Assembly: GCA_014360995.1 (NCBI GenBank)
Contig: JACIWL010000004.1
Coordinates: 34,206-81,447 of the forward strand
DNA length: 47,242 nucleotides
DNA from: Candidatus Bipolaricaulota bacterium
GTDB taxonomy: Bacteria > Bipolaricaulota > Bipolaricaulia > Bipolaricaulales > Bipolaricaulaceae
Direction: 5' to 3'
Shown: in pieces, positions 1 through 47,242 of the stretch
Numbering within the stretch: the stretch's first letter is position 1
How the letters are laid out: every line of letters starts with the position of its first letter
Notes under the pieces: model-generated
What the model saw: the letters and a program-made list of their open reading frames with translations, nothing else
Told to the model about the DNA's origin: nothing
Database searches by the model: none
Made by a program: the position numbers and the translations under genes

Positions 1-549
1 GAAGACGTGGAGCTCGTGGAACTGCGGTGGGACCGGGCCGTGTGGCGCTCCCGCTCCGACCCCTTCGCCTTGGGGCCGTTCGAAACCGGTTTTCTTGGGG
101 CCTATCAAGGGGCAAACCTTTCCTTAGCCTTGGCCGCGTTGGCCGAGCTATTTGGGGGTTTTCCCCTCACCCGGGAGGCCGTGCGGGAGGGGCTCTCCCA
201 GGCCAGGCTTCCTGGGCGTTTCGAGCTCATACACTCCCGCCCGTGGATAGTCCTCGACGCCGCCCAGGATCTGGGCGCGGCCCAGGCCGTGCGGGAGTCC
301 ATGGAACGGCTTCCGCCCCTTTCCGGACGCCGGGCCTTGCTTTTGGCCCACCCCGAGGAACCCTTGGGGGAGAGCATGGAAGACTTCCTCCGGCCGGCCT
401 TCCACGAGGTCACCCGCACCAGCCCGGCAGAGCTTTCCCTGCGCCTCCCTCGGGTGCTGCGCGGGCTTTCCGAAGACGACCTCCTTATCATCCTGGGGCC
501 ACATGCCGCTCTGCGGGAGGTGAAGGATGTCGTCAAGCGCTCTCCTTGA
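1..549 (+). CDS. folC: Folylpolyglutamate synthase family protein, C-terminal part (cut by window start)
   Basis: This is the last 182 codons of a Mur-ligase-fold enzyme; the ATP-binding N-terminal part lies before the window. FolC adds glutamate to (dihydro)folate using ATP in the cytoplasm. The visible piece carries the linker helix region with a GAYQGANLSLA stretch and the LPGRFE motif (visible residues about 70-75), both typical of FolC domain 2. Oddly, the family's DGAHN motif that should follow reads DAAQD (residues 86-90), so the usual His and Asn are missing. It may therefore be a diverged paralogue rather than the housekeeping enzyme. The stop overlaps the start of uppS by 23 bases, so the two are probably translated from one mRNA. 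Family assignment is fairly firm; exact substrate is not. Confidence 0.8.
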   Translation, partial: EDVELVELRWDRAVWRSRSDPFALGPFETGFLGAYQGANLSLALAALAELFGGFPLTREAVREGLSQARLPGRFELIHSRPWIVLDAAQDLGAAQAVRESMERLPPLSGRRALLLAHPEEPLGESMEDFLRPAFHEVTRTSPAELSLRLPRVLRGLSEDDLLIILGPHAALREVKDVVKRSP

Positions 550-1270
550 GGAGATTCGGGCCAAGCCCCTTCCCCAGCACGTGGCCATCATCATGGACGG
601 AAACGGCCGTTGGGCCAAGGCCCGCGGGCTTCCCCGCACGGAGGGACACCGCCGGGGCGCAGATACGGTGGAGCGCATCGCCCGCTTTGTGGCCCAGGAA
701 AAACTTTTCCCCTACCTCACAGTATTCGCCTTCTCCACGGAGAACTGGGACCGCCCCAAGAGCGAACTGGATTTTCTTTTTTCCACCCTCGAGGAGTTTG
801 CCCGCACCCGCGTAGAGGAACTGCAAAAAAACGGGGTGCAACTGCGGATCCTTGGCGATCTTTCCCCCTTTCCCCAAAGTCTTCGGGAGGCCTTGGCGGA
901 GGCGGTGCGAAGGACAGCGGAGGGGAAGGAGCTCATCTTCACGGTGGCCCTGAATTTTGGGGGGCGGTGGGACATCCTCACTGCGGCGAAGCGAGCCATG
1001 GCCCTGGCGTTGGAGGGGAAGCTGACCCCGGCCGAGCTCACCTTGGCCAAATTCCGCGAACTCCTCCCCGCAGGGGATCTTCCCGATCCAGACCTCATCA
1101 TCCGCACCGGCGGGCATCTGCGGCTTTCCAACTTCTTCCTCTTTGAGGCCGCCTACACTGAGTTTTACTTCACCCCTACCCTCTGGCCCGACTTCACCGA
1201 AGAGGAACTTCTTTTGGCCCTAAAGGATTTCCAGGGCCGCACCCGAAACTTCGGAAAGGTGGCGGCTTGA
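527..1270 (+). CDS. uppS: Isoprenyl transferase (undecaprenyl diphosphate synthase)
   Basis: A 247-residue cis-prenyltransferase that condenses isopentenyl diphosphate onto farnesyl diphosphate to make the C55 lipid carrier for peptidoglycan. The signature IIMDGNGRWA is at residues 21-30 with the catalytic Asp at 24; FAFSTENW follows and the C-terminal IRTGG...RLSNF block is present. The ATG at 527 is preceded by GGGAGGTG inside folC. In the C-terminal block the normally conserved Glu of the RTGGE motif, a Mg2+ ligand in Escherichia coli UppS, is His197. The rest of the active site looks intact, so I still expect activity, but this is an unusual change. It forms an operon with folC and cdsA. 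Confidence 0.95.
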   Translation: MSSSALLEEIRAKPLPQHVAIIMDGNGRWAKARGLPRTEGHRRGADTVERIARFVAQEKLFPYLTVFAFSTENWDRPKSELDFLFSTLEEFARTRVEELQKNGVQLRILGDLSPFPQSLREALAEAVRRTAEGKELIFTVALNFGGRWDILTAAKRAMALALEGKLTPAELTLAKFRELLPAGDLPDPDLIIRTGGHLRLSNFFLFEAAYTEFYFTPTLWPDFTEEELLLALKDFQGRTRNFGKVAA

Positions 1271-2088
1271 AAGACCTGCGTCTTAGGCTTCTCACCGCTT
1301 CTTTGGCCATTCCCACTGTGCTCGCCATCTTTTGGCTTGCGGACAGGTTCCAGCAGGACTGGCTTGTGGCCTTACTCCTTTCCGTGGTGGGGGTGGGCGC
1401 GGGCTGGGAATACCTGGGCCTTGTCTCCCGGTTGGGCGTGACTCTCCCCAAGGAGGCCTTTCTTTTCACCATCCCTACCTTCCTTTTTCTGCTCCTCCCA
1501 AAAGAGGGGGAGTTCGCGTTCATCCTTGCCTTCGGCTTCGCTTATTTCCTCGTGATCTATAGCTTCTCCCGCCGGGGGACACAGGAAGGGTTTCTCGCCT
1601 CGGTGACGGGGATATTCGGCCTCCTTTATATCCCCGCCATGCTCGGGTTTATCCTCGTCCTCCACCGCAAGGGCGGTTTTTGGCATGTTCTCCACTTTCT
1701 GCTCATAGCTTGGGCCTACGATACGGGCGCCTATTTTGTGGGAAGCCTTTTCGGCTGCCACCAGCTCCTCCCCCGGGTTTCCCTGGCCAAGACCTGGGAG
1801 GGCGTGGCCGGAGGCCTTTTCCTTTCCGGCGTGGCCGGCTTCCTCCTCCCCCGGTTCCTGGAGGATCTAGGGCGCTACTGGCCGGCGGCCCTCATCATGG
1901 GATTTGGGGTGGGCGCCTTCGTCCAACTTGGGGACCTATTCGAGTCCTTGGTGAAGCGGGCAGCCGGGGTGAAGGATACGGGGCGGTTCTTCCCCGGCCA
2001 CGGCGGAGTCCTCGACCGCATCGACGGGATCCTCGCTTCCGCCCCGATCTATTACTTCCTTGCTCACTACATTCTAGGCTTGCTCTAA
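1267..2088 (+). CDS. cdsA: Phosphatidate cytidylyltransferase
   Basis: A 273-residue polytopic membrane protein that converts phosphatidic acid plus CTP to CDP-diacylglycerol, the branch point of phospholipid synthesis. The C-terminal family signature (VKDTGRFFPGHGGVLDRIDG, about residues 236-255) is nearly perfect, and several hydrophobic helices precede it. The start is a TTG at 1267 whose last bases form a TTGA overlap with the uppS stop, implying translational coupling. uppS-cdsA adjacency is common in bacteria. The 3' end overlaps the convergent gene at 2074 by 15 bases. Confidence 0.95.
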   Translation: MKDLRLRLLTASLAIPTVLAIFWLADRFQQDWLVALLLSVVGVGAGWEYLGLVSRLGVTLPKEAFLFTIPTFLFLLLPKEGEFAFILAFGFAYFLVIYSFSRRGTQEGFLASVTGIFGLLYIPAMLGFILVLHRKGGFWHVLHFLLIAWAYDTGAYFVGSLFGCHQLLPRVSLAKTWEGVAGGLFLSGVAGFLLPRFLEDLGRYWPAALIMGFGVGAFVQLGDLFESLVKRAAGVKDTGRFFPGHGGVLDRIDGILASAPIYYFLAHYILGLL

Positions 2089-2373
2089 CTTTTTGAGCAC
2101 AGACTCCACTTTGGCCTTGATCCGGCCAGGCGGGGCTTCCCGATCGTCGATCTTGATAAGAGTGGAAACCCGCCGACATTTCTTCCGCACCGCCATGTGA
2201 CAGGCCTTTATCACTTCCATCACCTGGTCCCAGTCGCCCTCGATGATCGTGCCCATGGCCGTAAGCTCATGGGGAAGCCCGCTTTCCCGCACGATTTTTA
2301 GGCACTCCGCCACGTATTCCGACACCGATTCCCCAGCGCCGATGGGGACAATGGAGAACTCCGCGAGAATCAT
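2074..2373 (-). CDS. MTH1187/YkoF-like (UPF0045) thiamine-binding-family protein
   Basis: A 99-residue soluble protein beginning MILAEFSIVPIG and containing SGLPHELTAMGTIIEG, the pattern of the MTH1187/UPF0045 family. These are ferredoxin-like folds that oligomerise, and some relatives bind thiamine or hydroxymethylpyrimidine; the biological role is otherwise open. The ATG at 2373 overlaps the tldD stop as ATGA, so it is translationally coupled to that gene; the link to TldD is positional only. No transport or thiamine-synthesis genes are nearby to strengthen the vitamin role. It ends inside the cdsA 3' end (15-base tail-to-tail overlap). Confidence 0.8.
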   Translation of the reverse strand: MILAEFSIVPIGAGESVSEYVAECLKIVRESGLPHELTAMGTIIEGDWDQVMEVIKACHMAVRKKCRRVSTLIKIDDREAPPGRIKAKVESVLKKLEQA

Positions 2374-3815
2374 GCCGCCCCCCTCACCTGGACGTTCCTG
2401 AACTTCGCGGGCGAAGCGCCGTGCCCAACCTGCATCACCTGCCCCGGTTCGCCCTTCCCGCAATTGGGAAGCCCCCAAAGGCGCCACTCCTCCGGACCAC
2501 AAATGGCCACGCAGGAGCGCCAGAACTCCGGGGTAATCCCGGTGTATAGGGCGTTCTTGAGCATCCGCACCTTTTTCCCGTTTTTGATCTCCCAGGCGAC
2601 CTCTGTGCCGAACTGGAAATTCACCCGCCGGTCGTCGATGGACCAGGATTTGTTGGTCTCAAAATAGATCCCGTACTCGGTCTCGGCGATGAGGTCCTCT
2701 AGTTTCCCCTTTCCAGGAAGGAGGTTGATATTGGTCATACGGATGAGGGGGATGCGCGCCCAGCTTGAGGCCCGCGCTGCTCCACCGCTGCGGGAAAATC
2801 CAAGTTTGCCCGCCGTCTCCCGGGAGGTGAGGTACCCCACGAAAACTCCCTCCCGCACGAGGTCCACCCGCTGAGCCTCCACCCCTTCGTCGTCGTACCC
2901 GAAAGTGCCCAGGCCCCCGGGGACAGTGGCGTCGGCCACGATGTTCACGATCTCCGAGCCGTATTGGAATTTCCCGAGCTTCTCCAAAGTGAGAAAACTC
3001 CCGCCCGCGTAGGAGAGCTCCGTCCCCAAAACCCGATCGAGTTCCGCGGGATGCCCCAGGGACTCATGTACCTGCAGGGCCATCTGGGAGCCATCGATGA
3101 TGACGTCGAAAACGCCTGTGGGGCAAACTGGCGCAGAGAGAAGAGCCACCGCCTCTTCCCCAATGCGCTCGGCGTTCTCCACAAGCCCTAGGGATTCGAT
3201 GAATTCATACCCGGCGTTGGCGAAATCCCCGCCGAAGGAGTTGGGAAAGCTGCGCTTTTGGATCTCCCCGGGTTTAGCGGCGTAGGCCTCAATCCCCGCG
3301 CCGCAGGTGGTGATCACCTGATGGACTTCCGTCCCCTCCGTATTTCCAAACCACTTTTCTATCCGCCAAGCGGAAAGGCTCCCTTTGGCCATGACCACCC
3401 CTTGAACTTTGAGGATCCTTTCCGCAGCAGCAAAAAGGAGGGCGAGTTTGTCTTGGATGGGCACAGAGAGGGGGTCCTTTTTGATGGGGGTGGTGTAGGT
3501 TCCCCGGTGGACGGGCTCCGGGGCGAGCTGTACTGGCTCGCGCAAAAGGGTGGCCGTGGCCTTGGCGATGGCCAACGCCTGCTGTACGGCCCTCTTTATC
3601 CCTTGCTCGCTGAGGTCACTGGTGGCAGCAAAACCCCACGCCCCTTTGTACAAAACCCGAATGCCGATCCCTGCGGACTCCCGGCGGGAAAGGACTTCCA
3701 CCTCCAGGTTTTTGGTGCGGATGCTTTCGTCCACGCGCCGCTCCACCCGCACTTCCCCAAACTCCGCCCCCAGATCCCGCAACGCCTCCAGCGCCAAGCC
3801 CACGAATTTCTCCAT
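2370..3815 (-). CDS. tldD: TldD-family metallopeptidase
   Basis: A 481-residue TldD/PmbA-family protein. TldD normally pairs with TldE (PmbA) to form a zinc peptidase that degrades unfolded peptides or matures modified peptides. The zinc motif HESLGH (HExxxH) is at about residues 249-254, and the C-terminal block (NCGKGEPGQ, then GHGASPAKFRNV) is typical. The ATG at 3815 is preceded by GGAAGGAG at good spacing; longer reading to 4067 would run through the tRNA-Pro gene and is wrong. The gene begins 24 bases after the tRNA-Pro 3' end and is probably co-transcribed with it. No tldE partner is visible in the window. Confidence 0.93.
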   Translation of the reverse strand: MEKFVGLALEALRDLGAEFGEVRVERRVDESIRTKNLEVEVLSRRESAGIGIRVLYKGAWGFAATSDLSEQGIKRAVQQALAIAKATATLLREPVQLAPEPVHRGTYTTPIKKDPLSVPIQDKLALLFAAAERILKVQGVVMAKGSLSAWRIEKWFGNTEGTEVHQVITTCGAGIEAYAAKPGEIQKRSFPNSFGGDFANAGYEFIESLGLVENAERIGEEAVALLSAPVCPTGVFDVIIDGSQMALQVHESLGHPAELDRVLGTELSYAGGSFLTLEKLGKFQYGSEIVNIVADATVPGGLGTFGYDDEGVEAQRVDLVREGVFVGYLTSRETAGKLGFSRSGGAARASSWARIPLIRMTNINLLPGKGKLEDLIAETEYGIYFETNKSWSIDDRRVNFQFGTEVAWEIKNGKKVRMLKNALYTGITPEFWRSCVAICGPEEWRLWGLPNCGKGEPGQVMQVGHGASPAKFRNVQVRGAA

Positions 3816-3838
3816 CCCCACTCCTTCCCCAAAAATTT

Positions 3839-3915
<77 letters not shown>

Positions 3916-3923
3916 CCTTTTGG

Positions 3924-3951
3924 AGTATAGCTTTGCCCCAATCCCGCGCAA
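3924..3951 (-). promoter_or_regulatory. Putative promoter of tRNA-Pro (and tldD operon)
   Basis: On the minus strand TTGCGC (3946-3951), a 16-base spacer and TATACT (3924-3929) lie upstream of the tRNA. Only 8 bases separate the -10-like box from the mature 5' end, so the primary transcript would have almost no 5' leader. The start site is inferred, not mapped. Confidence 0.55.
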
Positions 3952-3967
3952 AGCGGAAAATCCCAGC

Positions 3968-5215
3968 GTGGATCCGCTCTCTTTGGCGAGAAAGCTTTTG
4001 GAGGCAGGCCCCATCTGTGACTACTGCTTGGGGCGGCGCTTCGCCGGCCTTCCCGGGAAACTCTCAAACCTGGAGCGGGGAAGCCTCCTCCGCGGCGCCC
4101 TGGGGTTCAGCAACACCCCGCCCGAGAACTGCTGGGTGTGCGGCGGCGTTTTCCTGCGCGTCCCTTCCTGGGCAAAAAAGGCGCGGGATCTATCCCAAGA
4201 ACACGAGTTCAAAACTTTCCTCTTTGGGGTACACCTCTCCCCGCGCCTTGAGGCCACCGAGGAATTCTTGGCCGAACGTTTCCCCTCACCCTGGGCCGAG
4301 CCCATTAGGCGCCACTTAAATCGCACATTGGGCCAAGCCTTCGCCGAACTCCTCCGCGAGGAAGGCCGAGAGGTCACGGTGGATTACGCCCACCCCAATG
4401 TGCAATTCCTAGTGGACATCGAGCAAGACGAGGTACAGCTTCAGGTGAACCCCGTGGTTTTTTATGGACGGTACCGAAAACTCGTGCGGGGCATTGCCCA
4501 GACGGCCTGGACCTGCCCCCGTTGTCGGGGTAAAGGCTGCGAGGTGTGTGGAGGAACGGGGAAACTGGCGGCCAACTCCGTGGAAGAGCTCGTGCTTCCG
4601 GTGTTCCTTGAGGCCACGGGCGGGAACGGAGGGAGCTTCCATGGGGCAGGCCGGGAGGATGCCGATGCGCGGATGCTCGGCCGGGGCCGGCCCTTCCTTC
4701 TCACTGTAGAGTGGCCCCGCCGCCGCACGGTGGACCTCGCCTGGGTGGCCGAGGAGGTGCGGCGACGAAGCCAAGGAGCAGTAGAGCTTTTGGACCTTCA
4801 GCCCGCCACCCCTGAGCTTGAGGAGAAGGTGAAAGCGGGGAAATTCGCCAAGCGCTACTGGGCCAAGATCACCTTTCTTGCCCCTGTCTCCGAGGAGGCC
4901 TTCCAGCGGGCGGTGGCCGGGATCAGGGGGGAGATCCTCCAGCGCACGCCGGAGCGCGTCAGTCACCGGCGGGCGGATTTGGTGCGCCGCCGCCGGGTTT
5001 TCTCCGCCCACGGCCGGCTCCTCTCCCCCACCGAGGCCGAGCTAGTGCTCACCTGTGAGGCTGGCCTGTACGTGAAGGAGCTCGTCTCCGGGGACCAGGG
5101 TCGCACTAAGCCCAGCCTCTCCGAACTCCTTGGCGTCCCGGCCCAGGTCACCGCCCTGGACGTCCTGGAGATCCTAGACAACACAAGCGTTGAGGTCCCC
5201 GATTCCGAGGGATAG
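3968..5215 (+). CDS. pus10: Archaeal-type tRNA pseudouridine synthase Pus10
   Basis: A 415-residue protein matching archaeal Pus10, which isomerises U55 (and in many archaea U54) of tRNA to pseudouridine. The N-terminus has paired zinc ligands (CDYC near residues 18-21 and CWVC near 57-60). A THUMP-like region follows, then a second CPRCRGKGCEVC cluster. The catalytic block GREDADARMLGRGRPF is near residues 228-243, and the C-terminal VKELVSGDQGRTKPS is diagnostic. GTG at 3968 is chosen because earlier in-frame codons read antisense through the tRNA-Pro gene; no strong ribosome site is visible, and TTGCCC-17-GAAAAT (3933-3961) could make a near-leaderless mRNA. Bacteria normally use TruB for position 55, so transfer from archaea is likely. 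Confidence 0.92.
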   Translation: MDPLSLARKLLEAGPICDYCLGRRFAGLPGKLSNLERGSLLRGALGFSNTPPENCWVCGGVFLRVPSWAKKARDLSQEHEFKTFLFGVHLSPRLEATEEFLAERFPSPWAEPIRRHLNRTLGQAFAELLREEGREVTVDYAHPNVQFLVDIEQDEVQLQVNPVVFYGRYRKLVRGIAQTAWTCPRCRGKGCEVCGGTGKLAANSVEELVLPVFLEATGGNGGSFHGAGREDADARMLGRGRPFLLTVEWPRRRTVDLAWVAEEVRRRSQGAVELLDLQPATPELEEKVKAGKFAKRYWAKITFLAPVSEEAFQRAVAGIRGEILQRTPERVSHRRADLVRRRRVFSAHGRLLSPTEAELVLTCEAGLYVKELVSGDQGRTKPSLSELLGVPAQVTALDVLEILDNTSVEVPDSEG

Positions 5216-5227
5216 ACTCAAAGAGCC

Positions 5228-5968
5228 ATGCTCATCGAGCTTTTAGAAGAGTACTTCCAGCGAGAGGAGCCTCACCGTGAGCGCGATTATTTTTATGTCT
5301 CGGAGGTGGGGAAATGCCCTCGCCAAATTTTTTGCACGGTGAAGGGTTTTCCTCGCCCGCCCTTGGATGGACAGACCGCCAGGAAACTAGCGGTAGGCGA
5401 GGATGCCCATCGCCGCATCGTGCAGGCCATGTACGGCCTGGGGATCGTCGTGGCCGCGGAAGTCCCCATCCCGCCTGGGGCTCTTTTCCACGGCCGGGCC
5501 GACGCCATCGTCTCCCTGGCGGGGAAGAACTACGTGGTGGAAATCAAAACCGTCCACCCCTACAACTTCGACCAGATGGCCATTTCTCCCCGGCGCGACC
5601 ACTACCTTCAGCTCCAGCTTTACCTCCACTACTTCCAGATCCCGCAAGGGATCATCCTTGCCGAGAACAAGGCCTCTCAGGAGCTGCGCGAGTTCGTGGT
5701 GGAGCTGGACCGGCCCGAGGTGAACCGGGTGCTCGCGGAGTTCGAGGCACTGCGGGAGACGATCTTTTTGCGCGGAGAACTCCCGCCCCTTCCCGACAAA
5801 TCCGATTGGGAGTTTGATCAGTGCAAGTACTGTCCGTTTGTGGACTTTTGCCGGGAGAACATAAGCCAGCTGCCAAAGCCCGCGGCGCCCTTGGAGCTTC
5901 CCAAGGAGCCGCCGGTCCTCCCCGAGCCCTACGAGGCCAGGATCATCGGCCTTTTTGATGAACCATAG
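5228..5968 (+). CDS. Cas4/Dna2-like PD-(D/E)XK nuclease with Fe-S cysteines
   Basis: A 246-residue RecB-family nuclease. Visible elements in order: an N-terminal Cys (GKCPRQIF, about residue 31), the metal-binding Asp in HGRADAIV (about 90-97), the EIKT core motif, the QLQLYLHYF helix, and three Cys in CKYCPFVDFC near residue 200. Four Cys placed this way hold a [4Fe-4S] cluster in Cas4 and AddB-type nucleases. A proline-rich tail of about 35 residues follows. No CRISPR array, cas1 or cas2 is in the window, so this is a stand-alone Cas4-like protein of unknown role, perhaps in DNA repair. It starts 12 bases after pus10 and overlaps korA by 11 bases. Confidence 0.85.
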   Translation: MLIELLEEYFQREEPHRERDYFYVSEVGKCPRQIFCTVKGFPRPPLDGQTARKLAVGEDAHRRIVQAMYGLGIVVAAEVPIPPGALFHGRADAIVSLAGKNYVVEIKTVHPYNFDQMAISPRRDHYLQLQLYLHYFQIPQGIILAENKASQELREFVVELDRPEVNRVLAEFEALRETIFLRGELPPLPDKSDWEFDQCKYCPFVDFCRENISQLPKPAAPLELPKEPPVLPEPYEARIIGLFDEP

Positions 5969-7088
5969 TGAGAAAAAGTTCTGGTCGGGGAATATCGCCG
6001 TGGCCGAGGGGGCCTTGGCCGCAGGCGTCGATTTCTACGCGGGCTACCCCATCACCCCCTCCTCGGAGATCATGGAGCACATGGCCCGTGAGCTCCCCAA
6101 GCGGGGCGGGATTTTCTTGCAAGCGGAGGACGAGATCGCCGCGATCTTCATGCTCATCGGAGCCTCCTGGGCCGACGCCAAACCCATGACGGCCACCAGC
6201 GGCCCGGGCTTCTCCCTCATGCAGGAGGGCCTGGGGATCGCGGTGATGACGGAAACGCCCCTTTTGGTGGTGGACGTGATGCGGGCCGGCCCGGGCACGG
6301 GCCAGGCCTCCAAGGCCGCCCAGGGCGATCTCCTCCAGGCCCGTTTTGGCCGCCACGGCGACCAAATCCTCCCCGTGTTCGCCCCTTTTTCTGTGCAAGA
6401 TTGTTTTGATCTCACAGTATTTGCCGTAAACGTTGCGGAAAAATTGCGCACCCCGGTGGTCCTCCTTTCCGACGAGCTTTTGGCCCACACCTGGGAGGAA
6501 GTGGCCGTGCCAAGGGAGGTGGAGCGGGTGGAGCGGCGGCGTCCACGCAATATGGAACCGCCCTTCGGCTCAGAGGATCCGCGGATTCCGCCCCCCATGC
6601 CCCGGCTGGGCGAGGGGTTCGGGGTCCTCATGACCGGCTCCACCCACGATCCCTGGGGGTTCCGCCGGACCAGCGACCCGGGAACGCACCGGGACCTTGT
6701 GACCCGCCTTTGGGAAAAGATCTGGCGCAACAGAGACTGGCTTTGCCGCTACCAAGCCTTCGGGCTCGAGAAGGCAGGGGTGGGAATTGTGGCCTATGGC
6801 TCTGCGGCGCGCAGTGCCCTGGCGACAAGAACACTCCTTTCGGGAAAGATTGATGTGGGCGTCGTCGTCCTCCAAACGGTTTGGCCCCTTCCCGAGGAGC
6901 CCATCCTGAAGTTAGCGGAGCGGGCGCGTTTTATCCTCGTTCCCGAGCTGAGCCTGGGCCAACTCATCTTCGATGTGGAAAGGATCGTAGCTGGCCGCTG
7001 CCAAGTCCTGGGTTTTGGCAAAATTGGGGGAGGGGTTCCTATTTACCCCGAGGAATTGGCGGAAAAAATCGCGGAGGAATGGAGATGA
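5958..7088 (+). CDS. korA: 2-oxoglutarate (2-oxoacid):ferredoxin oxidoreductase, alpha subunit
   Basis: A 376-residue alpha chain of a thiamine-diphosphate 2-oxoacid:ferredoxin oxidoreductase. The N-terminal GYPITPSSEIMEHMA, the MTATSGPGFSLMQEG block and the GPGTGQASKAAQGD block are those of KorA, the 2-oxoglutarate type. The complex oxidises 2-oxoglutarate with CoA to succinyl-CoA, CO2 and reduced ferredoxin, or runs backwards in CO2-fixing cells. The ATG at 5958 overlaps the nuclease gene by 11 bases; an in-frame TTG sits at 5955. The korA stop overlaps the korB ATG as ATGA. Confidence 0.93.
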   Translation: MNHSEKKFWSGNIAVAEGALAAGVDFYAGYPITPSSEIMEHMARELPKRGGIFLQAEDEIAAIFMLIGASWADAKPMTATSGPGFSLMQEGLGIAVMTETPLLVVDVMRAGPGTGQASKAAQGDLLQARFGRHGDQILPVFAPFSVQDCFDLTVFAVNVAEKLRTPVVLLSDELLAHTWEEVAVPREVERVERRRPRNMEPPFGSEDPRIPPPMPRLGEGFGVLMTGSTHDPWGFRRTSDPGTHRDLVTRLWEKIWRNRDWLCRYQAFGLEKAGVGIVAYGSAARSALATRTLLSGKIDVGVVVLQTVWPLPEEPILKLAERARFILVPELSLGQLIFDVERIVAGRCQVLGFGKIGGGVPIYPEELAEKIAEEWR

Positions 7089-7870
7089 GGGGGCACCCGT
7101 TACACCATTTTTTCCGGCCGGAGGCTCTTCCCACCGCGTTTTGCCCGGGGTGCGGAAATGGCCTTGTCGCCGGAGCCATTCTTCGGGCCCTAAAAAGGGC
7201 CAACGTCGACTTTCAAAAAACGGTCTTTGTGGCGGGGATCGGGTGCGCCGCGTGGATACCAAGCCCCCATTTTCGCGCCGATAGCCTCCACGTGGCCCAC
7301 GGACGGGCCATCCCCACCGCTTTAGGGGTGAAGCTCCGCCGGCCGGAGCTCACGGTGATTGTGGTGGGAGGCGATGGGGACCTCGCTGGAATCGGGGGAA
7401 ACCACCTCCTCCACGCCGCCCGCAGGAACGCGGACCTCTTGGTGGTCATGGTCAATAACTTCGTGTACGCCATGACCGGAGGGCAAGTGGGCCCCACCAC
7501 CCCCAAAAACCTCCCTACCCCCACCACTCCTTATGGAAATCCCGAATACCCCATGGATGTGGCGCGGGTGGTGGCCGCGGCCGGGGCGAATTATGTGGCC
7601 CGCTGGACCACCGCGCATCTTGGGGAGTTGGAAAAGGCCTTGACCAAAGCCCTTAGCAAGGAGGGTTTCCGGTTTGTGGAGGTGGTGAGCCAATGTCCCA
7701 CCCGGGTGGGGGGAAGGCTGGCCATGGCTCCAGGGGAAGCGCTGAGGTGGCTTCGGGCCCGGGCAAGGCCCGTGGGAAAGGCCGGGCCCGAGGAGATGGA
7801 GGTAGGCGAATTCGCCGACCAAGACCGGCCTGGCCTCCTCAAAACTCTGCGAGGGGAGAAGAATGCCTGA
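7085..7870 (+). CDS. korB: 2-oxoglutarate (2-oxoacid):ferredoxin oxidoreductase, beta subunit
   Basis: A 261-residue beta chain that binds thiamine diphosphate and the catalytic Fe-S cluster. FCPGCGNG near the N-terminus and GIGCAAW supply cluster cysteines. GGDGDLAGIGGNHLLHAARR is the thiamine-binding motif, followed by NNFVYAMTGGQVGPTTP. Of two close ATGs, 7085 is preferred because GGAGG (7073-7077) is correctly spaced and the start overlaps the korA stop as ATGA; 7079 would sit against the ribosome site. korC begins inside its last codons. Confidence 0.94.
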   Translation: MRGHPLHHFFRPEALPTAFCPGCGNGLVAGAILRALKRANVDFQKTVFVAGIGCAAWIPSPHFRADSLHVAHGRAIPTALGVKLRRPELTVIVVGGDGDLAGIGGNHLLHAARRNADLLVVMVNNFVYAMTGGQVGPTTPKNLPTPTTPYGNPEYPMDVARVVAAAGANYVARWTTAHLGELEKALTKALSKEGFRFVEVVSQCPTRVGGRLAMAPGEALRWLRARARPVGKAGPEEMEVGEFADQDRPGLLKTLRGEKNA

Positions 7871-8384
7871 GCTTCGCCTGCGCCTCTCCGGAATTGGGGG
7901 TCAGGGGATCGTCTTCGCCGGAAGGCTCCTGGCCCAGGCCCTCCTCGAGGCCGGAAAGCATGTGACCCTGCGTTACGCGTACGGGGCGGAGGTGATGGGC
8001 ACCCCCGTCCACTCCGAGCTCGTTATATCCTCAGAGCCCATCCTCTGCCCTTATTTTGAGAAGGCAGATGTGGCGGTGGTTCTGCATCCGCGGGCCTGCG
8101 CTGAGGCCATCTCTGGCCTTTCTCCCACCGGGCTTTTGGTGCTCGACTCCGGAGTTAACGCCCAAGGGAAGATCCCCCTGAAAGTACGAGTGGAAGTGCG
8201 GCCGTTTGTGGCCCTCTCTTCGCGGGACCGGCCGGGAGACCCGGGTAGGCTTGCCCCTGTGGCCGCCTTAGGATTTTTGGCCAAACTCGGGCTTTTTCCC
8301 CTCGATCCTCTCTTGCGCGCGGCTAGCACCGGCCGCGCCGCGGAGGAGAATCTGGAGGCCCTCAAATTGGGCTTTAGCCTTTAG
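7863..8384 (+). CDS. korC: 2-oxoacid:ferredoxin oxidoreductase, gamma subunit
   Basis: A 173-residue gamma chain; the N-terminal LSGIGGQGIVFAGRLLAQAL and later YGAEVMGTPVHSE are family hallmarks. It overlaps korB by 8 bases, completing korABC. No separate delta (ferredoxin) subunit gene follows, so electrons probably pass from KorB straight to free ferredoxin, as in two- or three-subunit bacterial enzymes. The stop forms a four-base tail-to-tail overlap (TTAG) with the convergent gene ending at 8381. Confidence 0.92.
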   Translation: MPELRLRLSGIGGQGIVFAGRLLAQALLEAGKHVTLRYAYGAEVMGTPVHSELVISSEPILCPYFEKADVAVVLHPRACAEAISGLSPTGLLVLDSGVNAQGKIPLKVRVEVRPFVALSSRDRPGDPGRLAPVAALGFLAKLGLFPLDPLLRAASTGRAAEENLEALKLGFSL

Positions 8385-8800
8385 CTCTGCTTGCCATCAG
8401 AAGGATTCCAGTCCGCAAGCCAAAACGGGGAGGAAGGGCAACCGCGGCACTCCTTTTTGTAGCGCGGGCACTCCGGGCAATAGGCCCCGCAGGGGGCGCG
8501 GTCGCCTTCGGTCGGGGAATGCCGAGGCTCCATCCGGAGGGGAAAGGCCGGCCGATCGGTGACGTAGACCGCCGCCCGCACCAAACCCAAGGTGATCTCT
8601 GGATTTTCCGCCACCGCCTGAAGCCACCAGGCCCGGTCGCTGTCCGCGTAGAACACGCCGACGACCATCCTCCCAAACGCGGCAAGAAAATAGACATAGG
8701 GGCAACCCGAGAAGACCTCGGCGATCTTCTCCGCAGCCGCTTCCGTGGGCGCTTCCCCCAAAAGAAGGTAGCACTTCTGCTCGGCTAGCGGTTTTTCCAT
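8381..8800 (-). CDS. Hypothetical protein with C-terminal Cys-rich motif
   Basis: A 139-residue protein I do not recognise as a whole. The first 95 residues look like a compact alpha/beta domain with no clear signature. The C-terminus has CGAYCPECPRYKKECRGC (about residues 107-124), a CGxYCxxCxxY...CxGC pattern like that of DUF3795 proteins and suited to binding zinc or an Fe-S cluster. The ATG at 8800 lies inside the end of the upstream P-loop gene (16-base overlap), so the two are co-translated and may work together. Function is unknown. Confidence 0.7.
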   Translation of the reverse strand: MEKPLAEQKCYLLLGEAPTEAAAEKIAEVFSGCPYVYFLAAFGRMVVGVFYADSDRAWWLQAVAENPEITLGLVRAAVYVTDRPAFPLRMEPRHSPTEGDRAPCGAYCPECPRYKKECRGCPSSPFWLADWNPSDGKQS

Positions 8801-10065
8801 AGCTGATAGAGCTCCTCCAACGCCGGTCGGAACCGGCGGGAAAAATCGGCCACGCTCTTGGGCTCCGGCTCATTGTACACCGTAACGTACGGAACCCTAA
8901 AACTCCCCAAAGAAAGATAGCCCGCTTCGCTGGGAGCGAGAGTATACCAGTCATCGTCCGCATAAGTGCGGGCCATTTCCTCCTCGGGGACGGAGTGGGT
9001 GAGGATGCCGTCCCGGCGATCCCGATCGTAGCGAGCGCGGTTCCGCCGGAGCGATTCCTGATAGGAGACGTGGAGGTAAAGGATGGCCCCACCCTCAAGG
9101 ACATAGGGGGTGAGCCTGGCCAGGGCCCGGCGGTAAGCCTGAGCGCCGCCGCGGGAGAACTCCACGATCACCGTTTCCCCGCTTCGCGCGGGAACCTTTT
9201 CGATTTCTTCGTTTACGCGGAGGATGAGGAAATCCCAGAGGCAGTCGTCGGAAACAGCATAATTTTCCCCAACCCGGCGGGAGTACCTCCGGCCGCAACC
9301 CAGCTCCTCCCACAGGTCGTCCTCGCGAAACTTTTCCCAAAGGAACGGAAAATCATCGATGACGCGGAGAAAACCGAGGTGGTAGGCCTGAGCCCGCTCG
9401 GAAAGGGGGAGATACTGCAAAAACTGGATTAGCTCGGACTTACCAGCGGCAGGGCGGCCAAGAAGGATGAGGTAGGGAAGGACTTCTTGCACGGGGCAAC
9501 CCGTATACGAAAGGCCGAGGAGTTTTGCCACCTCGGCCACCACCTCCCACGGGGCCTGATCGGCGTTGATGACCTCCACCCGATCTCCCCGGCGGGCGTG
9601 CCACGCGGAGAGCCAGGCCAGCATGGGAAGGAGGATTTCCTTTGGCACCGTGTACCTCGGGTCGCCGCGCGCCTCTTGGCGCCAAAGGGAAACCTCTACT
9701 GGCGCTTCCAGTCGCAGGAAAAGATCGGGCCAGAGGATCTGGGCCTCTAGCTCCTGAAAGGCCGCACATAATTCCGCGTCGCCCAAGATCGCCGAATAGG
9801 CCGCATGCACCGCCAGATGCGAGTCCTCCAGGACCATTTTCCCTTCTTCCAGGGCCTTATGGATGAGGGCTTGCCTTTCGGGAAGCCTTTTTAAAATGGC
9901 CTGGTTTAGGCGGGGACGATCGCGAAAAAGGTCGAGTTTTTTCTCCTCGGCCACCTCCTTCACGAGCTCCGGAAGGACGAGGAGTTTCTCGGGGAAATAG
10001 AGACGGAGGAGGGCGAGGACCTCGCTCTTCCCCAAAGCTGGAAATCCCTCGATGGCGATATACAT
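8785..10065 (-). CDS. Double P-loop nucleoside/nucleotide-kinase-like protein
   Basis: A 426-residue protein that looks like two P-loop kinase domains in tandem. Domain 1 has MYIAIEGFPALGKSE at the extreme N-terminus, LEDSHLAVHAAYSA (like the DR/ERS region of deoxynucleoside kinases) and PDLFLRLEAPVEV, as in thymidylate kinases. Domain 2 opens with LLGRPAAGKSE near residue 210 and later has VIVEFSRGG and an Arg-rich lid-like stretch. I cannot name the substrate. The ATG at 10065 is only 6 bases after the tRNA-Val 3' end; those bases are all T and no ribosome site exists. A longer frame from 10101 would run into the tRNA. A small Cys-rich protein is co-translated downstream. Confidence 0.75.
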   Translation of the reverse strand: MYIAIEGFPALGKSEVLALLRLYFPEKLLVLPELVKEVAEEKKLDLFRDRPRLNQAILKRLPERQALIHKALEEGKMVLEDSHLAVHAAYSAILGDAELCAAFQELEAQILWPDLFLRLEAPVEVSLWRQEARGDPRYTVPKEILLPMLAWLSAWHARRGDRVEVINADQAPWEVVAEVAKLLGLSYTGCPVQEVLPYLILLGRPAAGKSELIQFLQYLPLSERAQAYHLGFLRVIDDFPFLWEKFREDDLWEELGCGRRYSRRVGENYAVSDDCLWDFLILRVNEEIEKVPARSGETVIVEFSRGGAQAYRRALARLTPYVLEGGAILYLHVSYQESLRRNRARYDRDRRDGILTHSVPEEEMARTYADDDWYTLAPSEAGYLSLGSFRVPYVTVYNEPEPKSVADFSRRFRPALEELYQLWKNR

Positions 10066-10071
10066 AAAAAA

Positions 10072-10144
10072 TGGGCGGAGGAGGACTTGAACCCCCGACA
10101 TCTCCCCCGTGAAGGGAGCGCTCTACCAGCTGAGCTATCCGCCC
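10072..10144 (-). tRNA. tRNA-Val (CAC)
   Basis: A 73-base minus-strand cloverleaf up to the discriminator A. The acceptor stem is GGGCGGA/TCCGCCC, the anticodon stem CTCCC/GGGAG has loop TTCACGG (anticodon CAC), and the T-loop is TTCAAGT. CCA is not encoded; the discriminator is followed by six T and then the next gene's ATG. Confidence 0.96.
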
Positions 10145-10153
10145 GCGCCTTTC

Positions 10154-10182
10154 ATTTTAGGGCGGTCGAGGAGGGGGCTCAA
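10154..10182 (-). promoter_or_regulatory. Putative promoter of tRNA-Val
   Basis: TTGAGC (10177-10182), a 17-base spacer and TAAAAT (10154-10159) on the minus strand form a near-consensus sigma-70-type promoter. Nine bases separate the -10 box from the mature tRNA 5' end, predicting a leader of about 2-3 bases. The -35 overlaps the stop region of the upstream permease gene. Confidence 0.6.
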
Positions 10183-11018
10183 CCCTTGAGGGAGCCAGCG
10201 AGAAGGCCGCGCATGAAGTAGCGGCCAAGGAAGATGTACACCAAAAGGGTGGGCAAAGCAGCAAGCAATGCCCCAGCCATCTGCACATTCCACTCCACTA
10301 TAAAAGAGCCGGCCAAGTTGTTCAGGGCTACTGTCACCGGCTGAACCGCCGGGTTTTGAGCCACCGTCACGGCAAAGAGGAAATCGTTCCAAATGGAGGT
10401 GAATTGCCAGATCAAAACCACGGCAAATCCTGGGAGGGAAAGGGGAAGCATTATGCGACGGTAAACGCCCAAAAGCCCAGCTCCATCAATTCGGGCCGCT
10501 TCCACCAATTCCTTAGGCACCGTGGCGTAGTAGTTGCGGAAAATAAGGGTGGTGATGGGAATCCCGTAAATCACATGGGTGAGGATCAGCCCAGGAATGC
10601 TCCCATAAAGGCCAACGGCCCGCAAAGTCTGCACAAGTGGGATCAAAATGCTTTGGTAGGGAATGAACATGCCAAAAAGGGCGAGGGTGAAGAGGGTATT
10701 AGCCCCGCGGAATTGCCAGCGGGCAAAAATATAGCCGTTCAGTGACCCCAAAGCCGCGGAAATCAAGGTGGCTGGAAGCACCATGACCACGCTGTTGAGG
10801 ATGTTGGGCGCCAGGCCCTGATAACCCATGCCTCCAAAAAGGGCCCGGCGAAAGCTTTCCAAGGAGAAACTGCGGGGCGGATTCCACATTCGGTAAAGAT
10901 TGACCTCGGCGAATCCTTTGAGGCTCGTCACCACAAGGACGTACACGGGCATGAGGTAGTAGGCGGCGAACGCCAAAAGAACCGCATAAAGGAGGATACG
11001 AAGGGGCTTAATCCTCAT
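10179..11018 (-). CDS. Carbohydrate ABC transporter permease (MalG family)
   Basis: A 279-residue inner-membrane permease with about six hydrophobic helices. The EAA loop that docks the ATPase reads ELVEAARIDGAGLLGVYRR (roughly residues 170-188), diagnostic of CUT1 sugar importers. The ATG at 11018 overlaps the upstream permease stop as ATGA. With the binding protein and MalF-type partner it forms a sugar importer, but no ATPase gene is in the cluster, so a shared MsmX/MalK-type ATPase elsewhere is expected. The sugar cannot be told from sequence. Confidence 0.93.
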   Translation of the reverse strand: MRIKPLRILLYAVLLAFAAYYLMPVYVLVVTSLKGFAEVNLYRMWNPPRSFSLESFRRALFGGMGYQGLAPNILNSVVMVLPATLISAALGSLNGYIFARWQFRGANTLFTLALFGMFIPYQSILIPLVQTLRAVGLYGSIPGLILTHVIYGIPITTLIFRNYYATVPKELVEAARIDGAGLLGVYRRIMLPLSLPGFAVVLIWQFTSIWNDFLFAVTVAQNPAVQPVTVALNNLAGSFIVEWNVQMAGALLAALPTLLVYIFLGRYFMRGLLAGSLKG

Positions 11019-11917
11019 GCCTCCACCTCGCGGCGCAAGCTATAGCGCAAATAGGGGATGATCAAAAGGGAAACGATAAACAAAAGGATGACGGCGATCC
11101 CCGCTCCTTGGGCAAAGCGATTGGCGCGAAAAGTGAGCTCCCACATGAAATAGGCTGGGACGTCACAGGAATACCCCGGTCCTGGACCGGTCATGGCCAC
11201 CACAAGGTCGTAAATCTTGAGGGAAATATGGCCGAGCACGATCAGGGCCCCAAAGGTGATGGGGCGCAAAAGGGGAAGGACCACAAAGCGGTAGATCTGC
11301 AATTCTGAAGCCCCATCCACGCGCGCCGCCTCGCGCAGCTCCTCCGGGATCCCCCGCAGGCCCGCCAAATACATGGCCATGACGTACCCGGACATCTGCC
11401 AGATGGCGGCGACGGCTACCGCGATGATCCCCACCCGCGGATCCGTATACCAGCCGGATTTGAGAAAACCAAGCCCCATCATCTCCAAAAGGAGGTTAAT
11501 CCCGGTGCTGCCCATTTGCGGACTTCCTGGGTTAAGAAGCCACCGCCAAACTACACCTGTGACAATGAAAGAAAGGGCCAAGGGATAGAGGTAAACGGTG
11601 CGGAAAAAACCCTCGGCCTTTATGCGGCGGTCGAGCAAGACCGCGAGGAAAAAGCCAAGAAAAAGGGAGCCCCCGACAAAAAGCCCGGTAAATACCCCGA
11701 GGTTACGCAAGGTGATGATGAAGCGCGGGTTTTGAAAGAGGCGCAAATAGTTTGAGGCCCCAACAAAGGTGTAGTCGGGAACAAGCCTGTTCCAGTTGGA
11801 AAAGGAAACGTAAGCGGTAAAGGCGATAAACCCGTAGACAAAGATGAAGATGGCCAAAGCAGAAGGAAGGATAAGGAGTACGCTTAAGATCGTGTCCCGC
11901 CGCAGTTTGAAGCGCAT
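11015..11917 (-). CDS. Carbohydrate ABC transporter permease (MalF/UgpA family)
   Basis: A 300-residue membrane permease. A first helix near the N-terminus is followed by about five more, and the EAA loop reads ELREAARVDGASELQIYR before a PLLRP segment. It is the heterodimer partner of the MalG-type gene that it overlaps by four bases. It begins about 50 bases downstream of the binding-protein stop, with a strong hairpin in the gap, so it is probably expressed at a lower level than the binding protein. Confidence 0.93.
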   Translation of the reverse strand: MRFKLRRDTILSVLLILPSALAIFIFVYGFIAFTAYVSFSNWNRLVPDYTFVGASNYLRLFQNPRFIITLRNLGVFTGLFVGGSLFLGFFLAVLLDRRIKAEGFFRTVYLYPLALSFIVTGVVWRWLLNPGSPQMGSTGINLLLEMMGLGFLKSGWYTDPRVGIIAVAVAAIWQMSGYVMAMYLAGLRGIPEELREAARVDGASELQIYRFVVLPLLRPITFGALIVLGHISLKIYDLVVAMTGPGPGYSCDVPAYFMWELTFRANRFAQGAGIAVILLFIVSLLIIPYLRYSLRREVEA

Positions 11918-11920
11918 GAG

Positions 11921-11954
11921 AGAAAAAGGGCCCGACCAAAAGGCCGGGCCCTTT
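11921..11954 (-). terminator. Hairpin with U-tract between binding protein and permease genes
   Basis: On the minus strand AAAGGGCCCG (11945-11954) pairs perfectly with CGGGCCCTTT (11925-11934) around a ten-base loop, and the transcript continues in a T run (TTTTTCT). It resembles an intrinsic terminator placed inside an operon. Such elements let the binding-protein message accumulate over the permease message, by partial termination or 3'-end protection. Confidence 0.75.
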
Positions 11955-11966
11955 CGTCCTTAGCCC

Positions 11967-13454
11967 CTACTTCCCCAGGGCCGCCTTGGCCGCGGCCACC
12001 AGCGCCGCCTGGGTCCCCGCCACGTCCTTGGTCACGAGGAAGAGGTTGACGGCATCCTTGAAGTCCACCACCCAGGACTCCGGCGCGGCCGCGCCGTGCA
12101 TGACGCTGGGCACGATGGCATCGCGGGCCCAGTCATCCATGCAGGACTGAAGATACGAGTTGAACTGGGCCTTTTCCTCGGGCGTGATATCCGTGCGGGC
12201 GGGGATGGAACCTTTGCGCATGTTGAACGCGATCTGGCCAGCCTTGGAGCCACAAACCTCAAGCCAGCCGATCACGTTGATAGGGTTGGGCGCGCGCTTG
12301 GGGAAGGCGAAGGTGTCGGAGAGGGCCACAAACACACCCTTGGTTCCGGGAACCGGGGCCCAGCCCACGTCCACGCCCTTGGCCATGAACCAGCCCATGG
12401 CCCAGTCGCCCATCACGTTCATCGCGCCACGACCAGCGGCAATGTACTCCAGCACAGTGTCCCAGGTGTGCGCGGAATAGTCAGGGTTCACGTAATCGAG
12501 GAGCTTCTTGAGGATCTCCAAGGCCTTGGTCACCCCGGGGTGAGTCCAGGGCGTCTCCCCGGTCCAAAGCCCGCGGTACTCCTCGGGGGTCATGGTGCTG
12601 GCGAGGATGGTCTCGAAAAGATGCGGGGCCTCCCAGCCACCGGCGTTGGCCAAGGTGATGGGCACGATCCCTTTGCCCTTTAGGAATTCGCAGATCTGGA
12701 AGAACTCATCCCAGTTCGCCGGCGGGGTCAAATTGTATTGGGCGAAGATTTCCTTGCTGTACCAAAGCACGTTGGAGCGGTGGATGTTCACGGGCACACC
12801 CCAGTAGTGGCCCTGATAGCGCATGAGGTCCAAAAGGTCCGGAGGGAAGACCTTGTCCCAGCCGAAGATGGCGTAAAGGTCATCCAAAGGCCTCAGATAA
12901 GTCTCGGGGCTATAGCCCTCCACCTCAAGCCCGGCGTGGAGCTGGAACGTATCGGGTGGATCCCCGGCGATGAGGCGCGGCTTGAGCACGGCCTTGAAGA
13001 CGAAGCCCGCTCCGCCGGCCACCGTGGCGTTGACGATCACCACGTCAGGATAGCCCTCCCGGTAAAGGGCGAACAGGGCCTCCAGACCCTCCGCCTCGCC
13101 ACCAGCCGTCCACCAGGAGCCCACCACGAGCTTACCGCCACCGAAGAGGTCCTCCACCCGGTTGGGATCCCAAACGGCGAGGAAAGCCTTGGCCCAGGTT
13201 TCCTCGGGAACCCATACCTTGGCCCCGGCGGGGAGCACCTCGTCCAAGCGGGTGATGCGGGCGAAAGTTGGGTCCACAAGGGCCTTGCTGTTCGTGGCTC
13301 GCATGATGGCCGGAGCGAAGGCCGCGTCGCCAAACACAGAAAGGGCTATATCTTGCGGGGTAGAGGCCTTGTCCAAAACAAGGGGATTACCAGCCTGAGC
13401 CAAACCCAAAACCCCAAATGCCACCAGCACCGCTAAAAACTTCCAAAGCTTCAT
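11967..13454 (-). CDS. Extracellular solute-binding protein with LysM-like N-terminal domain
   Basis: A 495-residue sugar-binding protein of an ABC importer. Start ATG 13454 follows AAGGAGGTG at good spacing; the signal peptide (MKLWKFLAVLVAFGVLGLAQA) lacks a lipobox Cys and should be cut after AQA, giving a free periplasmic protein. Residues about 25-90 (TPQDIALSVFGD ... LPAGAKVWVPEE) are extra relative to the family and resemble a LysM-type repeat. The binding fold then starts at GKLVVGSWWTAGGEAEGLEAL and shows typical CUT1 features such as WYSKEIF and GRGAMNVMGDWAMGW. The two permease genes follow after a hairpin. Confidence 0.92.
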   Translation of the reverse strand: MKLWKFLAVLVAFGVLGLAQAGNPLVLDKASTPQDIALSVFGDAAFAPAIMRATNSKALVDPTFARITRLDEVLPAGAKVWVPEETWAKAFLAVWDPNRVEDLFGGGKLVVGSWWTAGGEAEGLEALFALYREGYPDVVIVNATVAGGAGFVFKAVLKPRLIAGDPPDTFQLHAGLEVEGYSPETYLRPLDDLYAIFGWDKVFPPDLLDLMRYQGHYWGVPVNIHRSNVLWYSKEIFAQYNLTPPANWDEFFQICEFLKGKGIVPITLANAGGWEAPHLFETILASTMTPEEYRGLWTGETPWTHPGVTKALEILKKLLDYVNPDYSAHTWDTVLEYIAAGRGAMNVMGDWAMGWFMAKGVDVGWAPVPGTKGVFVALSDTFAFPKRAPNPINVIGWLEVCGSKAGQIAFNMRKGSIPARTDITPEEKAQFNSYLQSCMDDWARDAIVPSVMHGAAAPESWVVDFKDAVNLFLVTKDVAGTQAALVAAAKAALGK

Positions 13455-13543
13455 GACGCCCACCTCCTTAAAAGGGGACTTCCACAAGACACAAAAACGA
13501 CTTTTGGCCTCTCTCACCCCCTTTCCTCTTTACCGCGCTTTTC

Positions 13544-13571
13544 ATTATAGCACGGGTTACACCTCTTCCAA
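13544..13571 (-). promoter_or_regulatory. Putative promoter of the sugar ABC transporter operon
   Basis: TTGGAA (13566-13571), a 16-base spacer and a perfect TATAAT (13544-13549) on the minus strand lie about 90 bases upstream of the binding-protein ATG. The -35 lies in the last codons of rng. The resulting 5' UTR of about 80 bases carries a good AAGGAGGTG ribosome site, unlike the near-leaderless genes elsewhere in the window. Confidence 0.6.
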
Positions 13572-14795
13572 CTCTGAAAGCAAGGCGGAAAGGGATTCGC
13601 CTTCCTTTTTGCGGGTGATTTCCACAAGACCAAGTTTGGTAATCTCGATGAAGTCCGCGGGAACCCGGTCTTTTTTGAGCTCCTCTTTTAAGGTGGCGAT
13701 GACCTTTTCTTTATCCTTTTCGTTTTGCATATCCACAAAGTCCACGATGATGATGCCCGAGATCTTCCGGAGCCGAAGAAGCCGGGGGATGAGGCGCGCC
13801 GCCTCTAAATTAGTGTTGAGGATGGCCGCAGCCTGGTTTTTGTGCTTCACATCGGAGCCAGTGTTCACATCGATGGCAGTGAGGGCCTCCGTCTCGTCCA
13901 CGGTGATGAACCCTCCTCCTTTGAGGGGGATCTTCCGCTGCATGGCCTTGGCCAGCTCCTCCTCCACTCCGTAGCGGACAAAAAGAGGCACGGTCCCCTG
14001 GTAAAGGCGCACCCGGCTCTTCAGCTTTCCCAAATGGAGGTAATCCAAAAACTCCAGGATGTCTTGGTAAGTGGCCTCGTCGTCGACGATGAGGGAGTCC
14101 ACATCCTCCAAAAACCGGTCGCGCACAACGCAGCGCACAAGATCCGGCGGGGCGTAAAGGAGCTTTGGCGGGGAACTTTTCTCCGCCAGTTCCTGGATCC
14201 CCTTCCAGAGACCAAGGAGATATTTAAAATCGCGTTCTAGATCGTCGCGGGAAGCATAGAGGGCGGCAGTGCGAGCGATAAGTCCTGCCCCTTCCGGTTT
14301 TAGCTCGTAAGCGATCTGGCGGAGGCGGCGGGCCACCTCCCGGTCCTCGATGCGCCGGGAAATGCTCACCCTCTCCTCGGTAGGGAGGAACACCCAGTAT
14401 CGCCCCGGAAGGCTCAATTTGGTGGTGGCCTGGGGGTTCTTCTCCCCCACCTCCTCCCGGCGCACCTGGACGATCAGGCTTTCCCCGGGCTTGAGAACCT
14501 TTTGGATGGGGGGGAGTCCCCGGCTAGGCTCCACCCCTTTGGCGCGCAGAATCCCCTCATGAAGTTCGTGGGCGGCCAGGAAAAGCGGCTTTTTCTCCCC
14601 CACCTGGACAAAGGCCGCACCCATCCCGGGAAGGACCGTCTCCACTTTCCCTTTGTAGATATTGCCTACGAGGGGACGGCGGTCGGGAAGCTCGAAATGG
14701 ACCTCCACAAGCTCGCCGTCCTCGATGATGGCCACCCGCTTTTTCGGGCCCTGGGGTGTAGTCTCCACCGTGATGAGAATGTGATTCCCCTTGAT
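13557..14795 (-). CDS. rng: Ribonuclease E/G family protein with apparent AUC start, lacking the Zn-link
   Basis: A 412-residue endoribonuclease of the RNase E/G family, which matures rRNA and degrades mRNA. An S1-like region (LVGNIYKGKVETVLPGMGAAFV) and the DNase I-like core are present, with the catalytic metal Asp pair in AIDVNTG and IIVDFVDM. No ATG, GTG or TTG lies at the expected start. A perfect AAGGAGGT is followed 7 bases later by ATC (14793-14795), which opens the conserved N-terminus (KGNHILITV). The next GTG, at 14768, would remove the first conserved strand. The protein ends at ITRKKEGESLSALL..., just before the usual CPxCxGxG Zn-link, so the tetramerising cysteines and small domain are absent. 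It follows glyS by 26 bases. Confidence 0.88.
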   Translation of the reverse strand: MKGNHILITVETTPQGPKKRVAIIEDGELVEVHFELPDRRPLVGNIYKGKVETVLPGMGAAFVQVGEKKPLFLAAHELHEGILRAKGVEPSRGLPPIQKVLKPGESLIVQVRREEVGEKNPQATTKLSLPGRYWVFLPTEERVSISRRIEDREVARRLRQIAYELKPEGAGLIARTAALYASRDDLERDFKYLLGLWKGIQELAEKSSPPKLLYAPPDLVRCVVRDRFLEDVDSLIVDDEATYQDILEFLDYLHLGKLKSRVRLYQGTVPLFVRYGVEEELAKAMQRKIPLKGGGFITVDETEALTAIDVNTGSDVKHKNQAAAILNTNLEAARLIPRLLRLRKISGIIIVDFVDMQNEKDKEKVIATLKEELKKDRVPADFIEITKLGLVEITRKKEGESLSALLSELEEV

Positions 14796-14821
14796 CGTGC
14801 CGACCTCCTTGCTCGTCGTGC

Positions 14822-16858
14822 CTAACCTGGCACCACAAGCCGGCTGAGGTCGGCCACCTGGAGGAACAGGCGAGAAAGAGAAAGGAGGAAGCCCAGGCGG
14901 TTTTCCCTGAGATCCCGCTCCTCGCACATCACCAGGACCTGGTCAAAGTAGCGATCGATGGGATCCTTCAGGGCGAGGAGGGCCTCCAAGGCCTCTTTAG
15001 GGCGGTGTTCGGCCATGGCCTTCTCCACGCGCTCTTTGGCCAAAAGGTAGGCCTGCCAAAGCCCGCGCTCCGCCTCCTCCTCAAATAGCTCGGGGTTAAA
15101 GCCCTCGATCTCGTACCCCCGGGTGATATTGCGCACGCGGCCGAAGGCCAAGGCCAGGTCAGCAATTTCCTTTCGCCCCACCAAGGCCTGCAGGGCCTGG
15201 GCCCGCTCCCAGACCCCTAGAAAATCCCCGTCCATTCGGGAAAGCACGGCTTCCGCCACATCGTAAGAAATGCCCCGTTCCTCCAGCGCCGACCGCAGAC
15301 GCTCCCATAGGAATTCTTTCACCGCTTCCGCCGGTGTGGTGCCAGGATAGGCGTCCCGGACCTCCTCGATAACCCCAAAGAGATCAAGCCGGAGGCCCTT
15401 TTCCAAAATGAGCCTGATCGCGGCACTCCCCCGCCGGCGCACACCATATGGATCCCGCGAACCGGTGGGAATCTCCCCCACAAGGATGGGGCCCATCACC
15501 CCATCCAATTTGTCCGCAAGGCTCAGGGCCAGGCCCAACGGAGTTTCCGGAAGTTCATCGCCCTTGCCCCGCGGCCGGACATGCTCAGCAATGGCTTTGG
15601 CCACCTCTTCCCGCTCCCCATCCAAACGGGCATAAATTCCGCCCATCTCCCCTTCAAGCTCCGGGAATTCCCGCACCATCACGGTAAGAAGATCGGCTTT
15701 GGAGAGGTACGCCGCGCGATCCAAAAGCTCCCAAGGAAGGCAAAGCTCCCGCGCCAAAACCCGGCAGATCCGGCGGATGCGCTCCACTCGATCCCAAACG
15801 GTGCCTAGCCGGGCCTCGTAAACAATGCCCTTGAGCTCGGGGACGCGACTTTCCAAAGTTTTTCTGCGGTCTTGCCCGAAGAACTCCTGGGCATCATGGA
15901 GGCGGATGCCCACCACCCGCTCGTAACCCTGGCGGATGACCTCCGCATCCCCTTCTCCTTCGGCAAAGCCCAAAAAGACCTCGGCGATCTTTCCCCCGCG
16001 GGTGAAGGGCACGAATTTCCCCTCCTCCCGCAGGGCCGCCACCACCACCGCCTCGGGGAGCTCCAGGAACTGGCGGGGGATGCGGCCCACCACGGGCCTG
16101 GGCCACTCCGTCTGCCCAAGGATGAGGGTCCAAAGCTCCTCGGAGAGGGCGGCCTTAGCCCCGTACTCTTCCTCCACGGCGCGGATGGCCCTCCGCAGAA
16201 CCTCGGCCCGCTCCGCCGGATCAACAAGGACATGGGCCTCCCGGAGCCTGGTTGTGTACTCCTCCGGCTGGGACAAGTTAAGGGGGTGCCCGAAAAACCG
16301 GTGCCCGAAGGTTTGACGGCCCGCGGAAACCCCGGCCAGCTCCACGGGCACCACCTTCCCCCCAAACAGGACCACCACCCAGCGGATGGGGCGGAGGAAG
16401 GCCATTCCCCCGTTCCAGCGCATGAACTTCGAGCACGGGATTTCCCGCACGGCCTGGGGAACGATTTCCCGCAGGATCTCCTCCGCCGGCCGGCCCGGCC
16501 GCTCCACGCGCAGGAAAAGATATTCCTTCTCCCCTACCTTTCGGCGCACCAATTTTTCTGGGCCTGCCCCATAGCGGCGGAGAAAGCCCTGAGCGGCGGG
16601 AGTCAAATTCCCTTGAGAATCCAAACCCGCGGAGACCGCGGGACCGCGGATCTCCTCCACCGCGTCCTCCTGCCTTTCCGCCACGTCCGAAATGAGGAGG
16701 GCGAAACGCCTGAGGGTCCAAAAAAGGCGGGCCTCTCCATGGGGGAGCCGGGCCTCTTTCAGCCCAAAAAGAAGGTTTTCCCGAAAGCTTTGGGCGATGT
16801 TTTCCGCCTCTTCAGCGGGCAAATCTTCCACGCCGATCTCAACGAGGAGTGCCGGCAC
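14822..16858 (-). CDS. glyS: Glycyl-tRNA synthetase beta subunit
   Basis: A 678-residue beta chain of the bacterial alpha2beta2 glycyl-tRNA synthetase. The N-terminus reads [14 protein letters not shown] and the FLRPIRW motif plus an HD-type region are visible. GTG at 16858 is chosen because GGAGGTG lies just upstream and the conserved LLVEIG follows at once; it sits 20 bases inside glyQ. Earlier in-frame codons only read glyQ in another frame. The beta chain carries tRNA recognition. It is part of the run from metG to rng. Confidence 0.95.
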
Positions 16859-17702
16859 GCACCACCTCCGAAAGATAGACCTCGGCGCAAGCCCGGGCCA
16901 AGGCCCGCACCCGCGCAATATAGCTTTCCCGCTCGGCCGTAGCCAGCGCCCCCCGGGCATCCAGGGTGTTGAAAAGATGGGAGCAGCGCAGGGTATGGTC
17001 GTAGGCGGGAAAAACAAGGCCCTGGGCAAGACACTCTTTGGCCTCGGCCTCGTAAAAATCGAACATCGTGCGGGCCCGCTCTACGGAGGCCTTCTCGAAG
17101 TGGTAAACGCTGAATTGGCGCTCCCTCTCCCGGAACATCTCCCCGTAGGTGAGCCAATCCGTCCAGCGCAGATCGAACGCGGAGTCCTTCCCTTGGAGGA
17201 AAAGGGCGATCCGCTCAAGACCGTAGGTCAATTCCACGGAAACTGGGTCCAAATCCACCCCGCCCATCTGCTGAAAGTACGTGAACTGGGTGATCTCCAT
17301 CCCGTCCAGCCACACCTGCCAGCCCACGCCCCAGGCTCCCAGGGTGGGGGATTCCCAGTCGTCGTGGGCGAATTTTACGTCGTGCTTCCGCAGATCCAGG
17401 CCTACCGCCTCCAGGGAGCGCAGGTAAAGGTCCTGGATATCTGGAGGAGGGGGCTTCAGGATCACCTGGTATTGGTGGTGGAGGCCGAAGCGGATGGGGT
17501 TTTCGCCGTAGCGGCCATCGGCGGGCCGCCGGGAGGGCTCCACATAGGCCACCCGCCACGGCCGCGGCCCCAAAACCCCAAAGAACGTGGCGGGGTTAAA
17601 GGTGCCTGCGCCCTTTTCCACGTCGTACGGCTCCACAATGGCGCAGCCCTGCTTTCGCCAAAACTGGTGCAGGGAGAGGATCAAATCCTGAAAGGTCTTC
17701 AT
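16839..17702 (-). CDS. glyQ: Glycyl-tRNA synthetase alpha subunit
   Basis: A 287-residue catalytic alpha subunit. It opens [20 protein letters not shown] and contains [10 protein letters not shown] and [19 protein letters not shown], all characteristic of GlyQ. The alpha/beta enzyme type is bacterial, unlike the single-chain enzyme of archaea. The ATG at 17702 overlaps the rplT stop as ATGA, and the end overlaps glyS by 20 bases. Confidence 0.97.
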
Positions 17703-18046
17703 GCGCTTTTTGCGACCTCCACTACTTTCTCGAAGGCCTGGGGATCGCGGATAGCGAGCTCGGCAAGGACTTTGCGGTTCAGGCCGACCCCAGCCCTGCG
17801 GAGCGCCCCCATGAAGCGGGAGTAGTTGAACCCGTAGGGGCGAACGGCCGCGCCGATCCGGATGATCCAGAGCCGCCGGAACTCCCGCTTACGGAGCTTG
17901 CGGGAGACGAAATGATGCCGTAGGGCCTTGAGGAGGGACTGCTTGGCAATGCGGTAGCAGTTCTTCCTTTTGCCCTTGTAGCCCTTGGTCATGTCCAGGA
18001 CTTTTCGCCTTTTTCGTGCGTGTTTGACACCGCCCGGAACGCGCAT
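17699..18046 (-). CDS. rplT: 50S ribosomal protein L20
   Basis: A 115-residue basic protein, [17 protein letters not shown]..., with the [16 protein letters not shown] and [16 protein letters not shown] blocks of L20. L20 is needed early in 50S assembly and in many bacteria represses its own operon. It follows rpmI by 11 bases in the standard infC-rpmI-rplT order, and its stop overlaps the glyQ start. No obvious L20-binding leader structure can be made out in the 22 bases before infC. Confidence 0.98.
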
Positions 18047-18057
18047 ATCCCACCTCC

Positions 18058-18252
18058 CTATACGCCAAGGAGCCTGCGCATGATCTTTTTATTGGCGCCG
18101 GTGACCTCCACCGGCCGGCGGGCGGCGCGCTTGTATTGCCCGCGCTTTTTGGAAAGTTTATGCACGTACCCGGCCTTGCGGTGGAAAATGCGCCCCGTCG
18201 CCGTCACCTTGAACCTTTTCGCCGAAGCTCGATGGGTCTTCCCCGGTTTCAT
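18058..18252 (-). CDS. rpmI: 50S ribosomal protein L35
   Basis: A 64-residue basic protein starting [20 protein letters not shown], matching L35 in length and sequence. Its ATG overlaps the infC stop as ATGA, and AAGGAGGTG precedes it. It stands in the conserved infC-rpmI-rplT block. Confidence 0.98.
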
Positions 18253-18767
18253 GAGCCACCTCCTTTTCGAGAAATGGGGGCAAGGACGATCTCCAAATTC
18301 CGGCCGCGTTCCGTGGCATCTTGCTCCACCTTGGCCAGATCCTGGGTGAGCTCGGCCACCCGGGCCAAGAGCTCCTTGCCCTTTTCCATATGGATGATCT
18401 GGCGACCCTTGAAGAACACGACCGCCCGCACCTTCATCCCCTCTTCCAAAAACTCCCGGATCCGCTGGACCTTGGTCCGAAAGTCGTGCTCCCCGGTCTG
18501 GATGGTGAACTTGACCTCCTTAACTTTACCCGCCTTGGGCTGCTTTTTCTCCCGTTTTTGCAGCTGATAGCGGTACTTGCCAAAGTCCACAATTTTGCAG
18601 ACCACGGGATTTGCCTCCGGAGCGACCTCCACAAGATCCAGGCCTCGCTCTCTGGCCAAAGCTAACGCCTTTTCCCGGGGGACAACCCCCAAATTCCGTC
18701 CGTCACTATCAATGAGCAAAACCTCCTTGGCCTGTATCTGCTCGTTTATGCGAAACGCCCGCTTAAT
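18249..18767 (-). CDS. infC: Translation initiation factor IF-3 (AUU start)
   Basis: A 172-residue IF-3 that keeps 30S subunits apart from 50S and rejects non-standard start codons. An ordinary start at 18719 (TTG) would give a protein without its N-terminus. Upstream in frame, after GGAGGG, an ATT at 18765-18767 opens KRAFRINEQIQAKEV, the conserved IF-3 N-terminus. Starting infC at AUU lets IF-3 repress its own synthesis in Escherichia coli, and the same is inferred here. nadD ends 22 bases upstream; rpmI overlaps the stop. Confidence 0.95.
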   Translation of the reverse strand: MKRAFRINEQIQAKEVLLIDSDGRNLGVVPREKALALARERGLDLVEVAPEANPVVCKIVDFGKYRYQLQKREKKQPKAGKVKEVKFTIQTGEHDFRTKVQRIREFLEEGMKVRAVVFFKGRQIIHMEKGKELLARVAELTQDLAKVEQDATERGRNLEIVLAPISRKGGGS

Positions 18768-18789
18768 GGACCTACCCTCCTTTCCTCGC

Positions 18790-19407
18790 CTATTCTAGGG
18801 GCGAGGTCCTCTTTGCGCCATAAAGGCCGTGCTCGCGGATGAACCGATCCACCGCCTCCGGCACAAGGCCCTGCGTGGGCAACCCCAGCCTGTAGCGCCG
18901 CCGCACCTCCGTGGAGGAAAGGGCGATGGGGGTCATATTCAGAACATGGATCTCGGCCCGATCAAAAGGAGGGCGGCGAAAAACCTCGAGATCCACGCCC
19001 GGCCGGGGAGCCACAATGAAAGGGCACAACGTGAGAAGCCGCGGCCAATCACGCCAGATCTCGATTTGCGAAAAAATGTCAGCGCCAACGATGTAGGCCA
19101 CGCCCTCCGGATACTCCTTCCTAAGAAGCTCGATGGTGTCCACGGTGTAGGCCGGACCGGGGCGATCCAGCTCCACCCTGGATACGGAAAGCCCAGGCCG
19201 GCCGGAGATGGCCAATTTCACCATCTCGTAGCGCAATTCTCCCGAAACCCCGTCCGCCACCTCCCGGTGCGGCGGATGAGCGGTGGGAATAAAGAGAACC
19301 TCTTTGAGGCCAAACTGGCGCAGCGCCTCCTCCGCCACCCGCAGGTGCCCAACGTGAATGGGGTTGAATGTCCCCCCAAAAAGCCCGACCTTACCCGCCA
19401 AACTCAA
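18790..19407 (-). CDS. nadD: Nicotinate-nucleotide adenylyltransferase
   Basis: A 205-residue enzyme that joins nicotinate mononucleotide and ATP to form deamido-NAD. The nucleotidyl-transferase motif GLFGGTFNPIHVGHL is at residues 8-22 and the SSTEVRRR motif is near the C-terminus. The start is a TTG at 19407 inside the end of obg (17-base overlap); a second TTG two codons on is an alternative. obg-nadD adjacency is common in bacteria. Confidence 0.96.
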   Translation of the reverse strand: MSLAGKVGLFGGTFNPIHVGHLRVAEEALRQFGLKEVLFIPTAHPPHREVADGVSGELRYEMVKLAISGRPGLSVSRVELDRPGPAYTVDTIELLRKEYPEGVAYIVGADIFSQIEIWRDWPRLLTLCPFIVAPRPGVDLEVFRRPPFDRAEIHVLNMTPIALSSTEVRRRYRLGLPTQGLVPEAVDRFIREHGLYGAKRTSPLE

Positions 19408-20659
19408 GGATTTTTCCCCCGATTTTTACCGGACTTCCCGGAGCAATTCCGCGGCGGCGCAATGCCCGCACCACCCCCAGCCGGTCCAACTCCTCCCACA
19501 GGTACTCCCGGGCGTCGGGGGTGGAGAGATCTAGCCTAGTCACGAGGCTTTCCACCACCGGGCCCCGCACCTCCCAACATTCGCCCCCGTCCACCACCTC
19601 GTAAGGGGGCGGCCCGGGCGTGAGATCCCACACCTTCCTTCGCGGCCGGATTTCTTCTTTCGCCTCAGGGAGCTCCGCGAGTTTTTTCCAGAGCACTTCG
19701 ATGAGCTCCTTGACCCCCTGTCCGGTGAGGGCTGAGATGGGATACAAAACTATCCCCTCCCGGGAAAACCGCTCCCTTTCCCGCTCCACCTCCTCCGGGG
19801 AAAGGAGGTCGATCTTATTTCCCGCCACCACCTCCGGCTTTTCCCGCAGTTCATCCCAGGCCGCGAGCTCCTTGCGGATGGCGAAGTAGTCAGCAAGGGG
19901 GTCCCGGCCCTCCACCCGCGCCAGGTCCACAAGATGCAACAGGATCTTGGCCCGCATGGCATGGCGCAGAAATCGGTCGCCAAGCCCCTTCCCCTCGTGG
20001 GCCCCTTCAATAAGCCCGGGAAGATCGGCCATGACGAAGGTTTTTCCCTCGCCCACCTGGACCACCCCGAGGTTGGGAACAAGGGTGGTGAAGGGGTAAG
20101 CCGCCACTTTGGGCTTTTTGTCGGAAACCCGGGAAAGAAGAGAGGATTTCCCCACGTTGGGAAAACCGATGATACCCACATCCGCAAGGAGACGCAGTTC
20201 CAAGCGGAGCCAGCGCTCTTCTCCGGGCTCGCCCAGCTCCCGGATACGGGGGGCCTGGCGAACGGAGGTCACAAAGGACCGGTTGCCCCGGCCGCCGCGG
20301 CCGCCCTTGGCCACCACCACCTCTTGCCCTTCCTCAGCTAAATCAGCGAGGATCTCCCCGGAGTGAAGGTCTTTCACCACGGTTCCCACGGGAACGAGGA
20401 TGACCAAATCCTCGCCGCGCTTTCCCTGGCGGTTATTGGGGCCGCCCGGACCACCATCCTCGGCCCGGAAATGGACCTGGTTTTGAAAGTGGGCGAAGGT
20501 GTTGACCGCGCGGCTGGCCTTGAGGATCACGTCGCCGCCGTCGCCACCCCGACCCCCGTCAGGGGAGCCCTTGGGGTTGTGGCGCGTGCGGTGAAAGCTG
20601 ATGAGGCCATCCCCGCCCTTGCCCCCGGCCACGTGGATGACGGCTTCGTCGAACTGCAC
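19391..20659 (-). CDS. obg: GTPase Obg/CgtA
   Basis: A 422-residue ribosome-assembly and stress GTPase. The N-terminal glycine-rich Obg fold (GGKGGDGLISFHR, GGRGGDGGDVILKA) covers about residues 1-157. The G domain has the P-loop GFPNVGKSS, DLPGLIEGAHEG and NKID. A C-terminal OCT domain (WEVRGPVVESLV) completes the protein. Start is a GTG at 20659, 9 bases after rpmA. rplU-rpmA-obg is a standard bacterial order. Confidence 0.98.
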   Translation of the reverse strand: MQFDEAVIHVAGGKGGDGLISFHRTRHNPKGSPDGGRGGDGGDVILKASRAVNTFAHFQNQVHFRAEDGGPGGPNNRQGKRGEDLVILVPVGTVVKDLHSGEILADLAEEGQEVVVAKGGRGGRGNRSFVTSVRQAPRIRELGEPGEERWLRLELRLLADVGIIGFPNVGKSSLLSRVSDKKPKVAAYPFTTLVPNLGVVQVGEGKTFVMADLPGLIEGAHEGKGLGDRFLRHAMRAKILLHLVDLARVEGRDPLADYFAIRKELAAWDELREKPEVVAGNKIDLLSPEEVERERERFSREGIVLYPISALTGQGVKELIEVLWKKLAELPEAKEEIRPRRKVWDLTPGPPPYEVVDGGECWEVRGPVVESLVTRLDLSTPDAREYLWEELDRLGVVRALRRRGIAPGSPVKIGGKILEFGG

Positions 20660-20668
20660 GCGGGGACC

Positions 20669-20929
20669 CTACTTCCCCTCCTCCAAGGGGATCACGTTCA
20701 CGTAGATGCGCTTGTGGCCAGCGAATTCCACAAGGCCGGTGGTCGTGGCGTAGATCGTGAAATCCCGGCCCATCTTCACCCCGCGGCCGGGATAAAACTT
20801 CGTCCCCCGCTGGCGCACGATGATGCACCCGGGCCAAACCAATTCGCCGCCAAAGCGCTTGACGCCCAGCCGCTTCCCGGGGGAGTCGTGGACGTTCTGG
20901 GTGGAACCGCCGCTTGCCTTGTGCGCCAT
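20669..20929 (-). CDS. rpmA: 50S ribosomal protein L27
   Basis: An 86-residue L27 with [13 protein letters not shown] and [15 protein letters not shown]. The N-terminus is MAHKASGG, so it has no leader peptide of the kind that Prp proteases remove in Firmicutes and relatives. This matters because a degenerate Prp-like gene lies directly upstream. AGGAGGTG precedes the ATG. Confidence 0.98.
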
Positions 20930-20942
20930 CTTCCATCACCTC

Positions 20943-21263
20943 CTAAACGAGCACATCCAGCCCCACTTCCCGCACGGCCACTTTTCCTGGCCGATCCTGG
21001 GCCAGGGCCCGCAGCCCCAAGACCATGGTCTCCATTATCGCGTCGATCTCGCGGTCCAAAAAGAGGTCGGACCGGTCCACCCGGAAGCGGAGGACCGAGC
21101 CCTCGCGGGAGACCTCCGGGTCCAGGTGCAGGTAGTGCTTCATCCCGAGGATCGGGGCCTCCACGAGCATGGCCGCAGCCAGCCCCTCCGGGGAGTCATC
21201 CCCATATAGGGTGACCACCTGCACCCGCCCCTCGTCATCCCGCTCGATCAGAACTTCAACCAT
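20943..21263 (-). CDS. Prp-like protein lacking the protease catalytic residues
   Basis: A 106-residue protein between rplU and rpmA, the place of the ribosomal-processing cysteine protease Prp (YsxB). Overall shape fits: MVEVLIERDDEGRVQVVTLYG, then a helix, then a C-terminal DAIMETMVLGLRALAQ helix. Where Prp has GHA and a catalytic Cys in CAAVS, this protein has GDDSPEG and AAAMLV, with no Cys at all in the chain. It is therefore probably catalytically dead, matching an L27 that needs no trimming. It may keep a structural or assembly role. It overlaps rplU by 8 bases. Confidence 0.7.
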   Translation of the reverse strand: MVEVLIERDDEGRVQVVTLYGDDSPEGLAAAMLVEAPILGMKHYLHLDPEVSREGSVLRFRVDRSDLFLDREIDAIMETMVLGLRALAQDRPGKVAVREVGLDVLV

Positions 21264-21582
21264 CGCTCTCCCGCTCGATGGCCAGGATTTTGGTACGCAT
21301 GAAGGGCTGGCGATGCCCCTTCTTGCGCCGATAGCCCTTCTTGGGCATGAACTTGAAGATGATCACCTTGGGAAGTTTCCCGATCTCCTGCACCTCTCCC
21401 ACCACGCGCACTCCCTGAAGGTAGGGTTTTCCCACCTCGATGCGCTCGCCGTTTCGGAAAAGGAGGACCCGGTCGAAGGTGATGCGCTCGCCCACCTGAA
21501 CCCCGGGGACGACCTCATGGATCACCTCGAGGCCGGGTTCCACGAAATATTGCTTCCCGCCTATTTCCACAACGCCGTACAT
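21256..21582 (-). CDS. rplU: 50S ribosomal protein L21
   Basis: A 108-residue L21, MYGVVEIGGKQYFVEPG..., ending with KKGYRRKKGHRQPFMRTKI, as in the family. It is the first ribosomal gene after metG (36-base gap) and is followed by the Prp-like gene and rpmA. Confidence 0.98.
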   Translation of the reverse strand: MYGVVEIGGKQYFVEPGLEVIHEVVPGVQVGERITFDRVLLFRNGERIEVGKPYLQGVRVVGEVQEIGKLPKVIIFKFMPKKGYRRKKGHRQPFMRTKILAIERESDG

Positions 21583-21618
21583 TGCTCACCTCGCCAGCGC
21601 CGTCTCTTTTAGCTAATC

Positions 21619-23583
21619 CTACCGAATACGCGCGCCCGGTTCTACTTCCCGATCCGGCCCGATCAAAGCCAAAGTTCCATCGGACGCGGCAAGTATCATG
21701 CCCTCGGAGCGGATGCCCCTAATCACCGCGGGTTTGAGGTTGGCCACCATGGCCACAAGCCTACCCCGAAGCTCCTCCGGGTTATAGTGCTTGCGGATCC
21801 CCGCCACCACCTGGACCTGCCGATCCCCCAAGTCCAGGATGAGCTTTAGGAGTTTATCCGCGCCGGGGATCTCCTCGGCATGGACGATCCGGGCCACCCG
21901 AAGATCGATTTTCTGGAACTCCTCCAGCGAAACCAGCCCCTCTTCCTTCATCATGGCATACCTCCGCTTGAGATCCTCGATGTCCACGTGGGCCAAGAGG
22001 GGGCGGGGTTGCGCGGAAAGCCTGGTCCCACCACACCCCACCTCCACCTCCGCAAGACTCGGTTCTCTTATCCCTAAAAGGCCGTAGATCTCCCGGGAGA
22101 ACATGGGGACGAACGGATCAAGGAGGATGGCGATGGCTTTGACGAGGTGCGCCGCGGAGGCCACGGCCTCCTCATCGCCGGTAGCCCAGGGAGCACGGCT
22201 TTGGAAGAAGCCGTTGGCGAAAACGGCGAGCTTCGCCACCTCCCGCAGGGCCGGGGCAAGCTGCCCAGCCCGGATCGCCGCCCAAACCCCATCCACGGCG
22301 GCCTTGATCTCCGCCAATACCGCCGGCGCCGTGGGCCGCTCCGGTACAACCCCGCCGTACTTGTTCCACACAAAAGAAAGTACCCGGTGGACGAAGTTGG
22401 CGATGTTGTCCACAAGGACGGCGTTGATCGCCTTATCCAGCTCAATCCACGAGAACTCCACGTCCTTCGTTTCCGGCCGGTTATAAAAGAGGTAGAACCG
22501 CCAATACACGGGCGGCAAAAGCTTTAAAGCCTCGTCGGCAAAGACCCCGACGCGCCTGGTTTTAGAAAATTGTTCCCCGCCTTCCCAGTTCAAATATTCC
22601 ACGGCGGAGATCTGGTCAGGAAGATGGAACGGCCGACCAGTGGCCAAAAGGAGGGCGGGAAGGATCACGGTGTGGAAGGGGATGTTATCCTTGCCCTGGG
22701 TATAAATGTGCCAGACGTCCTCGCCGTACCAGAAATCCTTCCACCTTTCCTCCTCGCCGCGGCGGCGGAAGTATTCCACAGTGGCGGACAAATACCCGAG
22801 CACGGCCTCCGCCCACACGTAGATCACCTTTCCCTCTGCGCCGTGGAAGGGGGCGGGAATGCCCCACAAAAGATCCCTCGTCACCGCCCGTGGCCGCAAC
22901 CCCTCCTCAATCATCCTTTCCGTAAAAAGCTTGACGTTACCCTGAAAAGCGCGGCTACGTACATACTCCAAAAGCTTTGGCCGAAGCTTCTCCAGGTCCA
23001 GATACCAATGCCGGGTGGGTTTTCGGATCACCTCGGTGGAGCCACAAAAGGCGCAACGGGGGGAGATGAGCATCTCCGGCTCAAGGAGGGCCCCACAGGC
23101 GTCGCACTGGTTCCCTTGGGCGTACGGATAGCCACATTTTGGGCAAGTACCCACGATGAACCGATCCGCCAAGAACCGCCCACAGGATCGACAATAGGCC
23201 CGCTCCTCCTCTTGAGAGAAAATGTAGCCGTTCGCCTCCATCTCCCGAAAGAGGGCCGTCACCATCTCTTTGTGGATCGGGCTTTCTGTAGTGGTGTAGT
23301 TATCGATGTCCACTTCGAACTCCCGAAGGATCCGGACGATCTCCTCGTGAACGCGGCTTGCGAGCTCCGCTGGGGTCAGCCCCTGGCGGTGGGCCTCATA
23401 CTCGATCTTCGTCCCGTGGGCGTCGGTTCCGGAGACGTGGAGGACTTCATAGCCGGCCAAGCGGTAAAAGCGGGTGAAGGCGTCCCCGGAAAGGAGGCAA
23501 CCGATGAGGTTGCCCAAGTGGGGCACACCCGACCCATAGGGCCAGGCGCTGCACACCAAAATCCTCTTTGCCCGCGGCAGCAC
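21619..23583 (-). CDS. metG: Methionyl-tRNA synthetase with C-terminal tRNA-binding domain
   Basis: A 654-residue class I synthetase. The HIGH-type motif reads PHLGN near residue 20. Zinc cysteines occur as CRSC, CPKC, CDAC and CAFC (about residues 125-175), and the KMSKS loop reads FSKTRR. The last about 100 residues (FQKIDLRVARIVHAEEIPGA) are a Trbp111/EMAPII-type domain for dimerisation and tRNA binding. GTG at 23583 follows GGAGGGGAGAA; the longer frame to 23616 crosses the promoter. It is the first gene of the translation-related run. Confidence 0.97.
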   Translation of the reverse strand: MLPRAKRILVCSAWPYGSGVPHLGNLIGCLLSGDAFTRFYRLAGYEVLHVSGTDAHGTKIEYEAHRQGLTPAELASRVHEEIVRILREFEVDIDNYTTTESPIHKEMVTALFREMEANGYIFSQEEERAYCRSCGRFLADRFIVGTCPKCGYPYAQGNQCDACGALLEPEMLISPRCAFCGSTEVIRKPTRHWYLDLEKLRPKLLEYVRSRAFQGNVKLFTERMIEEGLRPRAVTRDLLWGIPAPFHGAEGKVIYVWAEAVLGYLSATVEYFRRRGEEERWKDFWYGEDVWHIYTQGKDNIPFHTVILPALLLATGRPFHLPDQISAVEYLNWEGGEQFSKTRRVGVFADEALKLLPPVYWRFYLFYNRPETKDVEFSWIELDKAINAVLVDNIANFVHRVLSFVWNKYGGVVPERPTAPAVLAEIKAAVDGVWAAIRAGQLAPALREVAKLAVFANGFFQSRAPWATGDEEAVASAAHLVKAIAILLDPFVPMFSREIYGLLGIREPSLAEVEVGCGGTRLSAQPRPLLAHVDIEDLKRRYAMMKEEGLVSLEEFQKIDLRVARIVHAEEIPGADKLLKLILDLGDRQVQVVAGIRKHYNPEELRGRLVAMVANLKPAVIRGIRSEGMILAASDGTLALIGPDREVEPGARIR

Positions 23584-23604
23584 TTCTCCCCTCCGATGGG
23601 GGCG

Positions 23605-23610
23605 ATTATA
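23605..23610 (-). promoter_or_regulatory. Putative -10 box for the metG-to-rng run
   Basis: A perfect TATAAT on the minus strand lies 21 bases upstream of the metG GTG, with GGAGG between. No good -35 is seen; GTAGTC is at 17-base spacing. No other clear promoter was noticed between here and rng, but internal promoters cannot be excluded. Confidence 0.5.
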
Positions 23611-23648
23611 GCCCACACGGAGGGGAAGACTACGGTAAACTACGGTCC

Positions 23649-24053
23649 GTGCGGCCGGCGACTATCGGAAAAGAATTAGTGGTGCGGACGGAAAACCGCG
23701 TCGGCCTCCTTGCCGATATCGCCCGGCTTCTTTCCAATCAAGGGATCAACATCCTCGCCACCGCCGTGTTCGTCCTCGGGGAGGAGGCGGAGCTGCACCT
23801 TGTGGTGGACGCCCACCACTACGCCTTGGAGAGCTTGCGGGAAGCGGAGTTCCCGACGGAGGAGCGGGAGGTTGTGCTCGTGGAGCTTCCCAACCGGCCT
23901 GGGTTTCTTAGGCGCATCACGGAAGCCCTGGCCCGGCACGACCTGGATATCCGCTACCTCTACGCCTCCACCGCCGTGGACACCCCCCATACCCTCGTAG
24001 TCTTCTCCTGCACCCACAACGGAAAGGCTGTCCTTCTTTTACGCGAGCGCTAA
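23649..24053 (+). CDS. Tandem ACT-domain protein
   Basis: A 134-residue protein made of two ACT-like repeats: KELVVRTENRVGLLADIARL with GINILATAVFV, then VVLVELPNRPGFLRRITEAL with LDIRYLYAS. ACT domains bind amino acids or other small ligands and regulate metabolism. Nothing else is fused, so it is probably a free regulatory or ligand-sensing subunit. GTG at 23649 is chosen because the upstream in-frame stretch overlaps the metG promoter; there is no strong ribosome site. It is divergent from metG and ends in a four-base overlap with mscL. Confidence 0.8.
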   Translation: MRPATIGKELVVRTENRVGLLADIARLLSNQGINILATAVFVLGEEAELHLVVDAHHYALESLREAEFPTEEREVVLVELPNRPGFLRRITEALARHDLDIRYLYASTAVDTPHTLVVFSCTHNGKAVLLLRER

Positions 24054-24496
24054 GCTAGCTGCGAAGTGCAGTTCGGACAGCGCACAGCCCCGATGGGGAT
24101 TTGGGTCTTGCAATACGGGCATTCCTTTGTGGTGGGCGCGGCAGGAACCTCTTCCTTGGCCTTGCGCATCTTCATCACCGCTCGCACAAGGAGGAACATG
24201 ACGAGGGCGATGATGAGGAAGTTGACGAGGTTATTGATGAACCGGCCGTAGTAGATGGCGGGAGCGCCGGCTTGGCGGGCGGCCTCCGCCGAGGAGTACT
24301 TTTCCGGCCCAAGAACAACAAAGAGGTTGGAAAAGTCCACGTTGCCAACGAGTTTCCCAATCGGGGGCATCACGATGTCGAAGATGAAGGAGTTCACCAC
24401 CGCACCGAAGGCCGCGCCCATGACGAAGGCCACGGCGATCTCCACAAGGTTTCCCCGCGCGATGAAATCACGAAACTCCTTCCAAAACTGCTTCAT
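24050..24496 (-). CDS. mscL: Large-conductance mechanosensitive channel with C-terminal zinc ribbon
   Basis: A 148-residue inner-membrane channel that opens under high membrane tension and protects against osmotic downshock. MKQFWKEFRDFIARGNLVEIAVAFVMGAAFG is the MscL N-terminal helix and TM1 (pieces quoted elsewhere are shorter). TM2 is FLIIALVMFLLVRAVMKM. The tail then carries CPYCKTQIPIGAVRCPNC, a CxxC-x10-CxxC zinc ribbon, fused to the usual cytoplasmic helix region. AAGGAGGGT precedes the ATG. Trehalose synthesis genes about 9 kb away may also serve osmotic balance. Confidence 0.95.
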   Translation of the reverse strand: MKQFWKEFRDFIARGNLVEIAVAFVMGAAFGAVVNSFIFDIVMPPIGKLVGNVDFSNLFVVLGPEKYSSAEAARQAGAPAIYYGRFINNLVNFLIIALVMFLLVRAVMKMRKAKEEVPAAPTTKECPYCKTQIPIGAVRCPNCTSQLA

Positions 24497-24514
24497 AGAC
24501 CCTCCTTTTTCGGG

Positions 24515-24520
24515 ATTGTA
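24515..24520 (-). promoter_or_regulatory. Putative -10 box of mscL
   Basis: TACAAT on the minus strand, 18 bases upstream of the mscL ATG, leaving room for the AAGGAGGGT ribosome site. No convincing -35 was found at normal spacing. Confidence 0.4.
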
Positions 24521-24553
24521 TTCTTTCCTTGGCCACTTGGGCTAATGGTGTGC

Positions 24554-24559
24554 TACCAT
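24554..24559 (+). promoter_or_regulatory. Putative extended -10 of the DUF554 gene
   Basis: TGC followed by TACCAT is an extended -10 pattern. It ends only 8 bases before the ATG at 24568, and no ribosome site lies between, so a near-leaderless mRNA is predicted. A -35-like TTGGCC (24529-24534) is at a long 19-base spacing. Confidence 0.4.
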
Positions 24560-24567
24560 TCGCGGAC

Positions 24568-25269
24568 ATGGTGGGGACCTGGATAAACATGGGGACCGTG
24601 CTTCTTGGGGGGAGTTTGGGCTGGGCCCTGGGCGAGCGCTTTCCCTCGCGGGTGCGGGAGGCGGCCACGGCCGGGGTGGGCCTGGTCACCCTTGTCCTGG
24701 GAGTCCAGATGGCCCTGAAAACCCAAAACATCCTCGTCCTTCTTCTCTCCGTGATCCTGGGGGGCGCGGTGGGCGGGGCGTTGCGCATCTCCGCCGTTTT
24801 GGAACGAGGAAGCGCCCGAGTGGAAATCCTCTTCCGCGGGCGACCCTTGGCCCAGGGATTTCTTACCGCAAGCCTCCTTTTTTGCGTGGGGCCGATGACC
24901 ATCGTCGGGGCCATTCAGGATGGGCTTTTTGGGGACTGGTCCATCTTGGGAGCCAAAGCGATCTTGGACGGGATTTCCGCCACGGCCCTTGCCGCCGCCC
25001 TCGGGCCCGGTGTGCTCCTTTCCCTTTTTGTCATCCTCGTCTACCAAGGGGGCATAACCCTCCTGGCCTATCTTTTAGCTAGCCAGCTTTCCGCGTTCAG
25101 CCCCGCTCATCCGGCGGTGTTGGAACTCACCGCGGCCGGAGGGGCCATCGTCATCGCCATCGGCCTTGGACTCCTTAAGCTCCGGGATATAAAACCCGCG
25201 GATTTTCTCCCGGCTCTGGCCTTTGCCCCTCTTTTTGCCTTCCTTCTCCAAGTCCTTGGGTGGCGATGA
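24568..25269 (+). CDS. DUF554-family membrane protein
   Basis: A 233-residue protein with about six to seven hydrophobic helices. The N-terminal GTVLLGGSLGWALGERFP and the central LLFCVGPMTIVGAIQDGL are DUF554 (YdfK-type) signatures; the latter suggests a buried conserved pore or transport path, but no substrate is established. ATG 24568 is preferred over the upstream in-frame ATG because the extended stretch contains the promoter-like box. It overlaps the following MFS gene as ATGA, so the two membrane proteins are co-translated. Confidence 0.85.
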   Translation: MVGTWINMGTVLLGGSLGWALGERFPSRVREAATAGVGLVTLVLGVQMALKTQNILVLLLSVILGGAVGGALRISAVLERGSARVEILFRGRPLAQGFLTASLLFCVGPMTIVGAIQDGLFGDWSILGAKAILDGISATALAAALGPGVLLSLFVILVYQGGITLLAYLLASQLSAFSPAHPAVLELTAAGGAIVIAIGLGLLKLRDIKPADFLPALAFAPLFAFLLQVLGWR

Positions 25270-26498
25270 ACCGAATCTTTGGGCGCTTTGCCCGGGAGAT
25301 CTGGGCCTTGGCAGGCACACAGATGATCACCGCCGCCGGGGCCTCCTTGGCCCTTCCCTTCGTGTCCCTTTATCTCAGCCGCGAGCGCGGCCTTCCCATG
25401 AGCCTCGTGGGGACGCTCATGCTCTCCGCGGCCTTTGCCGAGGCCTTGGGCCAGGGCCTCGGCGGCGAGCTTTCCGACCGTCTGGGAAGAAGGCCGGTGC
25501 TTTTGGGCTCCCTCACCCTTCGCGCCCTCACCTTCTTGGCCATGGCCTGGCTCATGGCCTCCCAACGCGCGGTGTATGCCATCTCCTTGGCGTATTTGGC
25601 CATCAGGGTAAGCGGGGGGTTGGCCATGCCCCCCATTTCCGCCCTCATCGCCGACTTCACCCACACCAAGCGCGTGGAGGGCTACGGGATCCTCCGCATT
25701 GGGGCCAACGTGGGCTGGGCCATGGGGCCGGCCCTGGGCGGGTATCTCGCCGCCTTCTTCCCCTATCCCGTGCTTTTCGTCTTCGGCGCCGCCGCCACGT
25801 CCTTGGCCTGGCTCCTTGTGGTCTTGGCTGTGCATGAGGCTCCTAGCCTCCATCCCCAAAAGGAGAAAAAGCCTTCTCTCTCGGCCTTCAGGGACCGAAC
25901 CTTTCTCGGATTTCTCGGCCTTTCCCTGCCCGTGTTTTTGGTGGCCGGGCAGATGGTGTCCACCCTTTCCGTTTTTCTTGTGGGGCGGCTGGGCCTAAGT
26001 GAGGCCCAGTTCGGCGGACTTCTCACCCTGAACGGGCTCCTCGTGGTGGTGGCCCAATATCCCCTGGCCCGGGCAGTTCAAGCCTGGCCAAGGCGTGGCA
26101 GTCTGGCGTTGGGCGCTTTCCTTTACGCCCTGGGATACCTCAGCTTCGCCTGGATCCGGGCTTATCCCCTCATGCTTTTGGCGATGGGAGCGGTCACCTT
26201 GGGGGAGATGATCTTTACCCCCGTGGCCATGGCCATTGCCGCTGGACTCGCCCCGGAGGAACAACGGGGCCGGTATCTGGGGGTGTTCGGGCTCGTCCAA
26301 TCCTTTGGCTGGTCGGGCGGGGCCTTTTTGGGCGGGGTCCTTTTGGACTACGCGCCCACGCCCCTGGTTCTTTGGGGAGCCCTCAGCGCCCTAGGCTTTT
26401 TGGCCGCGGCCCTCTTCCTCACCCCGGGAAAGCTCCTCCACCGCGCGCTCCAGGAAAAGCCCGCGCGAGCCCTTGACCAAAAGGAGGGCCGGGCCTGA
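25266..26498 (+). CDS. Major facilitator superfamily transporter
   Basis: A 410-residue transporter with about twelve helices. Motif A appears between TM2 and TM3 as GELSDRLGRRPVLLGS, and a weaker copy lies in the second half. The sequence pattern (RIGANVGWAMGPALGGYLAAFF) is like multidrug or sugar efflux MFS proteins; the substrate is unknown. ATG 25266 gives an ATGA overlap with the DUF554 gene; a GTG two codons earlier is possible. Its last 36 codons overlap murF on the other strand by 108 bases; the final helix ends just before that overlap. Confidence 0.93.
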   Translation: MNRIFGRFAREIWALAGTQMITAAGASLALPFVSLYLSRERGLPMSLVGTLMLSAAFAEALGQGLGGELSDRLGRRPVLLGSLTLRALTFLAMAWLMASQRAVYAISLAYLAIRVSGGLAMPPISALIADFTHTKRVEGYGILRIGANVGWAMGPALGGYLAAFFPYPVLFVFGAAATSLAWLLVVLAVHEAPSLHPQKEKKPSLSAFRDRTFLGFLGLSLPVFLVAGQMVSTLSVFLVGRLGLSEAQFGGLLTLNGLLVVVAQYPLARAVQAWPRRGSLALGAFLYALGYLSFAWIRAYPLMLLAMGAVTLGEMIFTPVAMAIAAGLAPEEQRGRYLGVFGLVQSFGWSGGAFLGGVLLDYAPTPLVLWGALSALGFLAAALFLTPGKLLHRALQEKPARALDQKEGRA

Positions 26499-27776
26499 GC
26501 CGAGAGCCTCCCGCACGGCCGAAACGAGGCGGGAAAGATCCTGGGGTTCGGCCAAGCCCGCCCCGCCGAACGCCGAGAAGGCCGCGCTCATCCGGGGCCC
26601 GAAGGCAAAAAGGAGGTCCACGCCAAACCGGCGCGCGGCCTCCGCCACCGCCCGGTGGAAGAGGCCCTCCTCCGGGCCCAACTCCAACATGTCCCCAAGG
26701 AGGGCCGCGCGGATCTTCACGGGAAGCCTTAGCTTCACAAGCGTGCGCAACGCGGCTTGCACGGAAACAGGATTGGCATTGAAACAATCGTCGAGGATCC
26801 AGCCAAATGACGCCGGCCTAAGCTCTAGACGGTGAGGAAGGGGAGGGACCTCGGCCATGGCTTTGGCCGCCACCTTCCCTGGAACGCCCATCCCCCAGGC
26901 CAAGGCCAACGCACCGCAAGCCAAAACCGCGCGGTGGGCCCCAAGAAGGCGAAGCTTTACGGGAAGGGCTCCGGCCGGCGTCTCCGCGGTGAATTTGATC
27001 CCCTTTGGGTCGTCATCCACAATTTCCCGGGGGAAGAAGTCCGCTTCCTCCGTTTGCCCAAAGCGCAAACAAAAACCGTCGCAGCGTTCCACCCGGGCCC
27101 GAAGTTCCGGAAAATCCCAGGCCAAGGCCAATACCCCTTCTTCAGGAAGAGCTTCCGCCAGGGTCCACACCGCCTCCGCGGCCCTTTCCACCGTCCCCAA
27201 GAGGGCGAGGTGCGCGGGACCCACCGCGGTGATCATCCCCGCCCAGGGCTGCAGAAGGTCGCACAGCCTCCTAAGCTCGTCCGGATCGGACTCCGCCAGT
27301 TCAAACACCCCCACTTCCGTGTCCTCGGGCACGGAAAGAAGGCCCAAGGGAACGCCGATCTCCGTGTTATAGCTTTCCGGAGCGCGATAGGTGCGATAGG
27401 CGGTGGCAAGGGCCGCGGCCAAAAGCTCCTTCGCCGTGGTCTTCCCCACGGACCCAGTGACACCCACGGCGATGAAGTCCAAAGACTCCCTGCGCCAGAG
27501 GGCCAGGTCCCACAGGGCTTTTTTCACGTCCGGAACAAGGAGGAGGTTGTGGCCCACCCCGGGGTCACGGCAGACCAGGGCCCCTACGGCGCCCCGGGCG
27601 AAGGCCTCGGTTAAAAAATCGTGCCCATCGTGCTTCCGCCCGGGGAGGGCCACAAAAAGCTCGCCCGGCTGGATCCGGCGGGAGTCGGCGCAGGCCCCGC
27701 GTACCTCATAGGGCGCTTTGGGGCGGAGAACTTCCACCCCCAAAACCTCCGCCGCCTCCCGAAGATCCCACATCAC
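26391..27776 (-). CDS. murF: UDP-N-acetylmuramoyl-tripeptide--D-alanyl-D-alanine ligase
   Basis: A 461-residue cytoplasmic ligase that adds D-Ala-D-Ala to the peptidoglycan precursor using ATP. The P-loop GVTGSVGKTTAKELL is near residues 103-117, ESYNTEIGVPLG follows, and DDCFNANP marks the C-terminal domain. The end has KGSRGLFLERAVEEL, standard for MurF, so the 3' end is genuine even though it overlaps the convergent MFS gene by 108 bases. The start is a GTG directly after the upstream stop, or the ATG one codon later. Confidence 0.95.
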   Translation of the reverse strand: MMWDLREAAEVLGVEVLRPKAPYEVRGACADSRRIQPGELFVALPGRKHDGHDFLTEAFARGAVGALVCRDPGVGHNLLLVPDVKKALWDLALWRRESLDFIAVGVTGSVGKTTAKELLAAALATAYRTYRAPESYNTEIGVPLGLLSVPEDTEVGVFELAESDPDELRRLCDLLQPWAGMITAVGPAHLALLGTVERAAEAVWTLAEALPEEGVLALAWDFPELRARVERCDGFCLRFGQTEEADFFPREIVDDDPKGIKFTAETPAGALPVKLRLLGAHRAVLACGALALAWGMGVPGKVAAKAMAEVPPLPHRLELRPASFGWILDDCFNANPVSVQAALRTLVKLRLPVKIRAALLGDMLELGPEEGLFHRAVAEAARRFGVDLLFAFGPRMSAAFSAFGGAGLAEPQDLSRLVSAVREALGSGPALLLVKGSRGLFLERAVEELSRGEEEGRGQKA

Positions 27777-29525
27777 CTAACCCCCGATGGGCAAAATCAA
27801 CAACGCTCCTCCATAGACCACGCTGCCCGGAAACTTTTGGGACACGGACTCCACCCCATATAGCCAGGCCTCGCCCATGACCTGGGAGATGGGATCCACG
27901 GCAAAGAGCTCCACGGTGAGCGTGTCATAGGTGGGGATCCCTTCGATGTAGTCGAGAACGTCCGCCAAGCTCTTTAGGACAGGAGCTGGCTCGCCCTTCT
28001 CCCGCAAGCGCGGCCCGCCATACGCCCGCAACACCACGTACGGAGTGTCCAGATCCCAAGGAACGCGGATGGACCCCTCCAAAGCCCTCGTCTCCCCCCG
28101 CCAAGCCCGCACCTCCAAGGTGAATTGAATGGTGTCCCCAGGCCTATAGGAGAAGCGATCGGTGCGCAGATCGACGATTTCCACAGCGGAAAATCCTGGA
28201 TCCACCGTGGCCTCAAGCTTTACAGAGCTGAACAAGGGGTCCTTAAACTCGTTGTAGGCCAAAACATCCAGAACTAATGCTGCTTCCCAAGGGGCATAGA
28301 TCGCCACATCGGAGGTGGAGAGGAACACGTTCTCCCGCACAAGGGGGCGGGGAAGGCCCCTTCCGGTGATGGTGTACTTCACCCGCACCGTTCCCGGGCC
28401 GATTCGGTCAAGGGCCTCGTCCAAAGCCTCTACCCCTGCCACGTAAAAGAGGAGCGGGAAGAGGCGGGGCTCATCCACAAGTTGCACCGAGAGCTCCCCC
28501 TTTGCCTCCCCGGCCACGGCGAATTCCGCAGAGATGGGGAGGGGGAGGCGATCCAGGCGGCCGGCGATTCCCGCCCAGCGGTCCACGAAAACCCCGCCCC
28601 GGAGGTCCGTGATCGTCCCGAACTTGTAGGAGACGTCCATGGCCGCCACCGTATCCAAGACGGCCGCCCCGGTGAGGAAATACCGGCAGGGCCCGGTGTA
28701 AAGGAAAGGATGCCCAAAAGCCAGGATCTTTTCGTCCTGGACAAGGGTGAGCGTGCCCAACGCTCCCACCACCATATCCCCTAAACTCAGGGCCACGCCC
28801 ACCGGAGCTCCGGGCTGAAACTCCAGGGACTCCTGGCCCTTTCCGGAAGGCGCGGATAAAACCGTGGTAAGTCCAAGGTCAGAGAAGCCGGGGAGCTTTC
28901 GGTGCCAGGAAGGAAGGAGCTCTAAAAGGGGGTGCTCAAGGCGCGCCAAATCCACCCCCTCCTGAAGGAGGCGCAAGGCCCGGGAGGAAAGGCCGCTCAC
29001 CACCACAGGAACGGAGATGGGCCAGGCCACCAGGGCATCCTCCGGAACCTCCTTGGGCGGAGCATTGACGAGAAGAACACGGTCAATCCCCAAGGCCCGG
29101 AGGTCATGATCCCCGGGCAAGGGCCACTCCTCCTCCCCAAGTTCCGAAAGAAGGGGGAGCATGGACTCAATGGGCGTCACCAAACCTAGGGGCTTCTCCC
29201 GGTCCAAAGCCCAAGTCGCGGCACGGGAAAGGGCACCCGCCAGCTTCCCCTCAAAGTACACAGGGCTTCCGGACATCCCTTGGGCAATGCCCCCGGAGCG
29301 CTGAATGGCATCGCCAGAAACCCGCACCACAATGAAATCGTTTCGCTCGCCCGGCTCGTCCAAAATGGCCACCACTTCTACCTCAAATTGGGAGATCTCT
29401 GTCCCCCGGACCACAGTGAGGCCGTACCCTTTCATCCCGGGTTTGATTTCGGAAAGGGGAATGATCTCCGTTCCCCCGGCGCCGAACACCGCGGCCACCA
29501 CCAAAAACGCCATCAATCTGCGCAT
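27777..29525 (-). CDS. Exported protein with SpoIVB-type (S55) peptidase domain
   Basis: A 582-residue protein with an N-terminal signal sequence (MRRLMAFLVVAAVFGAGG). Residues about 20-240 match the S55 domain: IPLSEIKPGMKGYGLTVVRG, then GIAQGMSGSPVYFEGKLAGA with the presumed catalytic Ser in GMSGSP, and later ILAFGHPFLYTG. The rest is beta-rich with no clear family. SpoIVB itself is a sporulation protease, but S55-domain proteins occur widely in non-spore-formers with unknown roles. It is sandwiched between sucC (13-base overlap) and murF (no gap). An envelope function fits the murF link, but this is inference. Confidence 0.82.
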   Translation of the reverse strand: MRRLMAFLVVAAVFGAGGTEIIPLSEIKPGMKGYGLTVVRGTEISQFEVEVVAILDEPGERNDFIVVRVSGDAIQRSGGIAQGMSGSPVYFEGKLAGALSRAATWALDREKPLGLVTPIESMLPLLSELGEEEWPLPGDHDLRALGIDRVLLVNAPPKEVPEDALVAWPISVPVVVSGLSSRALRLLQEGVDLARLEHPLLELLPSWHRKLPGFSDLGLTTVLSAPSGKGQESLEFQPGAPVGVALSLGDMVVGALGTLTLVQDEKILAFGHPFLYTGPCRYFLTGAAVLDTVAAMDVSYKFGTITDLRGGVFVDRWAGIAGRLDRLPLPISAEFAVAGEAKGELSVQLVDEPRLFPLLFYVAGVEALDEALDRIGPGTVRVKYTITGRGLPRPLVRENVFLSTSDVAIYAPWEAALVLDVLAYNEFKDPLFSSVKLEATVDPGFSAVEIVDLRTDRFSYRPGDTIQFTLEVRAWRGETRALEGSIRVPWDLDTPYVVLRAYGGPRLREKGEPAPVLKSLADVLDYIEGIPTYDTLTVELFAVDPISQVMGEAWLYGVESVSQKFPGSVVYGGALLILPIGG

Positions 29526-30640
29526 CTTGCCTCCTTGGCCAACTCTACGGCCCTTGCTGCGCCCTCTTCCATAGTGCGCACCGGCACAAATCCTGCTTCG
29601 GCCAGGATCCGCCGGCCCTCCTCCTCATTCGTCCCCACAAGCCTTATCACCACGGGGATGGGTTTCCCCTTTAGGGCCTCCACTACTCCCCGCGCCACCT
29701 CGTCGCAGCGGGTGATCCCTCCAAACACGTTGACGAAAAGGACCTTCGCCCGGCCATCCCGGAGGATGAGGTCGATCCCGGCCTTTACGCGCTCGGCCCG
29801 GGCTCCGCCGCCGATGTCCAAAAAGTTCGCCGGGCGCCCGCCGCTTTGGGCCACGAGGTCCAGGGTGGCCATAACCAGCCCAGCCCCGTTCCCCAGGATC
29901 CCGATATCCCCATCGAGCCGGACATAGCTCATCCCGGCCCGGCGGGCCTCCGCCTCGAGGGGATCCACCACCTCCTCCGCCAGCCCCTCAAACTGCGGCC
30001 CGGGAGAGTGGTCGTCGTCGATGATCACCTTTGCGTCCAAGGCCAAAAGCTTCCCGTCGCACTCCGCCAGGGGATTTATCTCCAAAAGAGTCGCCTCGTA
30101 GCGGAGGAAGGCGGACCAAAGTTTCTTGGCCACATCGATGAGGGCCGGCTGTAGGTTTTTGGGGGCGAGGGAAAAGAGGCGGCGCAGGCGAAAGGTAGCC
30201 GGCCCCTCCAAGGGCGGGACCGGGACCTTCTTCAAAAGCTCGGGGCTCTCTTTGGCTACCTCCTCGATATCCACCCCACCTTTCGGGGAGTACAGGAAAA
30301 GGGGCATGCGGGAGGAGCGATCGACGATGATCCCCAGATAATGTTCGGCTTCGGGCTTCACCGCCTCCACCACAAGCAGCTTCCTAACAGGGATTCCTTT
30401 TAAAGTGCTTCCCAAAAGGGCCTGGGCTATCTCCTCAGCCTCCGTTGGGGTCTGGGCCAGACGAATCCCCCCGGCCTTTCCCCTTCCGCCCACGGGGACT
30501 TGGGCCTTAAGCACCACCGGCCGCCCAAGCCTCTCCGCCACCCGGGCGGCCTCTTTCGGGCTCGCCACCACCTCTCCCTCAGGAACCGGGATCCCTTCCC
30601 GGGCGAGGATCGCGCGACCTTGCCACTCCAAAAGCCGCAA
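29513..30640 (-). CDS. sucC: Succinyl-CoA synthetase beta-type (ADP-forming) ligase subunit
   Basis: A 375-residue ATP-grasp protein. VVLKAQVPVGGRGKAGGI, LLEINPLAECDGKLLALDAK and LDIGGGARAERVKAG and FVNVFGGITRCDEVA are SucC hallmarks. The complex converts succinyl-CoA, ADP and phosphate to succinate, CoA and ATP. No alpha subunit (sucD) is adjacent, unlike the usual sucCD pair, so the partner must be elsewhere. It would complement KorABC, which makes succinyl-CoA. The start is a TTG at 30640 right after AAGGGGGAAGG. It leads an operon with the S55 protein and murF and is divergent from gyrB. Confidence 0.92.
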   Translation of the reverse strand: MRLLEWQGRAILAREGIPVPEGEVVASPKEAARVAERLGRPVVLKAQVPVGGRGKAGGIRLAQTPTEAEEIAQALLGSTLKGIPVRKLLVVEAVKPEAEHYLGIIVDRSSRMPLFLYSPKGGVDIEEVAKESPELLKKVPVPPLEGPATFRLRRLFSLAPKNLQPALIDVAKKLWSAFLRYEATLLEINPLAECDGKLLALDAKVIIDDDHSPGPQFEGLAEEVVDPLEAEARRAGMSYVRLDGDIGILGNGAGLVMATLDLVAQSGGRPANFLDIGGGARAERVKAGIDLILRDGRAKVLFVNVFGGITRCDEVARGVVEALKGKPIPVVIRLVGTNEEEGRRILAEAGFVPVRTMEEGAARAVELAKEARCAD

Positions 30641-30659
30641 CCTTCCCCCTTTCTTTCCG

Positions 30660-30681
30660 GAAGGTTACCCGCGTAACCTTC
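30660..30681. promoter_or_regulatory. Perfect 9-bp inverted repeat between sucC and gyrB
   Basis: GAAGGTTAC, four bases (CCGC), then GTAACCTTC. It lies 20 bases upstream of the sucC TTG and about 50 bases upstream of the gyrB -35. It could be a protein operator for the sucC operon or a hairpin in the sucC leader. There is no U-tract suggesting a terminator. Confidence 0.45.
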
Positions 30682-30712
30682 GCTAAACCAGGGACACGCG
30701 GAATGGGCTTAG

Positions 30713-32677
<1,965 letters not shown>

Positions 32678-32716
32678 TTGCGCCCCAGGCCCTCCCCCCG
32701 GAAAATATTGGCGGCT

Positions 32717-32792
32717 GGGGGCGTAGCTCAGCTGGGAGAGCGCTGGCATGGCATGCCAGAGGTCACGGGTTCAAGTCCCGTCGCCTCCACCA
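32717..32792 (+). tRNA. tRNA-Ala (GGC)
   Basis: A 76-base cloverleaf. The acceptor stem is GGGGGCG/CGCCTCC (one G-U pair), the anticodon stem CTGGC/GCCAG encloses loop ATGGCAT (anticodon GGC), the T-loop is TTCAAGT, and CCA is encoded. An A/T-rich box (AAATAT/AATATT, 32703-32709) lies 7-8 bases upstream of the mature 5' end, with TTGCGC 19-20 bases before it, a weaker version of the pattern at the other two tRNAs. Confidence 0.97.
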
Positions 32793-33057
32793 GAAACTTC
32801 TGGCTTTGCTTTACTTTGGCTTTTTTGCACTTCGCGGCAGCCCGTTACATCTGGAAAAAGAGCCAGGCCAAACATGTAGCAGAGATCGGTGCAATTTTGA
32901 GTCCCTCGCCAAAAGCCTCGGAGGAGAAGGGCATGCGCTATCCGTTCCTCGGGCAGGCTGTGCTCTCCCCGGTCAATCCTCTAAAGCGCACGTGGATTGT
33001 GACCGTGACCTTCAGCGAGGCCTTGGATTGGATCAAAAAAGCCCTGTGGAGGATCGA
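32793..33057. other. 265-base intergenic stretch with no supported gene
   Basis: Between tRNA-Ala and the trehalose gene. An open frame running in from gyrB covers it, but it crosses the tRNA and has no family resemblance, signal peptide or ribosome site that I can support. The start is T-rich (CTTTGCTTTACTTTGGCTTTTTT), possibly a weak terminator for tRNA-Ala. Base composition is lower in GC than the flanking gyrB. Confidence 0.5.
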
Positions 33058-35241
33058 TTATTGGGCCATCTCTTTAAGCAGTCCACGGACTTCCCAAGGG
33101 GAAAACACGCGGAAGCGAGCTCGGGACGGGCCGATCCCCACTTTCACGGTATAAGACTCCTCGGGAAGAACGGCGAACATATCCTCATCGGTGCGGTCAT
33201 CCCCTACAGCCAAAATTAAATCCCACTTTTCCTTGAGCAGCCACTGCCCTACGGCTCGGCCTTTGGAAATGCCCACCGGCCTCACCTCGATAAGCTTGTC
33301 CCCTTCAAGGATTTCCAAGTTGAGATTGCCTGTGAGCTGTAATAGGGTTTCTTTGAGCTCGCCCACTCGGACTTCCCCAAATTCCCGATCCACTCGGCGG
33401 TAGTGCCACACCAGGGAAAAGGTCTTTTCTTCCACGAACGAACCTGGAGTCCGTTCCACATAAAGTTCCAGGACGCGCCGGATCTCCTCCTTCCAGGAGT
33501 CGTCCAGAGGTTCGATGGTTTGCCAATCTTTCCACCGCTCCTTGATCCAAGCCCCATGTTCAGCCACCAAGCCTACCCCAAGATGTCCAAACCAGGTCTC
33601 TAACACCTCCCGTTTCCGGCCGCTTACAATGACCACCTCGTTCTTTTTCTCCTGCGTGAGCCTTTCAAGAATTTCCATCAGCTCGGGGTCGGGCACCGCT
33701 TGAGCTGGCGATAGGGAGAAGGGGACCAATGTGCCATCGTAATCCAGCAAAAGGAGCCTCCTTTGGCTTTGACGGTAAGAGGAAAGGAACCTGGCTTTGA
33801 TCTCTCTGGTGAGGTGTTTGGTGGCCAGCATCTTTTGCAGCTTTTTGATGGTGGCAAGTCCCTCCAAAAAGTCCTCCGCCCACCGCACCACGTTATACCG
33901 TTGAAGGCGCTTTCGCATTACCCGGTTTCGCTCTTTTTGTTCTTCTTCGGGCATGGTAAGGGCGGTCTTAATGGCCTCTGCAATCTGCTCCCGGTTGTTA
34001 GGGTTCACAATGAGCGCCTCCCGAAGCTCGTTGGCCGCCCCTGCCAGTTCACTCAGGATAAGGACACCCCTTCCCTCGGTCTTGGTGGCCAAGAATTCCT
34101 TGGCGATCAGATTCATCCCATCGCGCAAGGGGGTGATCAGGGCCACGTCTGCCAGGGCGTAAAGGGCCACCAGGTCGGTTTCGGGAAGGAATTGACCCAA
34201 GTACAAAATGGGTGTCCACGAGATGGTTCCATATTTTCGGTTAATCCTCCCTACGGCCTCATCCAACGTCCGCTTGATTTGTTCATACTGTTTGATCCCC
34301 GTCCGCGATTCCACCACTTTTATGATCAGGACAACCTTTTCCCTATATTCAGGATAGCGCTCCAAAAACAAATCGTAGGCGTCCAGCCGTTCAATGAGCC
34401 CCTTGGTATAATCCAGCCGATCCACGGAAAGGATCACCCGCCGATCTCCCACCCGGGCTCGGATCTCTCTCATTGCCGATTGGACTTCGGGCTTGGCCGC
34501 CATGGAGGCAAAACGGTCAAAATCGATACCCATGGGAAAAACGTCCACCCTAACCACCCGATCCCGGACGGAGATCACGAGCTTCCCAGTGAAAAATTGG
34601 TCGTAGCCTAAAAGACGCCGCACCGAGGTCAGAAAGTGGCGCGCGTAGTCATAAGTATGAAAGCCAATGAGGTCCGCGCCCAGCATCCCTTCCAAAATTT
34701 CCTCCCGCCAGGGAAGCAGACGAAAGACCTCCGAGGAGGGGAACGGGATGTGCAGGAAGAAGCCAATGTTGGCCTCTGGAAGACGATCCCGAAGGAGCTT
34801 GGGTAAAAGAAGAAGATGGTAGTCGTGAACCCAGATGGTGTCCGTCTCTTCAGCGATCTTGAGCACCGTTTCACAAAATGCCTGGTTCACCTTTTTGTAG
34901 GCCTGCCAATAATCGTTGCGGTAGATCGTGTACTGCACAAAGTAATGAAAAAGGGGCCAAAGGGTGTTGTTGCTGAAGCCCTGGTAGTAGTTTACGAACT
35001 CGCGTCGAGAAAGGAAAACGGGATAGCACCGGTGCTCCCGGAGCTCCTGCTGAATGGCCTCCGCATCCCTCACTTCCTCTAGGTCCACACCTGGCCAGCC
35101 CACCCATACGCTGTTTTGGGACTGATGAAACGGAGCCAGCCCTGTGGCCAACCCCCCGACGCTAGGTTGTAAGACAGGCCTTCCATCCACAAGCCGGACG
35201 GTTATAGGTAAGCGGTTGGAAACGATCACGAGTTTTCCCAT
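33058..35241 (-). CDS. otsAB: Bifunctional trehalose-6-phosphate synthase/phosphatase
   Basis: A 727-residue fusion. Residues 1 to about 470 are a GT20 glycosyltransferase (IVSNRLPITV, WVHDYHLLLLP, VDRLDYTKGLIERLDAYDLF, RDGMNLIAKEFLA) that joins UDP- or other NDP-glucose to glucose-6-phosphate. Residues about 490-727 are a HAD phosphatase (LLLLDYDGTLVPF, then GDDRTDEDMF) that releases trehalose. Trehalose protects against osmotic and heat stress. GAAGGGGC precedes the ATG. The gene is visibly lower in GC than its neighbours and lies between tRNA-Ala and an IS256 remnant, consistent with later acquisition. Confidence 0.96.
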   Translation of the reverse strand: MGKLVIVSNRLPITVRLVDGRPVLQPSVGGLATGLAPFHQSQNSVWVGWPGVDLEEVRDAEAIQQELREHRCYPVFLSRREFVNYYQGFSNNTLWPLFHYFVQYTIYRNDYWQAYKKVNQAFCETVLKIAEETDTIWVHDYHLLLLPKLLRDRLPEANIGFFLHIPFPSSEVFRLLPWREEILEGMLGADLIGFHTYDYARHFLTSVRRLLGYDQFFTGKLVISVRDRVVRVDVFPMGIDFDRFASMAAKPEVQSAMREIRARVGDRRVILSVDRLDYTKGLIERLDAYDLFLERYPEYREKVVLIIKVVESRTGIKQYEQIKRTLDEAVGRINRKYGTISWTPILYLGQFLPETDLVALYALADVALITPLRDGMNLIAKEFLATKTEGRGVLILSELAGAANELREALIVNPNNREQIAEAIKTALTMPEEEQKERNRVMRKRLQRYNVVRWAEDFLEGLATIKKLQKMLATKHLTREIKARFLSSYRQSQRRLLLLDYDGTLVPFSLSPAQAVPDPELMEILERLTQEKKNEVVIVSGRKREVLETWFGHLGVGLVAEHGAWIKERWKDWQTIEPLDDSWKEEIRRVLELYVERTPGSFVEEKTFSLVWHYRRVDREFGEVRVGELKETLLQLTGNLNLEILEGDKLIEVRPVGISKGRAVGQWLLKEKWDLILAVGDDRTDEDMFAVLPEESYTVKVGIGPSRARFRVFSPWEVRGLLKEMAQ

Positions 35242-35275
35242 GCCCCTTCAACTTTACACAAAGAAGAACCCTGGT

Positions 35276-35311
35276 GGTATCCCGGAATTTGTGTCCAAAA
35301 GAAAGCATGGT
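35276..35311 (+). repeat. Left terminal inverted repeat of the IS256 remnant
   Basis: The sequence starting GGTATCCCG and containing TTGTGTC and GCATGGT mirrors the right end. Matching pieces in order are TCCCG, TTGTGTC and AGCATGGT, with a three-base length difference and a few mismatches. Confidence 0.75.
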
Positions 35312-35396
35312 GGCCTTCCCAGAAAACCCAGATGGAAAGGAGGAAGGCCACCCTGCGGGAACAAAACCGCAGGGAGAGAAATTGGGGAAAGAGATC

Positions 35397-36051
35397 ATGG
35401 TCAAGGGACCTCTGGAGCGGCTGATGGTGGAGGAACGGGCCATGTACCCGGCGTTGGTGATCCTTCCCGATGGAAGAAGGGAGATCTTGGGTTTCTGGTT
35501 ATTCGGTGCCGAAGGGGAAAGCGCGGAAAACTGGGAAGAGGTTCTCAAGGATCCCAGGCAGCGCGGGGTGGAGAAGGTTCGAATCTTTGTGAGCGACGAC
35601 CTCCCTGGCCTGGAGGAGGCAATCAACATGCCCTGCAGGACAGCATAAACAAAGTGAGGAAGGGGGATCGGCAAGGGGTGGCCGAGCGCCTCCAGGCGGT
35701 GTACAAGGCGGAGAGCTTGGAGGAAGCCGAAGAAGCGCTGAAAGAGTTGCGCGTCCGGTGGGGAGAAAAATATCCCAAGGTGGTGGAGAAGTGGGAAACG
35801 AAGGCTTCGGCCTTGCTGGCCTTTCTGAACCATCCTTCTGAGCTTCGGCGGTATCTTTACACCAACTTTTGCGCCTTTGTAAGGAAGTGAAAAGGAGGAC
35901 CAAAGCCGTGGAAATCTTCGTCCATGAAGGAGCGGTGGAGAAGCTTCTGTACCTGGTCCTCTCGGGCTTGAACGAAAGGCTGTTGGCAAGGAGGTTGCAA
36001 GGATTTGTGGGAATTGAGTCAGGAAGATACCATGCTGTTCAGACACAATAA
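35397..36051 (+). pseudogene. IS256-family transposase remnant
   Basis: Transposase sequence survives in three frames. A short N-terminal piece (PLERLMVEERAMYP) runs straight into ALVILPDGRREILGFWLFGA, with the zone between deleted, and goes on to IFVSDDLPGLEEAI. After a frameshift near 35635, KVRKGDRQGVAERLQAVYKA and RWGEKYPKVVEKWE follow. After another shift near 35880 the C-terminus appears as RRTKAVEIFVHEGAVEKLLY and SGLNERLLARRLQGF. Parts of the first, and probably the second, DDE Asp regions are lost, so the element cannot move itself. Confidence 0.88.
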
Positions 36052-36061
36052 ACGGGACACT
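36029..36061 (-). repeat. Right terminal inverted repeat of the IS256 remnant
   Basis: Read on the minus strand it begins AGTGTCCCG, then TTGTGTC and AGCATGGT, matching the left end at 35276. The transposase frame ends 10 bases before the outer edge. Confidence 0.75.
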
Positions 36062-36115
36062 ATGCCTTCCCAAAGCAAGAGCGACAAAGATCTGGATTTT
36101 CCCTCTGGTGCGGGG

Positions 36116-36143
36116 TTTACAAGGCAAAGCCGTGGGATACCAT
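36116..36143 (+). promoter_or_regulatory. Putative promoter of the small exported protein gene
   Basis: TTTACA (36116-36121), 16 bases, TACCAT (36138-36143), then 10 bases to the ATG at 36154 with no ribosome site. It matches the spacing seen at gyrB, so a near-leaderless mRNA is predicted. Confidence 0.5.
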
Positions 36144-36153
36144 TGGCGTAGTT

Positions 36154-36546
36154 ATGTGGGGCAAAATTTTGGTGGCGGCCCTGGCCCTTTTGGCCTGCAC
36201 TGCGGCCGGAATGGAACTCTCCGGGAATTTCTCAACTTTGTTTTCCTTCGGTCACCCGGCCACCTGGAATGCGCTGACCCTGAACTTCTCCTTTTCGGGA
36301 TTGCAAGTGCAAAGCAGTTCCGTTTGGCAGAATTTGACCCTAAGCCAGCAGACGTTCGTCGTGAGCGGAACCTGGGGAAACTTTGGAGTGCAAGCGGGTT
36401 TGGCGCTCAAGCCCCAATCCACCCTGCGCCTGGATAGCTTGGCCACACAGCCCTTCCAAGTGGAAGGCTATTTTATTTCCCTCGCGATCAGCTTGGGCCA
36501 GCTCCGCCTGACTTTGACCATCAATAGCAATTTTTCAGGGCCGTGA
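36154..36546 (+). CDS. Small exported beta-rich protein of unknown function
   Basis: A 130-residue protein I do not recognise. The N-terminus MWGKILVAALALLACTAAG is a signal peptide; LLAC could be a lipobox, giving a lipoprotein, or cleavage could follow AAG. The rest is rich in Ser, Thr, Gln and alternating hydrophobics (LTLNFSFSGLQVQSS, FVVSGTWGNFGVQAGLAL), suggesting a beta sandwich or a fragment of an outer-membrane barrel. There is no ribosome site; a promoter-like element sits 10 bases upstream of the ATG. Its stop overlaps the next gene's GTG as GTGA. It begins about 90 bases after the IS remnant. Confidence 0.65.
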   Translation: MWGKILVAALALLACTAAGMELSGNFSTLFSFGHPATWNALTLNFSFSGLQVQSSSVWQNLTLSQQTFVVSGTWGNFGVQAGLALKPQSTLRLDSLATQPFQVEGYFISLAISLGQLRLTLTINSNFSGP

Positions 36547-37283
36547 GCTTTTTTCGGCGCTGGCGGCGGGAAAGGCTTTTAGCTAAGCCTTTTCCAAGGG
36601 AATGGTTTTCTTTGCTTAACGGGGTTCCAATCTTTCCCTTTCTTCCTCCCGAGGATCAGCAGGAGCTTTTGGGCCATATCAAAATTTTCCTTGCGGAAAA
36701 GAAATTCGAAGGGGCGGCCGGGTTTCCCGTGGACGATAGGGCCCGGGTGATCGTCGCCGGAAACGCTTCCCTTCTTCTTTTGCATCGAGAGACCGACTAT
36801 TTCCCGTTTATGCGCACGGTGGTCATCTATCCCACGTTATACGTGGCCCGCTATGTCCGGGCCCAGCCGGGCGGGATAGTGGAGGAAGGGGTGGAAGTGC
36901 GGGCGGGGGAATCTTGGCCCCTGGGCACGGTGGTTTTGGCTTGGGACGCCGTAGCCGAAGCCGGTTTTGGCCAGGGAGCGCGAAATGTGGTGGTGCACGA
37001 GTTCGCACATCAATTGGATCTTGAAGATGGGGCCATGCAGGGTGTTCCCGTCCTTCCTCCTGAACTTGTGCGGCCTTGGCAAGAGATCTTTTTTAAGGAG
37101 TGGCGGGAAGCGGCCTACCGGCCCACGCCCCTGCGCCTTTCCCAAGGAAACCCGGCGGAGTTCTTCGCCATGGCCGTAGAGCTTTTCTTCGCTGACCCTG
37201 TAAGCCTCAGCCAATATCACCCCGACCTTTACGGGCTTCTTTCCCGCTATTTCCGGCAGGATCCCGCAGCCCTACTCTTCTAG
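36543..37283 (+). CDS. mtfA: MtfA-family (M90) zinc peptidase
   Basis: A 246-residue protein matching MtfA, a zinc aminopeptidase that in Escherichia coli also titrates the Mlc repressor of glucose uptake. The zinc motif HEFAHQLD is near residues 148-155, and the third ligand region NPAEFFAMAVELFFADP is near 206-222. It has no signal peptide and is probably cytoplasmic. The GTG at 36543 overlaps the upstream stop (GTGA), so it depends on translation of the small exported protein. It overlaps trmI tail to tail by 12 bases. No Mlc or PTS gene is nearby. Confidence 0.9.
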   Translation: MSFFRRWRRERLLAKPFPREWFSLLNGVPIFPFLPPEDQQELLGHIKIFLAEKKFEGAAGFPVDDRARVIVAGNASLLLLHRETDYFPFMRTVVIYPTLYVARYVRAQPGGIVEEGVEVRAGESWPLGTVVLAWDAVAEAGFGQGARNVVVHEFAHQLDLEDGAMQGVPVLPPELVRPWQEIFFKEWREAAYRPTPLRLSQGNPAEFFAMAVELFFADPVSLSQYHPDLYGLLSRYFRQDPAALLF

Positions 37284-38099
37284 ATCCGGCTCCTCCGGAA
37301 TATGCGCCGCCTCTTGGGGGCGGCTCAAAAGGGCTTTGCGGGCGGAGACGAGGTAGCCGGTGAACCCCACCATGCGCTCGAGAGGCCGCACCCCCTCCCT
37401 TTCCCGCACCAGCATCTTCCGCTCCAGGAGCTCCACCGCTTCAATCCAAACGAAGCCATTCTCCGCAAGGGCCTTCACCGCCTGCTTCAACTGTTCGGCG
37501 GTGGGCACAAGGAGGGCGAGGGGCCTTCCGGGAGCAAGGGCCTCCCGGGCCGGGGGGATGGCCTCCCACGGGGTGGGCAAATCCAAAAAAACCGCGTCCA
37601 CATCGGAAACTGGGAAGGGCTCACCCGCGGTGAGGATCTGGGCCTCCACGCGATCGGCATACCCCAACCTTTGGATGTTCTGAAGGGCGTTATAGAGGAA
37701 GTCCGGCCGCCGATCGTAGGTGTAAACCTTCCCCGTGGGGCCGACAAGCTGGGCAAGGAGGATGGTGAAGGCACCAGAGCCGGTTCCCATCTCGATCACC
37801 CGCGCACCAGGGAAAAGATCGAGGGCCAACACAAGCCAACCGGCATCCTTGGGGTACACGATCTGGGTCTGGCGGCGGACCTTCATCATGCGGTCGGCGA
37901 TTCTGGGCCGGAAGGCCACAAACGGATGTCCTGTCGAGGAAAAAATCTCCGTTCCCTCGGGCTTTCCGGCCACATCGTCGTGGCGGATCACCCCCCGGTG
38001 GGAGTGGAAGGTGCCGCCGGGGGTGAGGGTGAGGAGGAAGGTGCGGCCCCGGCCGGTCTCCCAGAGGATCACCGGCTCCCCGTACTCAAGCGGGCGCAC
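37272..38099 (-). CDS. trmI: tRNA (adenine-58-N1)-methyltransferase TrmI
   Basis: A 275-residue SAM-dependent methyltransferase. The small N-terminal beta domain ends with KVRRQTQIVYPKDAGWL; the SAM motif I is VIEMGTGSGAFTILLAQ near residue 100, and the catalytic-loop motif is VFLDLPTPWE. It makes m1A58 in the tRNA T-loop; all three tRNAs in the window have A58. In Thermus m1A58 promotes 2-thiolation of T54 by TtuA, whose gene is next door. Start is a GTG at 38099, 14 bases inside ttuA. Confidence 0.94.
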   Translation of the reverse strand: MRPLEYGEPVILWETGRGRTFLLTLTPGGTFHSHRGVIRHDDVAGKPEGTEIFSSTGHPFVAFRPRIADRMMKVRRQTQIVYPKDAGWLVLALDLFPGARVIEMGTGSGAFTILLAQLVGPTGKVYTYDRRPDFLYNALQNIQRLGYADRVEAQILTAGEPFPVSDVDAVFLDLPTPWEAIPPAREALAPGRPLALLVPTAEQLKQAVKALAENGFVWIEAVELLERKMLVREREGVRPLERMVGFTGYLVSARKALLSRPQEAAHIPEEPDLEE

Positions 38100-38991
38100 G
38101 CTGGGCCATCCTTTCTTTTATCCGGCAGAACCGACATAGCCCCTCTGCCGCCGTGGGCATCCCACAAGAAGGGCACTCCCGCAGCTCCGCCTCCTTCGGC
38201 GCAGGAAGTTTATGATGGACGCGCAAGAAGGATTTGAGGAACGTGATCTTCGTGGAGGGGGCTTCGTCCTCTAGGCGGTTGAGGATGTCCTTGAGGAAGA
38301 TGGAGCGGGCGCCCACGCTGTGGGGGCACTCCTCGTAGATGTAGCGGATCCCCTCGATGAGGCAGTAGGCCACCATCTCCCGCTCGGAGACGTAGATCAA
38401 GGGTTTCACCTTGCGCACAAGCTTTGGCCCAGCAGGGAGGACGGGGTATTGGCGGGCCAAGTATTCCAGGTCCCAGCGCAAGGTGTTCCCAAGGAGGGTG
38501 GCGGCCTCGTCGTCAAGGTTATGGCCGGTGGCCAGGGCGGCATAGCCTCCTTCCCAGGCCGCGCGGTTCATGAGGTAGCGCTTGATCGCCCCGCAATGGG
38601 CGCAGGGCTCGCCCCGCAGGGCCTTGGCAATCTCGTCCAGCCCCGCCCCAAGCTCCTCCTGTAGGCTAAGAACCTGAAGATTAAGGCCGTGATTTCGCGC
38701 AAATTCCTGGCAGAACTCCCGCGAGCGCCGGGAATACTCGGAAATGCCCAGGTCGATGTAGAGGCCATCGGCCTTATACCCGAGCTTGGTGAGGATGTGC
38801 CAAAGCCCAAGGGAGTCCTTTCCTCCGGACACGGCCACGAGGATCTTTTCTTCTGGAGCGAACATGCGAAACTCATGGATGGCCTTTTGCGCCTCTTTTT
38901 CCACCCGGGCCACCACGTGTTCCGGGCAAAGGCGCAGATTGGCGTGGCGCAGGCGAAGCACGGCCTCCTTTTCGCAGAAGCTACAGCGCAT
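38086..38991 (-). CDS. ttuA: tRNA-5-methyluridine-54 2-sulfurtransferase TtuA
   Basis: A 301-residue PP-loop ATPase of the TtcA/TtuA family. Zinc fingers at both ends are visible: MRCSFC with CPEH at the N-terminus, and CPSC with CRFC at the C-terminus. The ATP motif VAVSGGKDS is near residue 54 and CAHCG near residue 130 supplies Fe-S cysteines. The C-terminal finger and the ttuB partner gene point to TtuA rather than TtcA. It replaces O2 of T54 with sulfur, raising tRNA melting temperature. It starts one base after ttuB ends. Confidence 0.93.
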   Translation of the reverse strand: MRCSFCEKEAVLRLRHANLRLCPEHVVARVEKEAQKAIHEFRMFAPEEKILVAVSGGKDSLGLWHILTKLGYKADGLYIDLGISEYSRRSREFCQEFARNHGLNLQVLSLQEELGAGLDEIAKALRGEPCAHCGAIKRYLMNRAAWEGGYAALATGHNLDDEAATLLGNTLRWDLEYLARQYPVLPAGPKLVRKVKPLIYVSEREMVAYCLIEGIRYIYEECPHSVGARSIFLKDILNRLEDEAPSTKITFLKSFLRVHHKLPAPKEAELRECPSCGMPTAAEGLCRFCRIKERMAQRAPA

Positions 38992-38992
38992 C

Positions 38993-39184
38993 CTACCCTC
39001 CGGAGATCACGTCGATGAGCTCGAACTCCTCCCCGTCCTGGGGGCGATAGTCCAGGGGCACGATCTTCCCCTCCCGGACCACGAGGACCGTGTCCGGAAG
39101 GATCCCTGCTTCCCGCAGAATCCGCTCCAGGCTCTTCCCCGCAGGGACGGTGAGAACCTGATCCCGCCGCCGCAAGGTAACCAT
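38993..39184 (-). CDS. ttuB: Ubiquitin-like sulfur carrier TtuB
   Basis: A 63-residue beta-grasp protein (MVTLRRRDQVLTVPAGKSLERILREAG...) ending in the diagnostic Gly-Gly, whose thiocarboxylate carries the sulfur. ThiS/MoaD relatives look alike, but the position directly before ttuA identifies it as TtuB. In Thermus TtuB also conjugates to proteins, TtuA included. The activating E1-like enzyme (TtuC) is not in the window. ATG 39184 has no ribosome site. Confidence 0.92.
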   Translation of the reverse strand: MVTLRRRDQVLTVPAGKSLERILREAGILPDTVLVVREGKIVPLDYRPQDGEEFELIDVISGG

Positions 39185-39192
39185 GGCCTAGG

Positions 39193-39198
39193 AGTATA
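39193..39198 (-). promoter_or_regulatory. Putative -10 of the ttuB-ttuA-trmI operon
   Basis: TATACT on the minus strand ends 8 bases before the ttuB ATG, with only CCTAGGCC between and no ribosome site. This again suggests a near-leaderless mRNA. No convincing -35 is seen. Confidence 0.5.
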
Positions 39199-39288
39199 CC
39201 AAAACCCGTCCTCCACCATTTCTCCACATCTTTTGCGCGGCCCTTACACCCAAAACCCGGGAAAATAGAGGCGGAGGTGGTGTAGACC

Positions 39289-39864
39289 ATGAGGAAACTC
39301 GTCTTTGGCGTAACACTTGCCGGGCTATTGGCCCTGGGCGGGTTTGGACAGGTGCTGGGAGCGCGCGTTGGCGGCTACATCGGCCGGGAAAACCTTGTCC
39401 TCCTTTGGCTCAACGCCCTGGAGCTCTCCCCGGCCCAGATAAAGGCCCTTCTTTCCCTCGTGGACGAGCTCATGCCCCTAAGAGAGGAGATCGTGACTAT
39501 GCCGGAAAAACTCCATGAGGATCTCCTTGCCTTCACTGGGACGCAAAAGGAACTCCGCGAACTCCTCGCCTCGTACCAGAAGGAGCTGCGGGAGAAGCTC
39601 CAGACCCTGGAGGACGAGTTTATCTCCGGGCTGAAGAAGATCCTCACCGTGGCTCAGTGGGAGAGGCTGCGGGCTGGAGTCGTTGGGGAAAGGAAACCTC
39701 AGGTTCTGGAGCGCCTACGCTTCCGCGCTTTCCCCCAGGACCAGCGTGCCTTCCCCCAAGTGCCTGCCCTTAGAATCGACCTTCTCCGGGGCATGACCCT
39801 GGTAAGGTTCCTCCCAGACCTTAAGGAGGCGTTGACGGCAAAGCTCGCCGCGATTGGGAACTAG
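39289..39864 (+). CDS. Exported Spy/CpxP-like helical protein
   Basis: A 191-residue protein with a signal peptide (MRKLVFGVTLAGLLALGGFG). The mature part is mostly charged helix: LELSPAQIKALLSLVDELMP, then KELRELLASYQKELREKLQT and VAQWERLRAGV. An L-[TS]-x-x-Q repeat in periplasmic helices is typical of Spy/CpxP envelope-stress proteins; here LSPAQ and LTVAQ occur at both ends of the coil. The resemblance is of pattern only. GGAGGTG lies upstream of the ATG. It is convergent with mbhN, four bases apart. Confidence 0.65.
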   Translation: MRKLVFGVTLAGLLALGGFGQVLGARVGGYIGRENLVLLWLNALELSPAQIKALLSLVDELMPLREEIVTMPEKLHEDLLAFTGTQKELRELLASYQKELREKLQTLEDEFISGLKKILTVAQWERLRAGVVGERKPQVLERLRFRAFPQDQRAFPQVPALRIDLLRGMTLVRFLPDLKEALTAKLAAIGN

Positions 39865-39868
39865 GGGC

Positions 39869-40261
39869 TCACTCCACGATGAGCTCTGGGGAAAGGCGGT
39901 CGGTGCTCGCCAGCAAAAACTCGGGGGTTATGGCAAGGGCATTCACCGGGCAAACATCCACGCATTGGGCGCAGAAAGTGCAGCGGGCTACATACATGCG
40001 GATCTTCTTCTCTTCGGGCTTGAACTCGATGACCTTGGCCGGGCACACCCGGATGCAAAGCTGGCACCCGATGCACTTTTCCCTGTCGTAGGCGATCTTT
40101 CCCCGGAACTTGGGAGGGGCGGGGATCGGCGGGTGGATTCCCGCCTTTCCTTCTTTTACCTTGGCCAAAAAGCCCGTGACGGATTTGGGCATGTATTTGG
40201 CGGGGAAGCGGTTCGTGGCCGGCCGGGAAAGAAGCTGAGAAATGAGGGTCTTCAGGATCAT
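39869..40261 (-). CDS. mbhN: Membrane-bound hydrogenase subunit MbhN (2x[4Fe-4S] ferredoxin)
   Basis: A 130-residue NuoI-like subunit with two clusters: CIGCQLCIRVCP and CTFCAQCVDVCP. It takes electrons from reduced ferredoxin and passes them to MbhJ. It sits on the cytoplasmic face bound to MbhM. It is the last gene of the operon, joined to mbhM by an ATGA overlap. Confidence 0.94.
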   Translation of the reverse strand: MILKTLISQLLSRPATNRFPAKYMPKSVTGFLAKVKEGKAGIHPPIPAPPKFRGKIAYDREKCIGCQLCIRVCPAKVIEFKPEEKKIRMYVARCTFCAQCVDVCPVNALAITPEFLLASTDRLSPELIVE

Positions 40262-41250
40262 CCCATCACCACCTTATCCAAAACGAGGAGCAAAAGTCCG
40301 CTTAGGGCCACGGCGGTGATGCGAAGCCAGAACCCGCGGGCGATCTGGTCCACCTTAAGGCGGGCCATGCCCACCCGCACCGTGGTCACCGCCACCACCA
40401 TCACCAAAAGCACCTTGAAGAGCCAAAACGCAAGATCCACCACATCCCCGACGGCTCCGGAAAGGCCAAGCCTTCCGGCAAGGCCATAGGGAATGAACAG
40501 GGCCACCACGAGGCCAGCCATGACCACCGTGCGCACCGCGTCGGCAAGATAAAAGAGGGCCAAGTAGGTCCCGGAGTATTCCACCATGAGGCCTCCGGCG
40601 ATTTCCGTCTCCGCCTCAGGGATATCGAAGGGGATCTTGGCGAGCTCTGCCGGCGTCACCACAAGCAAGGACACCAAAAGAAGGGCAAGCCCGATGATGC
40701 CCAGCGGCCCCACCGCTCCCCACAGGGGATTTTGGGCCATCGTCCCCAGGGAGAAGGCCGGGGCCAGGCCCAGCTCGGAAAGGCGCCAGGCCACGGCCAC
40801 GAGGACCACCGCCAGGGGAAATTCATAGGACATGAGCATCACCAGCTCCCGCTGGGCCCCCACCACCCCCAGGGGCGAGCCGGAGGCGAACCCGCCCAAC
40901 GCCATGGCCAACGCAGGAATAGCCAAAAGGTAGAGGACCAAGATGGCATCCCCATGCCCCTCGAGGACCGGGCCGAACGGCCCCAGAGGAAGGTAAAGGA
41001 GGGCGGTGAACGAGGCCAGCACGGCCAAAAACGGCATGGCCGAAAAGAGCCAGGCCACCGCCGTTTTCGGGATCACCGTCTCCTTCACCAAAAGCTTTCC
41101 CAGGTCCAAAAAGGGCTGGCGCAGGGGCGGGCCAATCCGGGCCTGCATGCGCGCGGCGATCTTCCGGTCCACGCCGCGGTAGAAAAGGCCGACCAGTCCC
41201 CCGCCTACTAAAACGACTACCGCCTGCCCGAAAATGGCCCAGCCGCTCAT
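40258..41250 (-). CDS. mbhM: Membrane-bound hydrogenase subunit MbhM (NuoH-like)
   Basis: A 330-residue membrane protein with about eight helices, homologous to NuoH of complex I; it anchors the peripheral arm to the ion-pumping arm. RKIAARMQARIGPPLRQP after TM1 and the FDIPEAETEIAGGLMVEYSG loop are the NuoH signatures. ATG 41250 gives an ATGA overlap with mbhL; earlier in-frame codons lie inside mbhL. Confidence 0.94.
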   Translation of the reverse strand: MSGWAIFGQAVVVLVGGGLVGLFYRGVDRKIAARMQARIGPPLRQPFLDLGKLLVKETVIPKTAVAWLFSAMPFLAVLASFTALLYLPLGPFGPVLEGHGDAILVLYLLAIPALAMALGGFASGSPLGVVGAQRELVMLMSYEFPLAVVLVAVAWRLSELGLAPAFSLGTMAQNPLWGAVGPLGIIGLALLLVSLLVVTPAELAKIPFDIPEAETEIAGGLMVEYSGTYLALFYLADAVRTVVMAGLVVALFIPYGLAGRLGLSGAVGDVVDLAFWLFKVLLVMVVAVTTVRVGMARLKVDQIARGFWLRITAVALSGLLLLVLDKVVMG

Positions 41251-42515
41251 CGCCGCATCCTCCGCGTCTTCTCCCAAGAAAGTCGCAGGAGCTCCTCCTT
41301 CGTCCAAGTTTCTTCTTTCCCGTTACGCACGATGTACACCCGGTCCATGCAGCAAATGCAGGGGTCAATACAGGCGGCGATGATGGGGATGTCCGCCACC
41401 TCCTGGTCCTCGAACATGGGGTACCAGCTTAGGAGGTTGGAGTACGTGGGAGCTTTCACCTTCCAGATCAAGGGGGATTCCTCCCCGGAGACGAGGCGCA
41501 CGTAGTGGATGACCTCGCCCCGCGGAGCCTCGTGCCAGCCCAATCCCTCCCCTTCCGCCTTCTTGAGGTGGGCAAGGAGAGCAGGGATCTTGGGGAAAGA
41601 GGTGATCTCCCCCTCCGGCATGTTCTCCAGGGCCTTCTCGATGATGTCCAGGGACTGCCCCACCTCGAGGAGGCGCACCACGATCTTGTCGTACACGTCG
41701 CCCACGGGGGTGAGGCCGTAGTCCGCGGGGGTGATGGCCTTCACTTCGAAGTCGGAATAAGCAAGGTAAGGCCGATCCTGCCTCACGTCTTTGCGCAGGC
41801 CGGAGGCGCGGGCCGTGGGGCCTACTGCGCACAGCTCCTCCGCCTCCTTCGGCTCCAGAATTCCCACCCCCCTGGTGCGGGCCTCCACGGTGGGATCGCG
41901 CAGAAACGCGTCCAGAAGCTCTTCCAAAAGCCCGCGATAATACCGGATGGCCTCCCAGACCCTAGGATACTGCTCAGGAGTGATATCCCTCCGCACCCCG
42001 CCAAAGATGGGGATCGCGTAGTTGATGCGGTTCCCAGTAAGCTCCTCCAGAATATCCAAGACCTTTTCCCGCACCCGCCAGGTGAGATGGAGCAAAGTGT
42101 CGAACCCAAGCTCGTGGGCCGCCACACCAGCCCAAAGGAGATGGGAATGGATGCGCTCAAGTTCGGAGATAATGACCCGGATGTATTGGGCCCTCGGGGG
42201 AACCTCAATCCCCGCGGCCCGCTCCACCGCCTGGGTGAAGGCGATGGGGTGGGAGACCGAGCAGATCCCGCAGATCCGTTCGGAAAGGTACAGGATCTGG
42301 ATGAGGTTTCGGCCCTGGCGCATGCCCATGAACTCGATCCCCCGATGGGCAAAACCCGTGCGGATCTGCACGTCCACGATGCGCTCGCCCCGCACCTGGA
42401 AGGTAAAGCGAATGGGCTCCTTCAGGGCCGGATGGATCGGGCCAATGGGGACCTCAAACACTTCCTCTAAAGCCCCATACTCCAGGTTCTCTCCCTCAGG
42501 ATTTCGCTCCATCAT
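41247..42515 (-). CDS. mbhL: Membrane-bound [NiFe]-hydrogenase large subunit MbhL
   Basis: A 422-residue group 4 [NiFe]-hydrogenase catalytic subunit (NuoD-like). Both nickel-binding pairs are present: RICGICSVSH near residue 80 and DPCICCMDR near residue 390. Complete cysteines argue for a real H2-evolving enzyme rather than the related sulfane reductase or complex I. HRGIEFMGMRQGRN precedes the first motif. ATG 42515 is preceded by GGGAG; the next codon is also ATG. It overlaps mbhK by 20 bases. Maturation genes (hyp) are not in the window. Confidence 0.95.
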   Translation of the reverse strand: MMERNPEGENLEYGALEEVFEVPIGPIHPALKEPIRFTFQVRGERIVDVQIRTGFAHRGIEFMGMRQGRNLIQILYLSERICGICSVSHPIAFTQAVERAAGIEVPPRAQYIRVIISELERIHSHLLWAGVAAHELGFDTLLHLTWRVREKVLDILEELTGNRINYAIPIFGGVRRDITPEQYPRVWEAIRYYRGLLEELLDAFLRDPTVEARTRGVGILEPKEAEELCAVGPTARASGLRKDVRQDRPYLAYSDFEVKAITPADYGLTPVGDVYDKIVVRLLEVGQSLDIIEKALENMPEGEITSFPKIPALLAHLKKAEGEGLGWHEAPRGEVIHYVRLVSGEESPLIWKVKAPTYSNLLSWYPMFEDQEVADIPIIAACIDPCICCMDRVYIVRNGKEETWTKEELLRLSWEKTRRMRR

Positions 42516-43029
42516 CTTTCTCCCACTCCACCATGCGCCGGATGAACTTTTCCAATTCCGGCTCATCCCGCCGCCAGGGGTGTACGGGAAGGTCGTCGGG
42601 CAAAAACACGTGATCCCGCCGGGGGATCCCGGGGAAGTCCACCCCCAAAAACTCGATCTTCTCCCGCTCCGTGGTCTCCGCCCCCGGAAGGATCCCGCAG
42701 ATCGAGGGCACCGTGGGGTCCTCCTTGGGGAGGAACGTGCGCAGAGTGACCATCACCTCCCCACCCTCCGTGCCAAAGCCCACGGCGAGGTGGTACAAAA
42801 GCTCAATCTTCTCGCCGGCATCGTGGCCGGTGATGATGGAGATGTGGAGGGGACCCAAAGCTTTCAGGGCCGCCACAGCCCGAGGAATGTCCTCCCGCGG
42901 CACCTCCGCCCAGATCTCTTCCACCGTCCACTTTTTGCTTACCCCCACCTCCCGCGGCCGAAGCTCATAACTTTGAAGCTTCTCCCCAAGGGCCCGAGAA
43001 AGCGCCGCCAGAACCTGTTCCGCCCTCAT
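42496..43029 (-). CDS. mbhK: Membrane-bound hydrogenase subunit MbhK (NuoC-like)
   Basis: A 177-residue hydrophilic subunit like the 30-kDa NuoC chain. GEKIELLYHLAVGFGTEGG and the C-terminal FLGVDFPGIPRRDHVFLPDD are the recognisable parts. It packs on MbhL. ATG 43029 overlaps the mbhJ stop as ATGA; the longer frame lies within mbhJ. Confidence 0.9.
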   Translation of the reverse strand: MRAEQVLAALSRALGEKLQSYELRPREVGVSKKWTVEEIWAEVPREDIPRAVAALKALGPLHISIITGHDAGEKIELLYHLAVGFGTEGGEVMVTLRTFLPKEDPTVPSICGILPGAETTEREKIEFLGVDFPGIPRRDHVFLPDDLPVHPWRRDEPELEKFIRRMVEWEKDDGAKS

Positions 43030-43454
43030 ACCTTGGCCCCCAGCTTCTCCAGTTTGGCCACGGCCTTCACCACCCCGTCGATGATGGCCTCTGGCCGGGG
43101 CGGGCACCCCGGAACGTACACGTCCACGGGGATGATGCGATCCACCGGCCCCACCAAGTTGTAGCTTTCGTAGAAGACCCCGGAGGTGGACCCGCAGCCG
43201 CCCACCACCACCACGGCCTTGGGATCCGGGGTCTGCTCGTAGATGCGCTTAAGCCGCTCGGCCATCATCCGGGTCACCGGCCCGGTGATCAAAAGAACGT
43301 CGGCGTGCCGCGGCGTCCCCACAAGCCTTATCCCAAACCGCTCCACATCGTAGCGGGGGGTCAAAGCGGCCACGATCTCGATGTCGCAGCCATTGCAGGA
43401 GCCCGTGGCCACGTGGAACACCCACAATGCCCGCTTGAACGCGGAAAGCCCCAT
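43026..43454 (-). CDS. mbhJ: Membrane-bound hydrogenase small subunit MbhJ (NuoB-like)
   Basis: A 142-residue small subunit holding the [4Fe-4S] cluster next to the NiFe site. Cluster cysteines are in GSCNGCDIE, VVGGCGSTSG and VPGCPPRPE. It starts MGLSAFKRALWVFHVATG, a short N-terminal helix region typical of the group 4 enzymes. It lies 9 bases after mbhI. Confidence 0.95.
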   Translation of the reverse strand: MGLSAFKRALWVFHVATGSCNGCDIEIVAALTPRYDVERFGIRLVGTPRHADVLLITGPVTRMMAERLKRIYEQTPDPKAVVVVGGCGSTSGVFYESYNLVGPVDRIIPVDVYVPGCPPRPEAIIDGVVKAVAKLEKLGAKV

Positions 43455-43463
43455 CCCCTCCTC

Positions 43464-43796
43464 CTACACCACCAACAAAAGCAACGCCACCCCAAGGACC
43501 ACCAAAAACCAAGCGGCGTAATCGTTGATGAGCCCGGAATGCCAATCCCTGAGCGGGCTAAGAAAAGGCCTAAGAGCTTCCACAAAACCCCAATAGAGGT
43601 GGGGTGCGCCCACGCGGGGGTTTTCGGCCTTTTCCCCGGAAAGGAAGGGCAGTTCTTGCTCTGTGCCGCGCTTATATTCCCGCCGGCCGCGAGACCAAAG
43701 GAGGATGGCGAGGATCAAAACGCCAAGGGCGGCCAACGTCCAGATGAGGGGCGTCCAGTAGCCATGCCCGGTGAAGATCTTGATGGTCTCTTCCAT
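43464..43796 (-). CDS. mbhI: Membrane-bound hydrogenase subunit MbhI
   Basis: A 110-residue protein with a hydrophobic helix at each end (LIWTLAALGVLILAILLW and AAWFLVVLGVALLLLVV) joined by a polar middle. In Pyrococcus MbhI bridges the antiporter and hydrogenase modules, and position between mbhH and mbhJ is the same here. ATG 43796 is one base from the mbhH stop. Confidence 0.85.
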   Translation of the reverse strand: MEETIKIFTGHGYWTPLIWTLAALGVLILAILLWSRGRREYKRGTEQELPFLSGEKAENPRVGAPHLYWGFVEALRPFLSPLRDWHSGLINDYAAWFLVVLGVALLLLVV

Positions 43797-43797
43797 C

Positions 43798-45336
43798 TCA
43801 GCCTCCCAGGACGGCGGCCAAATAGAGGGCACGGCCCTGCCAGAGGGCCTTCGCCGCCGGCGTCACGATCTCCTCCACAAAGAACCCCGGCACAAGCCCC
43901 AACACCAAAATCCCCACGACAAGAAGGCCAATGGACAAAAGGAAAACCCACGGGATTTTTCCCTCAACCTCGCCCCGCGGCCCCAAAAACGCCCCTTGAA
44001 ACGCCCGGGCGAATACGGCCAAAAGGAGGATGGAACAAAGCACGGCTATGGCCGTAAGGATCGGAGAGAGGCGGAAGCTCCCCTCGTAGATGAGGATCTT
44101 GGAGGCAAAACCGTTAAGCGGGGGGATCCCGGCCAGGGCCAGGGAAGCGAGGAGAAAGGCCAAGGCCACCTCAGGAAGCCCGTGCCCAAGCCCACCGAGA
44201 GCCCGCAGATCCCGCGTGCCTTTGGCCCACTCCACCGCCCCCACGCACAGGAAGAGGAGGCCCACGGTCAAGGCGTCGTTGAGCATGTGGAAGACCCCGC
44301 CCTGCATGGCCACAAAGCCATAATCGGGCCGGCCAGAAAGGGCTACCAAGCCCACGCCCACCCCAAGCATCATGTATCCGATCTGGGAGACGGCGCCATA
44401 GGCCACAAGCCGTCCCAAATCCGTCTGAACCAAGGCCATGAGCGCCGCCACCACCATCGTAAGAAGGCCCAAACTCACCACAAGCCAGCCCACCCCGGCG
44501 TCGGAAAGCCCGCCATAGAGGGTGAAGAGGACCCGCCAAAGCCCGTAGAGGGAGACCTGGGTATTCACCACCAAAAGGAGGGCCTTGGCGGCCGGGGCCT
44601 CGCCATAGGCGTCAGGAGCCCAAAAGTGCACGGGCGCGGCCGCGGCCTTCATGAGGAGCCCCGCCAAAAACAAGGCCAAACTTAACCGATCCACCACGGA
44701 GCCCCGGATTTGCGCCGAAACGTAGGCCAGGTTCAGGGCCCCGTACTCCCCGTAAAGGAGGGCCACCCCAAGGAGGAAGAAAAGGCCGCTTACGCTGAAA
44801 AGGAGCATGCTCTTAAACGCGGCCTCGGGAGCGCGGCTCGTCCACGTGCGAAATCCGATGATGCCGCAGGCGGCGATGCTTGTGACCTCCAAAAACACGA
44901 AGAAGTTGAAAAGGTCGCCAGTGTAGGCCATGCCGAGGATCCCGGCCAAAAGGAGGATGCCCAAGGTGAGGGAAAGGGTCTTTCCCTCCTCCTCCGGGAT
45001 GTACTTGAGGGCGAAAGGAAAAGCTACAAGGGCGATGAACCCAGCGATGAGCCCCATGAACGCGCTCATGGCGTCCACGGTGAGCATGATGCGGATGGGG
45101 AAGCCTCCGGGAGCAAGGGTTTCCTGGGGGTTTTTGGCGCCAAGGACGTAGACCCAAATGCCCTGGGTAAAAACGTGGGCCGCCACATAGCCCACGCATA
45201 CGCCCACAAAGAGAACCACAAGGAGAACCCAAAGGTCCCGCACCTTTCTATGGAGGCGGGCCAAAAGGGGAACGGCGAACCCCCCAAGGAGGGGAACAGC
45301 AATGGCCAAAATGGGCGCGTGGACGCTCATCGTCAC
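43798..45336 (-). CDS. mbhH: Membrane-bound hydrogenase subunit MbhH (MrpD/NuoM-like antiporter)
   Basis: A 512-residue protein with about fourteen helices, homologous to MrpD and the NuoL/M/N pumps. Conserved charged residues for ion translocation are visible: an early Glu in the FLEVTSIA helix, Lys in LLMKAAAAPVHFWAPDAYG, and the ALMALVQTDLGRLVAYG block. It is the main proton path coupled to Na+ export. Only one such subunit is present, as in Mbh. GTG 45336 overlaps mbhG as GTGA; ATG 45330 is an alternative. Confidence 0.94.
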   Translation of the reverse strand: MTMSVHAPILAIAVPLLGGFAVPLLARLHRKVRDLWVLLVVLFVGVCVGYVAAHVFTQGIWVYVLGAKNPQETLAPGGFPIRIMLTVDAMSAFMGLIAGFIALVAFPFALKYIPEEEGKTLSLTLGILLLAGILGMAYTGDLFNFFVFLEVTSIAACGIIGFRTWTSRAPEAAFKSMLLFSVSGLFFLLGVALLYGEYGALNLAYVSAQIRGSVVDRLSLALFLAGLLMKAAAAPVHFWAPDAYGEAPAAKALLLVVNTQVSLYGLWRVLFTLYGGLSDAGVGWLVVSLGLLTMVVAALMALVQTDLGRLVAYGAVSQIGYMMLGVGVGLVALSGRPDYGFVAMQGGVFHMLNDALTVGLLFLCVGAVEWAKGTRDLRALGGLGHGLPEVALAFLLASLALAGIPPLNGFASKILIYEGSFRLSPILTAIAVLCSILLLAVFARAFQGAFLGPRGEVEGKIPWVFLLSIGLLVVGILVLGLVPGFFVEEIVTPAAKALWQGRALYLAAVLGG

Positions 45337-45680
45337 CCCCGCAGGTCCCGGATCTTCCGGGCATCAAGGGTCCCCTTGTGGCGGTAGATGACCACAGCGA
45401 AGGCGAGCATGAGGGCAGTGGTGGCCACCCCAATGACGATGCTGGTGAGGGTCAGGGCCTGGGGCGTGGGAAGGACCATGGGCCCATCCGCTGGGGCATA
45501 GGTATAGATGGGGGGAATGCCCCCGCGCACATAGCCCAAGGACACAAGAAAAAGGTTGACCCCGCTCTCGATGAGTCCGATCCCGATCACGAGCTTAATG
45601 AGGTTCCTTTTGGTCACTAGGGTCCATAGTCCAAGGGCGACGAGGATCATGCACACCACAAACGGGAGGTTACCGATCAT
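45333..45680 (-). CDS. mbhG: Membrane-bound hydrogenase subunit MbhG (MrpC/NuoK-like)
   Basis: A 115-residue protein with three helices. LIKLVIGIGLIESGVNLFLV contains the conserved membrane Glu of NuoK/MrpC, and PTPQALTLTSIVIGVATTAL is the other signature. ATG 45680 follows GGAGGGG; the longer frame starts within mbhF. Confidence 0.94.
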   Translation of the reverse strand: MIGNLPFVVCMILVALGLWTLVTKRNLIKLVIGIGLIESGVNLFLVSLGYVRGGIPPIYTYAPADGPMVLPTPQALTLTSIVIGVATTALMLAFAVVIYRHKGTLDARKIRDLRG

Positions 45681-46119
45681 TTTCCCCTCCAAATAGGGCA
45701 AAGAGCAAAACCACGGCTCCCAGCCCAGCCAAGACCTTGAACCCCACGGCCCAGTTCATGAGGGGGAGAGTCCCGGCGGTGTTGAGCTCTCCGGGGTTGG
45801 GACCGTAAGGAACAGGGCCGCCGAAAAGCCCGCCGCTCCGGGCAAGGATGTTGGCGAAGAAAGTGAGGCCAAGGCCGAGGAAGCCCAAAGCGGCGAAGGC
45901 CACCCCGCCCAGGCTCTCCAACGCCGAAAGAAGGCCCTTCTTTTCCGCCAGGCGCTTGGCCCCAAACGCCACCAATACCATGGCCAACCCCGAGGCCGCC
46001 ACCGCCCCGCCCTGAAAGCCACCCCCGGGCGTGAGATGCCCGTGCATGATCACGTAACCCCCGAACACCAAGGAAATCGGGAAAAGGATGCGCGTGATGG
46101 TGCGGACGACGACGGTCAT
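45670..46119 (-). CDS. mbhF: Membrane-bound hydrogenase subunit MbhF (MrpB-like)
   Basis: A 149-residue four-helix protein. [19 protein letters not shown] near residue 26 is the MnhB/MrpB motif. It belongs to the sodium-translocating module. ATGA overlap with mbhE upstream, and 11-base overlap with mbhG. Confidence 0.94.
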
Positions 46120-46382
46120 TTCTTGAGCCTCCTCAGGATCAAAGCCACGCCGGTCACGGCCGTAAAGAGCACGGTGGCCTCGCCCAGGGTGTCGTAACCG
46201 CGGTAATCGAAGACGATGGCGGTGACCACGTTATTGGCGGCCAGCTCCGCCTGGGAAAAGCGGATGAAATACTCGTCCATCTCCCGGTACCTGGGCTCAC
46301 CGAAGGGCCGCAGGGCCACGGCCCCGAAGATGAGAAAGCCCGCGGCCAAACAAAAGGCGGCTAGCGCAAGCCACCACTTCAT
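46116..46382 (-). CDS. mbhE: Membrane-bound hydrogenase subunit MbhE
   Basis: An 88-residue protein with helices at both ends and the middle [20 protein letters not shown], which matches the C-terminal part of MrpA and Pyrococcus MbhE. The Glu of GEATVLF is a conserved ion-path residue. ATGA overlaps join it to mbhD and mbhF. Confidence 0.92.
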
Positions 46383-46630
46383 TCCTCTTCCTTTCTCCGG
46401 GTCTTCCAGATGGCCAAAAGGAAGATGGCCGTGGTGAGGGCCGCGCCAACCCCAGCCTGGGCAATGGCCACATCCGGCGCCTGGAGGAGGTAAAAGGCCA
46501 GGGACAAAAGGAGGCCCTGCGCCCCCAGGGCCAAGGCCGCGGCCAGGAGATCCCGCAGGACCACGGCCAAAACGGAAGTGATCACCACCATGACCAGGGT
46601 GGCGGTGAGCATCGCCGCCCAGAGGGTCAC
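46379..46630 (-). CDS. mbhD: Membrane-bound hydrogenase subunit MbhD
   Basis: An 83-residue three-helix protein (DUF4040-type). [20 protein letters not shown] and [17 protein letters not shown] carry the conserved Asp and Glu-like positions of this MrpA segment. GTG 46630 follows AGGAGG and overlaps the mbhC stop as GTGA; the much longer frame upstream is only mbhC read out of frame. Confidence 0.9.
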
Positions 46631-46965
46631 TTCCCCACCTCCTCCAGCCGGTCCACCACCGCCCGGAACGGCTTTATCCCTGCGCGATGGGCCGCGCGGG
46701 CCAGGGCATGGGAGCCCGTGGGGTTGGTGAGGAGAAGGAAAACCAGGGCCAGCCCAGCGCGGATGACCATGCTCAGCCCAACGGGGCCACCCCGCATCGC
46801 CCCATAAACCACGACGGCCAACACAGAGAAGATCGACCCAAACGTCGTGCACTTCGTGGCCCCATGGAGCCTGGTGTAGACGTCGGGGAAGCGGTGCAAG
46901 GCCACGGCCCCCAAACCGTTGAACACGGCGCCGATGGCCAAAAACACGTACATAAGGACCGTCAC
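46627..46965 (-). CDS. mbhC: Membrane-bound hydrogenase subunit MbhC (MrpG-like)
   Basis: A 112-residue MnhG/MrpG protein with three helices. [20 protein letters not shown] is the family motif. GTG 46965 overlaps the mbhB stop as GTGA. A 30-residue polar tail follows the last helix. Confidence 0.93.
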
Positions 46966-47228
46966 CGAAGCCCCTCCTCCAAATACCGGGCAAGGTACAA
47001 GGTGCCCACAAAGGAAAGAAGGGCGTAAACCAGGGCCACGTCCATGATGATCACAAGATCAAGGGCAGCCCCAAGGAGGACCATCACGGCCACGATCAGG
47101 GTGTTGATGGTGTCCAGGGCCACGGCCCGATCGGCGGGGGTGGGGCCGATGGCCAAACGCAAGGTGCACACCAAAACGTAGGCCAAAAGGACGGCGGCAG
47201 CCACGGCAAGGGAAAGCTCCACGATCAT
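46962..47228 (-). CDS. mbhB: Membrane-bound hydrogenase subunit MbhB (MrpF-like)
   Basis: An 88-residue MnhF/MrpF protein with three helices; RLAIGPTPADRAVALDTINT is the signature, with the conserved Asp in the membrane part. ATG 47228 overlaps the end of mbhA as ATGA. Confidence 0.93.
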   Translation of the reverse strand: MIVELSLAVAAAVLLAYVLVCTLRLAIGPTPADRAVALDTINTLIVAVMVLLGAALDLVIIMDVALVYALLSFVGTLYLARYLEEGLR

Positions 47229-47242
47229 TCCGCCACCACCTT
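47225..47242 (-). CDS. mbhA: Probable end of mbhA (MrpE-like), cut by window end
   Basis: The minus strand reads KVVAE then TGA, ending four bases into the mbhB start (ATGA), exactly as other junctions in this operon do. The identity rests on gene order alone: mbhA precedes mbhB in Pyrococcus. Five residues cannot confirm it. Confidence 0.4.
   Translation of the reverse strand, partial: KVVAE

Follow-up and report, generated by a model that had tools for sequence, protein, structure and literature searches.

The window, meaning the whole stretch of 47,242 nucleotides from a Candidatus Bipolaricaulota bacterium that was analysed here, contains on its forward strand, at positions 3968–5215, a gene (pus10) for a tRNA pseudouridine synthase of the Pus10 family. 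The predicted product has 415 residues and starts at a GTG codon, a plausible choice because the frame upstream crosses a tRNA-Pro(TGG) gene (3839–3915, reverse strand, located with ARAGORN) and the N-terminus (MDPL..AGPICD.CLG) can be aligned with those of relatives. The tRNA gene lies directly upstream of pus10 in divergent orientation; it has both U54 and U55 and is a likely source of Pus10 substrate. The T-loops of all 45 tRNAs of the source genome (1.29 Mb, 86% complete) read U54-U55-C56-R57-A58.

The reading frame matches the Pfam families Pus10_C (192 bits, 1e-56, with a cut-off of 27) and Pus10_THUMP_arc (PF22023; 52 bits, 6.5e-14), the latter corresponding to a THUMP-related tRNA-binding domain at residues 68–150 (4169–4417). 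An AlphaFold2 model of the protein (mean pLDDT 92.4) finds human PUS10 (2v9k) as its best match in the PDB with an E value of 6e-31, and the next pseudouridine synthase follows at 1e-9. In alignments of bacterial and archaeal relatives four CxxC pairs are invariant or nearly so: C17/C20 and C55/C58 are N-terminal cysteines of zinc-binding type (4016–4141), and C183/C186 and C191/C194 make up a second cysteine knuckle within residues 177–202 (4496–4573). The catalytic block GREDADARML (residues 228–237; 4649–4678) is invariant in all relatives, and Asp231, within the pattern GRED.D.R.LG, is presumed to be the catalytic nucleophile by homology to known Pus10 proteins. A further block near the C-terminus, VKELVSGDQGRTKPS (residues 369–383; 5072–5116), is conserved in the alignment. 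In its domains, zinc cysteines, catalytic block and fold the protein is like the archaeal Pus10 of Methanocaldococcus jannaschii and Pyrococcus furiosus (COG1258). The sequence-only reading had picked out the Pus10 cysteines, the GREDADARML block and the C-terminal block, and it is borne out by the Pfam matches, the alignments and the fold: the frame is confirmed as a complete, intact and true Pus10 of archaeal type. Its enzymatic activity and the position that it modifies are inferred, there being no activity data.

The genes around pus10 are ordinary bacterial ones, as had been judged from the sequence alone, and encode an undecaprenyl diphosphate synthase, a CdsA-type cytidylyltransferase, a member of the thiamine-binding-protein family, a PD-(D/E)XK nuclease and the products of a pyruvate:ferredoxin oxidoreductase operon. 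The order uppS-cdsA-DUF77-tldD-pus10-PDDEXK-por is repeated in six other genomes of the window's genus, these being the ones readable at this locus, some of them interrupted by contig ends.

Distribution of Pus10 and TruB

Among tRNA modifications, pseudouridine at position 55 (Psi55) is held to be the most universal (PMC7912444, PMC9957541), and the same reviews place Pus10 in Archaea and some Eukarya and not in Bacteria (likewise PMC5682645). Pus10_C is nonetheless present in 83 of 100 Bipolaricaulota genomes (mean completeness 85%) and in 35 of the 38 of high quality, and Pus10 is retained across all nine families of the phylum. A search for truB, the check proposed in the sequence-only reading, found no TruB or Cbf5 domain in the source genome or in any of the 100 phylum genomes (TruB_N, 0/100). 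That TruB was overlooked through genome incompleteness can be ruled out, since RluA/RsuA-type synthases, which served as a positive control, are detected in 96 of the same 100 genomes. The TruB_N model itself was positive in all 14 control genomes. Two essentially closed genomes (G004 and G005, each a single contig and 96–99% complete) have Pus10 and no TruB. The presence of Pus10 in 83 genomes and the absence of TruB from all 100, the essentially closed ones included, support the view that Pus10 replaces TruB instead of acting beside it, which was one of the three options given in the sequence-only reading, and Bipolaricaulota as a whole phylum appears to have swapped TruB for archaeal Pus10. 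The substitution, on this scale, of a core bacterial tRNA enzyme by its archaeal counterpart shows that the translation machinery is, in this part, open to exchange between domains.

Elsewhere among bacteria Pus10 was absent from all 289 genomes sampled outside Bipolaricaulota, the 83 positives among 389 genomes lying within the phylum. When the genomes of 84,980 species were scanned, the best 80 matches came only from Bipolaricaulota and archaea, with the named bacteria among these 80 being Bipolaricaulota/Acetothermia; Pus10 in further bacteria, below these 80, remains possible. A literature search, outside which most subscription journals fall, returned no description of a bacterial Pus10 or of bacterial m1Psi54, and automatic database annotation of Bipolaricaulota genes as Pus10 likely exists already. 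The enzyme family is a known one. New are its occurrence in a bacterial host, its substitution for TruB across the phylum, the proposed use of an archaeal T-loop pathway by bacteria, and the pairing of Pus10 with TrmFO described below. Compared with archaeal Pus10 systems, the host is bacterial and neither Cbf5 nor TruB is found in Bipolaricaulota. It has also been remarked that known ribosome biogenesis factors are unusually scarce in the phylum (PMC12641178). Separately, TruA (PF01416), which had been chosen as a positive control, is missing phylum-wide as well, with only weak matches in 3 of the 100 genomes, within frames of ~1,060 codons; this bears on the synthesis of Psi38-40 in Bipolaricaulota.

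Phylogenetic origin of pus10 and trmY

In the Pus10 trees the main Bipolaricaulota clade (support 100/96) lies among euryarchaeal proteins, joined to Haloarchaea (90/87), and the branching within it tracks the taxonomic families. The sequence-only reading had suggested building such a tree and had named two outcomes that would refute it, placement in a distinct bacterial family of different function and mis-assembly of the contig with archaeal DNA. The first is not seen, the window protein being nested within archaeal Pus10. As for the second, contamination or mis-assembly might be suspected of any bacterial record of a family that the literature treats as archaeal and eukaryotic, but it is ruled out by the recurrence of the gene order in the genus's six other readable genomes and by the occurrence of Pus10 in 83 of 100 phylum genomes, whose clades moreover follow taxonomy, and we give it practically no weight. 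The claim of an archaeal Pus10 in a bacterium therefore holds, in a broader and stronger form than first stated.

A similar history is indicated for TrmY, the enzyme that methylates Psi54 made by Pus10 (PMC9508554). Bacterial TrmY proteins are split off from the rest of their tree by one branch (90/79), and they are joined to Haloarchaea (98/97), inside the euryarchaeal genes. In many archaea the two genes are neighbors: of the 33 euryarchaeal loci that show both on the available stretch, 32 have trmY directly upstream of pus10 and in the same orientation, within about 400 bases in 30 of these. The same arrangement, within about 130 bases, is found at 11 Thermoproteota loci, where the neighbor was confirmed as a member of the TrmY family in the three cases tested. 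In Bipolaricaulota trmY stands apart from pus10, in contrast to its adjacency in many archaea. The agreement of the two trees, taken with the archaeal adjacency, makes a joint transfer into the ancestor of the phylum the simplest reading and suggests that pus10 and trmY were transferred together, although this co-transfer is inferred.

One family (f2) complicates the Pus10 tree, as its proteins fall outside the main clade on long branches and in an unstable position. Several separate origins of Pus10 within Bipolaricaulota were considered on this account, and although family f2 lies apart, an AU test does not reject a single bacterial clade (p 0.149). This family (G040-G045; L189, L207, L214, L221, L223) has a fast-evolving Pus10 and no TrmY (0/6 genomes), TrmFO or TrmA, and the Pus10 of one member (G045, L221) is without the second cysteine knuckle.

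Partner enzymes at position 54

TrmY is present in 79 of the 100 Bipolaricaulota genomes, and in 79 of 86 once the window's genus and family f2 are set aside, a group in which Pus10 is widespread too. A Bipolaricaulota TrmY from outside the window's genus is much closer to archaeal TrmY (COG1901), scoring 155 bits to MJ1640 versus 65 bits to the Vibrio paralog VC_A1059. None of the eight genomes of the window's genus has TrmY, and it is on this agreement among all eight that its absence from the incomplete source genome rests. No match above the cut-off to the TrmA/RlmD family was found in Bipolaricaulota, the source genome included. (Three archaeal genomes of ~1.0 Mb labelled Methanosarcinales/Methanocellales – G100, G101 and G104, with loci L042, L044 and L051 – also have Pus10 with no TrmY match; most other searched archaea differ.)

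The window's genus has TrmFO. It occurs in seven of the eight genomes, at full length in six (>600 bits, cut-off 429) and as one split copy, and full-length TrmFO is found in none of the 92 Bipolaricaulota genomes outside the genus. These counts take only TIGR00137 matches above 220 bits; an initial tally of 81/100 was discarded as evidence for TrmFO, being mostly short matches below 70 bits. The genus TrmFO scores 721 bits to that of T. thermophilus and has both motif cysteines (in CSNSLGG and EGCIP). The split copy is that of the source genome, where trmFO is divided over two contig ends (G000:C21:1-983, L233, and G000:C19:1-528, L234) that overlap by more than 100 bases beside a tRNA gene; this is an assembly break and not a broken gene. 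The phylum-wide scope, the occurrence of TrmY in most relatives and the exchange of TrmY for TrmFO in the genus all lie beyond what could be seen from the window alone.

The two arrangements have archaeal counterparts, as M. jannaschii makes m1Psi54 and Psi55, with TrmY alongside Pus10, and P. furiosus makes m5U54 and Psi55, with an m5U54 enzyme alongside Pus10 (PMC7912444). By the distribution of partner enzymes, most of the phylum has the M. jannaschii set and the window's genus an equivalent of the P. furiosus set, with the difference that the m5U54 enzyme is folate-dependent TrmFO in the genus and TrmU54 in archaea. Since TrmY is present in most of the phylum, TrmA is not found and TrmFO is confined to one genus, the T-loop of most Bipolaricaulota is predicted to be the archaeal m1Psi54-Psi55, so that m1Psi is predicted in bacterial tRNA. 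In the window's genus the predicted end product, m5U54-Psi55, is the same as that of the bacterial route through TruB and TrmFO or TrmA, but the Psi55 enzyme is from another family, TruB being missing across the phylum.

Might Pus10 instead modify a different RNA, leaving tRNA U55 unmodified in Bipolaricaulota? There are no biochemical data for these proteins, and human PUS10 has additional roles (PMC9957541). Four observations speak against it. First, Pus10 is kept in all nine families while TruB is absent. Second, the window protein has the archaeal type of THUMP domain. Third, the U54-U55 substrate is conserved in 45 of 45 tRNAs. Fourth, Pus10 is retained jointly with TrmY, which requires Psi54 made by Pus10. 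We consider it very improbable that tRNA is not the substrate, and prefer a role in tRNA.

Substitutions in Pus10 of the window's genus

If only those positions are counted that both archaea and the other Bipolaricaulota conserve, Pus10 of the window's genus carries nine substitutions (P177A, Y201A, V244L, E246T, N265R, A268S, V285E, A293F and G365A), whereas the 11 comparison clades have between 0 and 4 such changes each. All nine lie within the catalytic domain. The segment around the second cysteine knuckle (residues 177–202) shows P182T, R184P and P202A as genus-specific in addition to P177A and Y201A. Two of the nine, V285E and A293F, are in a helix-loop (residues 282–293; 4811–4846) just ahead of K295-x-Y297, which in the AlphaFold2 model sits between strands 272–279 and 294–303, and which we putatively assign, by analogy to RluA, as the forefinger loop. 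As far as sequence can indicate, the nine substitutions would fit a narrowing of Pus10 to U55 once TrmFO had taken over U54; the link from substitution to specificity is inferred.

The residues R168, R170 and Y297 are unchanged in the genus. Tyr297 and the arginines of GRYRK may correspond to the residues that are reported to determine Psi54 formation by archaeal Pus10, and as they are intact, loss of activity on U54 is not proven by sequence. Their conservation leaves room for a Pus10 that still acts on both U54 and U55 in the genus, as the TrmY-bearing relatives presumably make Psi54, with TrmFO acting on another RNA (e.g. 23S rRNA) or competing with Pus10 at U54 of some tRNAs. Relatives of TrmFO can indeed act on rRNA (RlmFO in mycoplasmas), which counts against the reading favored here. 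However, that TrmY has gone from all eight genomes and that the genus has also acquired TrmFO is consistent with a switch at U54, and the cluster of catalytic-domain substitutions is found in this genus and in none of the eleven comparison clades, so that retained two-site activity seems unlikely.

We therefore hold it probable that Pus10 came from a euryarchaeon, that TruB was lost phylum-wide, and that in the window's genus Pus10 serves U55 only and TrmFO provides m5U54. The ancestor of Bipolaricaulota would have acquired a functional pus10, probably together with trmY; Pus10 would then have taken over Psi55 synthesis in tRNA, and TruB would have been lost. The THUMP domain and the zinc-bound N-terminal part may hold the acceptor and T arm of the tRNA while the catalytic domain, with Asp231, would isomerise U55 and, in most of the phylum, U54 too, with TrmY predicted to methylate the resulting Psi54 to m1Psi54. 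The window's genus would have lost TrmY and gained TrmFO, giving m5U54, and its Pus10 may have become restricted to U55 through changes inferred to lie near the active site. With somewhat less assurance, we favor the fuller scheme in which jointly captured Pus10 and TrmY replaced TruB and TrmA/TrmFO and give m1Psi54-Psi55 in most of the phylum, with one genus reverting to m5U54 through gain of TrmFO and loss of TrmY as its Pus10 went from two sites to U55 only. If so, the genus replays within Bacteria the split between Methanocaldococcus and Pyrococcus. It offers a natural experiment on the gain and loss of U54 activity, and the two-site specificity of Pus10 becomes testable with closely related proteins (~60% identity).

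Elsewhere in the window, positions 8788–10101 (reverse strand) encode a 438-residue protein with weak thymidylate kinase and AAA matches in its two halves, apparently a fused double nucleoside-kinase-like protein.

Follow-up and report, generated by a model that had tools for sequence, protein, structure and literature searches.

A conserved ACG triplet is the probable start codon of an RNase E/G-family gene in a family of Bipolaricaulota

Organization of the rng locus

The window analysed here is a stretch of 47,242 nucleotides from a Candidatus Bipolaricaulota bacterium (assembly GCA_014360995.1, contig JACIWL010000004.1, positions 34,206 to 81,447). The closest relatives that carry a name are metagenome-assembled genomes of Bipolaricaulota (Acetothermia). 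On its minus strand lie, in this order and closely packed, the genes infC, rpmI, rplT, glyQ, glyS, and rng. The shared strand and the tight packing make it plausible that rng and infC are part of one operon. The rng gene is predicted to encode a protein 412-413 aa long. When the frame is read from ATC (P0002), this protein scores 398.3 bits (E 3.9e-119) against TIGR00757, which is above the curated cut-off of 325.95. It also matches PF10150 with 308.6 bits and can be aligned with E. coli RNase E chains. Against the RNase G equivalog NF008689 it scored 340.6 bits, short of the cut-off of 594, so the name rng is used here as a family-level label only. The locus contains the following features.

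13557..14798, minus strand: rng, encoding an Rne/Rng-family ribonuclease of 413 aa with ACG as the first codon
14822..14824, minus strand: stop codon of glyS, 23 nt upstream of the ACG
14803..14810, minus strand: Shine-Dalgarno sequence AAGGAGGT of rng, retained as AAGGAGG or CAGGAGG throughout the genus
14796..14798, minus strand: ACG, most likely where rng starts; spaced 5 nt from GGAGG and found in 36/37 genomes of the family
14793..14795, minus strand: ATC of the original prediction, probably the second codon; Ile, Leu, or Ser in relatives
14766..14768, minus strand: GTG, the first canonical codon further downstream, without conservation as a start in relatives
14925..14927, minus strand: in-frame GTG within glyS, an unlikely upstream start that relatives speak against
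18249..18767, minus strand: infC (IF3), beginning with ATT at 18767-18765; serves within the window as the control for a gene with a non-AUG start
18776..18783, minus strand: Shine-Dalgarno sequence AAAGGAGG of infC, preceding the ATT start

The original prediction for this locus was that rng starts with AUC behind a perfect Shine-Dalgarno sequence, in parallel with an AUU start of infC. The Shine-Dalgarno sequence is indeed in place at 14810-14803 of the minus strand and is followed by the seven bases CGGCACG and then by ATC at 14795-14793. The Shine-Dalgarno sequence AAGGAGGT occurs 13 times in the window, compared with 1.85 occurrences expected from shuffles. The in-frame triplets 3' of the glyS stop are GGC ACG ACG AGC AAG GAG GTC GGC ACG ATC, a listing that confirms the claimed absence of ATG, GTG, and TTG between that stop and the ATC. 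The next canonical codon is GTG 14768-14766, as had been stated, and a protein started there would lose the residues ILIT of its first strand. Upstream, the rng frame is open as far as GTG 14927 in glyS, which the original prediction did not mention. The AUU start of infC was also correctly described, with ATT following its own Shine-Dalgarno sequence.

Conservation of the ACG triplet within the family

The window's family is represented by 40 genomes, and we compared the start of rng among the 37 that have this region, which were used for the N-terminal counts; whole-gene codon statistics were taken from 29 full or nearly full genes. The triplet before the ATC position is ACG in 36 of the 37 genomes and TCT in one, and 11 of the 12 genera have ACG. 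By contrast, the ATC position itself is occupied by CTC (15 genomes), ATC (6), CTT (5), ATT (3), CTG (3), ATA (2), AGT (2), or AGC (1), which amounts to CTN in 23 genomes, ATN in 11, and AGY in 3. Within the window's genus it is ATC in six of eight genomes and ATA in the other two. The free drift between CTN, ATN, and AGY indicates that this position behaves as an internal codon, mostly for isoleucine or leucine.

The rest of the gene provides a measure for the ACG. There are 71 fourfold-degenerate columns in which the residue is retained in at least 95% of the 29 genes, and in only one of these, the ACG column, is the third base invariant (28/28). The runner-up reaches 27/28 and the median is 62%. 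When all 202 conserved columns are considered, whatever the residue, seven contain a single codon: the ACG, TGG (two columns), ATC (two), ATG (one), and TAC (one). The 520 threonine codons elsewhere in rng are divided among ACC (295), ACG (163), ACT (34), and ACA (28). Codons 2-5 retain K/R-G-N-H with synonymous variation across the family, showing that translation is already under way there.

The invariance of the ACG next to a drifting ATC position means that the ACG acts like a start codon and the ATC does not. A single C-to-T change would convert the ACG to AUG, yet AUG is found in its place in none of the 37 genomes. This points to selection in favor of a weak start. Judging from these comparisons, rng in the window most likely starts at ACG 14798-14796. 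A non-AUG start behind a strong Shine-Dalgarno sequence is thus a part of the original prediction that stands, while the codon itself is probably the ACG directly upstream of the proposed AUC. Initiation at this ACG had been named beforehand as one of the outcomes that would tell against AUC.

The distance from GGAGG to the ACG is 5 nt in most of the family, shortened to 4 nt in much of genus g5. This agrees with a start at the ACG, as the spacing for rpmI and rplT of the window is 6 nt. The Shine-Dalgarno sequence is strong in the window and weaker in some genomes of g5, g12, and a sister family (f2). In one genome of the window's family, G017, the ACG is gone and ATT is found 4 nt past GGGAGG. 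We placed this genome on a tree of 37 rows (29 from the family and 8 from the outgroup), in which weak forks were disregarded. G017 is nested within the family; its position as sister to g5 has support of 86/58 only, within a fully supported group of 18. Its start appears to have been replaced in situ by a different weak codon.

Non-canonical starts across the class

In a class-wide sample of 100 genomes, rng was matched in 92 and examined in 89. The three rows excluded were G010 (C-terminal piece only), G081 (a weak match of 36%), and G096 (gene cut by a contig end). In 61 of the 89 genomes, ATG, GTG, and TTG are all absent from the stretch that runs from the in-frame stop upstream to the first conserved strand. 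A canonical codon is present only at least 15 codons upstream of the strand in 17 and near it in 11; this count is mechanical and makes no assumption about the codon used. Canonical codons are absent from this interval in all 27 genomes of f2 and all nine of a third family (f3). The homologous position in f2 is ATC in 15 genomes and ATT in 12 (G078 was moved by one codon by hand for these counts), and the triplet before it is AAA, GAA, CAA, GAG, or GCG.

The other starts were assigned by eye. Five genomes of f3 have ACG, 9-10 nt after GGAGG, three have ATA or ATC (a codon at 3 nt leaves this assignment ambiguous), and one has ATT. ATT was found in three genomes of f6, where one further genome has ATG and one is ambiguous, in two of f7, and in one of f9, and ATC (or GTT) in one of f8. 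Canonical starts were assigned in f4 (TTG, 2/2) and f5 (ATG, 5/5). In a hand count of the 89 genomes, 80 starts are non-canonical, 8 are canonical, and 1 is unassigned. The use of AUC, AUU, and AUA elsewhere in the class suggests that selection keeps a weak start rather than one particular codon. This conservation gives good support to a lineage-wide weak start that would throttle synthesis of RNase E/G. A sequencing error, which had been raised as an alternative, is excluded because the identical triplet is present in many separately assembled genomes.

Control genes

As controls we used infC, rng from outside the Bipolaricaulota, and neighboring genes. A match to infC was obtained in 91 of the 100 genomes and 90 were examined, G097 being excluded as a split match. 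In the window's family the infC start is ATN in 37/37 genomes (ATT 20, ATC 10, ATA 7). It varies in the third base and is never CUN, in contrast to the ATC position of rng. In most of the class the infC start (L172-L261) is ATN-like, which independently confirms for Bipolaricaulota the textbook rule on infC. The parallel between the two genes in the original prediction holds up across the class. The infC match in seven genomes (G040, G042, G068, G076, G080, G085, and G088) contains one in-frame stop, perhaps marking an extension beyond the C-terminus.

Outside the Bipolaricaulota, rng has an in-frame ATG, GTG, or TTG near the N-terminus at 53 of 53 loci; at L078, L079, and L081 the nearest start is at codon -9. 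Canonical starts were found for the neighboring genes rpmI (15/15), rplT (73/73, with 15 within four codons), obgE (22/22), and glyQ (28/30), with some genomes counted twice because two collections were used. The two remaining glyQ relatives have GTA at the aligned start, and the surrounding four or so codons include no canonical one.

We also searched eight genomes of the window's genus for other genes with ACG starts. A Shine-Dalgarno sequence with ACG occurred 144 times and the reversed pattern 119 times, so the pattern is hardly enriched. By eye, only the rng string recurs in this list as a candidate start (7/8 genomes; G004 has CAGGAGG), and the other frequent string in the genus contains ATG.

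Upstream genes and tRNAs

The upstream gene was inspected at 19 loci. In genera g1, g10, g2, and g11 it is glyS, separated from rng by a gap of 23-202 nt. In several other genera of the family, and in f2, f3, f7, and f9, a frame overlaps the start of rng. This frame was confirmed as folK at L013 and L122 and looks like folK by eye at the others. The ACG is kept both behind a gapped glyS and with an overlapping folK, indicating that the weak start does not depend on which gene precedes it. We rejected the idea that the ACG is retained owing to an overlapping upstream gene because the sampled g1, g10, and g2 genomes have no overlap. In several lineages folK shares about 20-30 nt with the start of rng, and the two genes could be translationally coupled in them; the window's genus does not allow such coupling. 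At about positions 1790-1900 of L270, in the contig of a relative, a stretch of N flanked by repeated sequence looks like a scaffold gap.

The initiator-like tRNAs carry the anticodon CAT. A dedicated initiator tRNA with anticodon CGU was considered and rejected: there were four CGT pattern matches in 40 genomes, of which the three that were checked are not tRNAs by ARAGORN and the fourth is that of G023. G021 has a tRNA-Thr(CGT) (23 of 30 loci scanned; 46 matches in all), and the ACG thus has its elongator tRNA too.

Alternative start codons

An alternative is that rng starts at AUC 14795-14793 and that the ACG is kept for another cause, such as sequence context. The ATC of rng lies 8 nt past GGAGG, which is also the spacing of the infC ATT in the window. 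The shared 8 nt means that spacing by itself is not decisive. An AUC start also agrees with the ATC or ATT at the homologous position throughout f2 and with the ATC and ATA of the window's genus. Since f2 starts at this position, a start at the ACG means that the window's family must have shifted its start by one codon. Conservation of ATC or ATT in close relatives had been suggested as a check of the AUC start, and 26 of the 37 genomes of the family have CTN or AGY there, whereas infC keeps ATN in every one of them. An AUC start would also leave the invariant ACG without a reason, and the ATT of G017 stands where the ACG usually does relative to the Shine-Dalgarno sequence. We consider an AUC start to be rather unlikely.

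It is very improbable that the N-terminus has been mis-set and that rng has a normal start, either at a GTG or TTG upstream in glyS or at GTG 14768 downstream. The in-frame GTG 14927 does exist, and GTG is common at codon +9 or +20 in the family. Nonetheless, the interval between the stop and the first strand holds no canonical codon in most of the class, and an upstream start in glyS is ruled out by the relatives as a general start. Position 9 in the 37 genomes is GTG in 20, GTC in 7, GTT in 4, GTA in 4, and another codon in 2, a variability for which a start there was rejected, and conservation at the protein level extends over residues 2-8. The use of GTG 14768 by relatives, another alternative named with the original prediction, is likewise not supported.

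C-to-U editing of this kind is not known from bacteria. Conversion of the ACG to AUG in the mRNA, as happens to ACG codons in plant chloroplasts (PMC9845219), is hardly credible since it would leave unexplained both the AUC, AUU, and AUA of other families and the ATT of G017.

Translation of rng from the ACG, 5 (sometimes 4) bases after the Shine-Dalgarno sequence, is the reading that we hold to be likely for the window's family.

Possible control by IF3 and relation to known weak starts

ACG is a very poor start codon in E. coli. On the ACG of rng, the ordinary initiator tRNA (anticodon CAU) would pair with a mismatch at the middle base, and we infer methionine at this codon, so that the protein would begin with fMet. 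Initiation would be weak and the yield low. IF3 would reject such a codon, leading to low synthesis of RNase E/G that would be lower still when IF3 is plentiful, and infC, with its AUU start, would respond to IF3 alongside rng. IF3 control of rng can reasonably be inferred. Alternatively, the weak start may set a low and constant level of the RNase with no link to IF3. The same sequence facts fit this function equally, but infC, the well-studied case of this type, responds to IF3, and we regard a constant level as possible though somewhat doubtful. With IF3 control, rng would be a second gene read by IF3 beside infC in the Bipolaricaulia. RNase E/G would be tied to initiation fidelity through a class-wide weak start that shifts among AUU, AUC, AUA, and ACG, and seldom AUG, with ACG as the natural start of a Shine-Dalgarno-led gene over 11 genera in one family. 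We put this broader proposal forward tentatively.

In E. coli and other bacteria, infC has an AUU start and is autoregulated. Like infC, rng has a non-AUG codon after a strong Shine-Dalgarno sequence at a working distance, retained lineage-wide, and most of its loci (61/89) have no canonical codon at the N-terminus. The start of infC stays within AUN, which is also the case for rng in f2 (ATC or ATT, 27/27) but not in the window's family (ACG, 36/37). There the codon has a middle-base mismatch, and the gene encodes an RNase rather than IF3. The E. coli gene pcnB was reportedly found by Binns and Masters in 2002 to start with AUU. Like rng, pcnB acts in RNA metabolism, and it is limited by a weak start as rng would be, but pcnB is a different gene and its codon is not ACG. 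In Staphylococcus aureus, ccpN (AUA) and cvfC1 (AUU) have conserved non-canonical starts with an extended Shine-Dalgarno sequence and a lower reporter yield, according to one report (PMC13009471). Unlike in rng, these codons are AUN, and one product represses transcription while the other is a small protein. The same codon as in rng is used as a start by chloroplast genes and viruses of eukaryotes, although the chloroplast ACG, in a difference from rng, can be edited to AUG. Eukaryotic initiation proceeds by scanning without a Shine-Dalgarno sequence. In the titles and abstract beginnings of the open-access literature, ACG starts are described for chloroplasts, mitochondria, viruses, and eukaryotic mRNAs; we found there neither a conserved natural ACG start in bacteria nor any account of how rng starts in Bipolaricaulota.

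With an ACG start, rng would be a new gene among those with weak starts and ACG a new codon among them, as infC, pcnB, ccpN, and cvfC1 are all AUN. If true, an ACG start kept over a family would add to the natural start codons one that is neither NUG nor AUN, and a middle-base mismatch would be retained by selection and not merely tolerated. Coupling of RNase E/G, which acts in mRNA decay, to IF3, which discriminates among start codons, would, if true, form a simple circuit linking translation and decay. ACG is, as far as we know, not a start codon in the bacterial code table, and automatic annotation is therefore likely to mis-set the N-terminus of rng class-wide.
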